Below, one piece after another: positions 1 through 64,000 of a DNA stretch of 64,000 bases. Position numbers and translations under genes: made by a program. Below the pieces are notes generated by a model. The model was not told the DNA's origin, did no database searches, and was given only the letters and a program-made list of their open reading frames with translations. Each line of letters starts with the position of its first letter. The stretch's first letter is position 1. The DNA lies in the NCBI RefSeq assembly GCF_006716645.1, contig NZ_VFPL01000001.1:558001-622000 (forward strand). Reading direction: 5' to 3'. This DNA comes from Arcticibacter tournemirensis (GTDB lineage Bacteria; Bacteroidota; Bacteroidia; Sphingobacteriales; Sphingobacteriaceae).

Positions 1-692
1 GCACTGTAGCAAACGATAGGAACCCACTCTGGCATATGATCATTACTGCCTATCACATTTGATGCAACAAGAGCAACATATATGATTCCCATTACTTTTT
101 GCGCATCATTTCCCCCGTGAGCAAAGCTTAAAGCAGCTGACGAAACCAATTGCAGTCGTTTAAACCATTTTTCTGCCGTTGAAGGCTTCGACCATCGGCT
201 AAGATTAATAATGATTAGCGTAATGATGACGGAAATGATCATACCTATGATTGGCGCAAGTACAATAAAAGAAAGGATCTTAAATACATAACCAAGATTC
301 AGCGCATCTACCGGTGTATAGCCGTTTAATAAAGCGTAGGTAATCCCCGCGCCGGCAAAGCCTCCGATAAGAGTATGGCTTGAGCTTGATGGTATGCCGT
401 AGTACCACGTAAAGAGATTCCACGTAATGGCGGCTACCAGTCCGGCAAGAATCACGTGCATGGTAATAAAGTTCTCAACTACCGTTTTTGCAACAGTGTT
501 GGCAACTTTATGATCATCAAAATAGAAATACGCTGCAAAATTGAAAAGTGCAGCCCAAAGAACAGCCTGAAAAGGCGATAATACTTTTGTAGAAACTACA
601 GTAGCAATGGAGTTTGCCGCATCGTGAAATCCGTTGATATAATCGAACAAAACTGCCAGGATAACGACAATCACTAAAAGGGTTGTAACCAT
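1..692 (-). CDS. Inorganic phosphate transporter, PiT family (C-terminal part outside window)
   Basis: The first 230 residues of a PiT-type low-affinity phosphate symporter are encoded on the minus strand, and the gene runs off the left edge. The reading frame starts at the ATG complementary to 690-692. Visible family signatures are the FDYINGFHDAANS motif near residue 15 and the second repeat SFAHGGNDAQK near the cut end, both characteristic of the PF01384 inverted-repeat architecture. Hydrophobic helices alternate throughout. It lies 19 nt behind the DUF47 gene, so the two are almost surely one operon, as in many bacteria. Expected role is phosphate (or metal-phosphate) uptake across the inner membrane. 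Family assignment is certain; substrate is inferred from the family. Confidence 0.95.
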   Translation of the reverse strand, partial: MVTTLLVIVVILAVLFDYINGFHDAANSIATVVSTKVLSPFQAVLWAALFNFAAYFYFDDHKVANTVAKTVVENFITMHVILAGLVAAITWNLFTWYYGIPSSSSHTLIGGFAGAGITYALLNGYTPVDALNLGYVFKILSFIVLAPIIGMIISVIITLIIINLSRWSKPSTAEKWFKRLQLVSSAALSFAHGGNDAQKVMGIIYVALVASNVIGSNDHMPEWVPIVCYS

Positions 693-711
693 TTTTAGTT
701 AATTTAAATTA

Positions 712-1359
712 TTAGGCGTTTTTAACAAGGATTGTTTCAAGAACGTTAGCTGCGTCTTCGCACTTATCCGTAGCGGTCTCAAGTGCAGAAAGAATTTCCT
801 TATATTTTATAATAAGTTTTGCGTCCTGCTCATATTCGAAAAGATCAGCAACGGCTCTGTCGAACACGTAATCCGCTTGATTCTCCATGCTGTTGATACG
901 CACGCAAGAATCAGTGATTACACGGATATTCTTTAAATTCTTTAGCTCACATACCGCTTTGTGTAAGTCCTGGCATCCCTGAAGAATCAGTTCCGACAAT
1001 TTCTGAACAGGAACTGTATTGTCGGTAATTTTATATAATTGCATCCTTGCTGCAGAGCCGTGAATGAAATCGGCTATATCATCGATCGCTGAAGCCAGTG
1101 CATGGATATCTTCGCGGTCAAAAGGAGTAATGAAGTTCTTTCCCATTTCAAGGAAGATTTGATGCGTGATATCATCGCCCACGTGCTCAAAATCTTCAAT
1201 GTTCTTGGTCAATTCCGTCTTACGGTTTAAATCATTCGTGTGAACAAGTTCGTTTAGAGCTTCTCCTAAGTTAATCAGGTTCCCGCTTGCCTTTTCAAAC
1301 AAAGGGAAAAATTTCCGGTCCTTCGGTACGAAATATTGGAAAATGCTGTTTAGTGACAT
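712..1359 (-). CDS. DUF47 family PhoU-like protein, PiT accessory
   Basis: This 215-residue, all-helical cytoplasmic protein belongs to the PhoU-like DUF47 family (PF01865). It shows the typical helical segments with FEHVGDDITHQ (about residue 57) and FDREDIHALASAIDDIADF (about 80-98), whose acidic E/DxxxD patterns bind metal clusters in PhoU-type proteins. Length matches the family (about 210-220). It is the first gene of the DUF47-PiT operon; the family commonly regulates or assists the adjacent Pit permease. A TAnnTTTG promoter word (TACTTTTG on the minus strand, complement of 1380-1387) sits 20 nt upstream of the ATG. Confidence 0.93.
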   Translation of the reverse strand: MSLNSIFQYFVPKDRKFFPLFEKASGNLINLGEALNELVHTNDLNRKTELTKNIEDFEHVGDDITHQIFLEMGKNFITPFDREDIHALASAIDDIADFIHGSAARMQLYKITDNTVPVQKLSELILQGCQDLHKAVCELKNLKNIRVITDSCVRINSMENQADYVFDRAVADLFEYEQDAKLIIKYKEILSALETATDKCEDAANVLETILVKNA

Positions 1360-1379
1360 ATTATATTTTTCGAATCATG

Positions 1380-1387
1380 CAAAAGTA
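1380..1387 (-). promoter_or_regulatory. Putative -7 element (TACTTTTG) for DUF47-PiT
   Basis: Exact match to the Bacteroidota -7 consensus TAnnTTTG, read on the minus strand, 20 nt before the DUF47 start codon. No clear -33 TTTG is visible at the expected spacing. Confidence 0.5.
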
Positions 1388-1465
1388 TCAATACAATGTT
1401 AACTTAATGTTAATTGTTAATAAAGCATTGCAAATGATATTTGTGAATGGTTCTCTTCCGCTGAC

Positions 1466-2506
1466 CTAAATGGGGAACGCTGCTTTAGCCCTGGCGAGTG
1501 TAAAGGCGAAGGTAGAACCCAGTCCCTCGGTACTTCTCACCGTTATGGTTTGCTGGTGTGCTTCCAGAATATGTTTCACTATTGCCAGTCCAAGTCCCGA
1601 TCCTCCGATCTGACGTGAGCGGCTCATGTCTGTCCTGAAGAAGCGCTCGAACAGCCTGGGCAGATATTTTTCCTCTATTCCAATCCCATCGTCTGTTACC
1701 TCCACTAAAATTTGATCATGCAGCTCAAAAGTTTTTATAGATGTAGTCCCATTTTCACGCCCATATTTGATTGAATTATCAATCAGGTTTATGAGTACCT
1801 GGCAAATCTTATCGCGGTCGGCGTTGACCCAGGTGGGCACATGATATTTATCTTTAAATACTAACTGTACTTTCTGGGTTCTGGCTTTTAGTTCCATTTG
1901 ATCTATAACTTCCTTTATAAGTGCTGTGAGATCGAACTTTTTATAGCTAAGCTGGATTTCACCGCTTTCCAGCTTTGAAATGGAGTCGAGGTCCTTTATA
2001 AGGAGGCTGAGGCGATCGATGTTCCTGGAAGCTTTTTCAAGGAATTGTTTGGCAAGTGCAGGGTCTTCCATAGCCTCGTCCTGTAAGGCTTCGATATAGC
2101 CCTGAACAGCAAAAAGAGGCGTTTTTAATTCATGAGATATGTTTCCAAGGAAGTCGCGTCTAAACTGCTCTTGTTGCTTTAAAGCATCTATCTCTATTTT
2201 TTTAACCCTTGCCCATTCCTTTACTTCAATTTCCACATCATTAATAGGGTCGTTACTTACGTACTCTCCTAATGCGTCTTTAAGATCTTTCCCGAGTTTG
2301 AGGTTGTGGATAAGTTTATAGATGAGTTTTATCTTACTGTATATATATCTCTCAATAAGGTAATAAAATACGATATAACAAATCACCAGAGTGATAACAA
2401 AGGTTATGGTCAGGTCATAAAAACTTCCCTGAAAGTAAAAGTTGACGATGGCTAACGTTAATGCAACTACAAACGCGTTAATAAATACTAATTCCCTGAG
2501 CTTCAT
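1466..2506 (-). CDS. Membrane sensor histidine kinase, PhoR-like
   Basis: A 346-residue kinase. Two transmembrane helices lie at about residues 5-25 and 33-53 with only a few residues between them, so there is almost no periplasmic sensor. A short linker leads to the DHp helix with phospho-acceptor H125 in the motif NISHELKTPLFAVQGY, and a complete HATPase_c domain follows (N box LINLIDNSIKYG, G1 DDGIGI, F box RLFERFFR, G2 GGSGLGLA). The H-box wording is that of Bacteroidota PhoR-type kinases. I chose the ATG at 2506; a GTG 30 nt upstream would overlap the preceding gene. No regulator is adjacent. Its position next to DUF47-PiT makes a phosphate-starvation role plausible, but that is inference. 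Confidence 0.9.
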   Translation of the reverse strand: MKLRELVFINAFVVALTLAIVNFYFQGSFYDLTITFVITLVICYIVFYYLIERYIYSKIKLIYKLIHNLKLGKDLKDALGEYVSNDPINDVEIEVKEWARVKKIEIDALKQQEQFRRDFLGNISHELKTPLFAVQGYIEALQDEAMEDPALAKQFLEKASRNIDRLSLLIKDLDSISKLESGEIQLSYKKFDLTALIKEVIDQMELKARTQKVQLVFKDKYHVPTWVNADRDKICQVLINLIDNSIKYGRENGTTSIKTFELHDQILVEVTDDGIGIEEKYLPRLFERFFRTDMSRSRQIGGSGLGLAIVKHILEAHQQTITVRSTEGLGSTFAFTLARAKAAFPI

Positions 2507-2517
2507 ATACAATAATA

Positions 2518-3171
2518 CTACTTTTCTCCGTTCCACTCGGCATAAAACTGCTCAAGAAATTTTTCCATGAAGCGGTGTCGTTCCTCAGCCCGAATCTTTC
2601 CTGACTCAGTATTCATCTTGTCTTTTAGCAGTAGTAGTTTTTCGTAAAAGTGATTGATAGTGGGAGCTGTACTTTTTTTGTACTCCTCCTTCGTCATCGA
2701 AAGGTTAGGTGGAATTTCAGGATTATACAACTCACGGTTCTTATACCCTCCATAAGTAAATGCCCGCGCTAGCCCTATAGCTCCAATGGCATCCAAACGG
2801 TCGGCATCCTGAACAATTTCGAGCTCTTTCGAGCGGAAATTGATTTTTCCAAGACTTGATTTCCACGACATGTTTCTTATGATTTGTTCCACGTGGAAAA
2901 TAACATCGTCTTCTAAATCAATTGATTTTAAAAATGTAACAGCAGTGGCGGGACCAATTTCTTCATCCCCGTTGTGAAATTTGGGATCAGCGATATCATG
3001 CAATAGGGCAGCGAGCTCTACGATCAGGAGGTCGGCCTTTTCGGTTGATGCCAGGTTTATAGCTGTTTTCCATACGCGTTCTATATGCCACCAGTCATGT
3101 CCGCTCTCTGCGCCTTTTAACGAGTCCTTTACGAAAGCGATGGTCTGTTCAATGATAATTGTTCTGTTCAC
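2518..3171 (-). CDS. HD-domain metal-dependent phosphohydrolase, YedJ-like
   Basis: A 217-residue soluble HD-superfamily protein. The metal ligands are visible as H26 D-type GHDWWHIERVW near the N terminus, then ALLHDIADPKF (the HD pair, about residue 57), and a later EIVQDADRLDAIGAIGLAR (about residue 135) containing the distal Asp. This arrangement matches the YedJ/PF01966 subfamily of about 210-230 residues. The substrate is unknown; family members act on phosphorylated nucleotides or similar metabolites. It ends 11 nt before the PhoR-like kinase, so the two are probably cotranscribed. A functional link is not evident from sequence. Confidence 0.85.
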   Translation of the reverse strand: MNRTIIIEQTIAFVKDSLKGAESGHDWWHIERVWKTAINLASTEKADLLIVELAALLHDIADPKFHNGDEEIGPATAVTFLKSIDLEDDVIFHVEQIIRNMSWKSSLGKINFRSKELEIVQDADRLDAIGAIGLARAFTYGGYKNRELYNPEIPPNLSMTKEEYKKSTAPTINHFYEKLLLLKDKMNTESGKIRAEERHRFMEKFLEQFYAEWNGEK

Positions 3172-3198
3172 GCCCCAAAAATACGTATTGCGAGGCGA

Positions 3199-4173
3199 CT
3201 ATAGATTGACTATCAGAGCAGAATTAAACTTTGAAGGAATTTGTACGTGCGGAATATGACCCACTCCTTCGAATTCCACCAGTTTAGCGCCTGGAATCTT
3301 TGCTGCTATCTGTTTACCGAGCACTTTGTATTGACCGTGTTTCGCTTGTTCTTCCTTTGAAAGTAAACCTTTGCCTACAATGGTTTTATCTTCAATACCT
3401 ATGAACAATACCGTCGGAACTTTAAGATTGAGATATTCATAAACCACGGGTTGTTCATAGATCATGGTAAACGTCATGGCGGATACCTTTGCATAGCGTG
3501 GAAAGTCGACACTGTTTACTACACCCGCTGCAATTTTTACAAGATAATCATATTCAGGCCTCCATTCGGGGAAATACGACGACTGATAATACCTTTTCAC
3601 GCTTTCAGCCGAGGTTTTGAGTTCATTTTTATACTGTTCTTCTGTTGTAATGTAGGGAACAAACGTTCGATAGTCTTCAAACCCTATAGGATTCTCAAGC
3701 AGCAATTTCGTTGTTGTCTCAGGATATTGCAAGGCAAAACGGGTGGCAAGCATACCTCCCATAGAGTGACCCAAAACAGCAGTTTTCGCTATGCCTAAAG
3801 TATCGAGGAGCTGTTTGCTGAATTTTGCAAGAAGGTGGAAGCTATAGTGAATGAATGGCTTCGACGATTTTCCAAAGCCTATTTGATCGGGAACTATTAC
3901 CCTGTACCCTTTATTTGTTAGCGATTTAATAACGTCTTTCCAGTAATATCCGGCAAAGTTTTTACCGTGAAAGAGCATGATGGTTTTTCCGTTCGTGCTA
4001 GCTGGTTTAATGTCCATATACGCCATGCGGATATCCTGGCCCTCTGCAGTTAGATTGATAAATTTAACGGGATGGGGATACTTTACGTTCTCAAGAGTAA
4101 TTGAAAGTGTGTCTGTTTGTGCAAGCAATGCGGCAGGAGCTAACAGAATCAAGAGGATCAATATCTTTCTCAT
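3199..4173 (-). CDS. Exported alpha/beta hydrolase
   Basis: A 324-residue alpha/beta-hydrolase with an N-terminal signal peptide ending near LLAQ (residue 19), so it should act in the periplasm. The oxyanion HG motif (MLFHGKNFAGYYW), the nucleophile elbow GHSMGG (about residue 139), a late acidic region (FIGIEDKTIVG) and the catalytic His in GVGHIPH complete the triad. The fold resembles epoxide-hydrolase or proline-iminopeptidase-like serine hydrolases; the lid differs and the substrate cannot be named. It is the last gene before the HD-kinase pair on the same strand (27 nt gap). Confidence 0.88.
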   Translation of the reverse strand: MRKILILLILLAPAALLAQTDTLSITLENVKYPHPVKFINLTAEGQDIRMAYMDIKPASTNGKTIMLFHGKNFAGYYWKDVIKSLTNKGYRVIVPDQIGFGKSSKPFIHYSFHLLAKFSKQLLDTLGIAKTAVLGHSMGGMLATRFALQYPETTTKLLLENPIGFEDYRTFVPYITTEEQYKNELKTSAESVKRYYQSSYFPEWRPEYDYLVKIAAGVVNSVDFPRYAKVSAMTFTMIYEQPVVYEYLNLKVPTVLFIGIEDKTIVGKGLLSKEEQAKHGQYKVLGKQIAAKIPGAKLVEFEGVGHIPHVQIPSKFNSALIVNL

Positions 4174-4219
4174 AATCTTTTTAACTGATACATGCCTGGA
4201 AAGTTTCTCCGTTTTCAGG

Positions 4220-4269
4220 AGATCTCAAAACAAAGCTCCGGATATTGTCGGAGGTTTGTTTTGAGATCT
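4220..4269 (-). terminator. Long perfect hairpin downstream of the TonB receptor gene
   Basis: Arms 4220-4234 and 4255-4269 (AGATCTCAAAACAAA and its exact complement) are extended by a nearly perfect 6-bp inner stem around an 8-nt loop. It begins 5 nt after the receptor stop codon. Read on the minus strand the hairpin is not followed by a strong U run, so it may work as a bidirectional terminator, a Rho-blocking 3' end or an RNA-stability stem. Confidence 0.7.
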
Positions 4270-4273
4270 TCGG

Positions 4274-6577
4274 CTATTTTACGCCGCTTAGCACCAAAGG
4301 TACGAATAGGCCGAAGGATATATTTCGTCCCGGATTCAGGAAACCATCGTTTTTAAACCGGCTTAAATGATCGATATACGCTTTATCAAACAGGTTATTT
4401 GCGGAAACACTGAGCTGGAGTGTTTGTGACCCTAATTTAACGGTGGTGCCAAACGAAGCATTCACCAGCGTATAAGCAGGACTTGGGGTTTCCAGCACAT
4501 CCACGTGGTTTTGTTTAAACACGTTGTCTAAACCTATAGAGAACCAGGTGTTCTGAAGGTTTTTAAACTCTGGCTCAAAACGGAGTTCGTTTCGTAGTAC
4601 CGGAGCAGGAGTAAAAGGCAGGTTGTCTTTAGTCGAATTATTCCTTGCTCGTGTTAGCGAGAAGCTGTTTTCAAAGTGGATGAGTGAAACAGGGTGCAGT
4701 GTTAACCCTGCTTCAAAGCCATAAAGGTTAGCATTGTCCTGCACGTAATGATAAACCTCATGGTCGTCGATGATCTCATTATCACTAAGGCGCCGCAGAT
4801 AAATATACTGATGAATATAGTTGTTATACGCGTTCAGGAAGATATTCATTTTGCTGGTATGGTACGAGACAGCAGCGTCGGCGTAAATACTTCTTTCGGG
4901 ATCGAGGTTTGGATTGCCTTTTTCGTATCGGGCGGTTCCTTCATGAATTCCGTCGGTACTCAATTCTGCAACATTAGGCGCCCTGAATGCGCTTCCTATA
5001 TTGGCTTTTAAATTGAACGTTGAGTTAATTTCATGGGTGAAGCCGATAGCGCCGCTGATGTTTGAGAAGTTATTTGAGAAAGCCGAAAACTTTGGCTCAC
5101 CTTCTTCCTCCATTTGCTTGCCGTCTATATTGCGGTAGTCGAATCGTAGTCCGGCATTGAATGTAGTATTCGTCCAGGTTTTCTTCGTATATGCAAAAGC
5201 GCCGAGGTCATAGCTGTCATAATCGGGCACCAATAACTCTTCTGCCTTGTTCTTGTTATTTTGAAAAGCCCCTGATACACCGATTACCCGTTCCCAGCTA
5301 TTGAGTTCTTTAAAGTAGTATTTCAGATCATAACTATATGTTTTCAGGTCGAAGAACAAGCTTGGATCGGTTTCACTTTCCTCAAGTTCTCTTCTTTGGT
5401 TGTTCTGAAAGGCTATGGTTGAACGTAATTTACCCTCACCCAATAGTACATAACTGTTTAAAGCTGCTTTATAGTGTCTTATGTCCTGCAGGGGCGTAAA
5501 GAGGTTCCGTGTTTTGTACAGCGATGGGCTCATTACAGTCCCTTCTTCTCCTTCTTCTTCCGGTTCCAGAATAAATTGTCCTGATTCGTTGCGTTCAAAT
5601 TCGGGCAACCCTAATTTTTGTCTGAAACTCGACAAGTCGAGGTGTACATAGCCCCATGCTTTATTGAAACCGATCTGGCTGCTCAGATTAGTTTCATGAA
5701 ATCCGCTGTTAGGGAGGCGGTAGTCGGGCGTGTTGTAACCAAATGCATTTTTATAAGAACCTCTGCCTCTCCAGACAAAGCCATTGCTATTTCCCTCAAT
5801 CATTGCAGAGGTACCGCTTAAACCGTTATTGGTTGCATAGTTTGTAAGGAATTCGCCTTTGATCTCACCCTCTGATGGCGGCAGAGGATCAATAATGTTA
5901 ATTACGCCACCCATGGCATCAGAGCCGTAAAGCAGACTGGCAGCGCCGCGTAAAACCTCAACACGATCGGCACGATACTGGTCAATTTCTATCCCATGTT
6001 CATCTCCCCACTGCTGCCCTTCCTGTTTCACTCCATCGGATAGCGTGATCACTCTGTTATAGCTCATGCCTCTGATAACAGGCTTTGATATAGCTGCACC
6101 TGTGGTGATCTGCGATACACCCGGTATTCTTGAAATAGCATCAACAATATTATTAGATGGCAAGCGTAATAAATCTGCTTTATTGACTACAGCGACCGAA
6201 GTGCTGTTTTTTGTATTCATAGAACTGTTCAAAGTTCCTGTTACTACTACTTCCTGAACTTCGATAACACTTTTTTCCAATTTGAAATCAACCGAAGCCA
6301 GGCTAGTCGTATTAATTGTTTGTACAACCGATTTATAGCCTATAAATTTCACTTCGATCAGAAATCGCCCCTTTGAAGGGAGAGACGGAAAGTGGTATTC
6401 TCCGTTTTGATTGCTTACCACAGAGATTCGTAATTCAGGAATCGAAAGTGTAGCACCGGCCAGGGGAGCCTGTGTATCAGCATCTGTTACACGGCCTTTG
6501 ATGGCTGGAATATCAGCCATAGTATCAAAGCTGCTTAATAATATAAATAATGATATGAATAATGAATAAAGTTTCAT
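4274..6577 (-). CDS. TonB-dependent outer-membrane receptor with CarboxypepD-regulatory-like N-domain
   Basis: A 767-residue receptor starting at the ATG at 6577; the open frame extends 58 codons further upstream but only from this ATG is there a signal peptide (MKLYSLFISLFILLSS). Order of parts: signal peptide, carboxypeptidase-regulatory-like beta-sandwich (about 25-105, IKGRVTDADTQAPLAGATL), TonB-box/plug (about 115-235, VEVLRGAASLLYGSDAMGG), then the 22-strand barrel ending in an aromatic-terminated strand. An acidic loop with EPEEEGEEG lies near residue 340. No SusD partner is present, which argues against glycan uptake. The small Cys/His-rich exported protein directly upstream suggests a metal ion or metal chelate as substrate. 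That substrate call is inference. Confidence 0.9.
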   Translation of the reverse strand: MKLYSLFISLFILLSSFDTMADIPAIKGRVTDADTQAPLAGATLSIPELRISVVSNQNGEYHFPSLPSKGRFLIEVKFIGYKSVVQTINTTSLASVDFKLEKSVIEVQEVVVTGTLNSSMNTKNSTSVAVVNKADLLRLPSNNIVDAISRIPGVSQITTGAAISKPVIRGMSYNRVITLSDGVKQEGQQWGDEHGIEIDQYRADRVEVLRGAASLLYGSDAMGGVINIIDPLPPSEGEIKGEFLTNYATNNGLSGTSAMIEGNSNGFVWRGRGSYKNAFGYNTPDYRLPNSGFHETNLSSQIGFNKAWGYVHLDLSSFRQKLGLPEFERNESGQFILEPEEEGEEGTVMSPSLYKTRNLFTPLQDIRHYKAALNSYVLLGEGKLRSTIAFQNNQRRELEESETDPSLFFDLKTYSYDLKYYFKELNSWERVIGVSGAFQNNKNKAEELLVPDYDSYDLGAFAYTKKTWTNTTFNAGLRFDYRNIDGKQMEEEGEPKFSAFSNNFSNISGAIGFTHEINSTFNLKANIGSAFRAPNVAELSTDGIHEGTARYEKGNPNLDPERSIYADAAVSYHTSKMNIFLNAYNNYIHQYIYLRRLSDNEIIDDHEVYHYVQDNANLYGFEAGLTLHPVSLIHFENSFSLTRARNNSTKDNLPFTPAPVLRNELRFEPEFKNLQNTWFSIGLDNVFKQNHVDVLETPSPAYTLVNASFGTTVKLGSQTLQLSVSANNLFDKAYIDHLSRFKNDGFLNPGRNISFGLFVPLVLSGVK

Positions 6578-6705
6578 GTTACACTTGTATGGAATATGAT
6601 GTATGAACCAGAACCATGATGATTCTGCTGCATTCAATAAAATTATGAAGGGGGCCAAATGGCAAATATGAAATGATCCCAGACAGGTGAGCCGGGAATA
6701 CGGTA

Positions 6706-7047
6706 TTATTTTGACGGAGGTCCCCGCAGGAGCAGGACAAGCCGCTCGCAAACGTAACCAATAGCTTTGTTTTCAGTTAAAATGCGTACAAACGGCACTT
6801 CAAGAGACAACTCAGTACTTATAGCTGGTTCAGTAGCTTCTTTTTGTAAATGAGCAGAACATACCCAGCACGATGATGTATTAGAAACGTGAGATTTGTG
6901 AGTACAAACCCCATGCTTACCTGAATCGTGACAAGCGACTTCAGCTTTATGGTCGTGGAAAAAATCAAGGGAAACCGTTATCGCCGAGAAGTACAGCAAT
7001 AAACAGAAGGAGAGTGCTACCTTAACCGATGTTTTTTTCCGCATCAT
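6706..7047 (-). CDS. Small exported Cys/His-rich protein upstream of TonB receptor
   Basis: A 113-residue protein with a hydrophobic N-terminal signal or anchor (about residues 9-28), then a Cys/His-rich segment FFHDHKAEVACHDSGKHG continuing through CTHKSH to CWVCSAHL, and a C-terminal LLLRGPPSK tail. The spacing HxH, CH, CxH, CxxC looks like a soft-metal binding site. Small proteins of this shape, with an RGPP or RAPP end, often accompany metal-related TonB receptors, as DUF2946 proteins do in Proteobacteria. Homology to DUF2946 itself cannot be claimed by eye. It sits 128 nt ahead of the receptor start, most likely in the same transcript. A function in metal scavenging or sensing is inference. 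Confidence 0.75.
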   Translation of the reverse strand: MMRKKTSVKVALSFCLLLYFSAITVSLDFFHDHKAEVACHDSGKHGVCTHKSHVSNTSSCWVCSAHLQKEATEPAISTELSLEVPFVRILTENKAIGYVCERLVLLLRGPPSK

Positions 7048-7079
7048 GTGAATGCAGCAAAGTTACATTAAAAATTGAG

Positions 7080-7769
7080 TTAGTTCACAATTAGTTTGTA
7101 GCCTTTTCCGTGTACATTGATAATTTCTACTTTAGGGTCGTCTTTAAGGTATTTTCGTAGTTTGCTAAGGAACACATCCATACTCCGGCCGTTAAAATAG
7201 TTATCGTCGTGCCAGATGCTTAAAAGTGCTTCCTCCCTGGTAAGGACATTGTTCTTTTTGAGACACAGCAACCGCAGCAATTCAGCCTCCTTTGTCGATA
7301 CTTTTTGCTGGAAGTCATCCTTTTTTATTACCTGTGTGGTGTAGTCGAATATATAATTCCCAATCTGAAATTTGCTTTGTTCCTCCTGTTTGCTTTCCTG
7401 GTTGGAAACCCTTTTGAGCAACGCGTTGATTCGCAACAGCAATTCTTCAATCCTAAACGGCTTGGTTATGTAATCATCGCCGCCGAGATTAAAGGCCTCA
7501 GATTTGTCTTCGATCATAGTTTTGGCAGTCGCAAAAATGATCGGGATAACCGGGTTTATTCTGCGTATATCCTTTCCTAACGAGAATCCATCTTTCTTTG
7601 GCATCATTACATCCAGAATGCAAAGGTCAAAACTTTCCTTGTTGAACAATTCCAAACCTTCTTCGCCGTCTTTCGCTAAAACAACTTCGTATTTACCTTT
7701 TAGTTGTAAGTAATCTTGAAGCAGCAATCCGAGGTTAGGATCATCCTCTACCAGTAAAATTTTTTTCAT
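7080..7769 (-). CDS. OmpR/PhoB-family response regulator
   Basis: A 229-residue DNA-binding regulator. The receiver domain (1-120) has the acidic pair D9-D10, phospho-acceptor D53 (CILDVMMPKKDG) and K103 (YITKPF). The C-terminal winged-helix domain (about 130-229) shows the TKEAELLRLLCL and GRSMDVFLSKLRKYL motifs of the Trans_reg_C family, ending in HGKGYKLIVN. It lies 45 nt downstream of its likely kinase, forming a two-component pair that ends immediately before the metal-type TonB operon on the same strand. Control of that operon is possible but unproven. Confidence 0.95.
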   Translation of the reverse strand: MKKILLVEDDPNLGLLLQDYLQLKGKYEVVLAKDGEEGLELFNKESFDLCILDVMMPKKDGFSLGKDIRRINPVIPIIFATAKTMIEDKSEAFNLGGDDYITKPFRIEELLLRINALLKRVSNQESKQEEQSKFQIGNYIFDYTTQVIKKDDFQQKVSTKEAELLRLLCLKKNNVLTREEALLSIWHDDNYFNGRSMDVFLSKLRKYLKDDPKVEIINVHGKGYKLIVN

Positions 7770-7814
7770 TGCATATATAAAATTGGATTGTTAAACCTTT
7801 CTTTCATCATTATA

Positions 7815-9668
7815 TCAGGAAAGAGGAAAAGTAATTTCAAATTCTGATCCTTTGTCCTTTTCACTTTTAACCTTTACGTAGCCCCGATGTCGTTTAACAA
7901 TGTTGTTTACATAGCTGAGACCCAGTCCAAAGCCCTTAACATCATGAACATTGCCTGTTGGAATACGGTAGAACTGTTCGAATATTTTAGAAAGTTGATC
8001 TTTATTCATACCAATTCCCTTATCGGAAACTTTTATAGTCAGGTTCTTTCCGGTATTGCTTGTACTGATCGATATTTCTGGTTTCTCATTGCTGTATTTC
8101 AACGCGTTATCGATTAGGTTGAATATCACATTACTCAAGTGCAGTTCGTCACCATTGATTACAGAATGAAGAGCTGATATATTTAGATCTACCTTCGCTT
8201 CCTTCTTTACAAATTGTAGTTGCATGCTGTCTGTAATGGCAGATATGAGATCGTTCATATCAACGGGCTTAAAGTCGAGCTTTAAGTCGTCGCGATCGAT
8301 CCTGGCAATATTTAATACTCTTTCAATATGGTTGCCCAGGCGTACATTTTCATCGTAAATAATACCAGCCAGGCGCTGGATGCGGTTTGCATCCTCTGTG
8401 ATTTCTGGGTCTTTCAGAGCTTCGCTCGCAATCATAATTGTAGCCACAGGAGTTTTAAACTCATGAGTCATGTTGTTAATGAAGTCGGTTTTCATTTCCG
8501 AAATTTTCTTCTGCCTGAAAATAGTCAGGATAGTAAATGCAAAACAGCCAATCATTACGATCAAAAGGCTGGCCGACGAGGCAAGTACTACATTCATATT
8601 TTGGATCAGGTACTTATTCTTTTCAGGGAATGTGATACTCAATATTCCTGAATCGTTGATGATCTCTTTTGGGAAAAGTGCAGTAGTATACGTGTTCTCA
8701 TCGTCAAAGGAACCTTTCCTGTCGGTGGCAAAAAGTAGCGAGTCGGAATTGGCGGAGCCGATCCGATATTTATAAGCAAGATTAATTCCGCGGCGAAGAA
8801 GCTCTGAGCGGAGCAGGGTGTCTACCAGGACCGGATTTATACGACGGAGCAGGGGCGTGCTGAACTGTTCATATTCATTAGCCAGATCTTCGAAGATTGC
8901 GGATTTATAGTTGACAGACTTTACCGAATTGAAAAAGTGGTTAATGTTCTTAACTTCTTTCTTCTTTTCTTCTTCCAAGGCTTTTGCCAGTTGTTCCTGC
9001 TCGTATTTTTGACGCTCTTCTTTCAGTTGCTGATTCAGGCGCGGATTCCGTTTGGGTAAAGATACCACTCTTAAACCCGTTGTAGGATCTTCAATAAGGT
9101 AATAAGCCGTATCCTGAACAGCTTTCCTCGTCTTTTTGAACTTCTGTACGTCTGGATTTTCTACATACAGCTCATGAACTTCGTTTTGAAAAACCTGTCC
9201 GTAATCGTCAATGGACTGCTGCATTTTTATTTGAAAGCGGACTTTACTCCGTTCTCCCGGATCTCTTAAATAGGTTTCATAGAACTCATTGTCTATGGTC
9301 ATAACACGTTGAAAACGGTTCCTGAGGGCGCTGTCCCGCATCTTGAAATCGCGTTCAATCTTGTCGTTTATAACTTTTATGCGTTGTGCAAACAACTCGG
9401 CTTGCCGCCGTGCGATATCCTGTTCCTTTTTCTTTTTCCGGGTATTCCTGAGTTCTTCTTCGGCGTAGGCTTTACGTTTTACAAAAAGCATAGCATCCCT
9501 TTTTGCCAGCTTTTTTGTGACTTCGCTCAGGGAGTTATTGACGGAAAGGTCGAAAAGCTGAGACTTCTGGATATAGGATTCATGAATAAAGTAGTATTGC
9601 ATTCCTATTACTCCCAGCAGGGCCGCACTCATCAATCCGATAATAAGGCTGATACTTCTCTTTTTCAT
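7815..9668 (-). CDS. Sensor histidine kinase with large coiled-coil periplasmic domain
   Basis: A 617-residue kinase starting at the ATG at 9668; a TTG three codons earlier is the other option. TM1 is near residues 6-28, followed by a periplasmic region of about 330 residues whose first third is extremely charged (RNTRKKKKEQDIARRQAEL) and probably coiled coil. TM2 is near 360-385. The DHp has FINNMTHEFKTPVATI, and HATPase_c has NVIFNLIDNALKYS, DKGIGM and GFGLGLSYV. Together with the regulator encoded 45 nt downstream it forms a complete two-component system. The ligand is unknown; no recognisable PAS, CACHE or HAMP domain is evident by eye. Confidence 0.92.
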   Translation of the reverse strand: MKKRSISLIIGLMSAALLGVIGMQYYFIHESYIQKSQLFDLSVNNSLSEVTKKLAKRDAMLFVKRKAYAEEELRNTRKKKKEQDIARRQAELFAQRIKVINDKIERDFKMRDSALRNRFQRVMTIDNEFYETYLRDPGERSKVRFQIKMQQSIDDYGQVFQNEVHELYVENPDVQKFKKTRKAVQDTAYYLIEDPTTGLRVVSLPKRNPRLNQQLKEERQKYEQEQLAKALEEEKKKEVKNINHFFNSVKSVNYKSAIFEDLANEYEQFSTPLLRRINPVLVDTLLRSELLRRGINLAYKYRIGSANSDSLLFATDRKGSFDDENTYTTALFPKEIINDSGILSITFPEKNKYLIQNMNVVLASSASLLIVMIGCFAFTILTIFRQKKISEMKTDFINNMTHEFKTPVATIMIASEALKDPEITEDANRIQRLAGIIYDENVRLGNHIERVLNIARIDRDDLKLDFKPVDMNDLISAITDSMQLQFVKKEAKVDLNISALHSVINGDELHLSNVIFNLIDNALKYSNEKPEISISTSNTGKNLTIKVSDKGIGMNKDQLSKIFEQFYRIPTGNVHDVKGFGLGLSYVNNIVKRHRGYVKVKSEKDKGSEFEITFPLS

Positions 9669-9766
9669 CTGATACAAAAATAAAGAAGTGCCCGCAACTC
9701 AACTATGGTTTAACACTTTTTAACAGAAAGAATGATGGGGACTGATAAGGAGGATTAAAAAGAGGA

Positions 9767-9813
9767 TTTACAGAGCAAAACCTTTTCGTTTAGCGGGGAT
9801 TTTGCTCTGTAAA
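9767..9813 (-). terminator. Intrinsic terminator after the DUF3127 gene
   Basis: A perfect 14-bp stem (TTTACAGAGCAAAA at 9767-9780 pairing with 9800-9813) encloses a 19-nt loop. On the minus strand it lies 7 nt after the DUF3127 stop and is followed by a T-rich stretch. Confidence 0.8.
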
Positions 9814-9819
9814 AGCTAA

Positions 9820-10185
9820 TTAGAACGGAAGATCATCGTCCTGCGGAGCAGAATTGAGATCAGCAGGAGGGGCATATTCAGGTGCAGGACTTTCATTGCC
9901 TGCCGCGCTTAGTGTGTTAATTCTCCATACTACTAACGTATTGAAATAAGCAGTTTTGCCATTCCGGTCTGTCCACGGACGGCCGCGCAGATTAAAAAAT
10001 ACTTCTACCTGGTCCCCTGTTTTAAGATTATCAAATAAATTAACTTTATCCTGTAATGCTTCAAATTTTATGTATTCGGGGTACGAAGGATTTTCAGCAT
10101 ATTCGATAATAAGTTCACGTTTTTTGAATGTTTCAGTGACATTCATAATTGGTGAAATCTCGTGTATCTTTCCCTTAATATCCAT
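9820..10185 (-). CDS. DUF3127 protein, SSB-like OB-fold with acidic tip
   Basis: A 121-residue protein starting at the ATG at 10185 (MDIKGKIHEI); an upstream in-frame ATG would add 13 residues. It matches DUF3127 (PF11325). What the sequence shows beyond that name: the core segment with GDQVEVFFNLRGRPWTDRNG lines up with the SSB segment containing KGSQVYIEGQLRTRKWTD, and the protein ends after a low-complexity Pro/Ala linker in DDDLPF, nearly identical to the DDDIPF acidic tip that bacterial SSB uses to recruit partner proteins. I infer a small single-strand nucleic-acid-binding protein. It is divergently transcribed from the RNA methyltransferase and monocistronic, with its own promoter and terminator. 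Confidence 0.85.
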   Translation of the reverse strand: MDIKGKIHEISPIMNVTETFKKRELIIEYAENPSYPEYIKFEALQDKVNLFDNLKTGDQVEVFFNLRGRPWTDRNGKTAYFNTLVVWRINTLSAAGNESPAPEYAPPADLNSAPQDDDLPF

Positions 10186-10221
10186 GTTATATTTAATATT
10201 GTTATGAGTATTCAAAGCTGG

Positions 10222-10229
10222 CAAATTTA
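10222..10229 (-). promoter_or_regulatory. Putative -7 element (TAAATTTG) for DUF3127
   Basis: Exact TAnnTTTG match on the minus strand, 36 nt before the chosen start codon. It lies in the 68-bp divergent region shared with the methyltransferase gene. Confidence 0.5.
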
Positions 10230-10253
10230 ATTGATTAACTTCGCACTTATTTT

Positions 10254-11429
10254 ATGGAAGTTTTCAACACCAGCAGCAAAGTCCTCGTAACGTGTAATAA
10301 GCGCCTGGCGCCATACCTTTTAGCCGAGGTGGAGGAGCTTGGTTTCGAGGTGAAAAGGAGTTTTAGTACCGGCCTTGAACTTGAAGCGAGCGTCAACGAT
10401 TGTATTACATTGAACCTCAACCTTCGTACAGCAAGTCAGATTTTATATTCGCTAAAAAGCTTTAGTGCACGTACCCCTGAGGAGTTATATGCAGAACTGG
10501 TTGAAGTGCCATGGGAAGAGCTGATAGACTTTGCAGGTTATTTTTCTATAACCTCTAATGTTGAGAATCAGTACATCCGGACGCCCTTGTTTGCCAATGT
10601 GAAGGTTAAAGATGCTATTGTTGACCGCATAAGATCAAAAGTGAATGTCAGACCGGATTCCGGACCGTTAACCAATAAAACAGTTATACACCTTTACTGG
10701 AGGAGCGAAGAGGCTGAAATTTACATTGATACCTCGGGTGAAGTGATATCAAAACATGGTTACAGAAAGCTGCCGGGTAAGGCGCCGATGCTCGAGGCTC
10801 TCGCCTGCGGAACTATTCTTGCTACCAAATGGGATAAAAACAGTTCTTTTGTTAATCCGATGTGTGGTTCAGGGACGCTTGCAATTGAGGCTGCCCTTTT
10901 AGCAACCAACAAAAGTCCTGGCTTTTTCAGGATGAACTATGGCTTTATGCATATTCTCGGATATGACGAACAAGTGTTCTTCTCGGAGCGGCGAAAGTTG
11001 AAAGATAAAGCTAAAAAGCAAGTCGATTTCAAAATTATAGCTACCGACATATCCGAAGAGGCCATTGATATTGCAGAGAAAAATGCGAAAACTGCCGGTG
11101 TTGATCATCTGATTGAGTTCCGCGTATGCGACTTTGAAGAGACAGAAGTCCCTGCTGGTCCGGGGATTGTAATGTTTAATCCCGAATATGGAGAGCGCCT
11201 GGGAGTTCACTCAGTGCTTGAAGGAACATATAAACGCATAGGCGATTTCATGAAGCAGAAGTGTGGAGGCTACTTCGGTTACATATTCACAGGAAACCCC
11301 GATCTGGCTAAAAAAATCGGCTTGAAAGCTTCCCGGCGTATAGAGTTTTATAACGGGAAGCTGGATTGCAGGCTCCTGGAATACGAGTTATATCAGGGAA
11401 GCAGGAGAGAGGAGTCTAATCCATCGTAA
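10254..11429 (+). CDS. THUMP-domain class I SAM-dependent RNA methyltransferase (RlmL/Trm14-like)
   Basis: A 391-residue enzyme with an N-terminal ferredoxin-like/THUMP region (about 1-160, including [23 protein letters not shown]) and a C-terminal Rossmann methyltransferase (about 165-385). SAM-binding motif I is [15 protein letters not shown] and the acidic motif is [18 protein letters not shown]. The catalytic motif reads NPEYGER (N309-Y312) instead of NPPYGxR. The closest named relatives are the N2-guanine methyltransferases RlmL and Trm14/TrmN. The exact RNA target cannot be read from sequence. Its 3' end overlaps the convergent hisS stop region by 14 nt. Confidence 0.9.
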
Positions 11430-12813
11430 TTTTTTCGATTAGCTCTTCTTTTGTTAAAAGCTCCTGAGCTCCGCTCTGCATATCCTTTAGTGTAAGTTTT
11501 CCCGAACTCATTTCTTCACTGCCTATGAGGACGACATACGGAATGTTTTTATTGTCTGCATAAGTCATCTGCTTTTTAATCTTTGCAGAGGAAGGATAAA
11601 GCTCTGCTGCTATACCTTTATTCCGCAATGCCTGGAGTATCGGCAGAGCATACTTTTCTGCTTCCTGATCAAAGTTTGTCAGGAGTACCCGGGTGGTAGT
11701 TGTTGCGCCTGAAGGAAAAAGCTGCAGTTCTTCTAAAACATCATAAATCCGGTCGGCTCCAAATGATATACCAGCGCCCGTAAGGCCCTTCAGTCCAAAC
11801 ATACCAGTAAGGTCATCATAGCGTCCTCCTCCTCCGATGCTGCCCATAGCTACCTCATTCGTTTTAACTTCAAAGATAGCTCCGGTATAATAGTTTAATC
11901 CGCGGGCCAGGGTGATATCGAGCTGGACATTTACGGATTTCAGTTCAGTGCCTAAAAATTCAGCCAGATATTCCAAAATAGTTCCTATCTCTTCTATCCC
12001 TTTTATTCCGATAGGAGATGAGGCCAAAACGATCTTTAAATCCCGAAGCATCTCCTGGTTCGACCCCTGTAACAGAATTACAGGTTTAAGCTTTTCGATA
12101 TCCGTTTCAGTGAAGCCCCTTTCAATCAGCTCTTTGGTTACGCCGTCTATCCCAATCTTATCCAGCTTATCTATTGCAACCGTCATATCGGTGATCAGCT
12201 TAGGTTTTCCGATAACTTCTGCTATTCCCGAGAGTATCTTACGGTTGTTTATTTTTATAGTAAAATCTTTCAAACCCAGTTTGCTTAACGCCTCGTGGTA
12301 TATCATTACGAACTCCGCTTCATTTATGAGGCTTTCTGATCCCACTACATCAGCATCGCATTGATAAAACTCACGATAGCGACCCTTCTGAGGCCTGTCT
12401 GCACGCCAAACCGGCTGAATCTGAAAACGCTTAAAGGGGTAGGAGATTTCGTTCTGGTGCATTACTACATACCTTGCAAAGGGTACGGTAAGATCATAGC
12501 GAAGGGCTTTTTCTGACAATACGGGCAATAAGCTCTTTGAGCTAAACTCAAAGTTTTCAGTCTTTTGTTTTTTGCTCTCGGCTTCTCCCCAGAAATCTCC
12601 GCTGTTCAGTATCTTGAAAATCAGTTTATCTCCTTCATCTCCATACTTTCCCGTCAGGGTAGCAAGGTTTTCCATAGAGGGTGTTTGTATCTCCTGGTAG
12701 CCATACTTCCTGAAAACTGATTTGATGGTGTCAAAAATGTAATTACGCTTCACCATTTCAGCCGGTGAAAAGTCTCTTGTGCCTTTTGGAACAGACGGTT
12801 TATTGTTCGCCAT
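11416..12813 (-). CDS. hisS: Histidine--tRNA ligase
   Basis: A class II aminoacyl-tRNA synthetase of 465 residues, starting at the ATG at 12813 ([15 protein letters not shown]). Motif 1 begins at KGTRDFSP, motif 2 is around [14 protein letters not shown], the histidine A motif appears as [15 protein letters not shown], and motif 3 as [15 protein letters not shown]. The C-terminal anticodon-binding domain (about 365-465) contains [17 protein letters not shown]. It charges tRNA-His. The convergent methyltransferase frame overlaps its 3' end by 14 nt. A promoter word lies only 4 nt ahead of the ATG, which suggests a leaderless or near-leaderless mRNA. Confidence 0.97.
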
Positions 12814-12817
12814 GCGG

Positions 12818-12825
12818 CAAAAGTA
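12818..12825 (-). promoter_or_regulatory. Putative -7 element (TACTTTTG) for hisS
   Basis: Exact TAnnTTTG match on the minus strand ending 4 nt before the hisS ATG; transcription would then start at or within a few bases of the start codon. Confidence 0.5.
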
Positions 12826-12851
12826 CAAAAAGCGGATAGTTTGACGTAATA

Positions 12852-13295
12852 TTAATTGCCTCTCAGCTCTTCTTCGATAATTCTCCTGCAGCCTTTTTCT
12901 ATCATCTGATAAACCGGGTCGAACTGGTCATCTTCATAGTATGGGTCGGGAACGACTTCCTTATCTAAAAGTAGTCGTACTTTTTTCCGGTCGGCGTCTG
13001 TTTTCGCCATCCCGAGTATATCGCGAAGGTTCATCCGGTCCATCACATATATCCTGTCGAACTTCCCGAAATCAGAGGGATCAAACAAACGACAGCACTG
13101 AGCCGAGATATCTACTCCGTATTTTCTTGCTATCGCAACCGACCGGCGGTCAGGTGGTTCGCCGATGTGCCAGTGTCCCGTTCCGGCGGAGTCGACTTCC
13201 CAATCAAGACCCTTTTCTTTCACCAGGCTTTCCATTATTCCATGAGCAAGTGGCGAACGGCAAATATTGCCCAGGCAGACCATCAATATCTTCAT
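12852..13295 (-). CDS. Low-molecular-weight protein-tyrosine-phosphatase
   Basis: A 147-residue cytosolic phosphatase. The P-loop CLGNICRSP (C7 to S14) gives the nucleophile C7 and phosphate-binding R13, and the general acid is in DPYYEDD near residue 117, exactly the LMW-PTP (PF01451) layout and length. In bacteria such enzymes reverse tyrosine phosphorylation, often on capsule or exopolysaccharide kinases, or contribute to stress responses. No tyrosine kinase is visible here. It lies between hisS and an S1/P1 nuclease, all on the minus strand, preceded by a 42-nt heptad repeat array. Confidence 0.95.
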
Positions 13296-13296
13296 T

Positions 13297-13338
13297 GAGT
13301 TACGTGTTGCAAGTTGTGGGTTGTAAGTGGATTGGCGG
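13297..13338. repeat. Heptanucleotide array (6 units, GAGTTAC-type)
   Basis: Six consecutive 7-nt units: GAGTTAC, GTGTTGC, AAGTTGT, GGGTTGT, AAGTGGA, TTGGCGG (consensus RNGTTNN). The array fills the gap between the S1/P1 nuclease stop (13345) and the phosphatase start (13295). The words GAGTTA- and AAGTGGA recur in the array at 27398. Confidence 0.75.
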
Positions 13339-13344
13339 GATTTT

Positions 13345-14136
13345 TCAGGAGAATATTTCGTTTAGCAATCCTGCCAACCGGATTCCTCCTTTTAAAAGTT
13401 GCTGATTAAGTGTAGCCAGATGGTCGAAGTTATACCTGTAGCTGTAGTTTGTATTCTTCTCGGCTTCCTTGTAAAGCTCTCCGCTAATCTGGTACGATCC
13501 GAATACCCATTGGCTAAGGTCGTCTTTCTGCCAGGTAATCAATTGCTTTTGGGTGGCATGGTCCACTGCTTTTGCGTATTCGGTATAGCTTAGTTGCTGG
13601 AACTCTATGAAGTCTGAATCCCAGAGGCTGTGCAGGTTCATCTGTCTATTGAACCATTTCACCTTCACATCGTTTCCACCTTTGTCTTCTTCGAGTCCGC
13701 AGTGCATAGGCTGATGAATATCTCCTACCAGGTGTATCAGTATCCGGAGATACATTTGCTTCATTTCAGGCGTCAGATCCTTCTTTTTTAATTCAGAAGA
13801 CGCAAATCGGATCTTAGTGTAAGCATTTGCCCCCGTATCCGTTTCAAGGGTATTTTTTGCCTGTTCATACGAAAGCCCCTTCGGAAGATTTACATAGTGC
13901 CAGTTATTCAGGTAATTAAAGGAGGGATCTGATTTAATAAAGTCCATCCAGTTCGCAGCCATTGCAAGCGTTTCGGTACCGAGTATCTTTTGAATTTCTT
14001 TCCTGGCCTTCTTATTCAGGTGCTGATCGGCTACTTCTGCTACAATACGATGGCCTAGAAGTCCCCATGCCATGGTTTGGACCGGGGTATAGATAAACAG
14101 GCCAGCAATCAGTATATTTCTAAGTAAAGTTTTCAT
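13345..14136 (-). CDS. S1/P1 family zinc nuclease, secreted
   Basis: A 263-residue S1/P1-type nuclease (PF02265). A signal peptide ends at TMA, leaving Trp at the mature N terminus (WGLLGHRIVAEVA); in this family the N-terminal Trp coordinates zinc. Other ligands are visible in NWHYVN, in LIHLVGDIHQPMHCG (HxxxDxHQPxH) and in NLHSLWDSDFI. These trinuclear-zinc enzymes cut single-stranded DNA and RNA and have 3'-nucleotidase activity, probably scavenging nucleic acids and phosphate outside the cytoplasm. It follows the lipoprotein gene by only 3 nt, so the two are cotranscribed. Confidence 0.94.
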   Translation of the reverse strand: MKTLLRNILIAGLFIYTPVQTMAWGLLGHRIVAEVADQHLNKKARKEIQKILGTETLAMAANWMDFIKSDPSFNYLNNWHYVNLPKGLSYEQAKNTLETDTGANAYTKIRFASSELKKKDLTPEMKQMYLRILIHLVGDIHQPMHCGLEEDKGGNDVKVKWFNRQMNLHSLWDSDFIEFQQLSYTEYAKAVDHATQKQLITWQKDDLSQWVFGSYQISGELYKEAEKNTNYSYRYNFDHLATLNQQLLKGGIRLAGLLNEIFS

Positions 14137-14139
14137 ATG

Positions 14140-14643
14140 CTACAATGGCTGAGGATTACAATTTATTTTCTCTTTAAGTTTCAGGACAACTGAAATGTTC
14201 TGTTGTAAATTTAATAGTTCTATCTTTTCAGCTGAAGTATGTTTTATTAAAAAGACAGGAATATACTGCCCTATGCGGTAACATCCGGATAACTTTTGTT
14301 TGAAGTTGGATTTTGTGAATGTGCCGTTGAAATAGAGGGTATCATTGCTTACAGCATAATTCCCTTTCGCATACTCTTTCCAATGCCCGTTGTTGAAGCA
14401 GCTGTCGTCATAATAGTTTGCTTTCGCAGTTGTTTCAAGCGTAGCGTAGAAAGAGTCGCAGGTAAATTTAAACTGATGGCGGGTGTATTGTAACAGGCTG
14501 TCACGATACTTCCCTGGCTCTTCCTCCCAAACGCCCTGAATGGCGGCAAAGCCCTTGCCTTGAACGTCAGGATTAAATTTACAGGACGCTGAAAACAATA
14601 CAGCAGCAAGCAGCAGGCTAAAAGAAAAATAAGTGAATCTCAT
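14140..14643 (-). CDS. Small predicted lipoprotein of unknown function
   Basis: A 167-residue protein with a lipoprotein signal peptide; the lipobox is SASC with lipidated Cys at about residue 21. The mature part contains GVWEEEPGKYRDSL, a YYDDSCFNNGHWKEY segment and several alternating beta-type stretches (GNYAVSNDTLYFNGTF), suggesting a lipocalin-like small beta barrel. I do not recognise a named family. It sits 3 nt before the S1/P1 nuclease gene and after the fumC terminator. Confidence 0.75.
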   Translation of the reverse strand: MRFTYFSFSLLLAAVLFSASCKFNPDVQGKGFAAIQGVWEEEPGKYRDSLLQYTRHQFKFTCDSFYATLETTAKANYYDDSCFNNGHWKEYAKGNYAVSNDTLYFNGTFTKSNFKQKLSGCYRIGQYIPVFLIKHTSAEKIELLNLQQNISVVLKLKEKINCNPQPL

Positions 14644-14654
14644 ATAAATAAAAT

Positions 14655-14683
14655 TCCCTCTCTTCTTTTAAGGAAGAGAGGGA
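14655..14683 (-). terminator. Intrinsic terminator after fumC
   Basis: A perfect 11-bp stem (TCCCTCTCTTC at 14655-14665 with 14673-14683) has a 7-nt loop. On the minus strand it lies 15 nt after the fumC stop and is followed by a T-rich tract. Confidence 0.85.
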
Positions 14684-14698
14684 TTACAGGAACATGTT

Positions 14699-16096
14699 TT
14701 ATTTTAGTCCTCCGATCATGTCTTCAGGACGGACCCACTGATCAAACTGTTCGTTTGTCAGTAATCCCAGTTCTAAAGCAGCTTCGCGAAGCGACTTCTT
14801 TTCTTTATGTGCTTTTTTGGCAATCTTGGCTGCATTTTCATAGCCAATATGCGGATTAAGCGCAGTAACCAGCATCAACGAATTTTCAACGTGTTTCTTA
14901 ATGCCGTCATAATTTGGCTCAATGCCAATAGCACAATGGTCATTAAAGGCTACACATACATCTCCAAGAAGTCTGGCCGACTGAAGGAAGTTTGCTGCAA
15001 TAACCGGTTTGAATACATTTAACTCATAGTGACCGTTGGAACCGCCAATGGAAACAGCAACGTCGTTACCCATTACCTGGGTAGCCACCATGGTCATCGC
15101 CTCATTTTGAGTCGGATTTACCTTTCCTGGCATGATAGACGACCCTGGCTCATTTTCTGGGATAGAAAGTTCGCCGATCCCTGACCGAGGTCCTGACGCC
15201 ATCATCCGGATGTCGTTAGCGATCTTCATTAATGCAACAGCCAGTTGCTTCAGTGCTCCATGCGACTCTACCATTGCATCATGTGAAGCAAGGGCTTCGT
15301 ACTTATTCTCAGCGGTTCTGAACGGAAGTCCTGTAAAATCGGCAATATATTGTGCCACCTTTACATCATATCCTTTGGGAGTGTTAATACCTGTGCCCAC
15401 TGCAGTACCACCTAACGCAAGCTCTGCAAGATGATCGAGGGTGTTTTTAATAGCTTTAAGGGCATGGTCTAACTGAGAAACATAACCTGAAAACTCCTGA
15501 CCTAAGGTAAGCGGCGTAGCATCCATTAAATGAGTACGGCCAATTTTAACAACATCTTTAAAAGCTTCGGACTTAGCTTTCAGTGTATCTCTTAATTTCT
15601 CTACCCCTGGGATTGTTACTTCCATCACCATTTTGTAAGCTGCAATGTGCATCGCAGTAGGATAGGTGTCGTTTGACGACTGGGATTTATTAACGTCATC
15701 ATTCGGGTGAATGAACGTCTTACCTTCGCCCAGCTTATTTCCCTGGATTACATGTGCTCTGTTAGCAACCACCTCGTTAACATTCATGTTAGACTGCGTG
15801 CCCGAGCCGGTTTGCCAGATTACCAAAGGAAACTCGCCGTACAGTTTGCCTTCAAGGATCTCGTCGCACACCTTCGCAATTAGATCGCGCTTTTCTGCCG
15901 GTAACACTCCACAATCTGTGTTTGTATACGCAGCAGCTTTTTTTAGGTATGCAAAAGCGTCGATTATTTCCTTGGGCATGGATGCTTCCGGCCCGATTTT
16001 AAAGTTGTTTCTTGAGCGCTCAGTCTGGGCTCCCCAGTATTTATCTGCAGGAACCTGTACTTCGCCCATTGTGTCATGTTCTATTCTGAAACTCAT
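14699..16096 (-). CDS. fumC: Fumarate hydratase, class II
   Basis: A 465-residue class II fumarase starting at the ATG at 16096 ([16 protein letters not shown]); the upstream in-frame extension of 21 codons has no family similarity and covers the promoter. Signatures are [14 protein letters not shown], the [14 protein letters not shown] segment with substrate-binding residues, [16 protein letters not shown], and the fumarase-lyase signature [11 protein letters not shown] (about residue 318). It interconverts fumarate and malate in the TCA cycle as a soluble homotetramer. The gene is monocistronic, with its own promoter and terminator. Confidence 0.97.
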
Positions 16097-16120
16097 GATT
16101 TTTAGGATTTTTTGATCCCG

Positions 16121-16128
16121 CAAACTTA
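16121..16128 (-). promoter_or_regulatory. Putative -7 element (TAAGTTTG) for fumC
   Basis: Exact TAnnTTTG match on the minus strand, 24 nt ahead of the fumC ATG. Confidence 0.55.
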
Positions 16129-16304
16129 TATAAAAATTGTTTAATATGTTATTTTCCAAAACGGTATATCAAACAATTTGTTAGTTCCCTGAATAATAAC
16201 TTTTGTCCTTAAAATCAGGAAGAAAAGTTTTGTTTAAACTCTTTTGGTGTTCTTTTTATAATATTTTCTGATTTTCGCCCTTTATATAACAGGTTATAAT
16301 TAAT

Positions 16305-17507
16305 ATGATTCGATTCTGTACTCTTGCCCTTTATTTGTTTTGTTCCGTTGTTGCATTAAATTCCTGTTCGTCCGAACCGGAGAAAAAAAGAGTCAGAACT
16401 ATAGAGGATGACAAATCCGATAGTCTTCTTCTCGTATATGACAGTAAGAAGGCTGATAAGCGCATTGACGCCTACATGAAGGAGCTTCATAAAAAAAGGG
16501 GTTTTAACGGCAATGTACTTGTAGCAAAGAAAGGTAAGATAATCTATCAGAATGCTATTGGCTGGGCTGATTACCTTCACAGGGACAGTCTCACTATTAA
16601 CTCCGTCTTTGAGCTCGCGTCTGTCTCTAAGCCAATGACTGCTACTGCTATATTAATGCTTGCTGAGCAGGGAAAACTTAAGCTGGATCAGACAGTTAAC
16701 GCTTTTTATCCAGATTTCCCCTATCCTGGCATCACCATAAGAATGCTTCTTTCCCATCGCTCTGGCTTGATGAATTACGTGTATTTCGTTGACCGGCTCT
16801 GGAAAGCGCAGCGTAAGAATGAAAGTAAAGGGATTACCAACGCTGATGTGATGAAACTTATCGCAGAGCATAAGCCACCTGTATATACAAAGCCAAATGT
16901 AAAGTTTCACTATAATAATTCGAACTTCATGATCCTGGGGGCTATTATTGAAAAGGTGTCGGGTATGCCTTATTCCCAGTTTATGCAGGAGAATATTTTC
17001 AAGCCTTGTGGTATGAAAAATACCAACGTATATTCTAAGGCTGAATACGACAAAATTCCAGTTGATGTAGTAGGACATGATCGTACCTGGCGTTATTCCG
17101 TCGTTCAGAATTTTCTGGACGGTCCCGTTGGTGATAAAGGCATTTACAGTACTGTTCATGATCTCTTCCTTTTTGACCGTTGCTTGCGTAAAGGTAAATT
17201 GCTGGGAAAGGCCTGGCTTGACTCAGCTTATACAGGCCATAACAATCTTGTAAGGGGCCATTTTAACTATGGCTATGGCTGGCGTACTTTTGAGGGCGAC
17301 GGGCATAAAGTTGTCTATCACACAGGATGGTGGCATGGGTTCCGACATATTTACCTGAGAGACCTTACTGCAGACGTGACGATCGTTTTACTTTGCAATC
17401 TAACCAATGGAAGCCTGCTGCAGCTGGATGAACTGTACAAGATGGTAGGTATGCCCGTTGTTAAAAAAAGCGCTTATACCGGGAATGGGGACACATCTGA
17501 AGATTAA
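16305..17507 (+). CDS. Serine hydrolase of the beta-lactamase class C/PBP family, lipoprotein
   Basis: A 400-residue beta-lactamase-fold hydrolase (PF00144). A lipoprotein signal ends in LNSC (Cys about residue 21), so it is membrane-anchored outside the cytoplasm. Active-site motifs are SVSK (SxxK, in ELASVSKPMTA), YNNS (YxN, in HYNNSNFMILG) and HTG (in HTGWWHGF, replacing KTG). A C-terminal Lipocalin-like or PBP tail is absent. Members of this broad family include esterases, D-aminopeptidases and D,D-peptidases; true beta-lactamase activity should not be assumed. It is divergent from fumC across a 208-bp region. Confidence 0.9.
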   Translation: MIRFCTLALYLFCSVVALNSCSSEPEKKRVRTIEDDKSDSLLLVYDSKKADKRIDAYMKELHKKRGFNGNVLVAKKGKIIYQNAIGWADYLHRDSLTINSVFELASVSKPMTATAILMLAEQGKLKLDQTVNAFYPDFPYPGITIRMLLSHRSGLMNYVYFVDRLWKAQRKNESKGITNADVMKLIAEHKPPVYTKPNVKFHYNNSNFMILGAIIEKVSGMPYSQFMQENIFKPCGMKNTNVYSKAEYDKIPVDVVGHDRTWRYSVVQNFLDGPVGDKGIYSTVHDLFLFDRCLRKGKLLGKAWLDSAYTGHNNLVRGHFNYGYGWRTFEGDGHKVVYHTGWWHGFRHIYLRDLTADVTIVLLCNLTNGSLLQLDELYKMVGMPVVKKSAYTGNGDTSED

Positions 17508-17680
17508 GATTATATCATTTCGTCTTTTATTGCTTGGTTTCCGCCATTTTCGTATGTTTATAAAATCAATAAAGTATTCCTGAATAATATTCAAAAAATA
17601 TAGTATACCAGTATAAGTTGCTAAAATTGCTTGATGTATTCTTCGGGGATGCATTTACATTTTTATAGGGTCTAAACCAC

Positions 17681-18058
17681 ATGAGTAAGGTTTTTATAAT
17701 TGACGATGATCCGATTCATCAGAGAATTGCGCAGATAATGATAGTAAAACATTCAATATACGATGAATATTCAAGTTATTTGGATGCGGCTAAGGCTATC
17801 GAGTACCTTGAACATAATCGTGACACCGACGACTTACCTGATGTGATTTTGCTTGACTTGAATATGCCGGGACTTGACGGATGGGAGTTTTTGGATAAGT
17901 ACGACAAGCTGAAACCTTTTTTTCAAAAGGACATAAAGATATACATCGTCAGTTCATCTGTCGACGAGAAAGATAAAGTACGGGCTGAGTCTTACTCCAT
18001 GGTCTCGGGTTTTATATCAAAACCGCTTACTCCTCAAATTCTCCGGACAACACTTTGA
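17681..18058 (+). CDS. Single-domain CheY-like response regulator
   Basis: A 125-residue stand-alone receiver. The acidic pair is in IIDDDPIHQRIAQ, the phospho-acceptor Asp in VILLDLNMPGLDGWEFL (about D62), the switch Ser in YIVSSSVDEKD and the Lys in FISKPL. This variant, with IDDDPIHQ and LDLNMPxLDGWEFL, is common in Bacteroidota, where such proteins relay phosphate between kinases. No kinase is adjacent. The 173-nt stretch before it (17508-17680) shows no gene or clear hairpin. Confidence 0.93.
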   Translation: MSKVFIIDDDPIHQRIAQIMIVKHSIYDEYSSYLDAAKAIEYLEHNRDTDDLPDVILLDLNMPGLDGWEFLDKYDKLKPFFQKDIKIYIVSSSVDEKDKVRAESYSMVSGFISKPLTPQILRTTL

Positions 18059-18101
18059 ACTTTTAATTCATAACGCTGTTATAGCTTATAAAATTTTAGT
18101 C

Positions 18102-18407
18102 ATGTTTGATAAATTACTTCAAGTACAGCAACAGGCAGAGGAAATCAAGAAAAGACTTGATGCCATAACTGTGAGTGGCGAAGCAGAAGGTGGAAAGATA
18201 AAAGTTACAGCTACCGGCAACAAGCATATAAATGCTATCCATATTGACGAAGATTTTCTGAAGGCTGCTGATAAAGAAGAGCTCGAAGACCTGTTATCTG
18301 TTGCTGTCAATAAGGCGCTTGAACAAGCCGAGAACGTGCATCAATCGGAGATGCAGGCTCTTAGCCAAAATATGATGGGTGGACTAGGGAATCTCTTCGG
18401 ACAATAA
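18102..18407 (+). CDS. YbaB/EbfC family nucleoid-associated protein
   Basis: A 101-residue protein of the YbaB/EbfC family (PF02575): long N-terminal helix (LLQVQQQAEEIKKRLDAI), a small beta-sheet carrying GGKIKVTATGNKHINAI, and a C-terminal helix with NKALEQAENVHQSEMQ, ending in the characteristic MMGGLGNLFGQ. Family members dimerise into tweezers that bind DNA nonspecifically. In many bacteria the gene sits with dnaX-recR; here it precedes a UPF0173 hydrolase by 12 nt. Confidence 0.95.
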   Translation: MFDKLLQVQQQAEEIKKRLDAITVSGEAEGGKIKVTATGNKHINAIHIDEDFLKAADKEELEDLLSVAVNKALEQAENVHQSEMQALSQNMMGGLGNLFGQ

Positions 18408-18419
18408 ACCTCAATAGCC

Positions 18420-19109
18420 ATGAGAATAACCTATTATGGACAGTCCTGCTTCCTTTTGGAATTACAGGGAAAGAAAGTGTTGTTCGATCCTTTTATAACG
18501 CCTAATGAACTGGCGAAGGACATTGACGCAGATAACATACAAGCCGATTTTATACTTGTTTCACATGGACATTCAGATCATGCAGCCGATCTTATATCTA
18601 TAGCCGGCCGCACGGGAGCCACTGTTGTGTGTTCTTTCGAGATTTCTGAGTGGCTCAATAACAGGGGGGTATCTAATACGCACCCTATGAATCTCGGCGG
18701 ACAATGGTCATTTGAGTTCGGTAAGGTAAAAATGGTATTTGCCGCACATTCAAATTCACTGCCCGACGGAACCTATGGCGGCACGGCGGCAGGTTTCATT
18801 ATTCAATCCGACGGGAAGACCGTTTATTACTCAGGAGATACCGCCCTAACCCAGGAAATGAAGCTTACAGGCGAGCTCTATACTATAGACCTTGCTTTCC
18901 TCCCGATTGGGGATAATTTTACGATGGGAATTAACGATGCCGTTATTGCCTCGAAATTTATTAATTGTACAAATATCATAGGGATGCACTATGATACGTT
19001 CGGATACATTAAAATCGATAAAAAAGAAGCCCTGACAAAGTTTGAAAATGCAGGGCTCCGTTTAAGTTTGATTGATATCGGAAGCAGCGTTGAAATAATT
19101 GACAATTGA
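18420..19109 (+). CDS. UPF0173 metal-dependent hydrolase (metallo-beta-lactamase fold)
   Basis: A 229-residue MBL-fold hydrolase of the UPF0173/YtkL type. The metal motif is SHGHSDHAAD (HxHxDH, about residues 45-54); further ligands appear in FAAHSNSLPDGTYGG and YYSGDTALTQEM, and the closing His is in IIGMHYDTF. The substrate is unknown. It is cotranscribed behind YbaB. Its last codons (ATT GAC AAT TGA) are themselves part of the AATTGAC heptad array that follows, so the repeat has invaded, or grown out of, the 3' end of the gene. Confidence 0.92.
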   Translation: MRITYYGQSCFLLELQGKKVLFDPFITPNELAKDIDADNIQADFILVSHGHSDHAADLISIAGRTGATVVCSFEISEWLNNRGVSNTHPMNLGGQWSFEFGKVKMVFAAHSNSLPDGTYGGTAAGFIIQSDGKTVYYSGDTALTQEMKLTGELYTIDLAFLPIGDNFTMGINDAVIASKFINCTNIIGMHYDTFGYIKIDKKEALTKFENAGLRLSLIDIGSSVEIIDN

Positions 19110-19180
19110 CAATTGAAAATTGACAATTGAAAATGGGTATTGTCCCCTGTCAATTGTCCCCTTTCCCTTGTTCATTGCCT
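19097..19180. repeat. Heptanucleotide array (12 units) between convergent UPF0173 and glgC
   Basis: Twelve consecutive 7-nt units: AATTGAC, AATTGAC, AATTGAA, AATTGAC, AATTGAA, AATGGGT, then ATTGTCC, CCTGTCA, ATTGTCC, CCTTTCC, CTTGTTC, ATTGCCT. The first half reads GACAATT in sense with the + gene; the second half carries the complementary word, i.e. sense with the minus-strand glgC. It starts in the UPF0173 coding end and reaches the glgC stop codon. The same GGACAATTGACA words return at 51.8-52.0 kb. Confidence 0.85.
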
Positions 19181-20441
19181 AAATCACCGTTCCATTGGTT
19201 ATTACAGCCGATTTCTTAATAACAACGATGCCGTCTCTTACTGTATATTTCTCATAATCGCCGTCCTCCAGGTGAGGGCCTCCATTAATTCTAACGTCGT
19301 TTCCGATCCGGCAGTTTTTATCCAGGATGGCATTCTTTATATAACATCTTTCGCCAATGCCCATAATAGGCGAGCCACTCTCTTTTGCTTCTTCAAGCTG
19401 CTCCAGGGTCTGGTAATAGTCACAGCCCATAATATAGCTGCATTCAATCGTTGTTCCTCTTCCGATACGTGTACGGATTCCGATAACCGATCGCTCTACA
19501 CGGCTGGCGTTTATAATGCAGCCTTCAGCAATAACCGTTTTTTCGAGTGTTGTTCCCAGAACCTTTGAAGGAGGTAACATTCTCGCTCTTGAGAAGATAC
19601 TACGCTTGTCAAAGAGATTGAACTTAGGGATATTATCCGTAAGACCTATATTGGCCTCGAAAAAGGAAGAGATAGTTCCTATATCAGTCCAGTACCCGTC
19701 ATATTGATAGCTTAATACCTTTTGCTTGGTGATCGCTTCAGGTATAATCTCCTTTCCAAAATCGGTGTGAGGATCGTTCATAAGCATATCGTAGATCATA
19801 CTCCTGTTGAAGACATAAATACCCATAGATGCCTGAAATAAGCGGCCCTGCGACTTCATTTCATCTCCAACTTCCGAAGCCCATTCCTCCAGTCCGGTTT
19901 TTGGTTTCTCTATAAATGAAGTGATATTATTATTTTCATCAATCTTCATGATACCGAAAGAAGAAGCTTCTTTTGCGGTTACCGGAATAGTGGCTACGGT
20001 GATGTCGGCCTTATTTGCCGCATGTTTCTCAATCATATCATTGAAATCCATCTGGTACAGCTGATCCCCGGAGAGGATAAGTACATAATCGAATTCAAAT
20101 GGTGAAATATGATGGAGAGACTGTCTTACCGCATCTGCGGTTCCCTGGAACCAGGCGCTGTTACTGGGTGTTTGTTCTGCAGCAAGAATGTCAACGAACC
20201 CATTGCTAAATACATTAAAATGGTAGGTGTTCTTAATGTGTTTATTCAGGGAAGCGGAATTAAACTGAGTAAGTACAAAGATTCTGTCGATACCAGAATT
20301 AAGACAGTTTGAAATAGGAATATCAACCAGGCGGTATTTCCCTGCAATAGGGACGGCCGGTTTTGAACGAGTGGCAGTAAGAGGATGTAAGCGGGTTCCT
20401 TGCCCGCCTCCAAGAATAACTGCGATTACTTTCGACATCAT
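19179..20441 (-). CDS. glgC: Glucose-1-phosphate adenylyltransferase
   Basis: A 420-residue ADP-glucose pyrophosphorylase. The nucleotidyltransferase domain starts with AVILGGGQGTRLHPLTATRSKPAVP (GGGxGTRL plus the regulatory/substrate KPAVP), and continues with GSADAVRQ-type WFQGTADAVRQ and the sugar-binding FIEKPK. The C-terminal left-handed beta-helix (about 290-420) has VIAEGCIINAS and IGIRTRIGRGT. It makes ADP-glucose from ATP and glucose-1-phosphate for glycogen synthesis. It follows glgA by 9 nt in a glgA-glgC operon. Two ATGs (20441, 20438) are possible starts. Confidence 0.96.
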   Translation of the reverse strand: MMSKVIAVILGGGQGTRLHPLTATRSKPAVPIAGKYRLVDIPISNCLNSGIDRIFVLTQFNSASLNKHIKNTYHFNVFSNGFVDILAAEQTPSNSAWFQGTADAVRQSLHHISPFEFDYVLILSGDQLYQMDFNDMIEKHAANKADITVATIPVTAKEASSFGIMKIDENNNITSFIEKPKTGLEEWASEVGDEMKSQGRLFQASMGIYVFNRSMIYDMLMNDPHTDFGKEIIPEAITKQKVLSYQYDGYWTDIGTISSFFEANIGLTDNIPKFNLFDKRSIFSRARMLPPSKVLGTTLEKTVIAEGCIINASRVERSVIGIRTRIGRGTTIECSYIMGCDYYQTLEQLEEAKESGSPIMGIGERCYIKNAILDKNCRIGNDVRINGGPHLEDGDYEKYTVRDGIVVIKKSAVITNGTVI

Positions 20442-20450
20442 ATATTTTAA

Positions 20451-21866
20451 TTATTTAAGGCTATTATAAAGGTCAATATACTGAGATGCTGAACGATGCC
20501 ACGAAAAGTCCAGGCTCATCATCCTCTTACGTAACAATCTCATGCCCGGCGTGTTTGAATATAATTCGGTAGCCCGGGTTATAGCATGCGATATAGCTTC
20601 AGACTCGGCCTCTTCAAAGCAGATACCGTAACCCTCAGGCTGTGAGTAATCTATTACCGTATCTTTTAAGCCACCGGTACTTCGTACTACGGGTATGGTT
20701 CCATATCTCAGCGCATATAGCTGGTTCAAGCCGCAGGGCTCTACCCTGGATGGCATAATGATAAAGTCTGCCCCCGCGTAAATGAGGTGTGAAAGGGCTT
20801 CGTCATACCCTATAAAAACGTTATAGTCTTTTTTGAAAGTTGTTCGCAGTCCGGCCAGTGCCTCTTCTATTTCGGGTTCGCCCGACCCCAGAACCATAAT
20901 GCTGACTTTACCTTTTAACGATTCGAGCGTATTGCTGATGGCTTCGGGCAGCAGGTCAGCTCCCTTTTCACCTACCAAACGACCGATAAATGCCACCAAT
21001 GGCTTTGTTAAAGTCAGTCCAAATTCTTTGCATATAGCTCTTTTATTTTCCTGCTTTCCCTTGCTTACGTTGTCAGAATGATAATGACACGGAATCATCG
21101 GGTCGGTGGCAGGATTCCAGACCTCTGTATCAATTCCATTAATCACACCCAGGCTTTTCTTTTCTTCGTGTATGAACAACTGTTCAAGTCCGTTCGAGTT
21201 ATATTTAAGTTCCTCAAGGTAGCTTGGCGATACAGTGGTATATTTCCAGCAGCTTTTTACTCCGACTGCCAGCGAATTAATAGTGCCTTCCCAGTCAAGC
21301 ATTCCCCATTTCCAGGGGTCTACGTCGGGTAAATAATGGTATTTGTCCCATCCAAACCAACCCTGGTACTGTGCATTATGTATTGTAAGAATAGTAGGGA
21401 TGTGAGTTAACTGGTTATAACGGAAAGAGTGGTTCATCAAAAACGGTATCAATCCGGTTTGATGGTCATGGCAGTGTACAATATCGGGCTTATCGCCAAA
21501 TTGTATAAGCCACTCCAGAAAAGCAAGCTGGAAAGCTACAAATTGTTCTGTTTCGTCTGGGTAAGAATAGATTTCTGACCGGTCAAGTAAACCCGGAATT
21601 CGGATGAGATGAAGTGGATACCCAAGCTTATCTGTACTTTCTTTGAGGACTTGAAAAGGAAGGGTTTTGCCTCCCATCAGTATTTCAGACTCAAAAACGA
21701 CATCCAGGCGGCTTTCTCTCACAAATTGCCGGTCATAATAAGGCATTACAACCATCGATGTTATTCCCGCTGCTTGTTGATATTTAGGAAGTGAACCTAC
21801 CACATCTCCTAAGCCGCCAACTTTAGCTACGGGGTAACACTCGGCGCTTACATGGATTACAACCAT
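20451..21866 (-). CDS. glgA: Glycogen synthase (ADP-glucose type)
   Basis: A 471-residue GT5 glycosyltransferase. The N-terminal ADP-glucose motif is KVGGLGDVVGSLP (about residues 16-28), the interdomain part has CHDHQTGLIP and TIHNAQYQGWF, and the C-terminal half has FIGRLVGEKGADLL and the catalytic-region MPSRVEPCGLNQLYALRYG. It extends alpha-1,4-glucan using ADP-glucose. It is the first gene of glgA-glgC. No branching enzyme is in the window; a GT35 phosphorylase homologue lies 28 kb away. Confidence 0.95.
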   Translation of the reverse strand: MVVIHVSAECYPVAKVGGLGDVVGSLPKYQQAAGITSMVVMPYYDRQFVRESRLDVVFESEILMGGKTLPFQVLKESTDKLGYPLHLIRIPGLLDRSEIYSYPDETEQFVAFQLAFLEWLIQFGDKPDIVHCHDHQTGLIPFLMNHSFRYNQLTHIPTILTIHNAQYQGWFGWDKYHYLPDVDPWKWGMLDWEGTINSLAVGVKSCWKYTTVSPSYLEELKYNSNGLEQLFIHEEKKSLGVINGIDTEVWNPATDPMIPCHYHSDNVSKGKQENKRAICKEFGLTLTKPLVAFIGRLVGEKGADLLPEAISNTLESLKGKVSIMVLGSGEPEIEEALAGLRTTFKKDYNVFIGYDEALSHLIYAGADFIIMPSRVEPCGLNQLYALRYGTIPVVRSTGGLKDTVIDYSQPEGYGICFEEAESEAISHAITRATELYSNTPGMRLLRKRMMSLDFSWHRSASQYIDLYNSLK

Positions 21867-21985
21867 AATGTATTGTATGTTTTGCTGTTGAAAGTTATGA
21901 ATTTATATATGTGGAAAACAAGAAAATAATGATTTTGATAACAGTTTTTACGATTTTTATTTAATTATTAATCAGCTATATAGAC

Positions 21986-23098
21986 TTACGTGCCGTCGCG
22001 TCTTTTGATTTTTGCGTTTGTAAAGAGGATTTTGCCGGTTGATTCTGTCGTAAGATCTGCACTAACGGTAAGAACATCGTTGATAATCTTTCCATCTTTT
22101 TGCGACGGAATCCAGTAGTCCACAGAGTTCAATATCTGAAGAAAGGCCTTGTTCGCAATAGTATTCCCAAGATCTTTTATAAGAGAAATGCGCGACGATG
22201 CTCCATTTTTATCAACCATCAGGGTGAATTCTATGGTTCTATCGGTAGTGTCGCTTAACCATTCAGAATTAAAGTTCTGACTTAGGTAGCCCGACAAATA
22301 GAGCGTATAGTTATCATGTTCGTCGATATTACAGCCCTTGGACACAAAAAGCTCTGCATTGAGATAAGGTTCTGATGGTGCAAACAGCACTTTTGAAGTA
22401 GTATATGTTGAGTAGTGGTCGAGAAACATTGTCCCCTCCGCCAAATTGCCGTTAATAAATTTTTCAATTGCAGCGACCTCACTCCCTCCTTTGGGGTATT
22501 CATAAGAAATTCTCCATAAACCCTCCGGCAAGCCATTCTCAACCTTGCCACTATACACTATAGCGTCATACCCCCTCTCGTTAAAACCAAACTGCGGGTC
22601 ACGAAGCTCAAACTTTCCGGATCTGTTTTTAATAACAGGTTTTCCTCTCGTGTTCCAGGTATTGGTAATATAAGGACGGCTGTTAATGAGTTCTATGATG
22701 CTCATAGGACTTCCGTCGGGGTAATAGAAGTACCAAGTTTTTGTGGGCCAGCCTGCTTTAAATTCCGCCTGCCACTTTAAAAATCCTGTAGGGTAAAACG
22801 CTTTGAAAGTACCGTCTTTTTTCCCTTCTTTATAAGTGCCTGTTAAAAGAGTATTCCCCTCTGTGTCGAAATCTGTGAAGGCTCCGTCATATGCCTTTAG
22901 TTCAATGCTGTAATTACTTAATCTTTTTATGGCAAAGAATTCGCAGTCTTTGTCGACAAGATAATACTGGCTGTCAAAGTAGAACGTATACAGGCTATCT
23001 GAAGTCCGTTCGAATAACTTAAGGTCTGTTTGGCCTGACACTGAATAACTGTGCAGCACAAAGAAGATAAAGCCGGTTAGTAGTACTTTTATTTTCAT
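21986..23098 (-). CDS. Exported MORN-repeat protein with TonB-C-like tail
   Basis: A 370-residue protein with a signal peptide ending near VSGQ. Residues about 65-130 contain MORN/YwqK-type repeats (LLTGTYKEGKKDGTFKAFYPTG, then KAGWPTKTWYFYYPDGSPM). The C-terminal part (about 285-365) has FTLMVDKNGASSRISLIKDLGN and a SVDYWIPSQKDGK segment, resembling the TonB C-terminal domain of Bacteroidota energy-transducer-like proteins. That places it in the periplasm, perhaps contacting envelope partners. I cannot name a function. It starts 6 nt after the polA stop, so it shares a transcript with polA. Confidence 0.75.
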   Translation of the reverse strand: MKIKVLLTGFIFFVLHSYSVSGQTDLKLFERTSDSLYTFYFDSQYYLVDKDCEFFAIKRLSNYSIELKAYDGAFTDFDTEGNTLLTGTYKEGKKDGTFKAFYPTGFLKWQAEFKAGWPTKTWYFYYPDGSPMSIIELINSRPYITNTWNTRGKPVIKNRSGKFELRDPQFGFNERGYDAIVYSGKVENGLPEGLWRISYEYPKGGSEVAAIEKFINGNLAEGTMFLDHYSTYTTSKVLFAPSEPYLNAELFVSKGCNIDEHDNYTLYLSGYLSQNFNSEWLSDTTDRTIEFTLMVDKNGASSRISLIKDLGNTIANKAFLQILNSVDYWIPSQKDGKIINDVLTVSADLTTESTGKILFTNAKIKRRDGT

Positions 23099-23104
23099 AT
23101 TCCC

Positions 23105-25903
23105 TTAATGGGCTTCAAGCCAGTTTGTTCCCACGCCGGTCTCTATCAGTATCGGAACTGTAGTTTTTATGGCATTTTTCATCCGCTCTTCTACAATTGT
23201 TTTCACCAGCTCAACTTCAGATAAAGGTACGTCAAAAACCAATTCATCATGAACCTGCATCGTCATTTTTGTCGATAATTTTTGTTCTTTTAAGTCATGG
23301 TGAATGTTGATCATAGCAATCTTGATCAGGTCGGCTGCCGATCCCTGTATTGGAGCGTTGATCGCATTTCGTTCTGCGAAGCCGCGCACTGTGGCATTCG
23401 CCGAATTAATATCTCTTAAATAGCGTCTCCGTCCCATTAAAGTTTGTACGTAACCATTTTCCCTGGCAAAGTTCATGGTGTCGTTCATGTATTTCTTTAT
23501 GCCCGAATACTGCCTGAAGTATTCCTCAATGATATCCGCAGCTTCTTTACGCGGGATGCCCAGACTTTGAGATAAGCCGAAAGCCGACTGCCCGTAAATT
23601 ATACCAAAGTTTACGGCTTTGGCGTTTCGCCGTTTCGTCGAATCAACCTCTTCGAGCGGGATTCCGTAAACTTTAGCGGCCGTAGCGGTGTGGATATCCA
23701 GACCTTTTGCAAAAGCATCCATCATGTTTTCATCTTTGCTTATTTCGGCAATCAACCGCAGTTCAATCTGCGAATAATCCGCCGAAAGAAGAACATGTTC
23801 GTTGTCGCGTGGAATGAAGGCTTTTCTTACTTCTCTTCCCCGCTCGGTCCTGATGGGGATATTCTGCAGATTAGGATTATTTGAACTAAGTCGCCCCGTA
23901 GCAGCCACGGCCTGGTTGTAAGAAGTATGTATTCTGCCCGTCTTCGGATTGATCATCAGTGGCAGTGCATCCACATAGGTCGACTTGAGCTTCTGAAGCT
24001 GACGGAAATCCAGGATGTCTTTTGCGATATCGCTTTTATTGGCCAGCGCCGTTAAAATATCTTCGCCCGTTTGGTATTGCCCCGTTTTTGTTTTTTTCGC
24101 TTTTGGATCCAGTTGAAGCTTGTCAAAGAGGACCTCGCCCAGTTGTTTGGGTGATGCGATATTAAACTGCACTCCCGCTTTTTCATAAACGGTAAGTTCC
24201 AGCTGCCTGATATCTTTTTCCAGCTGCTTTGAGTAGTCCGCCAGTGCCGATTGATCAATCCGCACGCCTTCGCGTTCCATTTCTGCAAGGACATAGATCA
24301 GTGGGTTCTCAATTTCAGAAGCCAGTTTTCGGGCTTCGGCCTTATCGAGTAGAGGTTCAAAAACATCTTTTAGCTGCAGGGTAATATCGGCGTCTTCTGC
24401 CGCGTACTCCTTCACCTTTTCGACCTCCACGTCGCGCATGTTACCCTGGTTTTTGCCTTTTGCACCTATCAGCGATGTGATCGATACAGGCGTGTAACCC
24501 AGATAGTTTTCCGAAAGAAGATCCATATTATGCCTTGTGTCTGGATCAAGAAGGTAATGCGCCAGCATGGTATCGAAAAGCTCTCCCTTTACGTAGATAT
24601 CATACCAGTTTAAAACAAGAATATCGTATTTGAGGTTCTGCCCAATCTTGCGGATAGCCGGATTTTCCATTATAGGCTTGAAGGCTGTAATTACTTCGAA
24701 AGCCTCTTTTTGATCAGGAGATATTGGTACATACCATCCTTCATGCGGCTTAATGGAAAACGACAAACCCACCAGTTCACAATTGTTTGCGTCTGTACAG
24801 GTCGTTTCCGTGTCGAAGCAGAAGAAAGATTGTTGTTCAAGAATACGTATCAGCTCCTGCCGTTTCTCCTCCGTATCCACCAGATGATACTCGTGCGGTG
24901 TGTTCTGAATACTTTTCGAAGGTGCAAGGGGTTCGATGATCGTTTCCGTTTTTACCTCTACTTTTTCTACAGGCTGGCCAAACAGATCTGTTTGCTGCCC
25001 GTAGCTCACCTGCTTTATGTTCGTTACATTAAATTCCTCCCCAAAAACCCGCCGTCCGATTGTTCTGAATTCCAGCTCCATAAACAGCGGTTCAAGCTTA
25101 TCCCGGCTGGGCGGATTTATCTGCAGGGCCTCTTCATCCAGTTCCACAGGTGCATTCAGCAGGATTGTAGCCAGTTTCTTTGAAACCATACCCTGCTCGG
25201 CATATTGTTCAACGTTTTCACGCAATTTGCCCTTCAACTCGTGGCTGTTTTCAATGATTTTTTCTACCGAACCGTACTGTTTAATGAGCGCTTTTGCAGT
25301 CTTTTCGCCAATACCTGGAATTCCAGGAATATTGTCGACTGCATCACCCCACAGACCGAGGATATCGATTACCTGTTCAACCCGTTCAACTTCCCATTTC
25401 GACAGCACCTCGGGTACGCCTAAGATCTCCATATCATTTCCCATCCTCGCGGGTTTATAGATAAAGATATTCTCAGAAACAAGCTGCGCGAAGTCCTTGT
25501 CAGGGGTCATACAGAACACAGTGAATCCAGCCTGTTCCGCTTTCTTTGCAAGCGTCCCGATAATATCATCGGCCTCGTAACCGTCCGACGTAATAACGGG
25601 GATATTAAATCCTTCGATCAGCCGAACCACATAGGGAAGGGCTGCCGCCAGATCTTCAGGCATCGCCTGCCTGTGTGCTTTATAATCTGTGAAATCAGTA
25701 TGACGTTCGGTAGGAGCCTCTGTGTCAAACACTACCGCCATATGTGTAGGGTTTTCTTTTTTCAGCACCTCAAGAAGGGTGTTTGTAAAACCCATAACAG
25801 CAGAAGTATTTATACCTCCCGATGTGAACCGGGGAGTTTTGCTTAATGCGAAATGTGCCCTGTAGATAAGAGCCATGCCGTCTAAGAGAAAGAGTTTTTT
25901 CAT
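23105..25903 (-). CDS. polA: DNA polymerase I
   Basis: A 932-residue family A polymerase, starting at the ATG at 25903 (MKKLFLLDGMALIYRAHFAL); an in-frame ATG 30 codons earlier adds a non-homologous tail. All three domains look intact: 5'-3' exonuclease (about 1-300, with DGYEADDIIGTLA and helix-hairpin-helix IPGIPGIGEKTA), 3'-5' exonuclease (about 350-540, FDTETT with DxE, later YAAEDADI), and polymerase with motif A SADYSQIELRLIA, motif B RRNAKAVNFGIIYGQ and motif C QVHDELVF. It serves repair and Okazaki-fragment processing. The downstream MORN gene is 6 nt away. Confidence 0.97.
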   Translation of the reverse strand: MKKLFLLDGMALIYRAHFALSKTPRFTSGGINTSAVMGFTNTLLEVLKKENPTHMAVVFDTEAPTERHTDFTDYKAHRQAMPEDLAAALPYVVRLIEGFNIPVITSDGYEADDIIGTLAKKAEQAGFTVFCMTPDKDFAQLVSENIFIYKPARMGNDMEILGVPEVLSKWEVERVEQVIDILGLWGDAVDNIPGIPGIGEKTAKALIKQYGSVEKIIENSHELKGKLRENVEQYAEQGMVSKKLATILLNAPVELDEEALQINPPSRDKLEPLFMELEFRTIGRRVFGEEFNVTNIKQVSYGQQTDLFGQPVEKVEVKTETIIEPLAPSKSIQNTPHEYHLVDTEEKRQELIRILEQQSFFCFDTETTCTDANNCELVGLSFSIKPHEGWYVPISPDQKEAFEVITAFKPIMENPAIRKIGQNLKYDILVLNWYDIYVKGELFDTMLAHYLLDPDTRHNMDLLSENYLGYTPVSITSLIGAKGKNQGNMRDVEVEKVKEYAAEDADITLQLKDVFEPLLDKAEARKLASEIENPLIYVLAEMEREGVRIDQSALADYSKQLEKDIRQLELTVYEKAGVQFNIASPKQLGEVLFDKLQLDPKAKKTKTGQYQTGEDILTALANKSDIAKDILDFRQLQKLKSTYVDALPLMINPKTGRIHTSYNQAVAATGRLSSNNPNLQNIPIRTERGREVRKAFIPRDNEHVLLSADYSQIELRLIAEISKDENMMDAFAKGLDIHTATAAKVYGIPLEEVDSTKRRNAKAVNFGIIYGQSAFGLSQSLGIPRKEAADIIEEYFRQYSGIKKYMNDTMNFARENGYVQTLMGRRRYLRDINSANATVRGFAERNAINAPIQGSAADLIKIAMINIHHDLKEQKLSTKMTMQVHDELVFDVPLSEVELVKTIVEERMKNAIKTTVPILIETGVGTNWLEAH

Positions 25904-26117
25904 TGTAACGTTTACAGTGAGATATATGATTACACAGATTATATGATCGACTGATTTTAAACGATTGTGCGGGGCAGTCAGGTATACAATCATTCAAAGT
26001 TAACAAGAAATAATCAATCTTCGTGGCTGCGGAATGACACCAGCGAAATCGCTTTTGAAAAGCCGCGGACGTCTAGCCCTTTTCATCCTTCTATACCACA
26101 AAATTGCGACAAGGAGC

Positions 26118-26315
26118 TGACAACTGTCTTACCAGTCCCTGATAATTGCCTGACCAGTCCCTGATCTTGTCAGCATCTCATCAGCATCTTCTCAGTATCA
26201 TGTCAGACTCTCGTTAGACTTTAGTCTGACATGATGCTGATGAGAGTCTAACATGATGCTGACATTATGCGGTTTTGGTCAGGGATTGGTCAGGGATTAA
26301 TAAGAAACTTGTCAG
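26118..26315. repeat. 18-unit array with exact 11-nt period and central dyad
   Basis: Eighteen uninterrupted 11-nt units fill 198 nt. Examples: TTACCAGTCCC, TGACCAGTCCC, TGATCTTGTCA, GCATCTCATCA, GCATCTTCTCA, GTATCATGTCA, GACATGATGCT, AACATGATGCT, GTTTTGGTCAG, GGATTGGTCAG. Units on the left carry CTGA or GTCA words; those on the right carry their complements, so the array folds on itself. The centre is a perfect 13-bp inverted repeat (26197-26209 with 26223-26235). It lies downstream of tag and upstream of polA. Confidence 0.85.
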
Positions 26316-26429
26316 GGAGAGGCCGATACTTAGATAATACCGGTCACGTGTTTATAATACCGTTTGAGATGCTGAAACGGGGTTTTAAGCCTGGGAAATA
26401 AAGGAGTGCTAATAGTCGTCGGGAATCTA

Positions 26430-26450
26430 GCTTCCTGATAAGCAGGAAGC
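26430..26450 (-). terminator. Small hairpin after tag
   Basis: An 8-bp perfect stem (GCTTCCTG, 5-nt loop, CAGGAAGC) lies 16 nt after the tag stop on the minus strand. The following tract is not strongly T-rich, so terminator function is uncertain. Confidence 0.45.
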
Positions 26451-26465
26451 CTGGATTATTTACTA

Positions 26466-27035
26466 TCAGTTATATCTGAATGCACAATCGGCGATGTGAT
26501 CGTTGACCATGCCTGTCGCCTGCATATGGGCATAGCAGATAGTACTTCCAAAGAATTTGAAACCTCTTTTCTTCATGTCTTTAGAAATAGCATCCGAAAT
26601 TTCGGTTTTTGCGGGTGCATGGCGGTGGTCGGCGAGGTCGTTAACTAATGGTTTGCCCTCTGGCATAAAGGAGTACATATATTTATCAAAGGAGCCAAAT
26701 TCTTTTTGTACTTCAAGAAAGCGTTGTGCATTTGTAATGGCGGCCTCAATCTTCATCCGGTTACGGATAATGCCGGTGTTGTTCATGAGCCGTTCAACAT
26801 CCTCCTGTGTGAATTCCGCTACTTTAACCGGATCAAATTCAGCAAATGCCTTACGATAGTTTTCCCTTCGCTTTAATATTGTTATCCAGCTTAATCCCGC
26901 CTGTGCTGATTCAAGGATTAAAAATTCAAACAACACATTGTCGTCGTGAACCTCTTTTCCCCATTCTTCGTCGTGATATTTTACGTAAAGCGGATCACTG
27001 CCGCACCAGGAGCATCTTTTCAGGTCAGTATTCAT
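26466..27035 (-). CDS. tag: DNA-3-methyladenine glycosylase I
   Basis: A 189-residue Tag glycosylase starting at the ATG at 27035 (MNTDLKRCSWCG); a longer frame from 27122 overlaps the next gene and has no homology. Zinc ligands are the N-terminal Cys (RCSWCG) with YHDEEWG (His), and the C-terminal H and C in TGMVNDHIADC. The core ESAQAGLSWITILKRRENYR and FDPVKVAEFTQEDVERLM match E. coli Tag. It removes 3-methyladenine from alkylated DNA. The neighbouring CMD-type protein and an alkyltransferase-like gene make this a small DNA-alkylation-repair neighbourhood. Confidence 0.95.
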   Translation of the reverse strand: MNTDLKRCSWCGSDPLYVKYHDEEWGKEVHDDNVLFEFLILESAQAGLSWITILKRRENYRKAFAEFDPVKVAEFTQEDVERLMNNTGIIRNRMKIEAAITNAQRFLEVQKEFGSFDKYMYSFMPEGKPLVNDLADHRHAPAKTEISDAISKDMKKRGFKFFGSTICYAHMQATGMVNDHIADCAFRYN

Positions 27036-27048
27036 GAGTAGTAATGTT

Positions 27049-27396
27049 TTAAGATTGTGCAACAAGTTCATCCCAATACTCAACGGCCCTTCTGTAATGG
27101 GGGATAACGATAGATCCCCCAACGAGGTTGGCGATCATAAAAACTTCGTTCAACTCTTCTGTTGTAACGCCTGCTTCGTAGCACTTCCCCAGATGGTATT
27201 TAATACAATCGTCGCACCGCAGTACCATAGAAGCAACTAATCCGAGCATTTCTTTGGTTTTAACATCTAGCGCCCCTTCGGCATAGGATGTAGTATCCAG
27301 AGCAAAAAAACGCTTTATATTGGTGTTTGCCGTTTCCATAATCCGGTCGTTCATCCGGCTGCGATAACTGTTAAAATCGTCAATTAGTTGTCCCAT
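27049..27396 (-). CDS. Carboxymuconolactone decarboxylase/AhpD-like protein
   Basis: A 115-residue all-helical CMD-family protein (PF02627). The active-site motif CDDCIKYHLGKCYEAG supplies the CxxC pair and the His used by AhpD-type alkylhydroperoxidases, preceded by KEMLGLVASMVLR. The most likely role is peroxide or disulfide reduction; the substrate is not known. It lies 13 nt ahead of tag on the same strand, so both could respond to reactive or alkylating stress together. The upstream edge carries a heptad array that starts 1 nt from the start codon. Confidence 0.9.
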   Translation of the reverse strand: MGQLIDDFNSYRSRMNDRIMETANTNIKRFFALDTTSYAEGALDVKTKEMLGLVASMVLRCDDCIKYHLGKCYEAGVTTEELNEVFMIANLVGGSIVIPHYRRAVEYWDELVAQS

Positions 27397-27397
27397 T

Positions 27398-27439
27398 GAG
27401 TTAAGAGTTAAAAGTGGAGAGTTAAAAGTAATGAATTGC
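27398..27439. repeat. Heptanucleotide array (6 units, GAGTTAA-type)
   Basis: Units: GAGTTAA, GAGTTAA, AAGTGGA, GAGTTAA, AAGTAAT, GAATTGC. It abuts the start codon of the AhpD-like gene and shares words with the array at 13297. Confidence 0.75.
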
Positions 27440-27503
27440 TGGCTTTGAATATGGATATTAGTAGTGTTGAATAAATATCGTATTTCTTAAATTGAGATTT
27501 CAT

Positions 27504-27545
27504 ACAAGTTATACTTAAAACTTATTACGTATAACTTATCTAAAC
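27504..27545. repeat. Heptanucleotide array (6 units, AACTTA-type), 3' of the MGMT homologue
   Basis: Units: ACAAGTT, ATACTTA, AAACTTA, TTACGTA, TAACTTA, TCTAAAC. Read on the minus strand the word is TAAGTTA, i.e. related to the GAGTTAA word of the array at 27398 on the plus strand, so the two arrays face each other across 64 nt. Confidence 0.65.
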
Positions 27546-27555
27546 GAACCTTCCG

Positions 27556-27885
27556 TTAAAGCTCGGCCCCGGGTTGCCAGAATAGTTTCTTAAAGTTTTT
27601 CACTTTATCATTTTCTACTTCAACTCCCTCGCTTTCCAGTAGTTGCTGCATCAGGTGGGGAGTAGCAAAAGATCGTTTCCCGGTTAACAGTCCCTGCCGG
27701 TTTACTACACGGTGGGCCGGGACTGGGGGATAGGCAGTTCCACAGCCGTTCATTGCATATCCAACCATTCGGGATGAACCTTTGGTTCCCAGATATTCTG
27801 CAATCGCGCCATAGGATGTAACCCTTCCACGAGGAATTAACCTTACAACCTCATAGACCTTTTCAAAAAAATTCTCTTTATCCAT
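27556..27885 (-). CDS. Alkyltransferase-like (MGMT-family) protein lacking the active cysteine
   Basis: A 109-residue protein matching the DNA-binding domain of O6-methylguanine methyltransferase (PF01035): IPRGRVTSYGAIAEYLG, the Arg-finger region SSRMVGYAMN, and VPAHRVVNRQG. In active enzymes the last motif is PCHRV; here the codon is GCC, so residue 57 is Ala. The protein therefore cannot accept an alkyl group and should belong to the alkyltransferase-like group, whose members bind O6-alkylguanine and flag it for nucleotide excision repair. Its start codon overlaps the trmB stop by one base (TAATG), indicating translational coupling. Confidence 0.9.
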   Translation of the reverse strand: MDKENFFEKVYEVVRLIPRGRVTSYGAIAEYLGTKGSSRMVGYAMNGCGTAYPPVPAHRVVNRQGLLTGKRSFATPHLMQQLLESEGVEVENDKVKNFKKLFWQPGAEL

Positions 27886-28535
27886 TACCCGAAGCTAAAG
27901 CTTAAGTAATTTATGTTTTTATCTACTGCAAGATACTTTTTTTCGTAATATGTTTTTATAGATAGAACTTCGTTTACAAGATCGGAGTTGTACAGATCTT
28001 CCGTTTTTTGCAACAGCCTTAACTTCTGTGTTTCCACTTTTTCGGCAGTGTAAGCGTAAAATCCGTCGTTATCTGTTTTAAGATGTATTATTCCTTCTTC
28101 CGTTAGGATCTGCCTGTATTTCTCAAGGAAGCCCGGGAAAGTGAGGCGCTTTTTTTCGCGACTTATTTGCGGTTGCGGATCGGGGAACGTAATCCATATT
28201 TCGGAGACTTCATTTTCTCCAAAATAATCGAGGATGTTTTCTATTTGTATTCTCAGGAAAGCCACATTTGGGATGTTCTCTTCTATTGCTGTTTTAGCGC
28301 CCCTCCAGATCCTGTTGCCTTTATAATCGATTCCGATAAAGTTTTTATCAGGAAATAGTTTGGCAAGGTTAACGGTATATTCACCCTTGCCACATGCGAG
28401 TTCTAAAATAAGAGGCTTATCATTCTGAAAGTGCCCGGAACTCCAGTGACCTTTAAAACGCTTGCCTTCTTCCAACTGAAAAACATTGCCGAACGTGTCT
28501 ATTTCTGCAAAACGCCGTAGTTTATCTTTCCCCAT
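27885..28535 (-). CDS. trmB: tRNA (guanine-N7-)-methyltransferase
   Basis: A 216-residue TrmB enzyme. SAM motif I is LELACGKGEYTVNLA (about residue 43), followed by NFIGIDYKGNRIWRGAKTA, the substrate-binding IWITFPDPQPQ (about 115) and LKTDNDGFYAYT. It methylates G46 in the tRNA variable loop. The usual family motif has PDPW; here PDPQP, a variation common in Bacteroidota as far as I know. It overlaps the downstream alkyltransferase-like gene by one base and is divergent from the GDP-fucose synthase gene. Confidence 0.95.
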   Translation of the reverse strand: MGKDKLRRFAEIDTFGNVFQLEEGKRFKGHWSSGHFQNDKPLILELACGKGEYTVNLAKLFPDKNFIGIDYKGNRIWRGAKTAIEENIPNVAFLRIQIENILDYFGENEVSEIWITFPDPQPQISREKKRLTFPGFLEKYRQILTEEGIIHLKTDNDGFYAYTAEKVETQKLRLLQKTEDLYNSDLVNEVLSIKTYYEKKYLAVDKNINYLSFSFG

Positions 28536-28554
28536 TAAAAATCAAAATTGGCCA

Positions 28555-28562
28555 CAAACTTA
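28555..28562 (-). promoter_or_regulatory. Putative -7 element (TAAGTTTG) for trmB
   Basis: Exact TAnnTTTG match on the minus strand, 19 nt ahead of the trmB ATG, in the divergent region with the GDP-fucose synthase gene. Confidence 0.5.
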
Positions 28563-28635
28563 GATAAAATTCTTTTATCCCCTTAAAGAACAATTCTCTA
28601 TTAGAACAATTCTGCATAGATGATTGCAGATTTTT

Positions 28636-28643
28636 TATATTTG
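28636..28643 (+). promoter_or_regulatory. Putative -7 element (TATATTTG) for GDP-L-fucose synthase
   Basis: Exact TAnnTTTG match, 18 nt ahead of the GTG start at 28662. Confidence 0.5.
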
Positions 28644-28661
28644 GCCAAATAGTACATATCC

Positions 28662-29588
28662 GTGGAAAAAAAAGATAAAATATATGTTGCCGGACATCGT
28701 GGTATGGTAGGGTCGGCAATTTACCGTAAGCTTCAGAAAGAAGGGTATTCAAATATCATTACGAGACGATCGGATGAGCTTGATTTACGAGATCAAAAAG
28801 CAGTGGCGGCATTTTTTGAAGAAGAGAAGCCTGATTATGTGTTTCTTGCGGCTGCCAAAGTGGGCGGAATTGTTGCTAATAATACCTACCGGGCTGATTT
28901 TCTATATGAAAACCTGATGATCCAGAATAATGTCATTCATAACTCCTATCTGCAAGGGGTTAAGAAGCTGATGTTTTTAGGCTCAAGTTGCATTTATCCA
29001 AAGATGGCTCCGCAGCCGTTAAAGGAGGAATATTTACTTACTGGGCCGCTTGAACATACCAACGAACCGTATGCTATAGCCAAAATTGCAGGCATAAAAA
29101 TGTGTGATGCATATCGCGACCAATACGGCTGTAATTTCGTGTCGGTGATGCCTACAAACCTCTATGGGTACAATGATAATTATCATCCTGAAAATTCTCA
29201 CGTACTTCCCGCTTTAATCAGAAGGTTTCATGAGGCCAAGGTTTTGGGGAAAGATAAAGTTGTGATCTGGGGTACCGGCAGTCCTAAGAGGGAATTTTTA
29301 TTTGCTGATGATCTGGCTGAGGCATGTGTATCACTGATGGAGACTTATGACGAGCCGAATCTTATTAATATAGGTACCGGCGAGGATATTACAATCAAAG
29401 AGCTCGCCTTAATTATTAAGGAGATCGTAGGATTTGAGGGTAATATTGAATTTGACTCGTCGAAGCCTGATGGTACGCCCAGAAAGTTAATGGACGTGTC
29501 AAAGTTACATTCGTATGGATGGAAACACACAGTAGAGCTCGGGGATGGTATTAGGATGGCGTACTCTGATTTTTTGAGCAAGCTATAA
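28662..29588 (+). CDS. fcl: GDP-L-fucose synthase
   Basis: A 308-residue extended SDR. The NADP site is [12 protein letters not shown], and the catalytic Ser-Tyr-Lys are in [15 protein letters not shown] and in [11 protein letters not shown]. This wording ([17 protein letters not shown]) is diagnostic for GDP-4-keto-6-deoxymannose epimerase/reductase, the last step to GDP-L-fucose for surface polysaccharide. The start is GTG at 28662: it places VAGHRG at the expected distance, and the next in-frame ATG lies beyond the nucleotide-binding motif. The partner GDP-mannose dehydratase is not in the window. Confidence 0.95.
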
Positions 29589-29595
29589 TATCGAT

Positions 29596-29632
29596 AACAA
29601 AAGAGGGTTTTATCACACAGCCCTCTTTTGTT
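29596..29632. terminator. Bidirectional intrinsic terminator between fcl and the YtxH operon
   Basis: A perfect 12-bp stem (AACAAAAGAGGG, 13-nt loop, CCCTCTTTTGTT) lies between convergent gene ends (29588 and 29642), with A-rich and T-rich flanks that serve both strands. Confidence 0.88.
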
Positions 29633-29641
29633 ATTGTATAG

Positions 29642-30097
29642 TTAATAACTTTCGCTGTCAGGCGGGATACCGTAGTCCACATGGCGACGGGTTTTTACTC
29701 CGAAATTACTTACTCCAGAGCTCTTTCTGTTTGCAAATATCCCTTTCACCTTATCCAATATTCCTGATACAGCATTAGAATTCACCTGCTTGGCAACTTT
29801 CTGGGAAAGAAAGGTGATCAGCGTTTTGGTAATAAAGCCAGATTTCTTGAATACAATCCCATTCATAAATAAGGGAATTACAAACCTTGCTACGTTCGTT
29901 AGAATATCCTGGTTAAGAAGATCTGATGTTAAAGATTTTTTGCTGTTTCCAGACATGAAAAAGCCTTTCACCGAACTGAAAATTGCAGAAGGGCTGCTAA
30001 GAGATTCTTTTAAAGCCTCTTCCTGCTGGAAATTCCGAACTTTCAAAAGGTCAATTTCTGCCTGTAGTTCCGCCAAGCTGCTAAAAGATTTTTCCAT
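29642..30097 (-). CDS. Unknown protein, third gene of YtxH/holin-like operon
   Basis: A 151-residue protein. A short N-terminal coiled coil (LAELQAEIDLLKVRNFQQEEAL) precedes a hydrophobic central part (FVIPLFMNGIVFKKSGFITKTLITFLS, about residues 70-97) and a basic Ser/Arg-rich tail. I do not recognise a Pfam family. It starts directly after the stop codon of the holin-like gene without any gap, so it belongs to the same operon and probably works at the membrane with the other two small proteins. Confidence 0.75.
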   Translation of the reverse strand: MEKSFSSLAELQAEIDLLKVRNFQQEEALKESLSSPSAIFSSVKGFFMSGNSKKSLTSDLLNQDILTNVARFVIPLFMNGIVFKKSGFITKTLITFLSQKVAKQVNSNAVSGILDKVKGIFANRKSSGVSNFGVKTRRHVDYGIPPDSESY

Positions 30098-30460
30098 CTA
30101 TTTCTTCTTTTTATTGAATATTATTTTCACCATGAAATCCTCCAGATACTTATTAAGATACTTTTCTTTAGTAAAAGCAATTGCCAAAGCTGCTGCGAGA
30201 TAAATAAGCGCCACTATTCCAAATCCTGCTGCGTACGAATCAAGCAATTCCCCGAGATAAAAGGCAAGGGTTAAAGATGCGAACAAGAAGGTTAAGAGCG
30301 CTGCTACAATAACAAAGGTGTTTGTTATTAAACTCGCTACCACCACTGTAAGGCGTTCAATAGCAGTAAGACGGATAAGTTCTATCCTCGTACTTATATA
30401 TTCTTTTAATAAAGAAACAATATCCTGTGGTTTCTGGTCTTGCGTTTCAGGCATAAACAA
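30098..30460 (-). CDS. Holin-superfamily III-like membrane protein (DUF1469 type)
   Basis: A 120-residue protein with two long transmembrane helices (about 38-60 and 70-95: VVASLITNTFVIVAALLTFLF and a second of similar length) flanked by charged, cytoplasmic ends, the shape of the Phage_holin_3_6/DUF1469 family. Despite the family name these are mostly chromosomal membrane proteins in Bacteroidota. It lies between YtxH and a protein of unknown function; no lysis genes or phage genes are nearby, so a phage origin is not supported. Confidence 0.85.
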   Translation of the reverse strand: MFMPETQDQKPQDIVSLLKEYISTRIELIRLTAIERLTVVVASLITNTFVIVAALLTFLFASLTLAFYLGELLDSYAAGFGIVALIYLAAALAIAFTKEKYLNKYLEDFMVKIIFNKKKK

Positions 30461-30489
30461 TGGAGTAAATGAATAGGAGACTTGTTAAT

Positions 30490-30762
30490 TTAAACCTGTC
30501 CTGCAGCGTCTTGTGAGGCAAATTCGTCTTCTGCCGAGCTGAGTTTGGTCTTTATATTTTCAACAACCTTTTCTTTAAACGCAGTAAGATTTTCAATTTC
30601 TTCTGCCGCGCGGTCCTTAATAGAGTCACCCAGGTTTTTAAGGGCGTCATTTAGTTTGTCGCGTGTTTCAGTACCTTTTTCCGGGGCGAATAAAATTCCC
30701 AGTGCAGCGCCAGCAGCTACTCCTGCAAGTAATGCTACTAAAATCTTAGTATTGTCGTTCAT
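30490..30762 (-). CDS. YtxH domain-containing protein
   Basis: A 90-residue protein with an N-terminal glycine/alanine-rich transmembrane helix (LVALLAGVAAGAALGILFAPEKG, about residues 8-30) whose exit motif FAPEKGTETR is the hallmark of YtxH (PF12732), followed by a charged amphipathic helical tail. YtxH proteins are associated with general or envelope stress. It is the first gene of a three-gene operon with the holin-like and unknown proteins. Confidence 0.92.
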   Translation of the reverse strand: MNDNTKILVALLAGVAAGAALGILFAPEKGTETRDKLNDALKNLGDSIKDRAAEEIENLTAFKEKVVENIKTKLSSAEDEFASQDAAGQV

Positions 30763-30930
30763 GACTTAGAAGTTTAAGTTTTAAAGTGTTATTTAATCTA
30801 TATTAATACAAAGTACAGGCATTAAGTGTTTTGATTAATTCAAAACTTGATGAAATTGTTTGTAGTGCAAATCTCAAAAAAAAGAATAGATAAAGCAATT
30901 TGAAGCGATTCTTTTAATCGGCAACTCGGG

Positions 30931-31974
30931 TTACTCCTCATCGGTTGACATAATTCTTTCAAGCCGATCAGATGCCAGCTTACTGGTTTCATAAATGCGG
31001 ACAGTCAGGATAAAATAGGAAAGCAAAAGAGGGCCTAAAACTAAACCCATAATCCCAAAGGCCGGAATACCGATAATAACGCCAATCACAGTAATTATGG
31101 GATGAATATTTCCAATATGTTTTGCTATCAAAAAGCGAATTACGTTATCGATATTCGATACAAGCAGAATCCCCCATAGCAAAATACCAATACCAGCTGT
31201 ATTATTCCCGTTGGCGAGTGCTATAACGCCGGCTGGTATAAAAACAAGCGCCGAGCCTACTAAAGGGAGGAAGGACAGGAATATGGATATAACTCCCCAA
31301 AATACCGCGTCTTTTAAACCAAATATAAAAAAGCCCAGGCACACGAGGGAGCCTTGGACGATAGCAATGATTCCCTGTCCCAGAACATTCGAATAGGTTG
31401 TGTATTTCAATTCATCGGCAAATTTGAGCGCATTTTGCTCTCTGAAGGGCGAGTACTTGATCAACTGCTTCTCAAATGTTTCATAATTAAGGAACATAAA
31501 ATAGAGCAGGAAATACATTACAACTATTCCCAACAGTAGTCCCGCTGCACCACCTATGATGGAAGGGAAAAGCTCTCCGGCATAGGACGTGGTCTTTTGA
31601 ATAGCCTTTTGAAGCATATCAGGCTGATGTAGCTTGGATCCAAAGAAATCATCGATCCGCCGGGCAATCACCTTAAGCTTCAGTGGGTCCCTTTGAAACT
31701 CAGAAATTTTGTCGATCACCATAAGGCTTAGCCCGTAAAAAGGTATTACAAAAGTGAGGAAGGAACTGATAATGATGCCAATGCAGGCCACGTATTTATT
31801 CCAGTTCAGCGACCTGGTGAGATATACGTATACAGGCCTGAACAGGGTGTACATTATAACAGTACTCAACAATGAACCTGCTATGAACCTGAGCGAATAT
31901 AAGATGCAGCATCCAAGGATCACCAGGATGATCAGGAGGATGTTATTACGTTGTTTATAGTTAAATACCGCCAT
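30931..31974 (-). CDS. AI-2E family transporter (PF01594)
   Basis: A 347-residue polytopic membrane protein. The N-terminal helices (ILLIILVILGCCILYSL and STVIMYTLFRPVYVYL), a soluble helical insert (about 85-135) and the C-terminal helix bundle with GSALVFIPAGVIAL and ITVIGVIIGIPAFGIMGLVLGPLL give the PF01594 layout. The family is named after a disputed autoinducer-2 exporter; other members are Na+/H+ antiporters or have unknown substrates. No quorum-sensing gene is nearby, so the substrate stays open. It is the gene downstream of a three-gene signalling module (57 nt gap). Confidence 0.9.
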   Translation of the reverse strand: MAVFNYKQRNNILLIILVILGCCILYSLRFIAGSLLSTVIMYTLFRPVYVYLTRSLNWNKYVACIGIIISSFLTFVIPFYGLSLMVIDKISEFQRDPLKLKVIARRIDDFFGSKLHQPDMLQKAIQKTTSYAGELFPSIIGGAAGLLLGIVVMYFLLYFMFLNYETFEKQLIKYSPFREQNALKFADELKYTTYSNVLGQGIIAIVQGSLVCLGFFIFGLKDAVFWGVISIFLSFLPLVGSALVFIPAGVIALANGNNTAGIGILLWGILLVSNIDNVIRFLIAKHIGNIHPIITVIGVIIGIPAFGIMGLVLGPLLLSYFILTVRIYETSKLASDRLERIMSTDEE

Positions 31975-32031
31975 ATGGGTTGAGCTTTTCGATGATTACC
32001 AGGAACTGGCATCTTCAACCCCCGGTTCTTT

Positions 32032-33018
32032 CTATTCTTTCTTTGCTTCTTCAATAAGGGTTGAAGTCACCTGATTGATTCTTTCACAGTTCTTTCTGAT
32101 AATGTCCAGCAGTTCTTCGTTCCGATATCTATCAGGGTTATTTTTCAGTTCTTCAGTAGCAAAATTTATGTTTGAAAGAGGATTGTACACTTCCCTGACC
32201 ATGACATTAGCCAAACGGGCAACTGATATTCGTTTGTCGGATGTACCAGGTTCGCGCTCATTGTGCTTAATAGGCGGAATGTCATGCAGTATGGAATAGT
32301 AAAGCTCTTTGTGTCCATGTTGTGAAATCTGTATGAAAGAAGAGATACTGCAATATTTTGTTTTCCCCGAAGATGAAATAATTTCAAGTTCCATATCTTT
32401 TACGCTCCCGAGCCGTTCCATGGTATTATTAAAAAGCTCTTTATCCTCTGGGTTTTTATAGAAGGTGAAAAGAGTTTCATTATTAAGCCTGTCGGGAGTT
32501 GTATCTAAAAACTCTACCGCTGCATCGTTTGCCGCATAAACAAATCCTTCTGCATCGGTAATCATAATCGGATCTTTAGACCGTTCAAAAAGTATCCTGA
32601 ACTTGTTTTCGCTGCTTCTAAGCTGGCCGAGCGTGTTATGATGCCTTAAAGCGTAGCGGATTGCCCTGGTGAGGATGTCAAAATTAAGCTCGTCTTTAGT
32701 GAGATAATCGGCGGCCCCCAGGCGTAGGGCCTCTTCATCGATCTTATTATCTCCTTTGCCGGTAAGGATAATTACAGGCTCTGAACAGTTAGACCTTACA
32801 GCCTCGTTCAGCAGGTCAAGACCGGAATGTTTACCGAGGTGATAATCAACAAGATATACGTCGTAATGGCACTTGAGCATTGCATTGATCGCCTCTGCAT
32901 AATTGTTACACCACGATAGCTCGTAGGTGTTTCCATGCGCCCTGTGAGACAGAATGTCTCTGGTAAGGATGAAGTCGTCCTCATCGTCGTCAATAAGCAA
33001 TATTTTAATGCGGCACAT
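32032..33018 (-). CDS. REC-PAS protein with degenerate DHp-like tail and no kinase domain
   Basis: A 328-residue cytoplasmic signalling protein. The receiver domain (1-125) keeps the acidic patch DDDEDD, phospho-acceptor D58 (YLVDYHLGKHSG) and the Lys in YLTKDEL. A PAS domain follows (about 140-250, MITDAEGFVYAANDAAVEFL). The last 75 residues look like a DHp helix pair, but the position of the phospho-His is R275 (NVMVREVYNPLSNI in place of the usual SHExxxPL), and no HATPase domain exists. It cannot be a kinase in the usual sense. It is encoded 13 nt after the membrane kinase and probably takes or modulates that kinase's phosphate. Confidence 0.88.
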   Translation of the reverse strand: MCRIKILLIDDDEDDFILTRDILSHRAHGNTYELSWCNNYAEAINAMLKCHYDVYLVDYHLGKHSGLDLLNEAVRSNCSEPVIILTGKGDNKIDEEALRLGAADYLTKDELNFDILTRAIRYALRHHNTLGQLRSSENKFRILFERSKDPIMITDAEGFVYAANDAAVEFLDTTPDRLNNETLFTFYKNPEDKELFNNTMERLGSVKDMELEIISSSGKTKYCSISSFIQISQHGHKELYYSILHDIPPIKHNEREPGTSDKRISVARLANVMVREVYNPLSNINFATEELKNNPDRYRNEELLDIIRKNCERINQVTSTLIEEAKKE

Positions 33019-33031
33019 AACAATGACTATT

Positions 33032-34744
33032 CTAACAGGGCAGATAAATTCTTATCTTAGCTCCATTGCCTTCTTCGCCCTCTGCTTCAATATAACCGAG
33101 GTGGTTCTCCGTTATTTTTTTACATAGCGCCAAACCCAGGCCGGTACCTTCGTATTCTGTTCTGCTGTGAAGGCGCTGGAATAGATTAAAAATCTTTTCC
33201 GCATCCTGTTTGTCAAATCCAATGCCATTATCGATAATTTCAATCCTGCAATACAGCGCTTGTGGATTGATGTCACTGGTTCTGTTTTTTAGTTCTTCTC
33301 CATCTATATAAATTGCCTCAATTGTAATCAAAGGAGGGACTTCCGGCCTTGAAAATTTTAGTGCGTTACTTATCAGGTTTTGAAACAGTTGGCGCATCTG
33401 TACGGGGATTGCTCTCAATTGCATGTCCACCTTTACCCCAATACGGGCATTCTTTTTCTCTATAATATATTCCAGGTCGGAGAGTACATCGTTGATTACT
33501 TCTTTCAGGTCGACCATAACCAGTTCATTCGCTGATTTTCTTGCCCTTGATAATGACAAAATATTGTCAATAAGAAGTTGAAGTCGTTCAGCGGCTTTAC
33601 GCATTCTGGCTATGTAGTCCTGAGCCTGATCGGGGAGCGAGTTTCCGTAGTCCCTCTCAATCAGGTCACTAAAAGCCTTTATTTTTCTTAGAGGCTCCTG
33701 TATATCATGAGAGGCAACATAGGCAAACTGTTCCAGCTCCTGGTTAGAACGTTTTAATTCTTCAACTTTGCGTTCCAGGTCGGCCCCGGCTTTTGCAAGT
33801 GATGATTCGCGTTCTTCCAGATTTTTCCAAGTCCTCAGGCTGGCAAGTTTTTGGGTTCGAAGGTGCTCTGCGATTTGTTTTTCCTTTTTTATTGCATGGA
33901 TATAATTTAACACAATCCCCGCCAGTGGCGTAAGATATCCTGTAGCGCGAAGGAAGTACGCAGCGTTAAAAAAGACATCAAAATCCTCCCTGTGAATAGC
34001 CATAAAGACCCCAGCGAGTGCTGATGGTATAATGCTAATTATTATAATCCCCGAAAATGGTGAAGCAAACTTCTGTAGCGAATGGGGGAGAATTATAGAT
34101 CCCAGGGTTAAATAGATTGAAAGGGTAAGTAGTTCGTATGGATGAGTAATGAATTGATTTTTATTGTGGAGGCCCGGAATGGTTTTCAGAAAGGCTGTAA
34201 GTGCAACCGCCGCAGTGAAAAAAAGAAAATAAGTAAAGATTAGAAATGGAACATCTTTATTGTTTTCCCGGATACTTTTGTTGGCGTTAAAGATGAAATA
34301 AAATGTGCTGGCTACGAGAATGCTGACATGCAATAACCTGCTTATCAGCCATCTGGAGTAGAGTCCATCCGAAAAGTCCTGCGTCGGCAAAACATCGTAC
34401 GGCAGTGAATAGAAGACATCGTATAATCCAGTGATTGCAAGAGCAATACCGGCTGTCAGGCCCGATGCTTCTTTTCGGAACGCGTAATGTGCTAAAGCCA
34501 GGCCGCCTGCTATGAAACAAGACACGATGCCAAATATGAGCCAGGTGTGATATAACAGAAAGTTACTGAGATTGCCACCGGAGGGGGGATAATTTGTGTA
34601 CTTAAGGTCAGCAGGATTGTTAACTCCAAGTTGGGGAAGTACAATGATGGCAGGAACGACGCAAATTGCCAGTACGGTTACCGTTAGTGCCGACGGCAGA
34701 TTTAACCTGTTTTTGTAATGACGAATAAACAAGCGGTTCTCCAC
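33032..34744 (-). CDS. Sensor histidine kinase with eight-helix membrane domain
   Basis: A 570-residue kinase. Residues 15-285 hold about eight hydrophobic helices with short loops, a 7-8TM type sensor I cannot assign to a named MASE or 7TMR family. A coiled coil (about 285-338) leads to the DHp with H346 (VASHDIQEPLRKIKAF) and a full HATPase_c (LFQNLISNALKFS, DNGIGFD, GTGLGLALC). The start is GTG at 34744; no in-frame ATG precedes the first helix. It lies between an NtrC-type regulator (58 nt upstream) and the REC-PAS gene (13 nt downstream), all on one strand. Confidence 0.9.
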   Translation of the reverse strand: MENRLFIRHYKNRLNLPSALTVTVLAICVVPAIIVLPQLGVNNPADLKYTNYPPSGGNLSNFLLYHTWLIFGIVSCFIAGGLALAHYAFRKEASGLTAGIALAITGLYDVFYSLPYDVLPTQDFSDGLYSRWLISRLLHVSILVASTFYFIFNANKSIRENNKDVPFLIFTYFLFFTAAVALTAFLKTIPGLHNKNQFITHPYELLTLSIYLTLGSIILPHSLQKFASPFSGIIIISIIPSALAGVFMAIHREDFDVFFNAAYFLRATGYLTPLAGIVLNYIHAIKKEKQIAEHLRTQKLASLRTWKNLEERESSLAKAGADLERKVEELKRSNQELEQFAYVASHDIQEPLRKIKAFSDLIERDYGNSLPDQAQDYIARMRKAAERLQLLIDNILSLSRARKSANELVMVDLKEVINDVLSDLEYIIEKKNARIGVKVDMQLRAIPVQMRQLFQNLISNALKFSRPEVPPLITIEAIYIDGEELKNRTSDINPQALYCRIEIIDNGIGFDKQDAEKIFNLFQRLHSRTEYEGTGLGLALCKKITENHLGYIEAEGEEGNGAKIRIYLPC

Positions 34745-34802
34745 TCTTAACTTAGTTATACTTTATGCTACCGGCAATAAATTAACTAAGCTATGGCAAT
34801 TC

Positions 34803-36212
34803 TTATTCCAGATTAATTGCCTTCATCTTGTTGTACAAGGTTTTCCGGTCTATATTTAAAATTTTCGCAGCTTTAGTCTTATTGAAGTTAACCTCTTTAA
34901 GTACCTTCAAAATTGTTTCGTATTCGGCTTCAAGAGCGGCATCTTTGAGGCCCCGCCTGTTTTCTCTGCTGTGTATATTTTCGACCGCTGTTTCGATGGC
35001 AGTTACCTTTGCAAAGGTTGATATTTCAAGAGGTAGTGCTTTAAGCTGGATTTCGTTTGTTTCTGTCAACAGGGTAGCGCGTCTGATAACATTCTTAAGC
35101 TCACGGACATTTCCCGGCCAGTTGTATGTTAGTAAACAATTAATTACTTCTTCAGAAAACCCTTCGATATTCCGGTTAAGCTCCTTGTTTGTAAACTTGA
35201 GGAAGTTATGAGCAAACAATATAATATCTTTATCACGCTGCCGAAGAGGAGGAAGATGAATGCTGAATTCGTTAAAACGATGGTATAAATCCTCCCGGAA
35301 CTTTCCCTTCTGAATAGCATCATGTAAATTCTCGTTCGTTGCAATAATGATGCGGACATCCAGATCGATCTCCTTCGTTCCTCCTATTCTTTTCACTTTA
35401 CGTTCCTGAACGGTACGTAACAGGGCTGCCTGTATCTCGTAGGAGAGGTTACCTACTTCGTCAAGAAATAAAGTTCCGCCGTTAGCCATTTCAAAATGCC
35501 CTATTTTGGTATATAAAGCCCCTGTGAAAGACCCCTTCTCATGCCCGAAAAACTCGCTCCCAGCCAGCTCTTTGGTGAGTGAACCGCAGTCCATGGCGAT
35601 AAAGGGTTTGTCTCTTCTATTGCTTTTTAAATGAATTGCCTGGGCTACAGATTCTTTACCTGTACCACTTTCTCCTGTTAATATTACACTGTAGTTTGTG
35701 GGTGCGATCAGTTCGATTTGCCTTAATAGATCTTTAGAGGCTATACTTTCACCTACAATAAAAGTCTCAGGAAGTCCAATGCCGTTGCTCTTTTCTTTTT
35801 TGCCTGTTGTATTTATCGAGGTCGAAACTGTTTCTGGTCTGGATAAGGCCTCCTGGGTTTCAAGCGCTTTATTAATAGTGTTTAGAATCTCATCCGGATA
35901 CAGTGGTTTGGTAATATAGTCGTATGCTCCCATTTTGATAAGCTCGACCGCGAGTTTGATATCAGAATATCCGGTGATGATGATTACTCCTGTGGACGGG
36001 TACAGAACCTTGATCTTCTTCAGTATTTCCCGTCCGTCTGTATCTTCTAATCTGAAGTCGCATAAAACGAGATTAAAGTTGTCTTTGCTCAACATTTCCA
36101 TCGCAGAGCCGCCGCTGGTAGCTATATTAACTTCATATCCGTTGCGGGTTAGGAACTTTGATAATAAAAGACCAATATTTATCTCATCATCAACTATTAA
36201 AATCCTCTTCAT
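34803..36212 (-). CDS. Sigma-54-dependent response regulator, NtrC/AtoC type
   Basis: A 469-residue regulator with receiver (D52 in VLCDFRLEDTDG, K102 in YITKPL), AAA+ central domain (about 150-385; Walker A GESGTGKES, Walker B GGTLFLDEVGN, R-finger region REDLYHRFNEF) and a Fis-type HTH at the C-terminus (NKTKAAKILNIDRKTLYNKM). The sigma-54-contacting loop reads GSFTGA (residues 227-232), with Ser in place of the first Ala of GAFTGA. It activates sigma-54 promoters after phosphorylation. Its likely kinase is encoded next downstream. Confidence 0.95.
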   Translation of the reverse strand: MKRILIVDDEINIGLLLSKFLTRNGYEVNIATSGGSAMEMLSKDNFNLVLCDFRLEDTDGREILKKIKVLYPSTGVIIITGYSDIKLAVELIKMGAYDYITKPLYPDEILNTINKALETQEALSRPETVSTSINTTGKKEKSNGIGLPETFIVGESIASKDLLRQIELIAPTNYSVILTGESGTGKESVAQAIHLKSNRRDKPFIAMDCGSLTKELAGSEFFGHEKGSFTGALYTKIGHFEMANGGTLFLDEVGNLSYEIQAALLRTVQERKVKRIGGTKEIDLDVRIIIATNENLHDAIQKGKFREDLYHRFNEFSIHLPPLRQRDKDIILFAHNFLKFTNKELNRNIEGFSEEVINCLLTYNWPGNVRELKNVIRRATLLTETNEIQLKALPLEISTFAKVTAIETAVENIHSRENRRGLKDAALEAEYETILKVLKEVNFNKTKAAKILNIDRKTLYNKMKAINLE

Positions 36213-36536
36213 AATAAATAGAAACAGTTCTATAAAGGTAATTTATAAAAATTATTTGGGAAATATATTCTACAACTTCTGCAAATAAACTTCAGTTTTT
36301 CCATAGTTTATCTTTGGTCTTCAACTTGTTTAGATATCTGACCCTTATTCTGGGGTTATACGTATTTTGTTGCAAAAAGATCGCGATATTCGAGTCTTTT
36401 GTTTTTTTATATGCTTTTTCGCTGCTGTATGCAGTTTCCAGGCGTTGCTAAACAAGGCTTGCCGCAGCCGGTATCGCGGAGTAAGCCTGGGTTTTTCGAG
36501 ACGAGAATTTCTGAGGGCATGCGGCTCGTTGCGCTA
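36213..36536. other. 324-bp intergenic region between anSME and NtrC-type regulator genes
   Basis: No gene is supported; the short open frames here have no family features. A weak hairpin (GGCTT..CCGC at 36456-36465 with GCGG..AAGCC at 36476-36487) could end the maturase transcript. I see no promoter word that stands out ahead of the regulator. Confidence 0.55.
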
Positions 36537-37754
36537 TCAACGTATCCTTTGATACATGATATTTGCGGGAGATCTTTCATGTGCCAGTTCATTGGCCATG
36601 AACTTCATATGCGGTTTTACATGGCGAAAGAATAACTTATATCCGTCACAAAGGTAATTAAGTCCCGCTTCGCCCATTTTTGTATTTGTAAATCTGTTTT
36701 TTGGACATTCGCCGCGGCAATACCTGTACACGTCACATTCTTTGCATTGACGAGGCAATGAATCGTATTTATCATTACCGAATTTTTGCTGTTCAGGAAG
36801 AAGAAGCATTTTTTTGAGCGAAGTATTATTAATGTTCCCTATTTTATATTCGGGATACACAAAATGGTCGCACGAGAAAACATCGCCATTGTGTTCAACG
36901 GCCAGGGCGTCGCCACAACGCTCATTAAATACACATACACCAGCCGGCATACCTGCTTCATTAGCTAATGTAGCATCGAATATTTGAACGAAATAACGTC
37001 CTACATCCCTTTTTACCCACTCATTAAAGATGGCAACAAGGAATTTACCGTATTCTAAGGGATTGACAGACCATGGAGCCAGTTCTGACTGGCCTTCATA
37101 TTCCGGTAAAATGAGTGTGAGATCAGATGGAGAACAGTTACCGGCAATACGTTCGGCAATAGGAATGAACTGCATATACCCGCTACCCACCTGTTTTAAG
37201 AAAGTATACACTTCCAGGGGCTTTTTTGCGTTGACGTTATTGACTACGGTTAATGTGTTAAATTCAACCTGGTGCTTTTTCAGCAGTTCTATTCCTCTCA
37301 TAACCTTTGCAAAGGTTCCCTGGCTTCCCTTATTAATACGATAAACATCATGGAGCTTTTCGGGCCCGTCAATAGATATACCTACCAGGAAGTTATAGTC
37401 CTTAAAGAATTTACACCATTCGTCATTTAAAAGAACCCCATTTGTTTGAAATGAATTATGGATGATTTTTCCGCTGCCGTATTTTTTTTGGAGCAGCAGG
37501 GCATTTTTGAAGAAATCCAATCCTAATAAAGTAGGTTCTCCGCCCTGCCATACGAAGGTTACTTCGGCGCCTGGCTGCTCATGGATATATTTTCGTGTAA
37601 ATGTTTCCAGTGTTTCGTCGCTCATCCTGAAACTGGAAGCGCCCGGGTACATTTTTTCTTTTTCAAGATAATAACAATAAGCGCAGTCCAGATTGCACAC
37701 CGCACCTGTCGGTTTGGCGAGCAAATTGAATCCTGAAAGAAGCCTTGTGTTCAT
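36537..37754 (-). CDS. Anaerobic sulfatase-maturating enzyme-type radical SAM/SPASM protein
   Basis: A 405-residue radical SAM enzyme starting at the ATG at 37754 (MNTRLLSGFNLLAKPTG). The SAM-cluster motif is CNLDCAYCYY (CxxxCxxC, about residue 19), followed by TFVWQGGEPTLLG. The C-terminal SPASM region has the Cys set CGDALAVEHNGDVFSCDHFVYP, then CKECDVYRYCRGECPKNRF. This is the anSME/ChuR layout; such enzymes oxidise a Ser or Cys in sulfatases to formylglycine. No sulfatase is in the window. Its promoter word TAAGTTTG lies 15 nt upstream. Confidence 0.92.
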   Translation of the reverse strand: MNTRLLSGFNLLAKPTGAVCNLDCAYCYYLEKEKMYPGASSFRMSDETLETFTRKYIHEQPGAEVTFVWQGGEPTLLGLDFFKNALLLQKKYGSGKIIHNSFQTNGVLLNDEWCKFFKDYNFLVGISIDGPEKLHDVYRINKGSQGTFAKVMRGIELLKKHQVEFNTLTVVNNVNAKKPLEVYTFLKQVGSGYMQFIPIAERIAGNCSPSDLTLILPEYEGQSELAPWSVNPLEYGKFLVAIFNEWVKRDVGRYFVQIFDATLANEAGMPAGVCVFNERCGDALAVEHNGDVFSCDHFVYPEYKIGNINNTSLKKMLLLPEQQKFGNDKYDSLPRQCKECDVYRYCRGECPKNRFTNTKMGEAGLNYLCDGYKLFFRHVKPHMKFMANELAHERSPANIMYQRIR

Positions 37755-37769
37755 TTTACGTTCTTTTTT

Positions 37770-37777
37770 CAAACTTA
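37770..37777 (-). promoter_or_regulatory. Putative -7 element (TAAGTTTG) for the radical SAM maturase
   Basis: Exact TAnnTTTG match on the minus strand, 15 nt before the ATG at 37754; it supports that start over the upstream in-frame codon at 37802. Confidence 0.5.
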
Positions 37778-37919
37778 GAGAATTGCTTTTATATGCGGAC
37801 ATAATCTACAAAAACAATTTATCGGCTTTTATCAGACATGATAATGGCTACGCTGGTACGCGTTCAGAACGTTGTTCACATCAAGGACGATCTTGTGATG
37901 CTTTTAATTGAATGTTTAG

Positions 37920-37927
37920 TACTTTTG
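37920..37927 (+). promoter_or_regulatory. Putative -7 element (TACTTTTG) for glnS
   Basis: Exact TAnnTTTG match, 19 nt before the ATG at 37947 and 10 nt before the one at 37938. Confidence 0.5.
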
Positions 37928-37946
37928 TAGCCTTTTAATGCTGTAT

Positions 37947-39617
37947 ATGAGCGAAGAACGATCACTTAATTTTTTAGAAGAAATAATTGAAGAAGATATA
38001 AAGAACGGCAAGCATGGTGGACGGGTCCATACCCGTTTTCCTCCTGAACCTAATGGTTATCTCCACATAGGACACGCTAAATCTATCTGTCTGAATTTTG
38101 GATTGGCGAAAAAGTACAATGGCCAGACGAATCTCCGTTTTGACGATACTAATCCCGAGAAGGAAGAAACCGAGTATGTGGATAGTATTAAGGAGGATGT
38201 GAAATGGCTGGGATTTGAATGGCAGAATGAGTTTTATGCGTCTGATTACTTCGAGCAGCTTTATGAGTTTGCAATACAACTTATAAAAAAGGGGAAGGCC
38301 TATGTAGACGACAGTACTCCCGATGAAATAGCAGAACAAAAGGGGTCGCCTACTGAAGCAGGAACTCCATCGCCTTACAGGGACCGCTCTATAGAAGAGA
38401 ATCTGAAGTTGTTTGCTGAGATGCGTGAAGGGAAATACCAGGACGGCGAAAAGGTGTTACGTGCTAAGATTGATCTGGCGTCGCCAAATATGCATATGCG
38501 CGACCCGATTATGTATCGTATTCGTCATGCTCACCATCACAGAACGGGAGATGCATGGTGCATTTATCCGATGTATGATTTTGCACATGGACAATCCGAC
38601 TCTATTGAGAAAATAACGCATTCGGTTTGTACGCTTGAATTTATTCCTCACCGTGCGTTGTACGACTGGTTTATTGAAGAGCTTGAAATATTTCCGTCGA
38701 AACAGTACGAGTTTGCACGTTTGAATATGACGTATACTGTGATGAGCAAACGCCGTTTACTCCAGCTGGTGAATGAGGGTTTTGTGGATTCATGGGATGA
38801 TCCGAGAATGCCTACTATCAGTGCACTTCGTCGTCGTGGTTACACCGCTGCTTCGATACGTGATTTCTGTGAGAGAATAGGAATTGCAAAGCGGGAGAAT
38901 GTGATTGATGTAAGTTTGCTTGAGTTTTGCGTGCGGGAAGATTTAAATAAAACGGCCTGGCGCCGAATGGCTGTTCTCGATCCCGTAAAGCTTGTTATCA
39001 CAAATTATCCCGCGGGACAGGAAGAAGTTTTCAGTGGTGAGAATAATCCGGAAGAGGAAGATGGCGGAGGATCGCGTGAGATTCCATTCAGCGGAGAACT
39101 ATGGATTGAACGTGAAGACTTTATGGAAAACCCTACTAAGAAGTATTTCAGACTGGGGCCGGGTTTAATGGTAAGGCTTAAGAATGCTTATATTGTTAAA
39201 TGCGAAGACTTTGTAAAGGATGAACAGGGGAATATTACCGAAGTGCATTGTACATATATTCCTGAATCAAAGTCGGGCAACGATACTTCGGCGCTGAAAG
39301 TAAAAGGTACGATCCATTGGGTAAGCGTTTCTCACGCAGCAAAAGCCGAGGTTCGTTTATATGATCGTCTGTTCCGTGTAGAAGACCCGGGAGCCGAAGG
39401 CAGAGATTTTAGGGAATATATCAATCCTGAAAGCCTCCAGGTGATTCCAGAGGCTTATATAGAAGCTGACCTGGCAAGTGCCGAGCCCGGCAAAGGTTAC
39501 CAGTTTATCAGGAAGGGTTACTTTACTCTAGACAGAGAATCTGAACCCGGTAAATTGGTGTTCAACAGAACGGTTACATTAAAGGATACATGGGCAAAGG
39601 AAATTAAGAAAGGATAA
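37947..39617 (+). CDS. glnS: Glutamine--tRNA ligase
   Basis: A 556-residue class I synthetase. I chose the ATG at 37947 ([14 protein letters not shown]); the ATG at 37938 adds three residues. The HIGH motif is in [16 protein letters not shown], the KMSKS equivalent is VMSKRRLL, and the tRNA-Gln-specific body has [29 protein letters not shown]. The C-terminal beta-barrel anticodon domain starts near residue 335 ([12 protein letters not shown]). Its presence means the organism charges Gln-tRNA directly rather than only by transamidation. A heptad array begins 2 nt after its stop codon. Confidence 0.97.
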
Positions 39618-39619
39618 GG

Positions 39620-39654
39620 GAGTATTGAGATGTGAGATATGAGTGCTGAGATCG
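39620..39654. repeat. Heptanucleotide array (5 units, GAGATAT-type) after glnS
   Basis: Units: GAGTATT, GAGATGT, GAGATAT, GAGTGCT, GAGATCG. It starts 2 nt after the glnS stop. The complementary word forms a second array at 39704-39731, so the 128-bp glnS-rarA gap holds two facing arrays. Confidence 0.8.
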
Positions 39655-39703
39655 TTTTTTTTAAGTTTTTGATAGTCAGATCTCTAATAAATGTTTGGAT
39701 TGC

Positions 39704-39731
39704 ACCTCTCAATACTCATATCTCAAAACTA
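39704..39731. repeat. Heptanucleotide array (4 units, complement of GAGATAT), before rarA
   Basis: Units: ACCTCTC, AATACTC, ATATCTC, AAAACTA. The run with TGAGATATGAG on the minus strand pairs with the array after glnS; the two could form a long imperfect hairpin across about 50 nt. rarA starts 14 nt later. Confidence 0.75.
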
Positions 39732-39745
39732 AACACCAGGTATAT

Positions 39746-41026
39746 ATGGCCACTCTACCTCCATTAGCTGAACGCATGCGACCTGCTTCGCTCGATGAGT
39801 ATTCGGGTCAGAAGCACCTCGTTGGGCAAAATGCTATCCTACGGAAGGCAATAGAGAGCGGTAATTTGCCATCGATGATCCTTTGGGGGCCTCCCGGGGT
39901 TGGTAAAACCACGCTTGCGTATATTATCTCTCAGCAGTTACAGCGTCCTTTCTTTAGCCTGAGTGCTATCAATTCGGGCGTAAAAGATGTAAGGGAGGTG
40001 ATTGAAAAGGCAGCGAAGCTAAAGGAGTCGCAGGATAATCTACCTGTATTGTTCATTGATGAAATTCATCGTTTTTCAAAGTCGCAGCAGGATTCATTGC
40101 TGGGGGCCGTTGAGCGTGGTCTCGTTACTCTGATTGGCGCTACTACAGAGAATCCTTCGTTTGAAGTGATTTCAGCTTTACTCTCAAGATGCCAGGTTTA
40201 TATATTGAAATCTTTAAGTGAAGATGACCTGATTGACCTGATCAACAGAGCGTTAAGTGCAGATGAGTTTTTGTTGCATAAAAAAGTAACGATAAAGGAG
40301 CATGAGGCCTTACTTCGCTTGTCGGGTGGAGATGCGCGCCGCTTGCTGAATGTACTTGAACTTGTGATTAATGCAAGTGGGAAGGAGTCGGTAGAGATAA
40401 CCAACGCGTTTGTTCTTGAACACGTTCAGCAGAACATGGCGCTTTACGATAAGGCCGGCGAACAACATTACGACATCATTTCGGCATTTATAAAATCTAT
40501 CCGTGGCAGCGATCCGAACGCTGCCGTTTATTGGCTTGCAAGGATGATTGCCGGTGGTGAAGATCCTTTGTTTATTGCCAGGCGCCTGCTTATACTGGCT
40601 TCGGAGGATATCGGTAATGCCAATCCCAATGCACTGCTTCTTGCTAATAACTGTTTTCAGGCTGTGAATGTAATAGGATGGCCAGAATCCCGTATCGTAT
40701 TGTCGCAAACTGTGACTTATCTCGCTTCATGTGCAAAAAGTAATGCCAGCTACGAAGCGATTAACCGGGCTTCTCAACTGGTTGAACGAACCGGCGACCT
40801 TTCAGTGCCTTTACATTTGCGAAACGCTCCAACCAAGTTGATGAAGAATATCGGGTATGGCACAGAGTACAAATATTCGCATGCCTATGAAGGTAACTTT
40901 GAGGAGCAGGAGTACTTTCCTAAGGGATTGAGTGGTACCGTGCTTTACGAACCGGGCAATAATGCAAGCGAACAAAAATTAAGAGAGCGGTTAAAAACAT
41001 TATGGAAGAATAAATATAAGTACTGA
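39746..41026 (+). CDS. rarA: Replication-associated recombination protein A (AAA+ ATPase)
   Basis: A 426-residue RarA/MgsA starting at the ATG at 39746 (MATLPPLAERMRPASLDEYSGQKHLVG); an upstream in-frame ATG runs through the repeat array. Walker A is GPPGVGKTTLAY, Walker B is LPVLFIDEIHRF, sensor 1 ATTENPSFE and sensor 2 GDARRLLN. The C-terminal RarA-specific domain (KSIRGSDPNAAVYWLARMIAGGEDP) makes the tetramer. It acts at stalled replication forks, related to clamp loaders and RuvB. Confidence 0.96.
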   Translation: MATLPPLAERMRPASLDEYSGQKHLVGQNAILRKAIESGNLPSMILWGPPGVGKTTLAYIISQQLQRPFFSLSAINSGVKDVREVIEKAAKLKESQDNLPVLFIDEIHRFSKSQQDSLLGAVERGLVTLIGATTENPSFEVISALLSRCQVYILKSLSEDDLIDLINRALSADEFLLHKKVTIKEHEALLRLSGGDARRLLNVLELVINASGKESVEITNAFVLEHVQQNMALYDKAGEQHYDIISAFIKSIRGSDPNAAVYWLARMIAGGEDPLFIARRLLILASEDIGNANPNALLLANNCFQAVNVIGWPESRIVLSQTVTYLASCAKSNASYEAINRASQLVERTGDLSVPLHLRNAPTKLMKNIGYGTEYKYSHAYEGNFEEQEYFPKGLSGTVLYEPGNNASEQKLRERLKTLWKNKYKY

Positions 41027-41053
41027 TCGATTTATTTTTTTACCTTCACACCT

Positions 41054-42532
41054 ATGACCTCATCTTTTTTACAACATCAGTGGAAAGCATTCTGGCGATC
41101 TAAGAATACCGGTAAAAGTATCGCTGTCAGAATTGTAATGGCCTTATTGATCCTTTATCTTCTGGTTAATGTGCTGGTTCTTGCTTTCTTTCTCGACAAG
41201 ATCTTTAAAGCTATTTATCCTGCCGCCGACGTTATAAGATCGTTCAATAGTTTTCTGCTTTATTATTTTCTCCTTGACCTGCTGGCCCGTTTTCAGTTAC
41301 AGGAACTTCCTACACTGAGCGTCAAACCCTATCTGAACCTTCCTGTCAGAAAGAATCAGATTGTGAATTATTTGTGTTTGACCTCGTTGTGGTCGGGATT
41401 TAATCTTACACCTTTTTTGCTGACTTTGCCTTTTCTGATTAAGGTGGTGATTCCATCGGCTGGCGGCGCTGTATTTACAGCGTATGTGGTAACATTGCTG
41501 GGGCTCACTATGTTTAACCATTTTTTCAGCCTTTGGCTTAAACGGAAGGTGAACCTGAATGGCTGGTATATGCTTGCTTTTTTACTGTTTATAGCTGTTG
41601 TCAGTCTTCTTGATTTTAAATTTAAAGCTATTTCTATTTCGTCTTTTTCCGTTTTCATATTTAATCAGTTGCTTGTTTACCCGCTGTACATGTTGCTTCC
41701 GGTGTTGCTTGCCGCAGGGATGTACCTGGTTAACTATCGTTTTCTTAGGAGCAACTTATATCTTGATGAGCTAAGATCAGACAGCTCGGGTGAGAAATCA
41801 TCTACAGAGATCCCTTTTCTAAATCGTTTCGGAATGGCCGGGCAGTTGACTGTAACCGAGCTAAAATTAATTCTCAGGAATAAGCGATCGAAATCTTCTC
41901 TTACGATTTGTTCAATGATGATGTTATACGGTCTTCTTTTTTACACTAACCCTGCTTTGGGCAGCAGTTATGGATGGAAGATATTTGCATCGTTGTTTAT
42001 GACCGGCATTTTCATCATCAACTACGGTCAATTCATGTTCAGCTGGCAGTCGAGTCATTTTGACGGGATATTAGCACACCGCATTACAACAGAAGATTTT
42101 ATTAAATCGAAGTTTATTCTGTTTACTATCTTTTCGGGCATTGCGTTTATCCTTACTATCCCGTATGTGTTTTTTGGGTGGCAGGTGCTGTTTGTGCAGT
42201 TCTGCATGTTCTTTTGGAACCTCGGTGTAAATACTTTGATTGTGTTGTTTTTCGCTAACCGTAATTACCGAAGAATAGACCTTTCTAAAGGAGGTACCCT
42301 TAATTGGGAAGGGGTTGGAGCTTCTCAATGGTTGCTTTCGCTTCCCCTTTTTATATTGCCATATGTGATTTTCGTTCCACTAAACTATCTTGGCTATCCG
42401 CTGATCGCCGTTACACTGATGGGGTTTGTTGGTTTAGTGTTTATTATCACCCGCACTATCTGGATTAATATGTTAGTCAAAAATTTTAAAAAGCAACGTT
42501 ATCTTATTGCAGAAGGTTTCAGGCATAGTTGA
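41054..42532 (+). CDS. ABC exporter permease, DUF5687 family
   Basis: A 492-residue polytopic membrane protein with about 12 helices and the DUF5687 wording of Bacteroidota (LQHQWKAFWRSKN at the start, FLLYYFLLDLLARFQLQELPTLSVKPYLNLPV near residue 80, then FGMAGQLTVTELKLILRNKRSKS at the second half). The family forms the membrane part of ABC-2 type exporters. The ATP-binding partner is encoded 82 nt downstream. Substrate unknown. Confidence 0.9.
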   Translation: MTSSFLQHQWKAFWRSKNTGKSIAVRIVMALLILYLLVNVLVLAFFLDKIFKAIYPAADVIRSFNSFLLYYFLLDLLARFQLQELPTLSVKPYLNLPVRKNQIVNYLCLTSLWSGFNLTPFLLTLPFLIKVVIPSAGGAVFTAYVVTLLGLTMFNHFFSLWLKRKVNLNGWYMLAFLLFIAVVSLLDFKFKAISISSFSVFIFNQLLVYPLYMLLPVLLAAGMYLVNYRFLRSNLYLDELRSDSSGEKSSTEIPFLNRFGMAGQLTVTELKLILRNKRSKSSLTICSMMMLYGLLFYTNPALGSSYGWKIFASLFMTGIFIINYGQFMFSWQSSHFDGILAHRITTEDFIKSKFILFTIFSGIAFILTIPYVFFGWQVLFVQFCMFFWNLGVNTLIVLFFANRNYRRIDLSKGGTLNWEGVGASQWLLSLPLFILPYVIFVPLNYLGYPLIAVTLMGFVGLVFIITRTIWINMLVKNFKKQRYLIAEGFRHS

Positions 42533-42614
42533 CACTTATGACTCCTCTATAAAAGATAGAAAGAAGAAATAAAGATTATCAGTAAGTTCTCCGTTCCCAA
42601 AAGTGATTTCAGTC

Positions 42615-43316
42615 ATGATAGAAGTAAAAAAATTAATTAAGGTTTATAATGATGTACCGGTTGTAAATATCCCGGAGTTATCAATTAACAGAGGCGAGAC
42701 AATAGGCCTGGTGGGCAATAATGGAGCCGGAAAGACTACCTTATTCAGGATGATCCTTGACCTGATACGGGCCGAGCGGGGAGAGGTATTGTCAAAAGGC
42801 GAAAATGTGGCTCATTCTGAGACCTGGAAAAACTACACAGCTTCTTATCTTGATGAGGGGTTTCTAATTGATTACCTGACTCCGGAAGAGTACTTTTATT
42901 TTATTGCATCTCTTTCAGGCCTTAGTAAAGCGCATACGGATGCAGAACTGGAGAAGTATAATGACTTCTTTAACGGCGAAATTCTGAACAAGAAGAAGTA
43001 TATCCGCGATTTATCTAAGGGCAACCAGTGTAAGGTCGGGGTAGTTTCATGTTTGTTGCAGGAGCCTGAAATACTGATGCTTGATGAGCCTTTCGCCAAT
43101 ATCGATCCGAGTACGCAGATCCGCCTAAAGAATATGCTGCGTCAGATTAATCAGGAAAAGAACATGACAACGATTATCTCCAGTCACGATTTAAACCATG
43201 TTACAGACATTTGTCAGCGGATACTACTGATGGAAAAGGGAAAGATTATTAAGGACATCCAGACAGATAGTAATACAAAAGAAGAACTGGAAGAGTACTT
43301 TTCTGTTATGCAATAA
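42615..43316 (+). CDS. ABC transporter ATP-binding protein
   Basis: A 233-residue ATPase starting at the ATG at 42615 (a GTG four codons earlier is possible). Walker A is GNNGAGKTTLF, the signature is LSKGNQCKVG (a departure from LSGGQ), Walker B is EILMLDEPFANID and the H-loop is SSHDL. It energises the DUF5687 permease encoded just upstream. Domain order and length fit ABC-2 exporters of the CcmA type. Confidence 0.94.
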   Translation: MIEVKKLIKVYNDVPVVNIPELSINRGETIGLVGNNGAGKTTLFRMILDLIRAERGEVLSKGENVAHSETWKNYTASYLDEGFLIDYLTPEEYFYFIASLSGLSKAHTDAELEKYNDFFNGEILNKKKYIRDLSKGNQCKVGVVSCLLQEPEILMLDEPFANIDPSTQIRLKNMLRQINQEKNMTTIISSHDLNHVTDICQRILLMEKGKIIKDIQTDSNTKEELEEYFSVMQ

Positions 43317-43328
43317 ACCTCACAATGT

Positions 43329-44114
43329 ATGAACACTGATCTTACAGGAAAACGGGCCTTAGTTTGCGGAAGTACCCAGGGGATTGGGAAAGCTTCGGCT
43401 ATTGAACTGGCTTCTATGGGTGCAAGTATAACATTAGTTGCGCGCGACGAAGAAAAGCTAAAGGAGGTGATCCGGCTGTTGCCGGTTGATGATACTGAGA
43501 CTCACAACTACCTCGTAGCTGATTTTAACAACCCTGATCAACTGAGACAGGAACTGGACCATTTTCTTAAAGAGCACCCTGTTGACATTCTTGTGAACAA
43601 TACCGGGGGACCTAAAGGGGGGCAGGCAATCGATGCAGACGTACAGGAATATATTCAGGCTTTCTCAAATCATGTTGTTTGTAACCAGATTCTCGCCACT
43701 GCCGTCGTGCCGGGTATGAAGAGCGCTGGTTGGGGCAGGATCATTAATATAATTTCTGCCTCGGTAAAAACCCCTCTTAGGGGACTTGGTGTTTCTAATA
43801 CTATTCGTGGCGCTGTAGCAAGCTGGGCTAAAACTCTATCGCTTGAACTGGGGCCTTTTGGTATCACCGTAAATAATGTGCTGCCATCTACATCTATGAC
43901 AGCACGACTGGAGTCACTTATTCAGAGCCGGGCCGAAAACGAAGGGAAGAGTACGGAGGAGGTTGAGGAAGATATGATTAAAGAGATCCCCGTCGGGAGG
44001 ATTGGTACGGCTGAAGATGTGGCTGTTGCCGTTGCCTTTCTTGCTTCGCCCGCGGCGGGTTATATAAATGGGATCAATCTTCCGGTAGATGGGGGCAAAA
44101 CCCCGTCCCTCTAA
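43329..44114 (+). CDS. SDR-family protein with substituted catalytic Tyr/Lys
   Basis: A 261-residue classical-size SDR. The cofactor motif GSTQGIGKA and the NNTGGP loop are present, and Ser143 sits at the catalytic-serine position. The Tyr and Lys of YxxxK would be residues 156 and 160; they are Ser and Arg (GVSNTIRGAVASW). The C-terminal NGINLPVDGG is typical. The protein may bind NAD(P)H without ordinary oxidoreductase chemistry, or use another proton donor. It follows the ABC exporter genes by 12 nt in the same direction. Confidence 0.88.
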   Translation: MNTDLTGKRALVCGSTQGIGKASAIELASMGASITLVARDEEKLKEVIRLLPVDDTETHNYLVADFNNPDQLRQELDHFLKEHPVDILVNNTGGPKGGQAIDADVQEYIQAFSNHVVCNQILATAVVPGMKSAGWGRIINIISASVKTPLRGLGVSNTIRGAVASWAKTLSLELGPFGITVNNVLPSTSMTARLESLIQSRAENEGKSTEEVEEDMIKEIPVGRIGTAEDVAVAVAFLASPAAGYINGINLPVDGGKTPSL

Positions 44115-44124
44115 GCTTAGACTG

Positions 44125-44850
44125 CTAGTGATTGCCGATTAAATTCCATAAAGCATGGAATACTATGGCTGGAAGGATGTTTTCTGAACGTTCTTTAAGC
44201 AAGGCTGCGATGATTCCTGTAAAGAATGAAAGTAGTATTCTGACCAGGTTGATCTGCAGGTGTAATCCGTCCTGAAGAACAAAGCCCTGTGTGAGCCCAA
44301 AAAGAAGTGAACTTATCAGTACTCCCCAGCTGAGGCTAAAACCAAACGTATCTTCTTTTGAAGTAAAGACCTTGTTTAAAAGAGCCAGAAGGATGCCTCG
44401 AAAGATAATTTCGTCGCTAATAGCGGAGAGACTACCCTGGAAAAGAACGGTTTCTGTGTTAAAGTTAGAAGAGGTGGATTGAAAAGCGAAATAGATTCCA
44501 GCCCTTAATGCAACTGCCGCCAGCAGCAGAATGACTACCGGCTTAAATGATCCTTGAGTAAAACGCACCCTCAATCCCGTTTCTTTGTTGCTTAACAGTT
44601 TACTGCGATAAATGAAAAATAGTCCCAATAGTAAAGTGATGAGCTTCCCTGTCCAGTTCCACTGCTGTGTTTCAAATAATCTTATTCCTGATAGTCCCGT
44701 TGTCAAAACAGACCACAGGAGGAAGAGGACAAAGAAAACTGCAATTATTCTCCTGTCGCTTTTTTCCCAATTACGTTTAGCCATAAAAATAAACGGAAGG
44801 AGAATAACTAATTGAAGTAGTGCGCTAAGCAAGGGATAAGATACAATCAT
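44125..44850 (-). CDS. CPBP family intramembrane metalloprotease
   Basis: A 241-residue membrane protein with about seven helices and CPBP/Abi (PF02517) motifs: SDEIIFRGILLAL (EExxxR-type, first Glu replaced by Asp), a middle SSLLFGLTQG (FxxxH region with Q), and VFHALWNLIGN. Family members include Rce1-type prenyl-protein proteases and bacteriocin-immunity proteins. Two departures from the usual motifs make proteolysis uncertain. It is convergent with the SDR gene (10 nt between ends). Confidence 0.8.
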   Translation of the reverse strand: MIVSYPLLSALLQLVILLPFIFMAKRNWEKSDRRIIAVFFVLFLLWSVLTTGLSGIRLFETQQWNWTGKLITLLLGLFFIYRSKLLSNKETGLRVRFTQGSFKPVVILLLAAVALRAGIYFAFQSTSSNFNTETVLFQGSLSAISDEIIFRGILLALLNKVFTSKEDTFGFSLSWGVLISSLLFGLTQGFVLQDGLHLQINLVRILLSFFTGIIAALLKERSENILPAIVFHALWNLIGNH

Positions 44851-44871
44851 CTATACGTGTTGTCTTTACCG

Positions 44872-44879
44872 CAAAGATA
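44872..44879 (-). promoter_or_regulatory. Putative -7 element (TATCTTTG) for the CPBP gene
   Basis: Exact TAnnTTTG match on the minus strand, 21 nt before the ATG, with TTTC 17 nt further upstream at the -33 place. Confidence 0.5.
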
Positions 44880-44970
44880 ATTGAATATCGGTTGCTGAAA
44901 TGCCATAAATTGAATTCTATAATAAGGGTCGATTTACCTCACCGAAAAAAAATGTCGGCATTCGATATTT

Positions 44971-45007
44971 AAACGACAAAAGTGTACTTAAAAATGGTCG
45001 TTTTTTT
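44971..45007 (+). terminator. Terminator-like hairpin with T-run and no known upstream gene
   Basis: AAACGAC (44971-44977) pairs with GTCGTTT (44997-45003), followed by a T-run on the plus strand. No plus-strand gene lies between the CPBP promoter and this hairpin, so it could end a short unannotated transcript, or be chance. Confidence 0.35.
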
Positions 45008-45044
45008 GTTTATAGAAACGTAGGTTTGTGCAGATACACAGATT

Positions 45045-45060
45045 CCGCTTCGTGAAGCGG
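45045..45060 (+). other. Small GC hairpin CCGCTT-CGTG-AAGCGG ahead of the OmpA gene
   Basis: A perfect 6-bp stem with a 4-nt loop and following GTTTATTT. A TAGGTTTG promoter word lies at 45021-45028 just upstream, so a transcript from it would carry this hairpin in its first bases. Confidence 0.35.
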
Positions 45061-45107
45061 GTTTATTTCTAATCGTGTATTTGGCATCGGATTTGAGATT
45101 TGATTGT

Positions 45108-45115
45108 TAAATTTG
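45108..45115 (+). promoter_or_regulatory. Putative -7 element (TAAATTTG) for the OmpA lipoprotein
   Basis: Exact TAnnTTTG match, 18 nt before the ATG at 45134; TTTG words lie 12 and 24 nt upstream, neither at the ideal spacing. Confidence 0.55.
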
Positions 45116-45133
45116 CAAACAAACACAGATAAT

Positions 45134-45814
45134 ATGAAATTAACTAAGATTAAAATAGCAACCTGGTGTGTTGCTATTGCTACCACTTCTTTCGTGGTAA
45201 CTAGTTGTAGTCAGATGACTCGTACTCAGAAAGGGGCAGTTATTGGTTCGGCAGCAGGCGGTACCATTGGAGCTTTGATAGGTAAGAAAGCGGGTAATAC
45301 GGCTGTCGGAGCCATTGTTGGTGGCGCTATAGGGGGTACTGCCGGGGCATTTATCGGAAGGAAAATGGACAGACAAGCTGAAGAAATTAAGAATACTGTT
45401 CCAGGTGCCGAGGTTATAAAAGCAGGAGAGGGATTGATCGTGAAGTTTGATTCGGGTATATTGTTCGACGTTAATAAAGCGAACCTGAAAGATGCAGCCC
45501 GAACAAATATTGCGAACCTTGCGACTTCCATGAAGAACAATCCACAAACTAACATCATGGTGATCGGACATACTGACGATACAGGATCGGATTCCTATAA
45601 TTATACGCTATCTGAAAAGCGTGCACAGTCAGTAAAAGATTTTGCTGTAGCAAGTGGTGTAAGTTCCTCCCGTATTAATATCTCGGGTAAGGGTGAGACA
45701 GAGCCAATTGCCGACAATACAACTGAAAGCGGACGCTCGCAGAATCGCCGTGTTGAGATCGTAATTGTTGCGAACGAGCAAATGAAGAACGAAGCACGTC
45801 AAAGCGCGCAATAG
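45134..45814 (+). CDS. OmpA family lipoprotein with glycine-zipper domain
   Basis: A 226-residue outer-membrane-type lipoprotein starting at the ATG at 45134 (a TTG ten codons earlier is the alternative). The lipobox is VTSC (Cys about 25). A Gly-zipper region (YMGG type: AVIGSAAGGTIGALIGKKAG, then a second run) spans about 35-82. The C-terminal OmpA/MotB peptidoglycan-binding domain (about 105-215) has VIGHTDDTGSDSYN, LSEKRAQSV and GRSQNRRVEIV. It probably ties the outer membrane to the cell wall. Monocistronic, with its own promoter and terminator. Confidence 0.95.
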   Translation: MKLTKIKIATWCVAIATTSFVVTSCSQMTRTQKGAVIGSAAGGTIGALIGKKAGNTAVGAIVGGAIGGTAGAFIGRKMDRQAEEIKNTVPGAEVIKAGEGLIVKFDSGILFDVNKANLKDAARTNIANLATSMKNNPQTNIMVIGHTDDTGSDSYNYTLSEKRAQSVKDFAVASGVSSSRINISGKGETEPIADNTTESGRSQNRRVEIVIVANEQMKNEARQSAQ

Positions 45815-45839
45815 TACTCTTAGAGTCGAAATAAAAAAA

Positions 45840-45861
45840 ACCTACCTGGTTGCAGGTGGGT
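45840..45861 (+). terminator. Intrinsic terminator after the OmpA gene
   Basis: ACCTACCTG pairs with CAGGTGGGT (9 bp including one G-U), with a 4-nt loop, followed by a T-run; 26 nt after the stop. Confidence 0.88.
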
Positions 45862-45940
45862 TTTTTTATTGTATTTTGTTAAAATTTGTTAAACTGCTAG
45901 TAGGGCCGAATTATCAGATTCTTTCTTACGTTGAGGACTT

Positions 45941-45948
45941 TATATTTG
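45941..45948 (+). promoter_or_regulatory. Putative -7 element (TATATTTG) for the FAD-type protein
   Basis: Exact TAnnTTTG match, 16 nt before the ATG at 45965. Confidence 0.5.
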
Positions 45949-45964
45949 AAAGAGAATTAAGAAG

Positions 45965-47194
45965 ATGATAAGAAAGATATTTAAAGGAGTTTGTGTAGCT
46001 TCTGTTTGCTTGCTGTTGTGCTTTGATGGTTATGCCCAGAAAATAAAAGCAGGTGTGCTGGTAGTTGGCAGTTCATCTGCCGGGGTAGCCGCTGCAATCC
46101 AATCGGCTCATTCAGGTGTTAAGACAATTCTGATTGATAAAGGTAATTTTGAATCTATCGTGCTGCCGTCTGATGAAGGACAAACACGGTCAGGTATTTA
46201 TGCTAATTTTATTAAACGAGTAGAGTCGGCGCAGAAGTATCCTGTGACGAAGAACCAGGTGTTTTCGCCTTCTTTCGCAGCGACTATCTTTAAGGCGTGG
46301 GCAGATACAGTTAAAAACCTGACGGTAATTACCAGGGGTTCAGTGACAGCTATTGCGAAAGACGGAAAAGGATGGGAAGCCATTTTATCTAACAAGCAAA
46401 TTGTAAAAGCTGATGTGGTTGTTGATGCGACTCAGGATAATTATGTTGCCTCTCTGGCATCTTTAAAGGTGGTGGACACCATTAAGAATAGTTCTCCAGA
46501 CTCTCTTCCGTATGCCGACAATAAGTATCGCACGGGAGTGGCGATAACCCCTTCTGCTAACACATTTCCGGTTACTATACCAGTGTCGGCCTTCATTGGT
46601 GCAACTGATAATTTTCTCGCACCCTGGAGCAGGGAGATCATCGCTACAACTGCGAGTGGTCAGGCCACTGGCGCAATAGCAGCATTTTGCTCTTTTTTTA
46701 AAACGACCACAAAAAGCCTGAACGTTCGTATGATCCAGAGTGAGCTCATGTCGTTTGGTTCTCAGCTTATGAGATTTGATGATGTTGCCGAAAAAGATAC
46801 AAACGCCATGGCTATTCAAAATATAGCACTGACGGGGATACTTAAAGGACGCGCAGTATCGGGTAAATTTCACTTTATGCCTGATTCGAATATATCAACC
46901 GATGAAATAATGGTACCGGTAAAAGAGTATTCCTCAAGGAGCCAAATTTGGTTCCTCGATAATAAGTCTGAAAAGCTCTCTTTGAAGGAGACCCTGTCAC
47001 TTATAAAGTTCATAGCTTCCAGGGGTAACGAGTTGGACAGAGAAGTCACGAAGGGTTGGAGTGCTTCTCTGAAGCTCCCCAGCAAGTTTGACCCGGCCCG
47101 GCCTGTTACGCGACGGGAATTTGCCGTCCTTTTTAACGCCTTTGTCAGGCCTTTTCATGTGTCGGTGGATTTGGCAGGAGCATTAAAAAGGTAA
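45965..47194 (+). CDS. Exported FAD-dependent oxidoreductase-like protein (diverged)
   Basis: A 409-residue protein with a signal peptide (about 1-24, ending YAQ). The mature N terminus has a Rossmann-type start AGVLVVGSSSAGVAAAIQSAH and a later VKADVVVDATQD, as in FAD_oxidored (PF12831) proteins of Bacteroidota. The dinucleotide motif GSSSAG deviates from GxGxxG, and the usual LGG segment after the second strand is missing. The C-terminus has PVTRREFAVLFNAFV, similar to an S-layer-homology-like tail. Whether it still binds flavin is open. It is convergent with the protease gene (3 nt between ends). Confidence 0.75.
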   Translation: MIRKIFKGVCVASVCLLLCFDGYAQKIKAGVLVVGSSSAGVAAAIQSAHSGVKTILIDKGNFESIVLPSDEGQTRSGIYANFIKRVESAQKYPVTKNQVFSPSFAATIFKAWADTVKNLTVITRGSVTAIAKDGKGWEAILSNKQIVKADVVVDATQDNYVASLASLKVVDTIKNSSPDSLPYADNKYRTGVAITPSANTFPVTIPVSAFIGATDNFLAPWSREIIATTASGQATGAIAAFCSFFKTTTKSLNVRMIQSELMSFGSQLMRFDDVAEKDTNAMAIQNIALTGILKGRAVSGKFHFMPDSNISTDEIMVPVKEYSSRSQIWFLDNKSEKLSLKETLSLIKFIASRGNELDREVTKGWSASLKLPSKFDPARPVTRREFAVLFNAFVRPFHVSVDLAGALKR

Positions 47195-47197
47195 AGT

Positions 47198-48445
47198 TTA
47201 TATTCTTCTTTTAAGGGAAAGAATAACAACCCTGACTTTATCAGTTCCGGAAGGACGAATGCGAAACATTAGATTACGTTTATTCCCCGAGCGCAGTAAA
47301 TCATAGATGTCTTCCATTCCCATTTCGTTAACAGGTTTTAAGTTGATGTCAATAATCTCATCATTCTCCTGCAGCCCCGCCTCCTCAGCAGCAGAACCAT
47401 CCTCTATCCTGGCAATAAATAGGCGCTTATAGCCGGGCCCACTCCATGATAGCTCCAGGCCGCTCATATCGTGCTCAAAAGCTTCCTTAAATCTGGAATT
47501 TGGTTTAAGGTAAATGCAGGAGTTATTGTAGTCAAAAACTACGCTAAACCGGCGTAATATGCTGTTGCCGACGTTTCCATTCCTGTTGATCGATGGGAAT
47601 TTTCCAGCAGCATCTTTATAATCCGGAAAAGCTGTAATAACATTCTTAAACTTATATTTTCCTATTTCCAAAGATGGGATCCTTGCAATATGGCCATTTA
47701 TAACGCCGTTTAACCCCACTCCGAGATTGGCACGTATGTTAGGTTCAGGAACCTGATATGGTAAACCCGAGTCGGTTTCGAGCGATATCGGATGGCCGGC
47801 CCCGGTATCAATAATTAATTTCGCGGAAGAACTTGCCCCCTGTTTGATTGATACAGCAGCTGTCAGGTAAGGTTTCCTGTCTTCAATCGTAATGGGAATT
47901 CTATGCCCGCGGCGTGGAACGTAAGACACCCGTTGAGAATAAAGCCTAATTGTATTAACCGAGTAATTCAACTTTACAATAAAGCTGCTAAAAAACTCAT
48001 GGCCTATTAGGCCATGTACCGGAGTACCTGTATAAGATGACAGGTTAAACGAGTCCTCTTTGAGGATAGCAGCTGATAGTTCTCCAACAATATCATTGCC
48101 ACCGATACCGAGATATAAAGACGGGGTTACAAAAGCACTTAACTCTTCCCCTTCTCCGAAACCAGTGATCCTTAATGTCCGGAGGTTTTTAAGTCCCAGC
48201 GAATCAGATAAAGAAGGATCTGTTATCAGCATAATCCCTATTCCTGTATCGAGTACGAAGTTATATGGCCCTTTTCCGTTAATGGTGAGCGGGATGATAA
48301 TCAGGTTTTTAATATACTTGAAGGTTAGAGTTTTGCTTTTTTTGCCGTTCGTAAGGTGAAAAGACTGCGCAAAAGAAGGTAAGCTACTGCCTGATGCTAG
48401 CAGAATGCTTATTGCGATGTACAGAAGAAGTTTCCGCAGGTTCAC
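47198..48445 (-). CDS. Exported retropepsin-like aspartyl protease with PDZ domain
   Basis: A 415-residue protein with a signal peptide ending near SFAQ. Two aspartyl-protease-like half-domains carry LDTGIG (about residue 67) and IDTGAG (about 214), consistent with a single-chain pepsin/retropepsin fold. The C-terminal PDZ domain (about 325-410) has IEDGSAAEEAGLQENDEIIDIN. Such proteins are widespread in Bacteroidota and of unknown substrate. It points toward, and nearly meets, the FAD-type gene. Confidence 0.85.
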   Translation of the reverse strand: MNLRKLLLYIAISILLASGSSLPSFAQSFHLTNGKKSKTLTFKYIKNLIIIPLTINGKGPYNFVLDTGIGIMLITDPSLSDSLGLKNLRTLRITGFGEGEELSAFVTPSLYLGIGGNDIVGELSAAILKEDSFNLSSYTGTPVHGLIGHEFFSSFIVKLNYSVNTIRLYSQRVSYVPRRGHRIPITIEDRKPYLTAAVSIKQGASSSAKLIIDTGAGHPISLETDSGLPYQVPEPNIRANLGVGLNGVINGHIARIPSLEIGKYKFKNVITAFPDYKDAAGKFPSINRNGNVGNSILRRFSVVFDYNNSCIYLKPNSRFKEAFEHDMSGLELSWSGPGYKRLFIARIEDGSAAEEAGLQENDEIIDINLKPVNEMGMEDIYDLLRSGNKRNLMFRIRPSGTDKVRVVILSLKRRI

Positions 48446-48695
48446 ACAGCGATTGGTTACGCCGATTAAGGTAAAGATTTTATAACAATTCTGCTAGCAA
48501 GCAGTGGCTAAAATTTTCCGTATCGGTCTTTTCTATCAATAATCGTACTTTTAAATGATCGCCATCATTTCGCGTCAGCGTAATATTTACCTTCTTTGCA
48601 GTAATAAGTGATTAAATAACAAGCCGGATACCACAGGACAGATAAGATGGGGCTTTCGTGTATAATTGCGCATTTATTAAAGAAGTACTATTAAA
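48446..48695. other. 250-bp divergent intergenic region, no clear elements
   Basis: The space between the divergent protease and aldolase genes must hold both promoters, but I find no exact TAnnTTTG word at a good distance from either start and no strong hairpin. Confidence 0.5.
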
Positions 48696-49994
48696 ATGAA
48701 CGAAATTTTGAATACAAAACTGATGCATCCCCGCGAACAGGTTGCATTAGTAATGACAAGGATTTACCGGAGGGGCCTTACAACTACATCTGGAGGTAAT
48801 ATCTCTGTAATCGATGAGAACGGAGATATATGGATTTCGCCGTCTGCTGTTGATAAGGGGTCATTAAAACCGGAAGATATCGTCTGTATGAAAAATGACG
48901 GAACCATTGAAGGTGTGCATAAGCCATCTTCTGAATATCCTTTTCATAAGGCTATTTATTCAATACGTCCCGATATTAAGGCCATTATTCATGCACACCC
49001 TCCAGCTCTTGTCTCGTTTAGTATTGCAAGAACGATTCCAAATACAAATATCCTTTCACAAGCCAGAACAGTTTGCGGCCCTATAGGGTATGCTGAATAT
49101 GAACTTCCCGGTAGTGAGGCTCTGGGTACCAAAATTGCCCAGGAATTTACCAAGGGATATAAAGCCGTAATTATGGAGAACCATGGTACGGTAGTTGGCG
49201 GGACGGACCTAATGGATGCGTTCCAAAGATTCGAAACGTTAGAGTTTTCAGCAAGAACCATTTTGTACGGGAAGTCAGTAGGTTCTCCTACCTATCTTCA
49301 GGATTCGGATGTTGATGCATTTGAGGCGCAATTGCCCTGCTTACCTGAAATGGAAGAAGTGGCATATCCATCGGACGAAAGGGAAAAACGCGCCGAAATA
49401 TGTAAGATCGTTCATCGTGCCTGTACGCAAGGTCTCATGTTCAGCTCTTACGGAACGATATCCGTTAGATGGCGGGATAACGACTTTCTAATCACTCCTA
49501 CGGACTTTTCGCGTTGGGATCTTCAGGCAGATGAAATCGTTCAGATAAAAGATGGAAAACGTGAGCCAGGAAAGGTGCCAAGCCGAACGACCTATCTCCA
49601 TCAGGAAATATATCGTAAACATCCTGAGATCAACTCCATTATCATCACGCAGTCGCCGTACCTGATGGCGTTTTCTGTAACGGGGGCTTCATTTAATGTT
49701 CGTACTATTCCCGAAAGCTGGATATTTCTTCAGGATGTTCAGTCTCTTGAGTTCGGCGCTCAATTTATGGGCAGACCTGATATTCCTGACCTGGTTTGTA
49801 AAAGTAATCCTGCCGTTTTGATAAAAAACGACTGTGTACTCGTAACGGGAAACCAGTTACTGCAAACCTTCGACTATCTGGAAGTGGCAGAATTTAGTGC
49901 CAAATCCCTTGTTATGTGCGCCTCCATAGGTAATATGGTTCCTATCAGCAACGAGCAGGTAGAAGAGTTACGTAAAGCGTTTTTAAAAGAATAA
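48696..49994 (+). CDS. Tandem class II aldolase/adducin protein; second half lacks metal ligands
   Basis: A 432-residue fusion of two class II aldolase/adducin domains. Domain 1 (about 8-210) keeps the fold signatures GGNISVIDENGD and SSEYPFH (E80), the zinc pair HAH (H99, H101) and MENHG (H163). Domain 2 (about 225-432) repeats the pattern, but the matching positions read SRTTYLH, ITQSPY and IKNDCV, so Glu and all three His ligands are gone. I infer one active half and one structural half. Reactions in the family include fuculose- and rhamnulose-1-phosphate aldol cleavage; the substrate here is unknown. Confidence 0.88.
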   Translation: MNEILNTKLMHPREQVALVMTRIYRRGLTTTSGGNISVIDENGDIWISPSAVDKGSLKPEDIVCMKNDGTIEGVHKPSSEYPFHKAIYSIRPDIKAIIHAHPPALVSFSIARTIPNTNILSQARTVCGPIGYAEYELPGSEALGTKIAQEFTKGYKAVIMENHGTVVGGTDLMDAFQRFETLEFSARTILYGKSVGSPTYLQDSDVDAFEAQLPCLPEMEEVAYPSDEREKRAEICKIVHRACTQGLMFSSYGTISVRWRDNDFLITPTDFSRWDLQADEIVQIKDGKREPGKVPSRTTYLHQEIYRKHPEINSIIITQSPYLMAFSVTGASFNVRTIPESWIFLQDVQSLEFGAQFMGRPDIPDLVCKSNPAVLIKNDCVLVTGNQLLQTFDYLEVAEFSAKSLVMCASIGNMVPISNEQVEELRKAFLKE

Positions 49995-50032
49995 CTTCTC
50001 TAAAATATTCCGGTAAAACTTCCGGCATAAAA

Positions 50033-50078
50033 GTTTCAACATTAAAGCAAGGAATCACTTTTGTTTAAATGTTGAAAC
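50033..50078. repeat. 11-bp inverted repeat with 24-nt spacer after the aldolase gene
   Basis: GTTTCAACATT (50033-50043) and its exact complement (50068-50078) lie between the aldolase stop and the GT35 start. They could be a terminator stem or an operator. Confidence 0.55.
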
Positions 50079-50175
50079 ATTTATATTTCATCTAAGTATA
50101 AAGACAATACATTTGCAGGTGCAAGTTCGAAACACATTTTTATAATAATAATAAATTTATTACTACTTTGCTTAT

Positions 50176-51828
50176 ATGATTACAACTAAGGATATTTTTA
50201 GCTATGAACCTGATAAAAAATATGCAACCCCCGTTGCGTATTTCTCAATGGAGTTTGCCGTTGACCAGGCTTTAAAAATTTATAGTGGCGGTCTGGGATT
50301 CCTTGCCGGATCCCATTTGAGAAGCGCTTATGAATTGAAGCAAAATTTAATAGGAGTTGGGATCCTCTGGAAATTCGGATACTATGATCAGGTAAGGGAT
50401 ACTAACGGCACGATGAAAGCTGCTTTTATAGAGAAACACTATTCCTTCCTCGAAGATACAGGTATTAAGTTTACGATTCCGGTTCATGAATCACCGGTGC
50501 ATGTTAAAGTCTGGCTTTTGAAGCCTGATGTTTTCAGGTCGGCACCTCTTTTTCTGCTTAGTACTGATGTTCCCGAGAACGATGAAATTTCAAAGAGCAT
50601 TTGTCACCGCTTATATGATTCTAACGAAGCCACGCGTATTGCACAATCTATCCTGTTAGGAACAGGGGGAGCTAAATTGCTTGATATACTTGGTCGGGAT
50701 GATTCACTCTATCACATGAATGAAGGCCATTCGCTTTCTCTCAATTTTTACCTCTATTCTAAGTTCAAAAGTGTTGAGGAAGTTAAGAAACGTGTTGTTT
50801 TTACTACTCATACGCCCGAAGCTGCCGGTAATGAAGAACATGGGTATGCATTATTGCAGGAGATGTCCTTTTTTTATGGGCTTACCGAGGCTGAAGTTAA
50901 ATCAGTGTTAGGCCTCGACGGACCGGTATTGAACTATACGCTTGCAGCATTGAAGTTTGCCGGGAAAGCCAACGCGGTATCTAAGCTTCATGGTGACGTA
51001 TCGCGCGACATGTGGAAAGGTAACGAAGGCATCTGTGAAATCACTTCTATTACTAACGCTCAAAATACAGCTTATTGGACGGATCCCGCCTTTGAAAAGG
51101 CCCTTCGTTCAGGAAACGACCAGGGCATTGTTGCCCGGAAGAAGGAAATGAAGAAAGCCCTTTTCGAACTGGTTGCTGATCAATGCGGCAAGCTGTTTGA
51201 CGAGAATGTTATTACTATTGTGTGGGCGAGGAGGTTTGCTGCCTATAAGAGGGCTGACTTGCTGATGTATGACTGGGAACGATTTCTCAGACTCGTGGAA
51301 AATACAGAATACCCCGTTCAGGTAATTTGGGCAGGGAAACCTTATCCTCAGGACTATGGAGCGATTGATATGTTTAATAGCATTATTAAGCGGACTCAAC
51401 CTATTGCAAACTGCGCAGTGCTGACGGGATACGAGTTAAAGCTTTCGGCGTTACTGAAAAAGGGATCAGATATCTGGCTTAATAATCCAAAAATGTACAG
51501 GGAAGCCTCTGGCACCAGTGGGATGACAGCTGCCATGAACGGAAGTGTTAATCTGTCGATTCCAGACGGATGGATTCCTGAGTTTGCCAAAGATCTTGAA
51601 AACTGTTTTATTATTGAACCCGCGCCCGATCACTTGTCGACTGAAGAAAAAGATCGTATTGAAGCGCTTGATCTAATCGAGACTCTCGAAAATAAAGTGC
51701 TTCCAACTTACTATAAAGATCAGAATAAATGGCTTTCAATAGTTAAGAATGGAGCTGCAGATGTAGCCCCTGCTTTCGAATCCGGCCGTATGGCTCAGGA
51801 ATACTATGAGATAATGTACTCGAAATAA
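50176..51828 (+). CDS. GT35 alpha-glucan phosphorylase homologue without the PLP lysine
   Basis: A 550-residue protein of the short alpha-glucan phosphorylase family. Family landmarks are GGLGFLAGSHLRSAYEL, MNEGHSLSLN, FTTHTPEAAGNE, HGDVSRDMW, and the phosphate-contact segment ARRFAAYKRADL. The cofactor segment reads EASGTSGMTAAMNG: where phosphorylases have Lys binding PLP as a Schiff base (GNMK or SGMK), residue 451 is Thr (codon ACA). Glycogen degradation with PLP is therefore doubtful. glgA-glgC are in the same window but not adjacent. Two alternatives: noncovalent PLP use, or a glucan-binding/transferase protein. Confidence 0.9.
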   Translation: MITTKDIFSYEPDKKYATPVAYFSMEFAVDQALKIYSGGLGFLAGSHLRSAYELKQNLIGVGILWKFGYYDQVRDTNGTMKAAFIEKHYSFLEDTGIKFTIPVHESPVHVKVWLLKPDVFRSAPLFLLSTDVPENDEISKSICHRLYDSNEATRIAQSILLGTGGAKLLDILGRDDSLYHMNEGHSLSLNFYLYSKFKSVEEVKKRVVFTTHTPEAAGNEEHGYALLQEMSFFYGLTEAEVKSVLGLDGPVLNYTLAALKFAGKANAVSKLHGDVSRDMWKGNEGICEITSITNAQNTAYWTDPAFEKALRSGNDQGIVARKKEMKKALFELVADQCGKLFDENVITIVWARRFAAYKRADLLMYDWERFLRLVENTEYPVQVIWAGKPYPQDYGAIDMFNSIIKRTQPIANCAVLTGYELKLSALLKKGSDIWLNNPKMYREASGTSGMTAAMNGSVNLSIPDGWIPEFAKDLENCFIIEPAPDHLSTEEKDRIEALDLIETLENKVLPTYYKDQNKWLSIVKNGAADVAPAFESGRMAQEYYEIMYSK

Positions 51829-51862
51829 TGGACAGTTGACAATGGACAATTGAGAATTAAAA
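51828..51862. repeat. Heptanucleotide array (5 units, GGACAAT-type) at the GT35 stop codon
   Basis: Units: ATGGACA, GTTGACA, ATGGACA, ATTGAGA, ATTAAAA, starting on the last base of the stop codon. Same word as in the 19.1 kb array. Confidence 0.8.
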
Positions 51863-51876
51863 TAAAGAACAAAAGT

Positions 51877-51909
51877 AAAAGGCAAGCTGTTATTAAACGC
51901 TTGCCTTTT
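51877..51909. terminator. Bidirectional terminator between convergent GT35 and ThrE genes
   Basis: A perfect 11-bp stem (AAAAGGCAAGC with GCTTGCCTTTT) has an 11-nt loop and is flanked by the two facing heptad arrays. Confidence 0.88.
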
Positions 51910-51961
51910 GTCTTTCTTAGAGTATTTTAAACAGAGTCACTTAATACTAATGATTCCTTTC

Positions 51962-52038
51962 ATTATCCCTTATCATTCTTCCACTATCCGTTACCAACTC
52001 TCAATTGTCCACTGTCAATTGTCCTTTGTCAATTTCTC
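51962..52038. repeat. Heptanucleotide array (11 units, ATTGTCC-type) running into the thrE stop
   Basis: Units include ATTATCC, CTTATCA, ACTATCC, ACTCTCA, ATTGTCC, ACTGTCA, ATTGTCC, TTTGTCA. On the minus strand these read GGACAAT and TGACAGT, sense with the minus-strand gene, whose stop codon (52029-52031) lies inside the array. Confidence 0.82.
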
Positions 52039-52520
52039 CTTCTGAATTTCAGGTCTTTTGCAGATTCTTTACGGGTAATAAGCATTGGTATCGCAACGCC
52101 CCCAGCAAGACACATCAGGATAAACATCACTTTTAGTCCATAATTAACTGTTTCGGCAAGGACCTGATTATAAGTTTCGGGCTGTATTTCTCCCGCTAGT
52201 TTAGTCAAGCCAATGATCATACGGTACGCAAGTATGCCTGGAATCATTGGAATAACAGAAGGAATTGCTAAGACAGGCGGAGGTGAATGTCTTTTGTGAG
52301 CAAAATAGATGCTTAGGAACCCAACAACTGTAGCTCCGTATAATGATCCGAAAACAATATTCGTCCCAAAATGCATAGTTAATACTTTGGTAAAACCGCC
52401 GGCAGCCCCCATAAGATAGATGGTAGGCAGGTTCTTTACCGGTACATTAAACAAAACGGCAAAACCTGTCGCTGCCAGGCCAAACCAAATACATTTCTCT
52501 AATAAAAGTAGCCACTCCAT
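52029..52520 (-). CDS. ThrE_2-type threonine/serine exporter subunit
   Basis: A 163-residue membrane protein with five predicted helices, matching ThrE_2/DUF3815 (PF12821): ATGFAVLFNVPVKNLPTIYLMGAAGGF near the start and PPPVLAIPSVIPMIPGILAYR (about residue 80-100) with the PGxxxY-type loop. In split exporters this small subunit works with the DUF1212 subunit, encoded 3 nt upstream, to export threonine and serine or a related metabolite across the inner membrane. A heptad array overlaps its stop codon. Confidence 0.9.
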   Translation of the reverse strand: MEWLLLLEKCIWFGLAATGFAVLFNVPVKNLPTIYLMGAAGGFTKVLTMHFGTNIVFGSLYGATVVGFLSIYFAHKRHSPPPVLAIPSVIPMIPGILAYRMIIGLTKLAGEIQPETYNQVLAETVNYGLKVMFILMCLAGGVAIPMLITRKESAKDLKFRRRN

Positions 52521-52523
52521 TTT

Positions 52524-53300
52524 CTAAAACTGATAAATAAACATAGATGTCAATAAACCTAACCCTATCGCAAAAGAGATAATAAGGCCATTCATTCCCC
52601 GCACAATTGCGTTCTGAAGGTTCCCTTCTATCATATCCGAGAAGGTGTTGATCAGAGGCACCCCCGGGATCAGGAACAATACAGATGTAGCAAAGGCTTG
52701 TTCATGGGTGTAACCCATTCCAAATTTAACGGCACCGCCTGCAATCAATGAAGCAGTAAATGCTCCGAAATAAATACACATATACAAATTGAAGCGTAAA
52801 CGGGTGGCTTCCTGGCGCACGAAGAGCCCGGCAAAAGTTGCGATAAAGACAGCGAGCATATCAAGCGCTTCACCTCCATTTACTCTGCAGAATGACGAAC
52901 CAGCCAGCCCAACTAAAATGAGCACTATCCACCTTTCATAATGAGGTAATGCTGTTAACTTTGCAAGTTGTTCATTGATTTGGTTTATAGTTAGTTTATC
53001 CTCTACAATCTCCCAGCTTAAGTGACTTATGCCCGATAATAGCGTAAAGTTTACCCCGTGAGGAGAGGAACGTTTTAAGCTATTAAAGAAATATTCATTG
53101 TTTTCGTCACTAAGCGTTAATAAAAGTGTCCGGTTATTGATAACAAACTCTGTATTATAGCCAAAAGAGTCAGAAATTCTGGTTATCGTATTTCTTGTTC
53201 TCCCTGTACTAGCTCCAGCACTCAATAGAAGAGCCCCAATGTGTAACAAGGTTGCTCCAAGCTCTTTAATCTCCGTGTTTTTGATACTTTCTGGTGTCAT
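52524..53300 (-). CDS. ThrE/DUF1212-type threonine/serine exporter subunit
   Basis: A 258-residue protein starting at the ATG at 53300 (MTPESIKNTEIKELG); a longer frame runs into the divergent region. The N-terminal soluble domain (about 10-120) has LLLSAGASTGRTRNTITRI, the hallmark of DUF1212 (PF06738), and about five helices follow, with SVLFLIPGVPLINTFSDMIEGN. It forms a two-component exporter with the ThrE_2 subunit, whose gene begins 3 nt after this stop. Confidence 0.92.
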   Translation of the reverse strand: MTPESIKNTEIKELGATLLHIGALLLSAGASTGRTRNTITRISDSFGYNTEFVINNRTLLLTLSDENNEYFFNSLKRSSPHGVNFTLLSGISHLSWEIVEDKLTINQINEQLAKLTALPHYERWIVLILVGLAGSSFCRVNGGEALDMLAVFIATFAGLFVRQEATRLRFNLYMCIYFGAFTASLIAGGAVKFGMGYTHEQAFATSVLFLIPGVPLINTFSDMIEGNLQNAIVRGMNGLIISFAIGLGLLTSMFIYQF

Positions 53301-53420
53301 AGAATTGACAATTTTTGAAACGCTGCAAAAATAGGAGTCTTTTCTTCTCCACACTTGATAAAGATCATATTTTATAGCAAAAAAAATACAATATTTTGTA
53401 GTTTAATTAAATGGTATAAA

Positions 53421-54659
53421 ATGCAGAACAGTAAAGTGGAATTGATGGCCCCTGCCGGATCGTTTGAATCGTTAATGGCGGCTATAAAAGCTGGGGCAGA
53501 TTCGGTGTATTTCGGCATTGAGCAACTCAACATGCGCGCACGGTCGAGCAATAATTTTACTATCGACGATCTGGCAAAAATCACTGCTATATGTAAAGAG
53601 CATAATATAAGGGCCTATCTCACCCTCAATACAATTTTATATGATCATGATATCAGCCTTATGCGGAGTATCATTGATGCTGCTAAGAAGCATGGGGTAG
53701 ATGCTGTGATAGCCACAGATTTTTCGGTACTTCATTACGCAAAGAAAGTAGGACTGAATGTCCATATTTCTACCCAGGCGAATATAACCAATATTGAAAC
53801 AGTGGAGTTCTTTGCCGACTATGCCGATGTAATGGTGATGGCCAGAGAGCTCAGCCTGATGCAAGTGGGCGCCATTACGCGCGAAATAAAGCGCAGGAAT
53901 ATAACCGGTCCGTCAGGTGAGCTTGTTCAAATAGAAGTATTTGCACACGGGGCCTTATGTATGGCTGTTTCGGGAAAGTGTTATATGAGCCTTCATTCTG
54001 ATTTCGCTTCGGCTAACCGGGGCGCTTGCATACAAAATTGTCGGCGCAGTTATATCGTAACCGACAAAGATCAGGGAGTAGAGTTCGAGATTGACAATGA
54101 GTATATCATGTCGGCCAAAGATCTGTGTACCATAGATTTCCTCGACAAGATGATGGATGCCGGTATAAAGGTGTTGAAGATTGAAGGCCGGGGGCGTAGT
54201 GCCGACTATGTTTATACCGTTATTAAATGCTATAAAGAGGCAATAGGAGCTTATTTTGACGGAACCTATACCAATGAAAGAATAGAGGAGTGGAAGACTC
54301 GCCTTTCTACTGTTTTTAATCGCGGTTTTTGGGATGGATATTATCTTGGCAGGAAGATGGGCGAGTGGAGCAACGTTTACGGCTCGAAAGCGACACGCAG
54401 AAAGGTATATCTGGGCAAGGGTGTTAAATATTTCGACAACGTAAGGATCGGTGAGTTCCGGATGGAGTCGCAATCACTCGACATTGGGGATGAAATATTG
54501 ATTACTGGTCCGACAACGGGAATCGTACAGACCACGGTGAGCGAGTTGAGGGTGAATGACCGCCCTACCGGACGGGTGAAGAAAGGCGACGTATTTTCTA
54601 TGTTGCTGGACGAGAAGGTCAGGCCTTCTGATAAGCTCTATAAATTGGTAGATGCCTGA
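53421..54659 (+). CDS. U32 family protein, TrhP (YegQ)-like tRNA hydroxylation factor
   Basis: A 412-residue U32 protein starting at the ATG at 53421 (MQNSKVELMAPAGSFESL); the earlier in-frame codon lies in a promoter-like AT-rich stretch. The TIM-barrel start, the IEVFAHGALCMAVSGKCYMS segment, then RGACIQNCRR supply four Cys in the U32 pattern, and a C-terminal beta domain (about 320-412) is present. Size and C-domain match TrhP/YegQ (5-hydroxyuridine at tRNA position 34) rather than UbiU, UbiV or RlhA. It overlaps a ferredoxin gene by 1 nt and then a YhbP homologue. Confidence 0.88.
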   Translation: MQNSKVELMAPAGSFESLMAAIKAGADSVYFGIEQLNMRARSSNNFTIDDLAKITAICKEHNIRAYLTLNTILYDHDISLMRSIIDAAKKHGVDAVIATDFSVLHYAKKVGLNVHISTQANITNIETVEFFADYADVMVMARELSLMQVGAITREIKRRNITGPSGELVQIEVFAHGALCMAVSGKCYMSLHSDFASANRGACIQNCRRSYIVTDKDQGVEFEIDNEYIMSAKDLCTIDFLDKMMDAGIKVLKIEGRGRSADYVYTVIKCYKEAIGAYFDGTYTNERIEEWKTRLSTVFNRGFWDGYYLGRKMGEWSNVYGSKATRRKVYLGKGVKYFDNVRIGEFRMESQSLDIGDEILITGPTTGIVQTTVSELRVNDRPTGRVKKGDVFSMLLDEKVRPSDKLYKLVDA

Positions 54660-54889
54660 TGGTTCGGATTACACAGCAGAGGCAGAAGTGCATAGGATGT
54701 AATGCCTGTGTAGAAGCTGCGAGTTACCGATGGCGTATTTCAAGAAAAGATGGTAAATGTACGCTGATTCAGGGAGTAGAAAAAAAAGGCTTCTATTCTG
54801 TTTTAGTCGGCGACGACGAATACGAAAGTAATAAGTCTGCTGCCATACATTGCCCCGTCAATATTATAAAAGTAGAAAAAGTAAAATGA
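54659..54889 (+). CDS. Small [4Fe-4S] ferredoxin
   Basis: A 76-residue ferredoxin. Cys ligands are CIGCNAC (CxxCxxC near residue 11-17) and the distal CP pair in AIHCPVNIIKVE near the end, enough for one cluster; the middle replaces the second cluster with a basic Trp/Arg-rich segment. The ATG shares a base with the U32 stop (TGATG), and its own stop overlaps the YhbP start (ATGA), so the three genes are translationally coupled. It probably gives electrons to the U32 partner. Confidence 0.9.
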   Translation: MVRITQQRQKCIGCNACVEAASYRWRISRKDGKCTLIQGVEKKGFYSVLVGDDEYESNKSAAIHCPVNIIKVEKVK

Positions 54890-55338
54890 CAGACGCCCCA
54901 ACAGAAATAATAAAAGTCGACAAGCGCATAGTAGCGTTTATCCAATCTCAATCAGTACTTACTATCGCTACCAGCGCCAATAATATGCCGTACTGCGCAA
55001 CTTGCTTTTATGCTTATAGCGAAAATGCCAATGCACTGGTTTTTAAGTCTTCACCCGAAACAACTCACATCGCTCAGGGTATTGAGAACGACTTTGTAGC
55101 AGGCTCTGTTCTGCCTGATAAACTGGTTACAGGCAAGGTAAAGGGTATTCAGTATTCCGGTATTCTGGTTAGGGTAGATGCTGCACTTCAGGATGATCTG
55201 CAAAAAGTTTATTATAAAAAGTATCCTTTTGCATTGGCTATGGGAGGAGAACTATGGGCGATCAAGCTTAATTGGATGAAGTTTACTGATAACACGTTGG
55301 GATTTGGTACAAAAGTGATTTGGGGAGAACGGGATTAG
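54886..55338 (+). CDS. YhbP/UPF0306 family protein (PNPOx-like fold)
   Basis: A 150-residue protein starting at the ATG at 54886. The C-terminal segment KFTDNTLGFGTKVIW is nearly identical to that of E. coli YhbP (KFTDNTLGFGKKMIW), and the whole chain has the split-barrel flavin-binding shape of PNPOx-like proteins (SVLTIATSANNMPYCATCFYAY). In E. coli yhbP lies next to the U32 genes yhbU and yhbV. Here it overlaps the ferredoxin gene by 4 nt, so the U32-YhbP link is conserved across phyla. Function: unknown, possibly a redox partner. A heptad array starts on its stop codon. Confidence 0.9.
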   Translation: MTDAPTEIIKVDKRIVAFIQSQSVLTIATSANNMPYCATCFYAYSENANALVFKSSPETTHIAQGIENDFVAGSVLPDKLVTGKVKGIQYSGILVRVDAALQDDLQKVYYKKYPFALAMGGELWAIKLNWMKFTDNTLGFGTKVIWGERD

Positions 55339-55470
55339 CCGTTAGCTGTCAGCGATCAGCAATCAACGATCAGCTGTCAGCAATCAGCCTTCAGTAATTA
55401 GCAATTAACAATCAGGCGTTAGCTGTCAGCCTTCAGCTGTCAAAAATCAGCCGGTAGTTGCCAACTATCA
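55338..55470. repeat. 19-unit heptanucleotide array (GCnnTCA) after the YhbP homologue
   Basis: Nineteen uninterrupted 7-nt units cover 133 nt, starting on the last base of the stop codon. Consensus GCNNTCA; exact units include GCTGTCA four times, GCAATCA twice and GCCTTCA twice. Position 7 is A in every unit and position 5 is nearly always T. No coding frame runs through it. It is followed by a bidirectional terminator and a shorter facing array. Confidence 0.9.
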
Positions 55471-55513
55471 ATTGCTGCCGATCCTTAAAAGGGTAATATT
55501 ATTCTAATGTAAA

Positions 55514-55541
55514 AAGGCGGCCTTTTTTAAAGGGCCGCCTT
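55514..55541. terminator. Bidirectional intrinsic terminator between YhbP and PDH E2 genes
   Basis: AAGGCGGCC pairs perfectly with GGCCGCCTT (9 bp, 10-nt loop), with flanking A and T tracts, between convergent gene ends. Confidence 0.9.
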
Positions 55542-55548
55542 ATATTTT

Positions 55549-55576
55549 TATTAGCTGACAGCTATTTGCTTTAAAC
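55549..55576. repeat. Short facing heptad array (4 units) at the PDH E2 stop
   Basis: Units: TATTAGC, TGACAGC, TATTTGC, TTTAAAC. On the minus strand the word is GCTGTCA, the same as in the large array on the other side of the terminator. It overlaps the E2 stop codon. Confidence 0.65.
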
Positions 55577-57262
55577 CAACAACCTTACAGGTTCTTCAAG
55601 CAGTTTTTTGAACGTCTGAAGGAATGCTGCACCCTGGGCTCCATCCACAACGCGGTGGTCGGCGCTTAAAGTAACTTTCATTACGTTGCCAGGAACGACT
55701 GCTCCGTTCTTTACAACCGGAACCTGCTGTATCCCACCGATAGCGAGAATACAAGAATCAGGAGGATTAATGATCGCCGTAAATTCGTCTACGCCGAACA
55801 TTCCCAGGTTAGATACTGTAAAGGTTGAACCTTCCCAATCAGCAGGCTGGAGTTTTTTATTCTTAGCCTTCTGCGCAAAGTCTTTTACTTCGGCAGAGAT
55901 ATGAGATAACGACTTTCCGTCGGCGAAGCGAACAACAGGCACTAACAAACCTTCGTCTACTGCAACCGCTACACCTATGTTGACATGTTCATTTACCCTG
56001 ATCTTATCATCTCTCCATGATGAATTAACACCCGGATGTTGTTTTAACGCTACGGCAACGGCTTTGATCACCATATCGTTAAATGATATTTTCACAGGAG
56101 CATATTCATTCATCTTCGTACGGGCAGCAATAGCGCTGTCCATATCGATACTCATGGTTACATAAATGTGAGGAGCCGTGAATAAGCTTTCCGAAAGCCT
56201 GCGCGCGATGGTCTTACGCATCTGTGTAACCGGCTTTTCAGTAAACTTCTCTTCGCCTATATACTGAGGGATAGAAACTGCCGGAGCTTCTTGTTTCGTT
56301 TCCTTCGGAGCGGCGCTTTCAGCAGCGGGAGCAGTTGCAGCTTTTGCAGCCGGGGTAAAGCTCTCAACATCTTTCTTTACAATGCGTCCGCCTTCGGCGC
56401 TTCCTTTCACCTGAGAAAGATCAATCCCTTTGTCTTTAGCGATCTTCTTAGCCAGTGGAGAAGCTTTTATACGAGCATCCGAATCCGCTGTACTTTGAGT
56501 AGCAGCAGCTTCAGCAGCTGGTTGAGCTGTTGTTGCCTGCGCATCTCCCTCTTTTTTATCTTCAGAGGTCGTTGGTGCCGGTGCACCGCCCTGAAGCAGA
56601 GGTTGAACATCTGTGCCTTCTTTACCAACAATAGCTATAATATCATTAACTTTTGCAGCTTGTCCTTTCTCTACGCCTATATAAAGTAATGTTCCCTCCG
56701 CATAAGCGGTTACCTCCATTGTTGCTTTGTCTGTTTCAACGTCGGCAAGAGTATCATCACTTTTAACCTGATCACCCACCTTTTTATGCCATTCGGCAAT
56801 TACGCCTTCAGTCATAGTATCACTAAGCAAAGGCATGCGGATAACGGTAGCTCCAATTGATTCAGGGTCTACTGCTCCTTTAGCCTCAACCTGAGCATCG
56901 GGAACTTTCGTTTCTGGTTTTTCAGTTGTTTCTGCTGTAGAGTTTGCGTCTTCTACTTTATCCGTTTTTCCTGATTCTTCTTTTGCGGAGCCAGCTCCAT
57001 CAAGAGCCGCTTTATAATCTTCGCCTTCCTCACCCAATACAGCAATAACAGAATCTACCGGAACGGTTGAACCTTCTTCTGCTCCTATATATAATATAGT
57101 TCCCTCCTGGTATGATTCAAAATCCATTGTTGCTTTGTCGGTTTCTATTTCAGCTACCAGATCTCCTGAGCTTACTTTATCACCGACCTTTTTGTGCCAT
57201 TTAGCGATAACCCCTTCGGTCATGGTATCGCTCATTTTAGGCATGCGAACTACTTCAGCCAT
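55571..57262 (-). CDS. Pyruvate dehydrogenase E2, dihydrolipoamide acetyltransferase
   Basis: A 563-residue E2 with two N-terminal lipoyl domains (lipoyl-Lys in EIETDKATMDF and in DVETDKATMEV), each followed by an Ala/Pro/Glu-rich linker, an E3-binding domain (about 265-300, ASPLAKKIAKDKGIDLSQVKG), and the catalytic core with HRVVDGAQGAAFLQ (HxxxDG). It transfers acetyl groups to CoA in the pyruvate dehydrogenase complex. The E1-alpha gene is 30 nt upstream in the same operon; E1-beta and E3 are not in the window. Confidence 0.95.
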   Translation of the reverse strand: MAEVVRMPKMSDTMTEGVIAKWHKKVGDKVSSGDLVAEIETDKATMDFESYQEGTILYIGAEEGSTVPVDSVIAVLGEEGEDYKAALDGAGSAKEESGKTDKVEDANSTAETTEKPETKVPDAQVEAKGAVDPESIGATVIRMPLLSDTMTEGVIAEWHKKVGDQVKSDDTLADVETDKATMEVTAYAEGTLLYIGVEKGQAAKVNDIIAIVGKEGTDVQPLLQGGAPAPTTSEDKKEGDAQATTAQPAAEAAATQSTADSDARIKASPLAKKIAKDKGIDLSQVKGSAEGGRIVKKDVESFTPAAKAATAPAAESAAPKETKQEAPAVSIPQYIGEEKFTEKPVTQMRKTIARRLSESLFTAPHIYVTMSIDMDSAIAARTKMNEYAPVKISFNDMVIKAVAVALKQHPGVNSSWRDDKIRVNEHVNIGVAVAVDEGLLVPVVRFADGKSLSHISAEVKDFAQKAKNKKLQPADWEGSTFTVSNLGMFGVDEFTAIINPPDSCILAIGGIQQVPVVKNGAVVPGNVMKVTLSADHRVVDGAQGAAFLQTFKKLLEEPVRLLV

Positions 57263-57292
57263 TTTGTATACGGTTTTTTGTCTGACAATTAT

Positions 57293-58288
57293 TTAGCTTC
57301 TTATAAAAGGATAATCTTCCTGGACATATACATCCTTATATAGTTCAGAAGGATCAGGCCATGGTGATTCCTCAGCAAACTTCACTGCTTCATCCACTAT
57401 AGCCTTCACTTTTTTGTCTATTTCTTCAAACCACTCATCGTCTGCGTAGCCATTTTGAACAATAGCATGTTTTACAACCCCTATTGGGTCCTTAGCTTTA
57501 TACCTTTCAAGCTCTTCTTTCGTGCGGTACTTGGCTGGATCCGACATAGAATGGCCCTTATAGCGGTAGGTACGTATTTCAAGAAAAGAAGGGCCTTCTC
57601 CTTTACGGGCACGCTCCACAGCTGCGTCCATTGCATTATGCACTGCAACCGGATCCATACCGTCAACAGGTTCCGACGGCATATCAAAGCCCAAACCTAT
57701 CTTATAGATATCCTGCATATTTGTGGTTCTGGCAACCGAAGTACCCATGGCGTAGCCATTATTTTCACAAACGAAAATGACAGGCAACTTCCAGATCATT
57801 GCCATGTTAAAGGTCTCATTTAACGACCCTTGTCTAACCGCACCATCACCCATGTAGCATACACAAACATTATCAGTACCCTGATATTTTTCGGCAAAGG
57901 CAATTCCTGCACCCAGAGGAATCTGTCCGCCCACAATACCATGACCGCCAAAGAACTTATGTTCCTTGCTGAACATGTGCATGGAGCCTCCCTTACCTTT
58001 TGAGCAGCCAGTGGCTTTTCCATATAACTCTGCCATCACTTCGTTGGGCGACATACCTTTTGCTATTGCATGAGCATGGTCGCGATAGGCAGTGATCATT
58101 GAATCTCCAGGTTTTAAAACTGAAATTGCACCAGCAACTACAGCCTCCTGGCCGATGTATAAATGGCAAAAACCTCTAATTTTCTGCTGTCCGTAAAGCT
58201 GTCCGGCTTTCTCTTCGAACTTACGCAACAACAACATAGAATCATACCATTGCAGGTAAGTATCTTTGGTAATTTCAACTGAACTCAT
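57293..58288 (-). CDS. pdhA: Pyruvate dehydrogenase E1, alpha subunit
   Basis: A 331-residue E1-alpha. The thiamine-diphosphate motif is GDGAVRQGSLNETFNMAMIW; the more common H in QGxxHEAFN is Asn here. The start (LQWYDSMLLLRKFEEKAGQLYGQQKIRGFCHLY) and the phosphorylation-loop-type segment YRYKGHSMSDPAKYRTKEE fit the E1-alpha of alpha2-beta2 PDH. It decarboxylates pyruvate with a beta subunit that must be encoded elsewhere. A TAGATTTG promoter word lies 26 nt upstream. Confidence 0.95.
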   Translation of the reverse strand: MSSVEITKDTYLQWYDSMLLLRKFEEKAGQLYGQQKIRGFCHLYIGQEAVVAGAISVLKPGDSMITAYRDHAHAIAKGMSPNEVMAELYGKATGCSKGKGGSMHMFSKEHKFFGGHGIVGGQIPLGAGIAFAEKYQGTDNVCVCYMGDGAVRQGSLNETFNMAMIWKLPVIFVCENNGYAMGTSVARTTNMQDIYKIGLGFDMPSEPVDGMDPVAVHNAMDAAVERARKGEGPSFLEIRTYRYKGHSMSDPAKYRTKEELERYKAKDPIGVVKHAIVQNGYADDEWFEEIDKKVKAIVDEAVKFAEESPWPDPSELYKDVYVQEDYPFIRS

Positions 58289-58314
58289 TTGTCAATAATG
58301 TGTTTTTGGGATGG

Positions 58315-58322
58315 CAAATCTA
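58315..58322 (-). promoter_or_regulatory. Putative -7 element (TAGATTTG) for pdhA
   Basis: Exact TAnnTTTG match on the minus strand, 26 nt before the pdhA start codon. Confidence 0.5.
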
Positions 58323-58371
58323 ACCATAACTTCCTAAAAAAAAGAAAATCACCAAGCTTTTGCGCCTGTAA

Positions 58372-58878
58372 TCATAAATATCTTTCAGTTATGATTCTGC
58401 GATGATGATTGACATGCCCCGCTATAATAAATAAAAGTGCTCTAACGCTAACTGTACAATTATTAGCCATTCCTCTGTATGATAATTCGCTTTCCTGAAG
58501 TGAGCGGAATAAGTACAGGTTGGCTCTCCTTAGAACCCCGAATTCCTCTATAAGTTTCCCAAAATCCTGATTTAGATAACTGGATTTTTTCACGTACTCG
58601 TTTTCATCGAATCCAGGAAGAGGGGTGGGATCCTGGCGGGAAATGCAGAGGATACGGTACGTCATAATCCGCTCAGTGTCTATTATATGACCCAGAAGTT
58701 CTTTTAAAGTCCATTTTTCCTCTGCATAAGCATAGTCCGCTTTTTCCGGTGGTAACGCTTTAAGGAAATCCGGAAAAGCATGTGCCTGGGTTTCAAGCTC
58801 ATCGATTACATCGTCTGCTACAGTTTCTATATATCCTTTATAGAAAGGCGCATGTTCGTCAGGCTGTGGCCGGTTCAT
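58372..58878 (-). CDS. DinB-family metal-binding protein
   Basis: A 168-residue four-helix-bundle DinB/YfiT-type protein. The His triad is LLGHIIDTERI (about residue 65) and IIAGHVNHHRRII (about residue 150-160). Members are metal-dependent thiol transferases, such as bacillithiol or mycothiol S-transferases, or have unknown roles. The first 7 codons overlap the preceding kinase gene by 20 nt, so they are cotranscribed and coupled. Confidence 0.9.
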   Translation of the reverse strand: MNRPQPDEHAPFYKGYIETVADDVIDELETQAHAFPDFLKALPPEKADYAYAEEKWTLKELLGHIIDTERIMTYRILCISRQDPTPLPGFDENEYVKKSSYLNQDFGKLIEEFGVLRRANLYLFRSLQESELSYRGMANNCTVSVRALLFIIAGHVNHHRRIITERYL

Positions 58879-60097
58879 ATTGTGTGCTGCTTTTTAAGAT
58901 TATACGCATTGTAGTGCCCTTGCCGGGCTCAGAGTCTTTCACGAAAATCTGACCCTTATGGTAGTTTTCGACGATGCGGCGGGTCAGGGATAAACCCAGT
59001 CCCCAGCCTCTTTTACGGGTTGTATATCCCGGTTGAAATATTGTTTCAAACTTAAGCCGGGAAATTCCCTTGCCGGTATCGACAACATCGATAAACACTT
59101 GTTCTTTAACTAAATTTTCAATAACCCGTACTTCTATTCTTCCTTCTCCTTCGATCGCATTTACTGCATTTTTTAAGAGGTTTTCTACAACCCAGTCAAA
59201 AAGTGGGACGTTCATCAGGGCCTCAACCTCAGTATCTCCCGAAACTTCAAATTTAATTCTGTCGCTCGCCCTTACCTTGAAGTAGTTAACATAATCTTTA
59301 ACCACGTCAAAAACGATGTGGCTTTGAAGGACCGGCTTTGAGCCTATTTTAGAAAACCTGTCGGCCACCATTTCAAGCCGGGTTATATCATTTTCCATTT
59401 CAAGGATCAGCGGGTCTTCCTCGGCATTAAACTTTGATTTCAATAGTTCTATCCATGCCATCAAAGAAGAAATAGGCGTTCCCAACTGATGAGCTGTCTC
59501 TTTGGCCAATCCAACCCAAACCAGATTCTGCTCAGATCGTCGCGACGAGCTAAAAACAGTATACGCAACCAAAAGAAAAAGCGCCACAACAGTAAGCTGG
59601 ATGTAAGGGAATACGCGCAGCTGGGTTAACAGCAGAGAATCCTTATAATATACAAACCACTTTTCGCCATTATCCTTGGTAATTACAATGGGTACATGCT
59701 GCAACTTCATCTCGTTCAGTTGCATCTTAAAGTAAACAGGATCGTATGTTTTCTGGTTGTAAACCGGCGACTCAATGGTGGCAGCTTCTTGCGGAATATT
59801 CGTCTTTGTACTATCCAGCCCTTTCCAGTATATGATGCTGTCCTGTTCGTCTGTAAGGATAGCGGGCATGGTCAGACTGTCGCGTACCGAGTAGATATAG
59901 GTAAGAAACTCATCGTTTATATCCTCAATTTCAACGATCTTTTTAGTACTCATGGCCCACACTTCAGCCCTCGTTCGTTCCGAAAGAGAAATGTTCTTCA
60001 CGAGATAGTAACTATACCAGAGCGACGCTGCAGCTATTACCATAGCAAAGGCAAGTAAAAGAAATTTCCAGCGTCGTTTCTGCTCGTATGGATTCAT
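58859..60097 (-). CDS. Membrane sensor histidine kinase, single PhoQ/EnvZ-like layout
   Basis: A 412-residue kinase with TM1 at about 10-33, a periplasmic loop of about 145 residues (with EQDSIIYWKGLDSTKTN), TM2 at about 180-200, then DHp with H-box KETAHQLGTPISSLMAW (His about 216) and HATPase_c with NLLKNAVNAIEGE, DTGKGIS and GWGLGLSLTRRI. The HQLGTP wording is common to one Bacteroidota kinase group. No response regulator is adjacent; a DinB gene follows, overlapping by 20 nt. Confidence 0.92.
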   Translation of the reverse strand: MNPYEQKRRWKFLLLAFAMVIAAASLWYSYYLVKNISLSERTRAEVWAMSTKKIVEIEDINDEFLTYIYSVRDSLTMPAILTDEQDSIIYWKGLDSTKTNIPQEAATIESPVYNQKTYDPVYFKMQLNEMKLQHVPIVITKDNGEKWFVYYKDSLLLTQLRVFPYIQLTVVALFLLVAYTVFSSSRRSEQNLVWVGLAKETAHQLGTPISSLMAWIELLKSKFNAEEDPLILEMENDITRLEMVADRFSKIGSKPVLQSHIVFDVVKDYVNYFKVRASDRIKFEVSGDTEVEALMNVPLFDWVVENLLKNAVNAIEGEGRIEVRVIENLVKEQVFIDVVDTGKGISRLKFETIFQPGYTTRKRGWGLGLSLTRRIVENYHKGQIFVKDSEPGKGTTMRIILKSSTQYEPATA

Positions 60098-60100
60098 TAT

Positions 60101-60135
60101 TTAGTAGTTAGCTGTTGGCGTTTAGTTTTAGCACT
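60101..60135. repeat. Heptanucleotide array (5 units, TTAGnnG-type) before the kinase start
   Basis: Units: TTAGTAG, TTAGCTG, TTGGCGT, TTAGTTT, TAGCACT. It begins 4 nt upstream of the kinase start codon and shares TTAGCTG with the 55.3 kb array. Confidence 0.65.
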
Positions 60136-60175
60136 AGGCAGACACCATCAGTTTACATATTCATTTATAAATTTT

Positions 60176-60245
60176 CTTGATACCTGTGTCTTGATACTTG
60201 CTACTTATATCTTGATACTTGCTACTTGTGTCTTGATACTTTTCA
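60176..60245. repeat. Heptanucleotide array (10 units, CTTGATA) overlapping the prolyl oligopeptidase stop
   Basis: Ten units: CTTGATA four times, CTTGCTA twice, plus CCTGTGT, CTTATAT, CTTGTGT and CTTTTCA. The last unit contains the complement of the stop codon. On the minus strand the array reads TATCAAG after the gene. Confidence 0.85.
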
Positions 60246-62363
60246 TAATTCCTTGTACCCCATGTTATATAGCATAAAGGCCCATTTATCAGCCTGTTCT
60301 GCAATTACCTGAGCGGTAGATTTTCCTGCGCCGTGTCCCGCTTTTGTTTCAATCCGTATCAGAACCGGGTTTGGCCCCTTATGATATTCCTGAAGGCGTG
60401 CAGCAAATTTAAACGAATGAGCAGGCACTACACGATCATCGTGATCGGCCGTAGTAACAAGCGTAGCCGGATATGCAGTACCTGGCTTGAGAGCATGGTA
60501 AGGAGAGTACTTAACAAGATAGTCAAACATCTCTTTAGAATCTTCTGCTGTGCCATAATCATATGCCCATCCGGCACCGGCGGTAAATTTGTTGTAGCGT
60601 AGCATGTCCAGCACGCCTACTGCAGGAAGCGCCACTTTAAAGAGTTCAGGCCGCTGAGTCATTGCAGCTCCCACAAGCAGACCTCCGTTCGAGCCTCCCG
60701 AGATGGCTAGTTTCTCTTTTGATGTGTACTTATTAGCAATCAGGTATTCTGCCGCCGCTATAAAATCATCAAATACATTCTGTTTCTGCAATTTAATACC
60801 TGCCGTATGCCATTTTTCGCCGTATTCCCCTCCTCCGCGGAGGTTGGCTACTGCATAAATTCCGCCTTGTTCCAGTAGGATAATGTTAGAAGTGCTGAAG
60901 GCCGGAGTTAAACTAACATTGAATCCCCCGTAGCCATATAGCAGGGTAGGGTTGCTGCCGTCAAGTTTGATCCCTTTTTTATGAGTGATGATCATTGGAA
61001 TGCGCGTGCCATCTTTCGAGTTGTAGAAAACCTGCTTCGACTCGTATTTCGAAGGATCAAACTGCACTCCCGACTTCTTGTACACTTCAGATTTCCCTGA
61101 AGCGATGGTGTATTTGAAGATAGTCGCCGGATATACATAAGAAGTAAAGGTATAGTACAGAACCGTTTCATTCCTTTTTGCACCGAAGCCGGAAGCGGTT
61201 CCCACACCTGGAAGGCTGACGGTATGTTCGAGCTTACCATTCATATCGTATTGCAGTACTAATGACGCTGCGTCCTTCAGATAGTTCGCAAATAATTTTC
61301 CGCCGCCTGTTCCTGCTTGCAAAACGTTCTCCGTTTCGGCAATGACATCCTTCCAGTTTGAAGGAGCCGGATTTGCTGCATCTGCACTCACCACCTTGTT
61401 GTTGGGTGCGTTTAAGTTAGTAAAAATGAATAGTTTGCTTCCCTCGTTGTCAATGATATAATGCTCGTTGTCGAAATTGTTAACAACATTTACAATAGCG
61501 CTGCCCGGTTTGCTTAAGTCCTGCAGGTATAGCTCATTACCAGTTGTCGAGTTCGCAGCTGTTATTACCAGAAAACGGCCATCTTCGGTAATCGAAGCGC
61601 CAATGTATCTTCTTGGTGTGGCCGTTCCGCCAAAAATCAGTTGATCCTGATCCTGCCGGGTGCCCAGTTTATGGTAGTATAACTTATGGTGTTGCGTCAT
61701 TCCCGACAACTGACTTCCGGCAACAGGTTTATCATAACTGCTGTAATAGAAGCCGTCATTTCCTTTCCATGCCAATCCTGAAAACTTGACATCAACGAGC
61801 GTATCTCCCACAACGCTCTTGTCGGCCGTTTTAAGTACAATCACCTTACGCCAGTCAGATCCTCCTTCAGAAATCTGGTAAGCAGCAAGACTTCCGTCCC
61901 TGGTAAAATCTATGCCTGCCAGAGAGGTCGTTCCGTCGGAAGAGAACTTATTGGGGTCAAGGAATATTTCTGGCTCCTGGCCTTCTTTCTGCCGGTACAT
62001 TACCGACTGATTTTGCAGTCCGTCGTTTTTTGTATAGTAAATATATTCACCTTCACGGAAGGGGGCGCTGTAACGCTCATAGTTCCACAGTTTCTCAAGG
62101 CGCTGTTTTATCTTTTCTCTGAAAGGTATTTTTGAAAGGTAATTTTGAGTAACTATATTTTCTTCAGTCACCCAGGCCTTTGTATCATCGGCCCTGTCGT
62201 TTTCGAGCCAGCGGTAAGGGTCCTGGACCTGTTTCCCAAAATACGTATCCGTAGTGTTGCCTTTTTTAGTAACGGGGTATTGAATCATTTTTTTTGAATT
62301 CTTTTGAGCAAAGCCGGGAAGTGTAAGCCCGGTAATAAGCATGAAGATGCAAAGTTTTTTCAT
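60243..62363 (-). CDS. Prolyl oligopeptidase family serine peptidase
   Basis: A 706-residue S9A prolyl endopeptidase starting at the ATG at 62363 (MKKLCIFMLITGLTLPGFAQ, signal peptide). The beta-propeller covers about 75-430 and the alpha/beta-hydrolase domain about 435-706. The triad is Ser in GGSNGGLLVGA, Asp in TADHDDRVVPAHS and His in KAGHGAGKS. It cleaves after Pro in short peptides in the periplasm or outside. Usual S9A length is about 700. A heptad array overlaps its stop codon. Confidence 0.95.
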   Translation of the reverse strand: MKKLCIFMLITGLTLPGFAQKNSKKMIQYPVTKKGNTTDTYFGKQVQDPYRWLENDRADDTKAWVTEENIVTQNYLSKIPFREKIKQRLEKLWNYERYSAPFREGEYIYYTKNDGLQNQSVMYRQKEGQEPEIFLDPNKFSSDGTTSLAGIDFTRDGSLAAYQISEGGSDWRKVIVLKTADKSVVGDTLVDVKFSGLAWKGNDGFYYSSYDKPVAGSQLSGMTQHHKLYYHKLGTRQDQDQLIFGGTATPRRYIGASITEDGRFLVITAANSTTGNELYLQDLSKPGSAIVNVVNNFDNEHYIIDNEGSKLFIFTNLNAPNNKVVSADAANPAPSNWKDVIAETENVLQAGTGGGKLFANYLKDAASLVLQYDMNGKLEHTVSLPGVGTASGFGAKRNETVLYYTFTSYVYPATIFKYTIASGKSEVYKKSGVQFDPSKYESKQVFYNSKDGTRIPMIITHKKGIKLDGSNPTLLYGYGGFNVSLTPAFSTSNIILLEQGGIYAVANLRGGGEYGEKWHTAGIKLQKQNVFDDFIAAAEYLIANKYTSKEKLAISGGSNGGLLVGAAMTQRPELFKVALPAVGVLDMLRYNKFTAGAGWAYDYGTAEDSKEMFDYLVKYSPYHALKPGTAYPATLVTTADHDDRVVPAHSFKFAARLQEYHKGPNPVLIRIETKAGHGAGKSTAQVIAEQADKWAFMLYNMGYKEL

Positions 62364-62515
62364 ATCTTGAATATAGCGTCGATGATGCGGTGTTAGATAC
62401 AACGGAAAACATATACTGTTAGTGTTGCCATTTATTCTTTATACTGCTACTAAAGCGCAAAATACAATTTTATATTTATCTTCTAAACGCTTTTAACCAT
62501 CCCGAGCTTTTACCT

Positions 62516-62545
62516 TTTGGGTTTCGGCCTTTTACATTAGCTTTG
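62516..62545 (+). promoter_or_regulatory. Complete Bacteroidota-type promoter (TTTG, 18 nt, TAGCTTTG) for lpxH
   Basis: TTTG at 62516-62519 and TAGCTTTG at 62538-62545, separated by 18 nt, match the -33/-7 consensus well. The ATG follows 13 nt later. This is the best promoter in the window. Confidence 0.75.
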
Positions 62546-62558
62546 TGCTATTACCAGC

Positions 62559-63311
62559 ATGGCAGAAGAGCGCAACAAAATTTATTTTGCTTCAGACTTT
62601 CACCTTGGAGTACCTGATTATTCTAAAAGCAGACAACGCGAGGCACTTATAGTTCACTGGCTTGATTCGATAAAGGAAGATGCCGCGGAGCTATATCTTG
62701 TGGGCGATATCTTTGATTTTTGGTTTGAATACAAAAGGGCGGTTCCCCGCGGTTTTATCCGCTTTTTGGGTAAGCTGGCCGAACTCTCAGATAAAGGAGT
62801 GAAGGTCACCATGTTTAAGGGCAATCACGATATGTGGATGTTCGGTTACCTCACTCAGGAGATGGGAGTAACAATTGTTTCTGACGAGTTAATCATCGAT
62901 CGTAGCGGGAAGAAGTTCTATATCCATCACGGAGATGGATTAGGCCCTGGCGATGCAAAATATAAAATCTTAAAAAAGATATTCAGAAGCCGGATATGCC
63001 AGTGGTTATTTGCAAGGATCCATCCCAATTTAGGTATGGCCATTGCGCTTGGCTGGTCGGGGCATAGCCGATTGAAAAACATGAAAAAAGAAGTGTTTCT
63101 TGGCGAGGACCGCGAATGGCTTGTTGACTATAGCAGGGAGATCCTTAAGAAAGAGCATTTCGACTATTTTATTTATGGACACAGGCATCTGCCTCTGGAT
63201 ATTGCGTTGAACGAAAGCAGCCGGTACATTAATCTTGGCGAGTGGATAAACTATTATTCCTACGGGGTTTTCGATGGAAATGAACTGAAGTTGCAATACT
63301 TTAAACAATAA
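62559..63311 (+). CDS. lpxH: UDP-2,3-diacylglucosamine diphosphatase (LpxH-type)
   Basis: A 250-residue calcineurin-like phosphoesterase. Metal motifs are ASDFHLGVPD (DxH), LVGDIFDFWFEY (GDxxD), FKGNHDMWMF (GNHD), YIHHGDGLGPGD and YGHRHLP (GHxH). The wording GDIFDFWFEY is diagnostic for LpxH/YbbF-type diphosphatases. It removes UMP from UDP-2,3-diacylglucosamine to give lipid X for lipid A. The promoter just upstream is clear, and a second gene follows 83 nt later. Confidence 0.93.
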   Translation: MAEERNKIYFASDFHLGVPDYSKSRQREALIVHWLDSIKEDAAELYLVGDIFDFWFEYKRAVPRGFIRFLGKLAELSDKGVKVTMFKGNHDMWMFGYLTQEMGVTIVSDELIIDRSGKKFYIHHGDGLGPGDAKYKILKKIFRSRICQWLFARIHPNLGMAIALGWSGHSRLKNMKKEVFLGEDREWLVDYSREILKKEHFDYFIYGHRHLPLDIALNESSRYINLGEWINYYSYGVFDGNELKLQYFKQ

Positions 63312-63357
63312 AAATGCTTGTTTAATTATTGGAACCTTTATTATGTTTTTTACGTAA

Positions 63358-63365
63358 TATATTTG
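63358..63365 (+). promoter_or_regulatory. Putative -7 element (TATATTTG) for the response regulator
   Basis: Exact TAnnTTTG match, 29 nt before the ATG at 63395. Confidence 0.5.
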
Positions 63366-63394
63366 CATACTATAACATTAAATGTCTATCAATC

Positions 63395-63859
63395 ATGCTG
63401 GATAAGAAAATCGCCGTACTATACGTAGATGATGAGGAGAATAACCTCATCTCCTTTAAAGCTACCTTTAGGCTCAAGTATCAGGTCTATACTGCTATTA
63501 GTGCCGATGAGGCAATCAAAATAATGGAAACTAAACCGGTTGATGTAATTATTACAGACCAGCGCATGCCCAACATGACCGGAGTAGAATTTTTGGAGAA
63601 CATTATTGGAAAATATCCAGATCCGATGCGGATTTTATTAACCGGATATGCCGACATGGGCGCTGTTGTTGATGCCGTAAATAAAGGAAAGATATTCCAT
63701 TATCTTGCCAAACCCTGGGATGAGAACGAACTCGACATGACAATACAGCGTGCATACGAAGTATACAGTGAGAGAAAAAATATAAAGGAAATGAATGGGA
63801 AACTGGCAGTATCGAATGATCAGCTCGAGTTTCTTTTAAGGCAGAAACTGCTTTCCTGA
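63395..63859 (+). CDS. Response regulator with C-terminal coiled-coil tail
   Basis: A 154-residue protein starting at the ATG at 63395 (MLDKKIAVLYVDDEENNL); an ATG 22 codons earlier is disfavoured by the promoter word between them. The receiver has VDDEENN, phospho-acceptor in VIITDQRMPNMTGVEFL, LLTGYAD and the Lys in YLAKPWDENEL, the variant usually linked to HD-GYP or kinase partners. Instead of an output domain, a helix with QLEFLLRQKLLS ends the protein. It is convergent with another receiver-like gene at the edge of the window. Confidence 0.9.
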   Translation: MLDKKIAVLYVDDEENNLISFKATFRLKYQVYTAISADEAIKIMETKPVDVIITDQRMPNMTGVEFLENIIGKYPDPMRILLTGYADMGAVVDAVNKGKIFHYLAKPWDENELDMTIQRAYEVYSERKNIKEMNGKLAVSNDQLEFLLRQKLLS

Positions 63860-63867
63860 TAGCTTAC

Positions 63868-64000
63868 CTATTCTTTCGTCCAGCGCAGGTTATTATTCTC
63901 AAGTATTTTCGATACTACATTGATGTTAATCGGTTTATCGATTACATCCCTTACTGAAGCATAATTTCTGATAGTCCCGATGTCGTTCTTATTTAAAGAC
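63868..64000 (-). CDS. C-terminal end of a receiver-type response regulator (cut by window edge)
   Basis: Forty-three codons plus a stop on the minus strand, continuing past the right edge. The peptide has VRDVIDKPINI followed by SKILENNNLRW, the end of a receiver domain (Lys-Pro then helix 5). The start and the rest of the gene are not in the window. It converges on the regulator at 63395, 8 nt apart. Confidence 0.65.
   Translation of the reverse strand, partial: SLNKNDIGTIRNYASVRDVIDKPININVVSKILENNNLRWTKE

Follow-up and report, generated by a model that had tools for sequence, protein, structure and literature searches.

The convergent gap at 55.3 kb of the window (the whole 64,000-nucleotide stretch of Arcticibacter tournemirensis DNA that was analysed, from a genome of 5.66 Mb in two contigs) raises the question of what kind of element starts on the stop codon of a gene and proceeds from there in steps of exactly seven nucleotides. 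An earlier note had described this array as the largest of a family of degenerate heptanucleotide arrays at gene boundaries. It was confirmed by a period-7 self-match with a score of 35 and by its start on the TAG stop of a Pyridox_ox_2-like (YhbP-type) gene (54886–55338; Pfam Pyridox_ox_2 match with an E-value of 0.00038, below the curated cut-off), which forms the left, stop edge of a gap of 232 nt with the pyruvate dehydrogenase E2 gene on its far side. The self-match itself spans 55335–55442, with the units beyond it being traced by eye to approximately 55470 (Table 1). The best reading of this and the other arrays is that they are heptanucleotide tandem repeats of a sort that several phyla are known to have, here degenerate and with many words.

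Arrays of the window and the period spectrum

Of the further arrays that had been claimed for the window, those at 19097, 51831, 51995 and 60190 were recovered with scores of at least 13. Those at 27398, 39609, 27513, 60092, 39708 and 13299 were found to be weak, with scores from 11 to 7, and none of them is safe individually. The short array at 55549 stood as an inverted match of 11 nt with the main array but not as a period-7 array, with no segment of score 5 or more being present there in the self-match scan.

Table 1. Arrays and hairpins located in the window, with scores of the period-7 self-match.
Feature	Position	Strand	Remarks
GAGTTAC/AAGTTGT array, very weak	13299–13324	+	score 7; unsafe alone
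Mirrored AATTGAC arrays	19097–19177		score 28; fill convergent gap; stop codon of left gene inside array
GAGTTAA/AAGTGGA array	27398–27429	+	start edge; score 11
ACTTATA array, weak	27513–27539	-	score 10
TGAGATG array	39609–39650	+	across and beyond a stop; score 11; orthologous gap of G004 with AGTTGAA words
Array opposite to that at 39609, weak	39708–39736	-	score 8
Left arm, AATTGAC/GGACAGT words	51827–51858	+	stop edge; period-7 segment 51831–51873, score 14
Imperfect hairpin	51868–51918		arms 76% complementary, followed by T-rich stretch; between the 51.8- and 52.0-kb arms
Right arm, same convergent gap as the 51827 arm	51996–52027	-	period-7 segment 51995–52030, score 13
Main array	55335–55470	+	about 19 units of TYAGCNN at an exact 7-nt step; first unit contains stop codon
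Terminator-like hairpin	55514–55541		between main array and short opposite arm
Short opposite arm	55549–55570	-	stop edge of E2 gene; GCTGACAGCTA at 55554–55564 is an exact 11-nt inverted match to main-array units
TAGTAGT/TAGCTGT array	60092–60119	+	start edge; score 9
CTTGATA array	60190–60241	-	stop edge; 21-nt higher-order repeat (93%); period-7 segment 60190–60235, score 13

Self-match was scored at every period, with a threshold of 12, in a sample composed of 59 stretches of 20 kb and the window (1.244 Mb; 152 kb noncoding, with genes called by a hexamer model), and ten dinucleotide shuffles were used for comparison. Period 7 gave 85 noncoding segments against a shuffled mean of 1.1 (maximum of 3 in the ten shuffles), accompanied by 73 segments at period 14 and 49 at period 21. 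The heptamer arrays are genuine and far above chance; chance or composition as their source is ruled out by the shuffles, and the claim that such arrays exist stands. The next class was period 11, with 18 noncoding segments against 0.6 in shuffles, while periods 10, 20 and 32 gave 6, 6 and 7 segments, slightly exceeding the shuffles, and at this threshold periods 6, 8, 9 and 13 gave no noncoding segments. Predicted coding overlap was at most 60% for 84 of the 92 period-7 segments found in the sample as a whole, which are thus intergenic. The other eight lie in predicted genes (e.g., L118 7005–7186 and L129 5748–5835), some of which probably result from genes wrongly called across array gaps. 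The units are not near-exact copies of a single word, since many words are used per genome and neighbouring units match at a mean of 0.683 (35 long arrays).

It should also be noted that arrays with an 11-nt step, located in mid-gap and partly palindromic, occur at 26108–26298 of the window and elsewhere in the sample. These form a second class with other words.

The word family of the main array was followed through the genome with the pattern TYAGCNNTYAGCNNTYAGC, which gave 32 partly overlapping matches, with none for the reversed pattern. Of 21 places, 20 were read, and the outward edge was the nearer one in 15 of these (by reading; p 0.04). The TYAGC-family matches lie on the + strand from 0.32 to 2.17 Mb, on the - strand from 2.55 to 3.12 Mb and on both beyond this; a replication-strand bias of these words was considered and set aside, GC skew giving no consistent fit. 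Among named E2 loci, the nearest to the E2 of the window was that of Pararcticibacter amylolyticus (84%). An array of score 14 was present in only 14 of 80 such loci, with no useful close pair among them.

Position, direction and core

Arrays were found in 65 gaps of the sample (gaps of at least 40 nt), namely 14 of 69 convergent, 26 of 210 and 18 of 239 same-strand and 7 of 117 divergent gaps, with convergent gaps being enriched (p 0.01). A position over a stop codon or within 10 nt of one was observed for 44 of 72 arrays, compared with 16.8 expected from uniform placement in the same gaps. Among the 54 arrays nearest to a stop, 44 were at −23 to +10 nt from it and 20 overlapped it. The link to stop codons proposed earlier is therefore upheld, yet 28 of 82 arrays are nearest to a start, 21 of these being at most 60 nt from it. 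As the shuffles fall short of the observed number and the stop link is present, neither test overturns the earlier interpretation.

Within the gaps, the arrays were found to have a direction. By a count of AGT words reading away from the gene edge, 48 gaps were outward and 6 inward, with 11 ties (same-strand 21 to 1 and 11 to 4, convergent 11 to 0, divergent 5 to 1). A purely 3′-end role, which had been among the suggestions of the earlier note, is unsupported because arrays located at start edges, and likewise those of divergent gaps, share this outward tendency. A free motif search gave WACTNNN in its own orientation, which is the same core, and the gap side agreed in 70 of 82 arrays. Because such a search picks its own phase and orientation, the core was rechecked with the nearer gap edge as the sole guide to orientation, each array being read away from the gene. 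Recurrence seven nucleotides on was then seen for AGT in 46 of 82 arrays, for AAG in 43, for GTT in 36 and for ACT in 5. AGT exceeded ACT in 42 of the 54 stop-edge arrays (the reverse in 5) and in 20 of the 28 start-edge arrays (the reverse in 2), against only a slight asymmetry at array-free edges (AGT 190 and ACT 165 at stops, 284 and 251 at starts). In samples of other genomes, the outward rule was followed by 11 of 13 arrays in G211, 6 of 7 in G007, 17 of 20 in G127 (near hits chosen) and 2 of 5 in G231, where the words are others.

A fixed step and a common core could suggest binding arrays for a putative sequence-specific protein which polymerises on DNA at a 7-bp step. This is unlikely, as the words vary widely inside one genome and a step of 7 bp turns the helix by approximately 240 degrees per unit.

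A second, tentative explanation is that the arrays are selected transcript-end elements, with AGT words at 3′ ends and their complement in 5′ leaders, which would act through an RNA-binding protein or a mutual hairpin in read-through RNA. The outward rule amounts to 3′ UTRs with AGT words and 5′ leaders with ACT words, as this explanation would have it. Against it, the supply of stop codons fails to explain the orientation, with stop edges containing 7.3 stops per 100 nt outward and 6.1 inward, a weak difference, and with all frames being closed by 21 of 35 long arrays against 18.9 in shuffles; no Rfam family matches within the window either. It should be cautioned that heptamer arrays may provide stop codons and occupy intergenic gaps. 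The RRM RNA-binding protein RbpB of Bacteroides was considered as a lead for a binder and dropped, no heptamer motif being found among the matches listed (12 of 46) in the available text on it (PMC11697453).

Mirrored arms and proposed turnover of the units

A segment of score at least 9 was present near both edges in 22 of the 65 array gaps. The inverted arms of one gap shared 7-mers at 0.286 compared with 0.046 between gaps, a value which none of 5000 permutations reached (n = 22), with sharing in the opposite sense being 0.000 in the same 22 gaps. At least one 7-mer was common to both arms in 15 of these gaps and none in 7. Small samples gave values of 0.36 within and 0.00 between gaps for G007 (2 gaps) and of 0.13 and 0.05 for G127 (5 gaps), with no excess in the G211 sample (0.18 within and 0.21 between; 3 gaps), which counts against arm exchange. 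Of four gaps of the window that were searched, three had inverted arms and one, at 60.1 kb, had none; the left and right arms of the gap at 51.8–52.0 kb are 88% complementary across 32 nt.

The arrays had also been said to lie often around a hairpin terminator. This is no general rule, as terminator-like hairpins were present in 7 of 60 array gaps, which is no excess over the 74 of 433 array-free gaps (gaps of 60–450 nt). The predicted RNA of the + strand was more stable than shuffles in two-arm gaps (median z of −3.47, with 14 of 20 below −2), which agrees with transcript-end elements; one-arm gaps, however, fold well likewise (21 of 40 below −2). Stable folding in both kinds of gap is compatible with transcript-end elements as well as with slippage and arm exchange.

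An explanation with roughly even prospects is that the arrays are heptanucleotide minisatellites whose turnover proceeds by tandem duplication together with template switching from one inverted arm to the other, and which are pressed against functional edges. Whole units of 7 nt would be gained or lost through slippage or tandem duplication, and the replication machinery would switch template between the foldable inverted arms, so that the arms of one gap stay alike. The spread of an array would be halted at gene edges by purifying selection on coding sequence, stops and translation starts. The similarity of units at lags of 1 to 6 was 0.683, 0.670, 0.628, 0.552, 0.541 and 0.513 (35 arrays of at least 8 units), a decay with distance as predicted by tandem duplication, and higher-order repeats of 14 and 21 nt are present in the arrays. 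Both observations support the slippage-like process that had been put forward earlier, and the sharing of words by inverted arms fits template switching. The period spectrum and the crowding of arrays at stops also speak for this explanation. This sharing is harder to place for transcript-end elements, as it was clear in one of the two two-arm divergent gaps (0.54; the other 0.04), where one transcript should not span both arms.

The 7-nt unit, the AGT core and the outward AGT strand fall outside the model of slippage and arm exchange. The orientation rule (48 to 6) and the core count against it, because slippage and symmetric arm exchange account for neither. They would need a sequence preference of the slippage enzyme or selection on transcript ends. 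In 8 of 35 arrays, mismatches fell mostly on a small subset of the seven unit positions (p < 0.025 each, uncorrected). This clustering counts against plain slippage with random mutation, although it could arise if one variant were copied along an array, and the sparing of certain positions in a fraction of the arrays is in favour of transcript-end elements.

Known heptamer repeats, relatives and spread

The STRRs of filamentous cyanobacteria are short heptanucleotide tandem repeats between genes. The arrays found here are intergenic tandem heptanucleotides as well, but are set apart by description, STRRs having named cyanobacterial words and the host here being one of the Sphingobacteriaceae. 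The REP/BIME elements of enterobacteria are inverted, extragenic palindromic elements favouring 3′ ends. The present arrays are likewise inverted and extragenic but consist of tandem 7-mers without a fixed palindrome by eye.

The heptamer-repeat class itself is not new, its occurrence in Bacteroidetes, its outward placement and its abundance having already been published. The statement of the earlier note that no such class had been described in Bacteroidota is contradicted by TAACTGA and other heptamer direct repeats reported from five Bacteroidetes species in the available text of PMC4679880. According to this text, TAACTGA direct repeats are intergenic and also occur in Beggiatoaceae and Cyanobacteria, and the corresponding gaps in close relatives of Gramella and Aequorivita are shorter and lack obvious repeats (PMC4679880). 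In Flexibacter, 12 of 14 TAACTGA sets precede a start and are oriented forward, and one, oriented in reverse, lies just past a stop (PMC4679880, available text), which in our reading matches the outward rule, the complement reading AGTTATC outward. As described there, that system uses a single exact word, in contrast to the many words here, and TAACTGATAACTGA was found 0 times on both strands of the 1.244 Mb. The GGGAATC and GGGGA(C/T)T heptamers of Xanthomonas and Nostoc are given, in the part of the paper available, as intergenic, mostly 0–50 bp from ORFs and under-represented in divergent gaps, lying upstream of ORFs on the non-coding strand and downstream of them on the coding strand (PMC4692102). 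This amounts to an outward placement near ORFs, as in the arrays here. Their word is G-rich and capable of forming a G-quadruplex (PMC4692102, same part), whereas here there are many words, AGT is the commonest core and a motif of four GGG runs was present in none of the 82 arrays, whichever strand was read. According to the available text of the SPADE study, heptamers exceed all other intergenic tandem repeats in abundance across a wide range of prokaryotes and offer little hint of a function; no orientation, core or arm rules like those described here are given there (PMC6344855). The idea that 7 nt is the stretch gripped by DNA polymerase is cited from an earlier study in the available parts of both PMC4679880 and PMC4692102. 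No description of mirrored arrays with an AGT core and many words was found in the open-access literature searched, which covers few subscription journals. The placement rules (gene-edge, outward, mirrored) of bacterial seven-base repeats have been little explored so far. Rules which hold across many words (direction, core, mirrored arms and word replacement) give testable questions on replication or transcript ends.

Orthologous gaps were compared in five genomes of the genus (G001–G005), with some unread bases in two of the compared gaps of G001. Gaps 46 (51829–52028) and 54 (60098–60242), of 200 and 145 nt here, measure 5–8 and 5–9 nt, respectively, and are array-free in G002, G003 and G005. 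Gap 46 is 50 nt long in G004 and 165 nt in G001, neither with an array of score 11, and gap 54 in a Pedobacter locus is 33 nt long without an array. In gap 18 (19097–19177), G001 has mirrored AGTTGAA/AGTAAAA words, the two arms of each species being alike (by eye). The words of G004 in gaps 24 and 36 differ from those here, and G001 has no array of score 11 in either. For gap 50, which holds the main array, none of the five relatives (72–174 nt) had an array of score 11. Together with the Flavobacterium loci described below, these comparisons show that positions can outlast words and unit numbers, and that very short gaps can gain or lose arrays, which is in favour of the model of slippage and arm exchange.

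Gaps 46 and 54 thus resemble inserts of about 140–195 nt between genes which nearly abut in three relatives and, together with the inverted arms in three of four window gaps, bring to mind remnants of mobile elements, i.e., small intergenic insertions with heptamer arrays as terminal inverted repeats. Such an origin is highly improbable, as words and spacers vary by gap, sister species have different words in the same gap, the arms of 7 of 22 two-arm gaps have no 7-mer in common and no core was common among the gaps inspected by eye.

One same-strand gap was also followed through Flavobacterium (27 loci including the query, with flanks 77–86% like the query). A period-7 tract of score at least 10 was present within the 120 nt that precede the downstream start in 16 of 27 loci, against 0.4 expected from shuffles. 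The tracts span 25–96 nt with differing words and lengths; ACTCATA, ACTTATA, ACTAATA and AACTTYT were read by eye. ACT exceeded AGT in 20 of 27 loci, with the reverse in 4. Maintenance of a start-side tract with changing words speaks for transcript-end elements, against which stand the 11 of 27 loci that score below 10, several of them AAC-rich or of an 8-nt step. One locus read by eye as a heptamer tract was rejected, its step being 8 nt and its period-7 score 0.

The spread of the arrays was surveyed with a pattern of AGTWNNN three times followed by AGTW, which was present in 176 of 296 Bacteroidota genomes. The 120 genomes without a match also count against transcript-end elements. The backwards control gave 84 matches against 140 forward in the genome of the window, 214 against 0 in G297 and 70 against 0 in G126. 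Because this control matches often, partly through other heptamers, the tally describes the spread of period-7 words more than that of the AGT core. Inside one genus, counts ranged from 150 (G141) and 130 (G118) down to 0 (G032, G149). Among the matches listed, each genome prefers its own words. Sharing of array 7-mers was higher inside a genome than across genomes for G000 (0.045 and at most 0.024), G211 (0.092 and at most 0.024) and G007 (0.131 and at most 0.082). G127 (0.066 within and 0.082 to G007) and G231 (0.000 within) showed no such excess.

An AGT strand running 3′ into the gap from both edges is predicted by enzyme-driven addition, in which telomere-like 7-nt words would be put on 3′ ends at breaks in the gap and the ends joined, yielding head-to-head arrays; such genome-specific words, where seen, and the higher frequency of RVT_1 in heptamer-rich genomes also speak for it. 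In 24 heptamer-rich genomes hand-picked from the AGTW tally, RVT_1 was present in 14, against 6 of 25 other genomes (p 0.02), and Ku in 8, against 3 of 25 (p 0.10), relatedness being uncontrolled in both cases. A requirement for RVT_1 and Ku, the simple telomerase-like form of this explanation, fails, with 10 of the 24 rich genomes lacking an RVT_1 match and 16 a Ku match. Enzyme-driven addition is very unlikely given these absences, the decay of unit similarity with distance, which is like that of tandem duplication, and the spacer which separates the arms in most gaps read (by eye). The RVT_1 matches at 1508330, 3296407, 3427854 and 4944935 of G000:C1 have equal scores and lie in frames of 454 aa, and are likely copies of one mobile reverse transcriptase.

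It is a doubtful proposal, beyond the model of slippage and arm exchange, that the heptamer arrays across Bacteroidota and, by their published placement, those of Xanthomonas, Nostoc and Beggiatoa form one gene-boundary class. A common edge-directional process would then run the core (AGT-W here) 3′ into the gap from both sides with genome-specific words and rewrite both arms together, and the 7-nt step would be due to this process and not to slippage alone.

Two further observations were made. The AGTATCA word was tried against IMG/VR contigs and was on none, and the AGTTGAA word was found in tandem on eight (L330–L337). Units with an apparent 8-nt step, such as AATTAGAT, occur beside heptamers in the L237 gap and its Flavobacterium orthologues (L260–L289), and the G127 sample contained nine segments of period 8, compared with 0.0 in shuffles.
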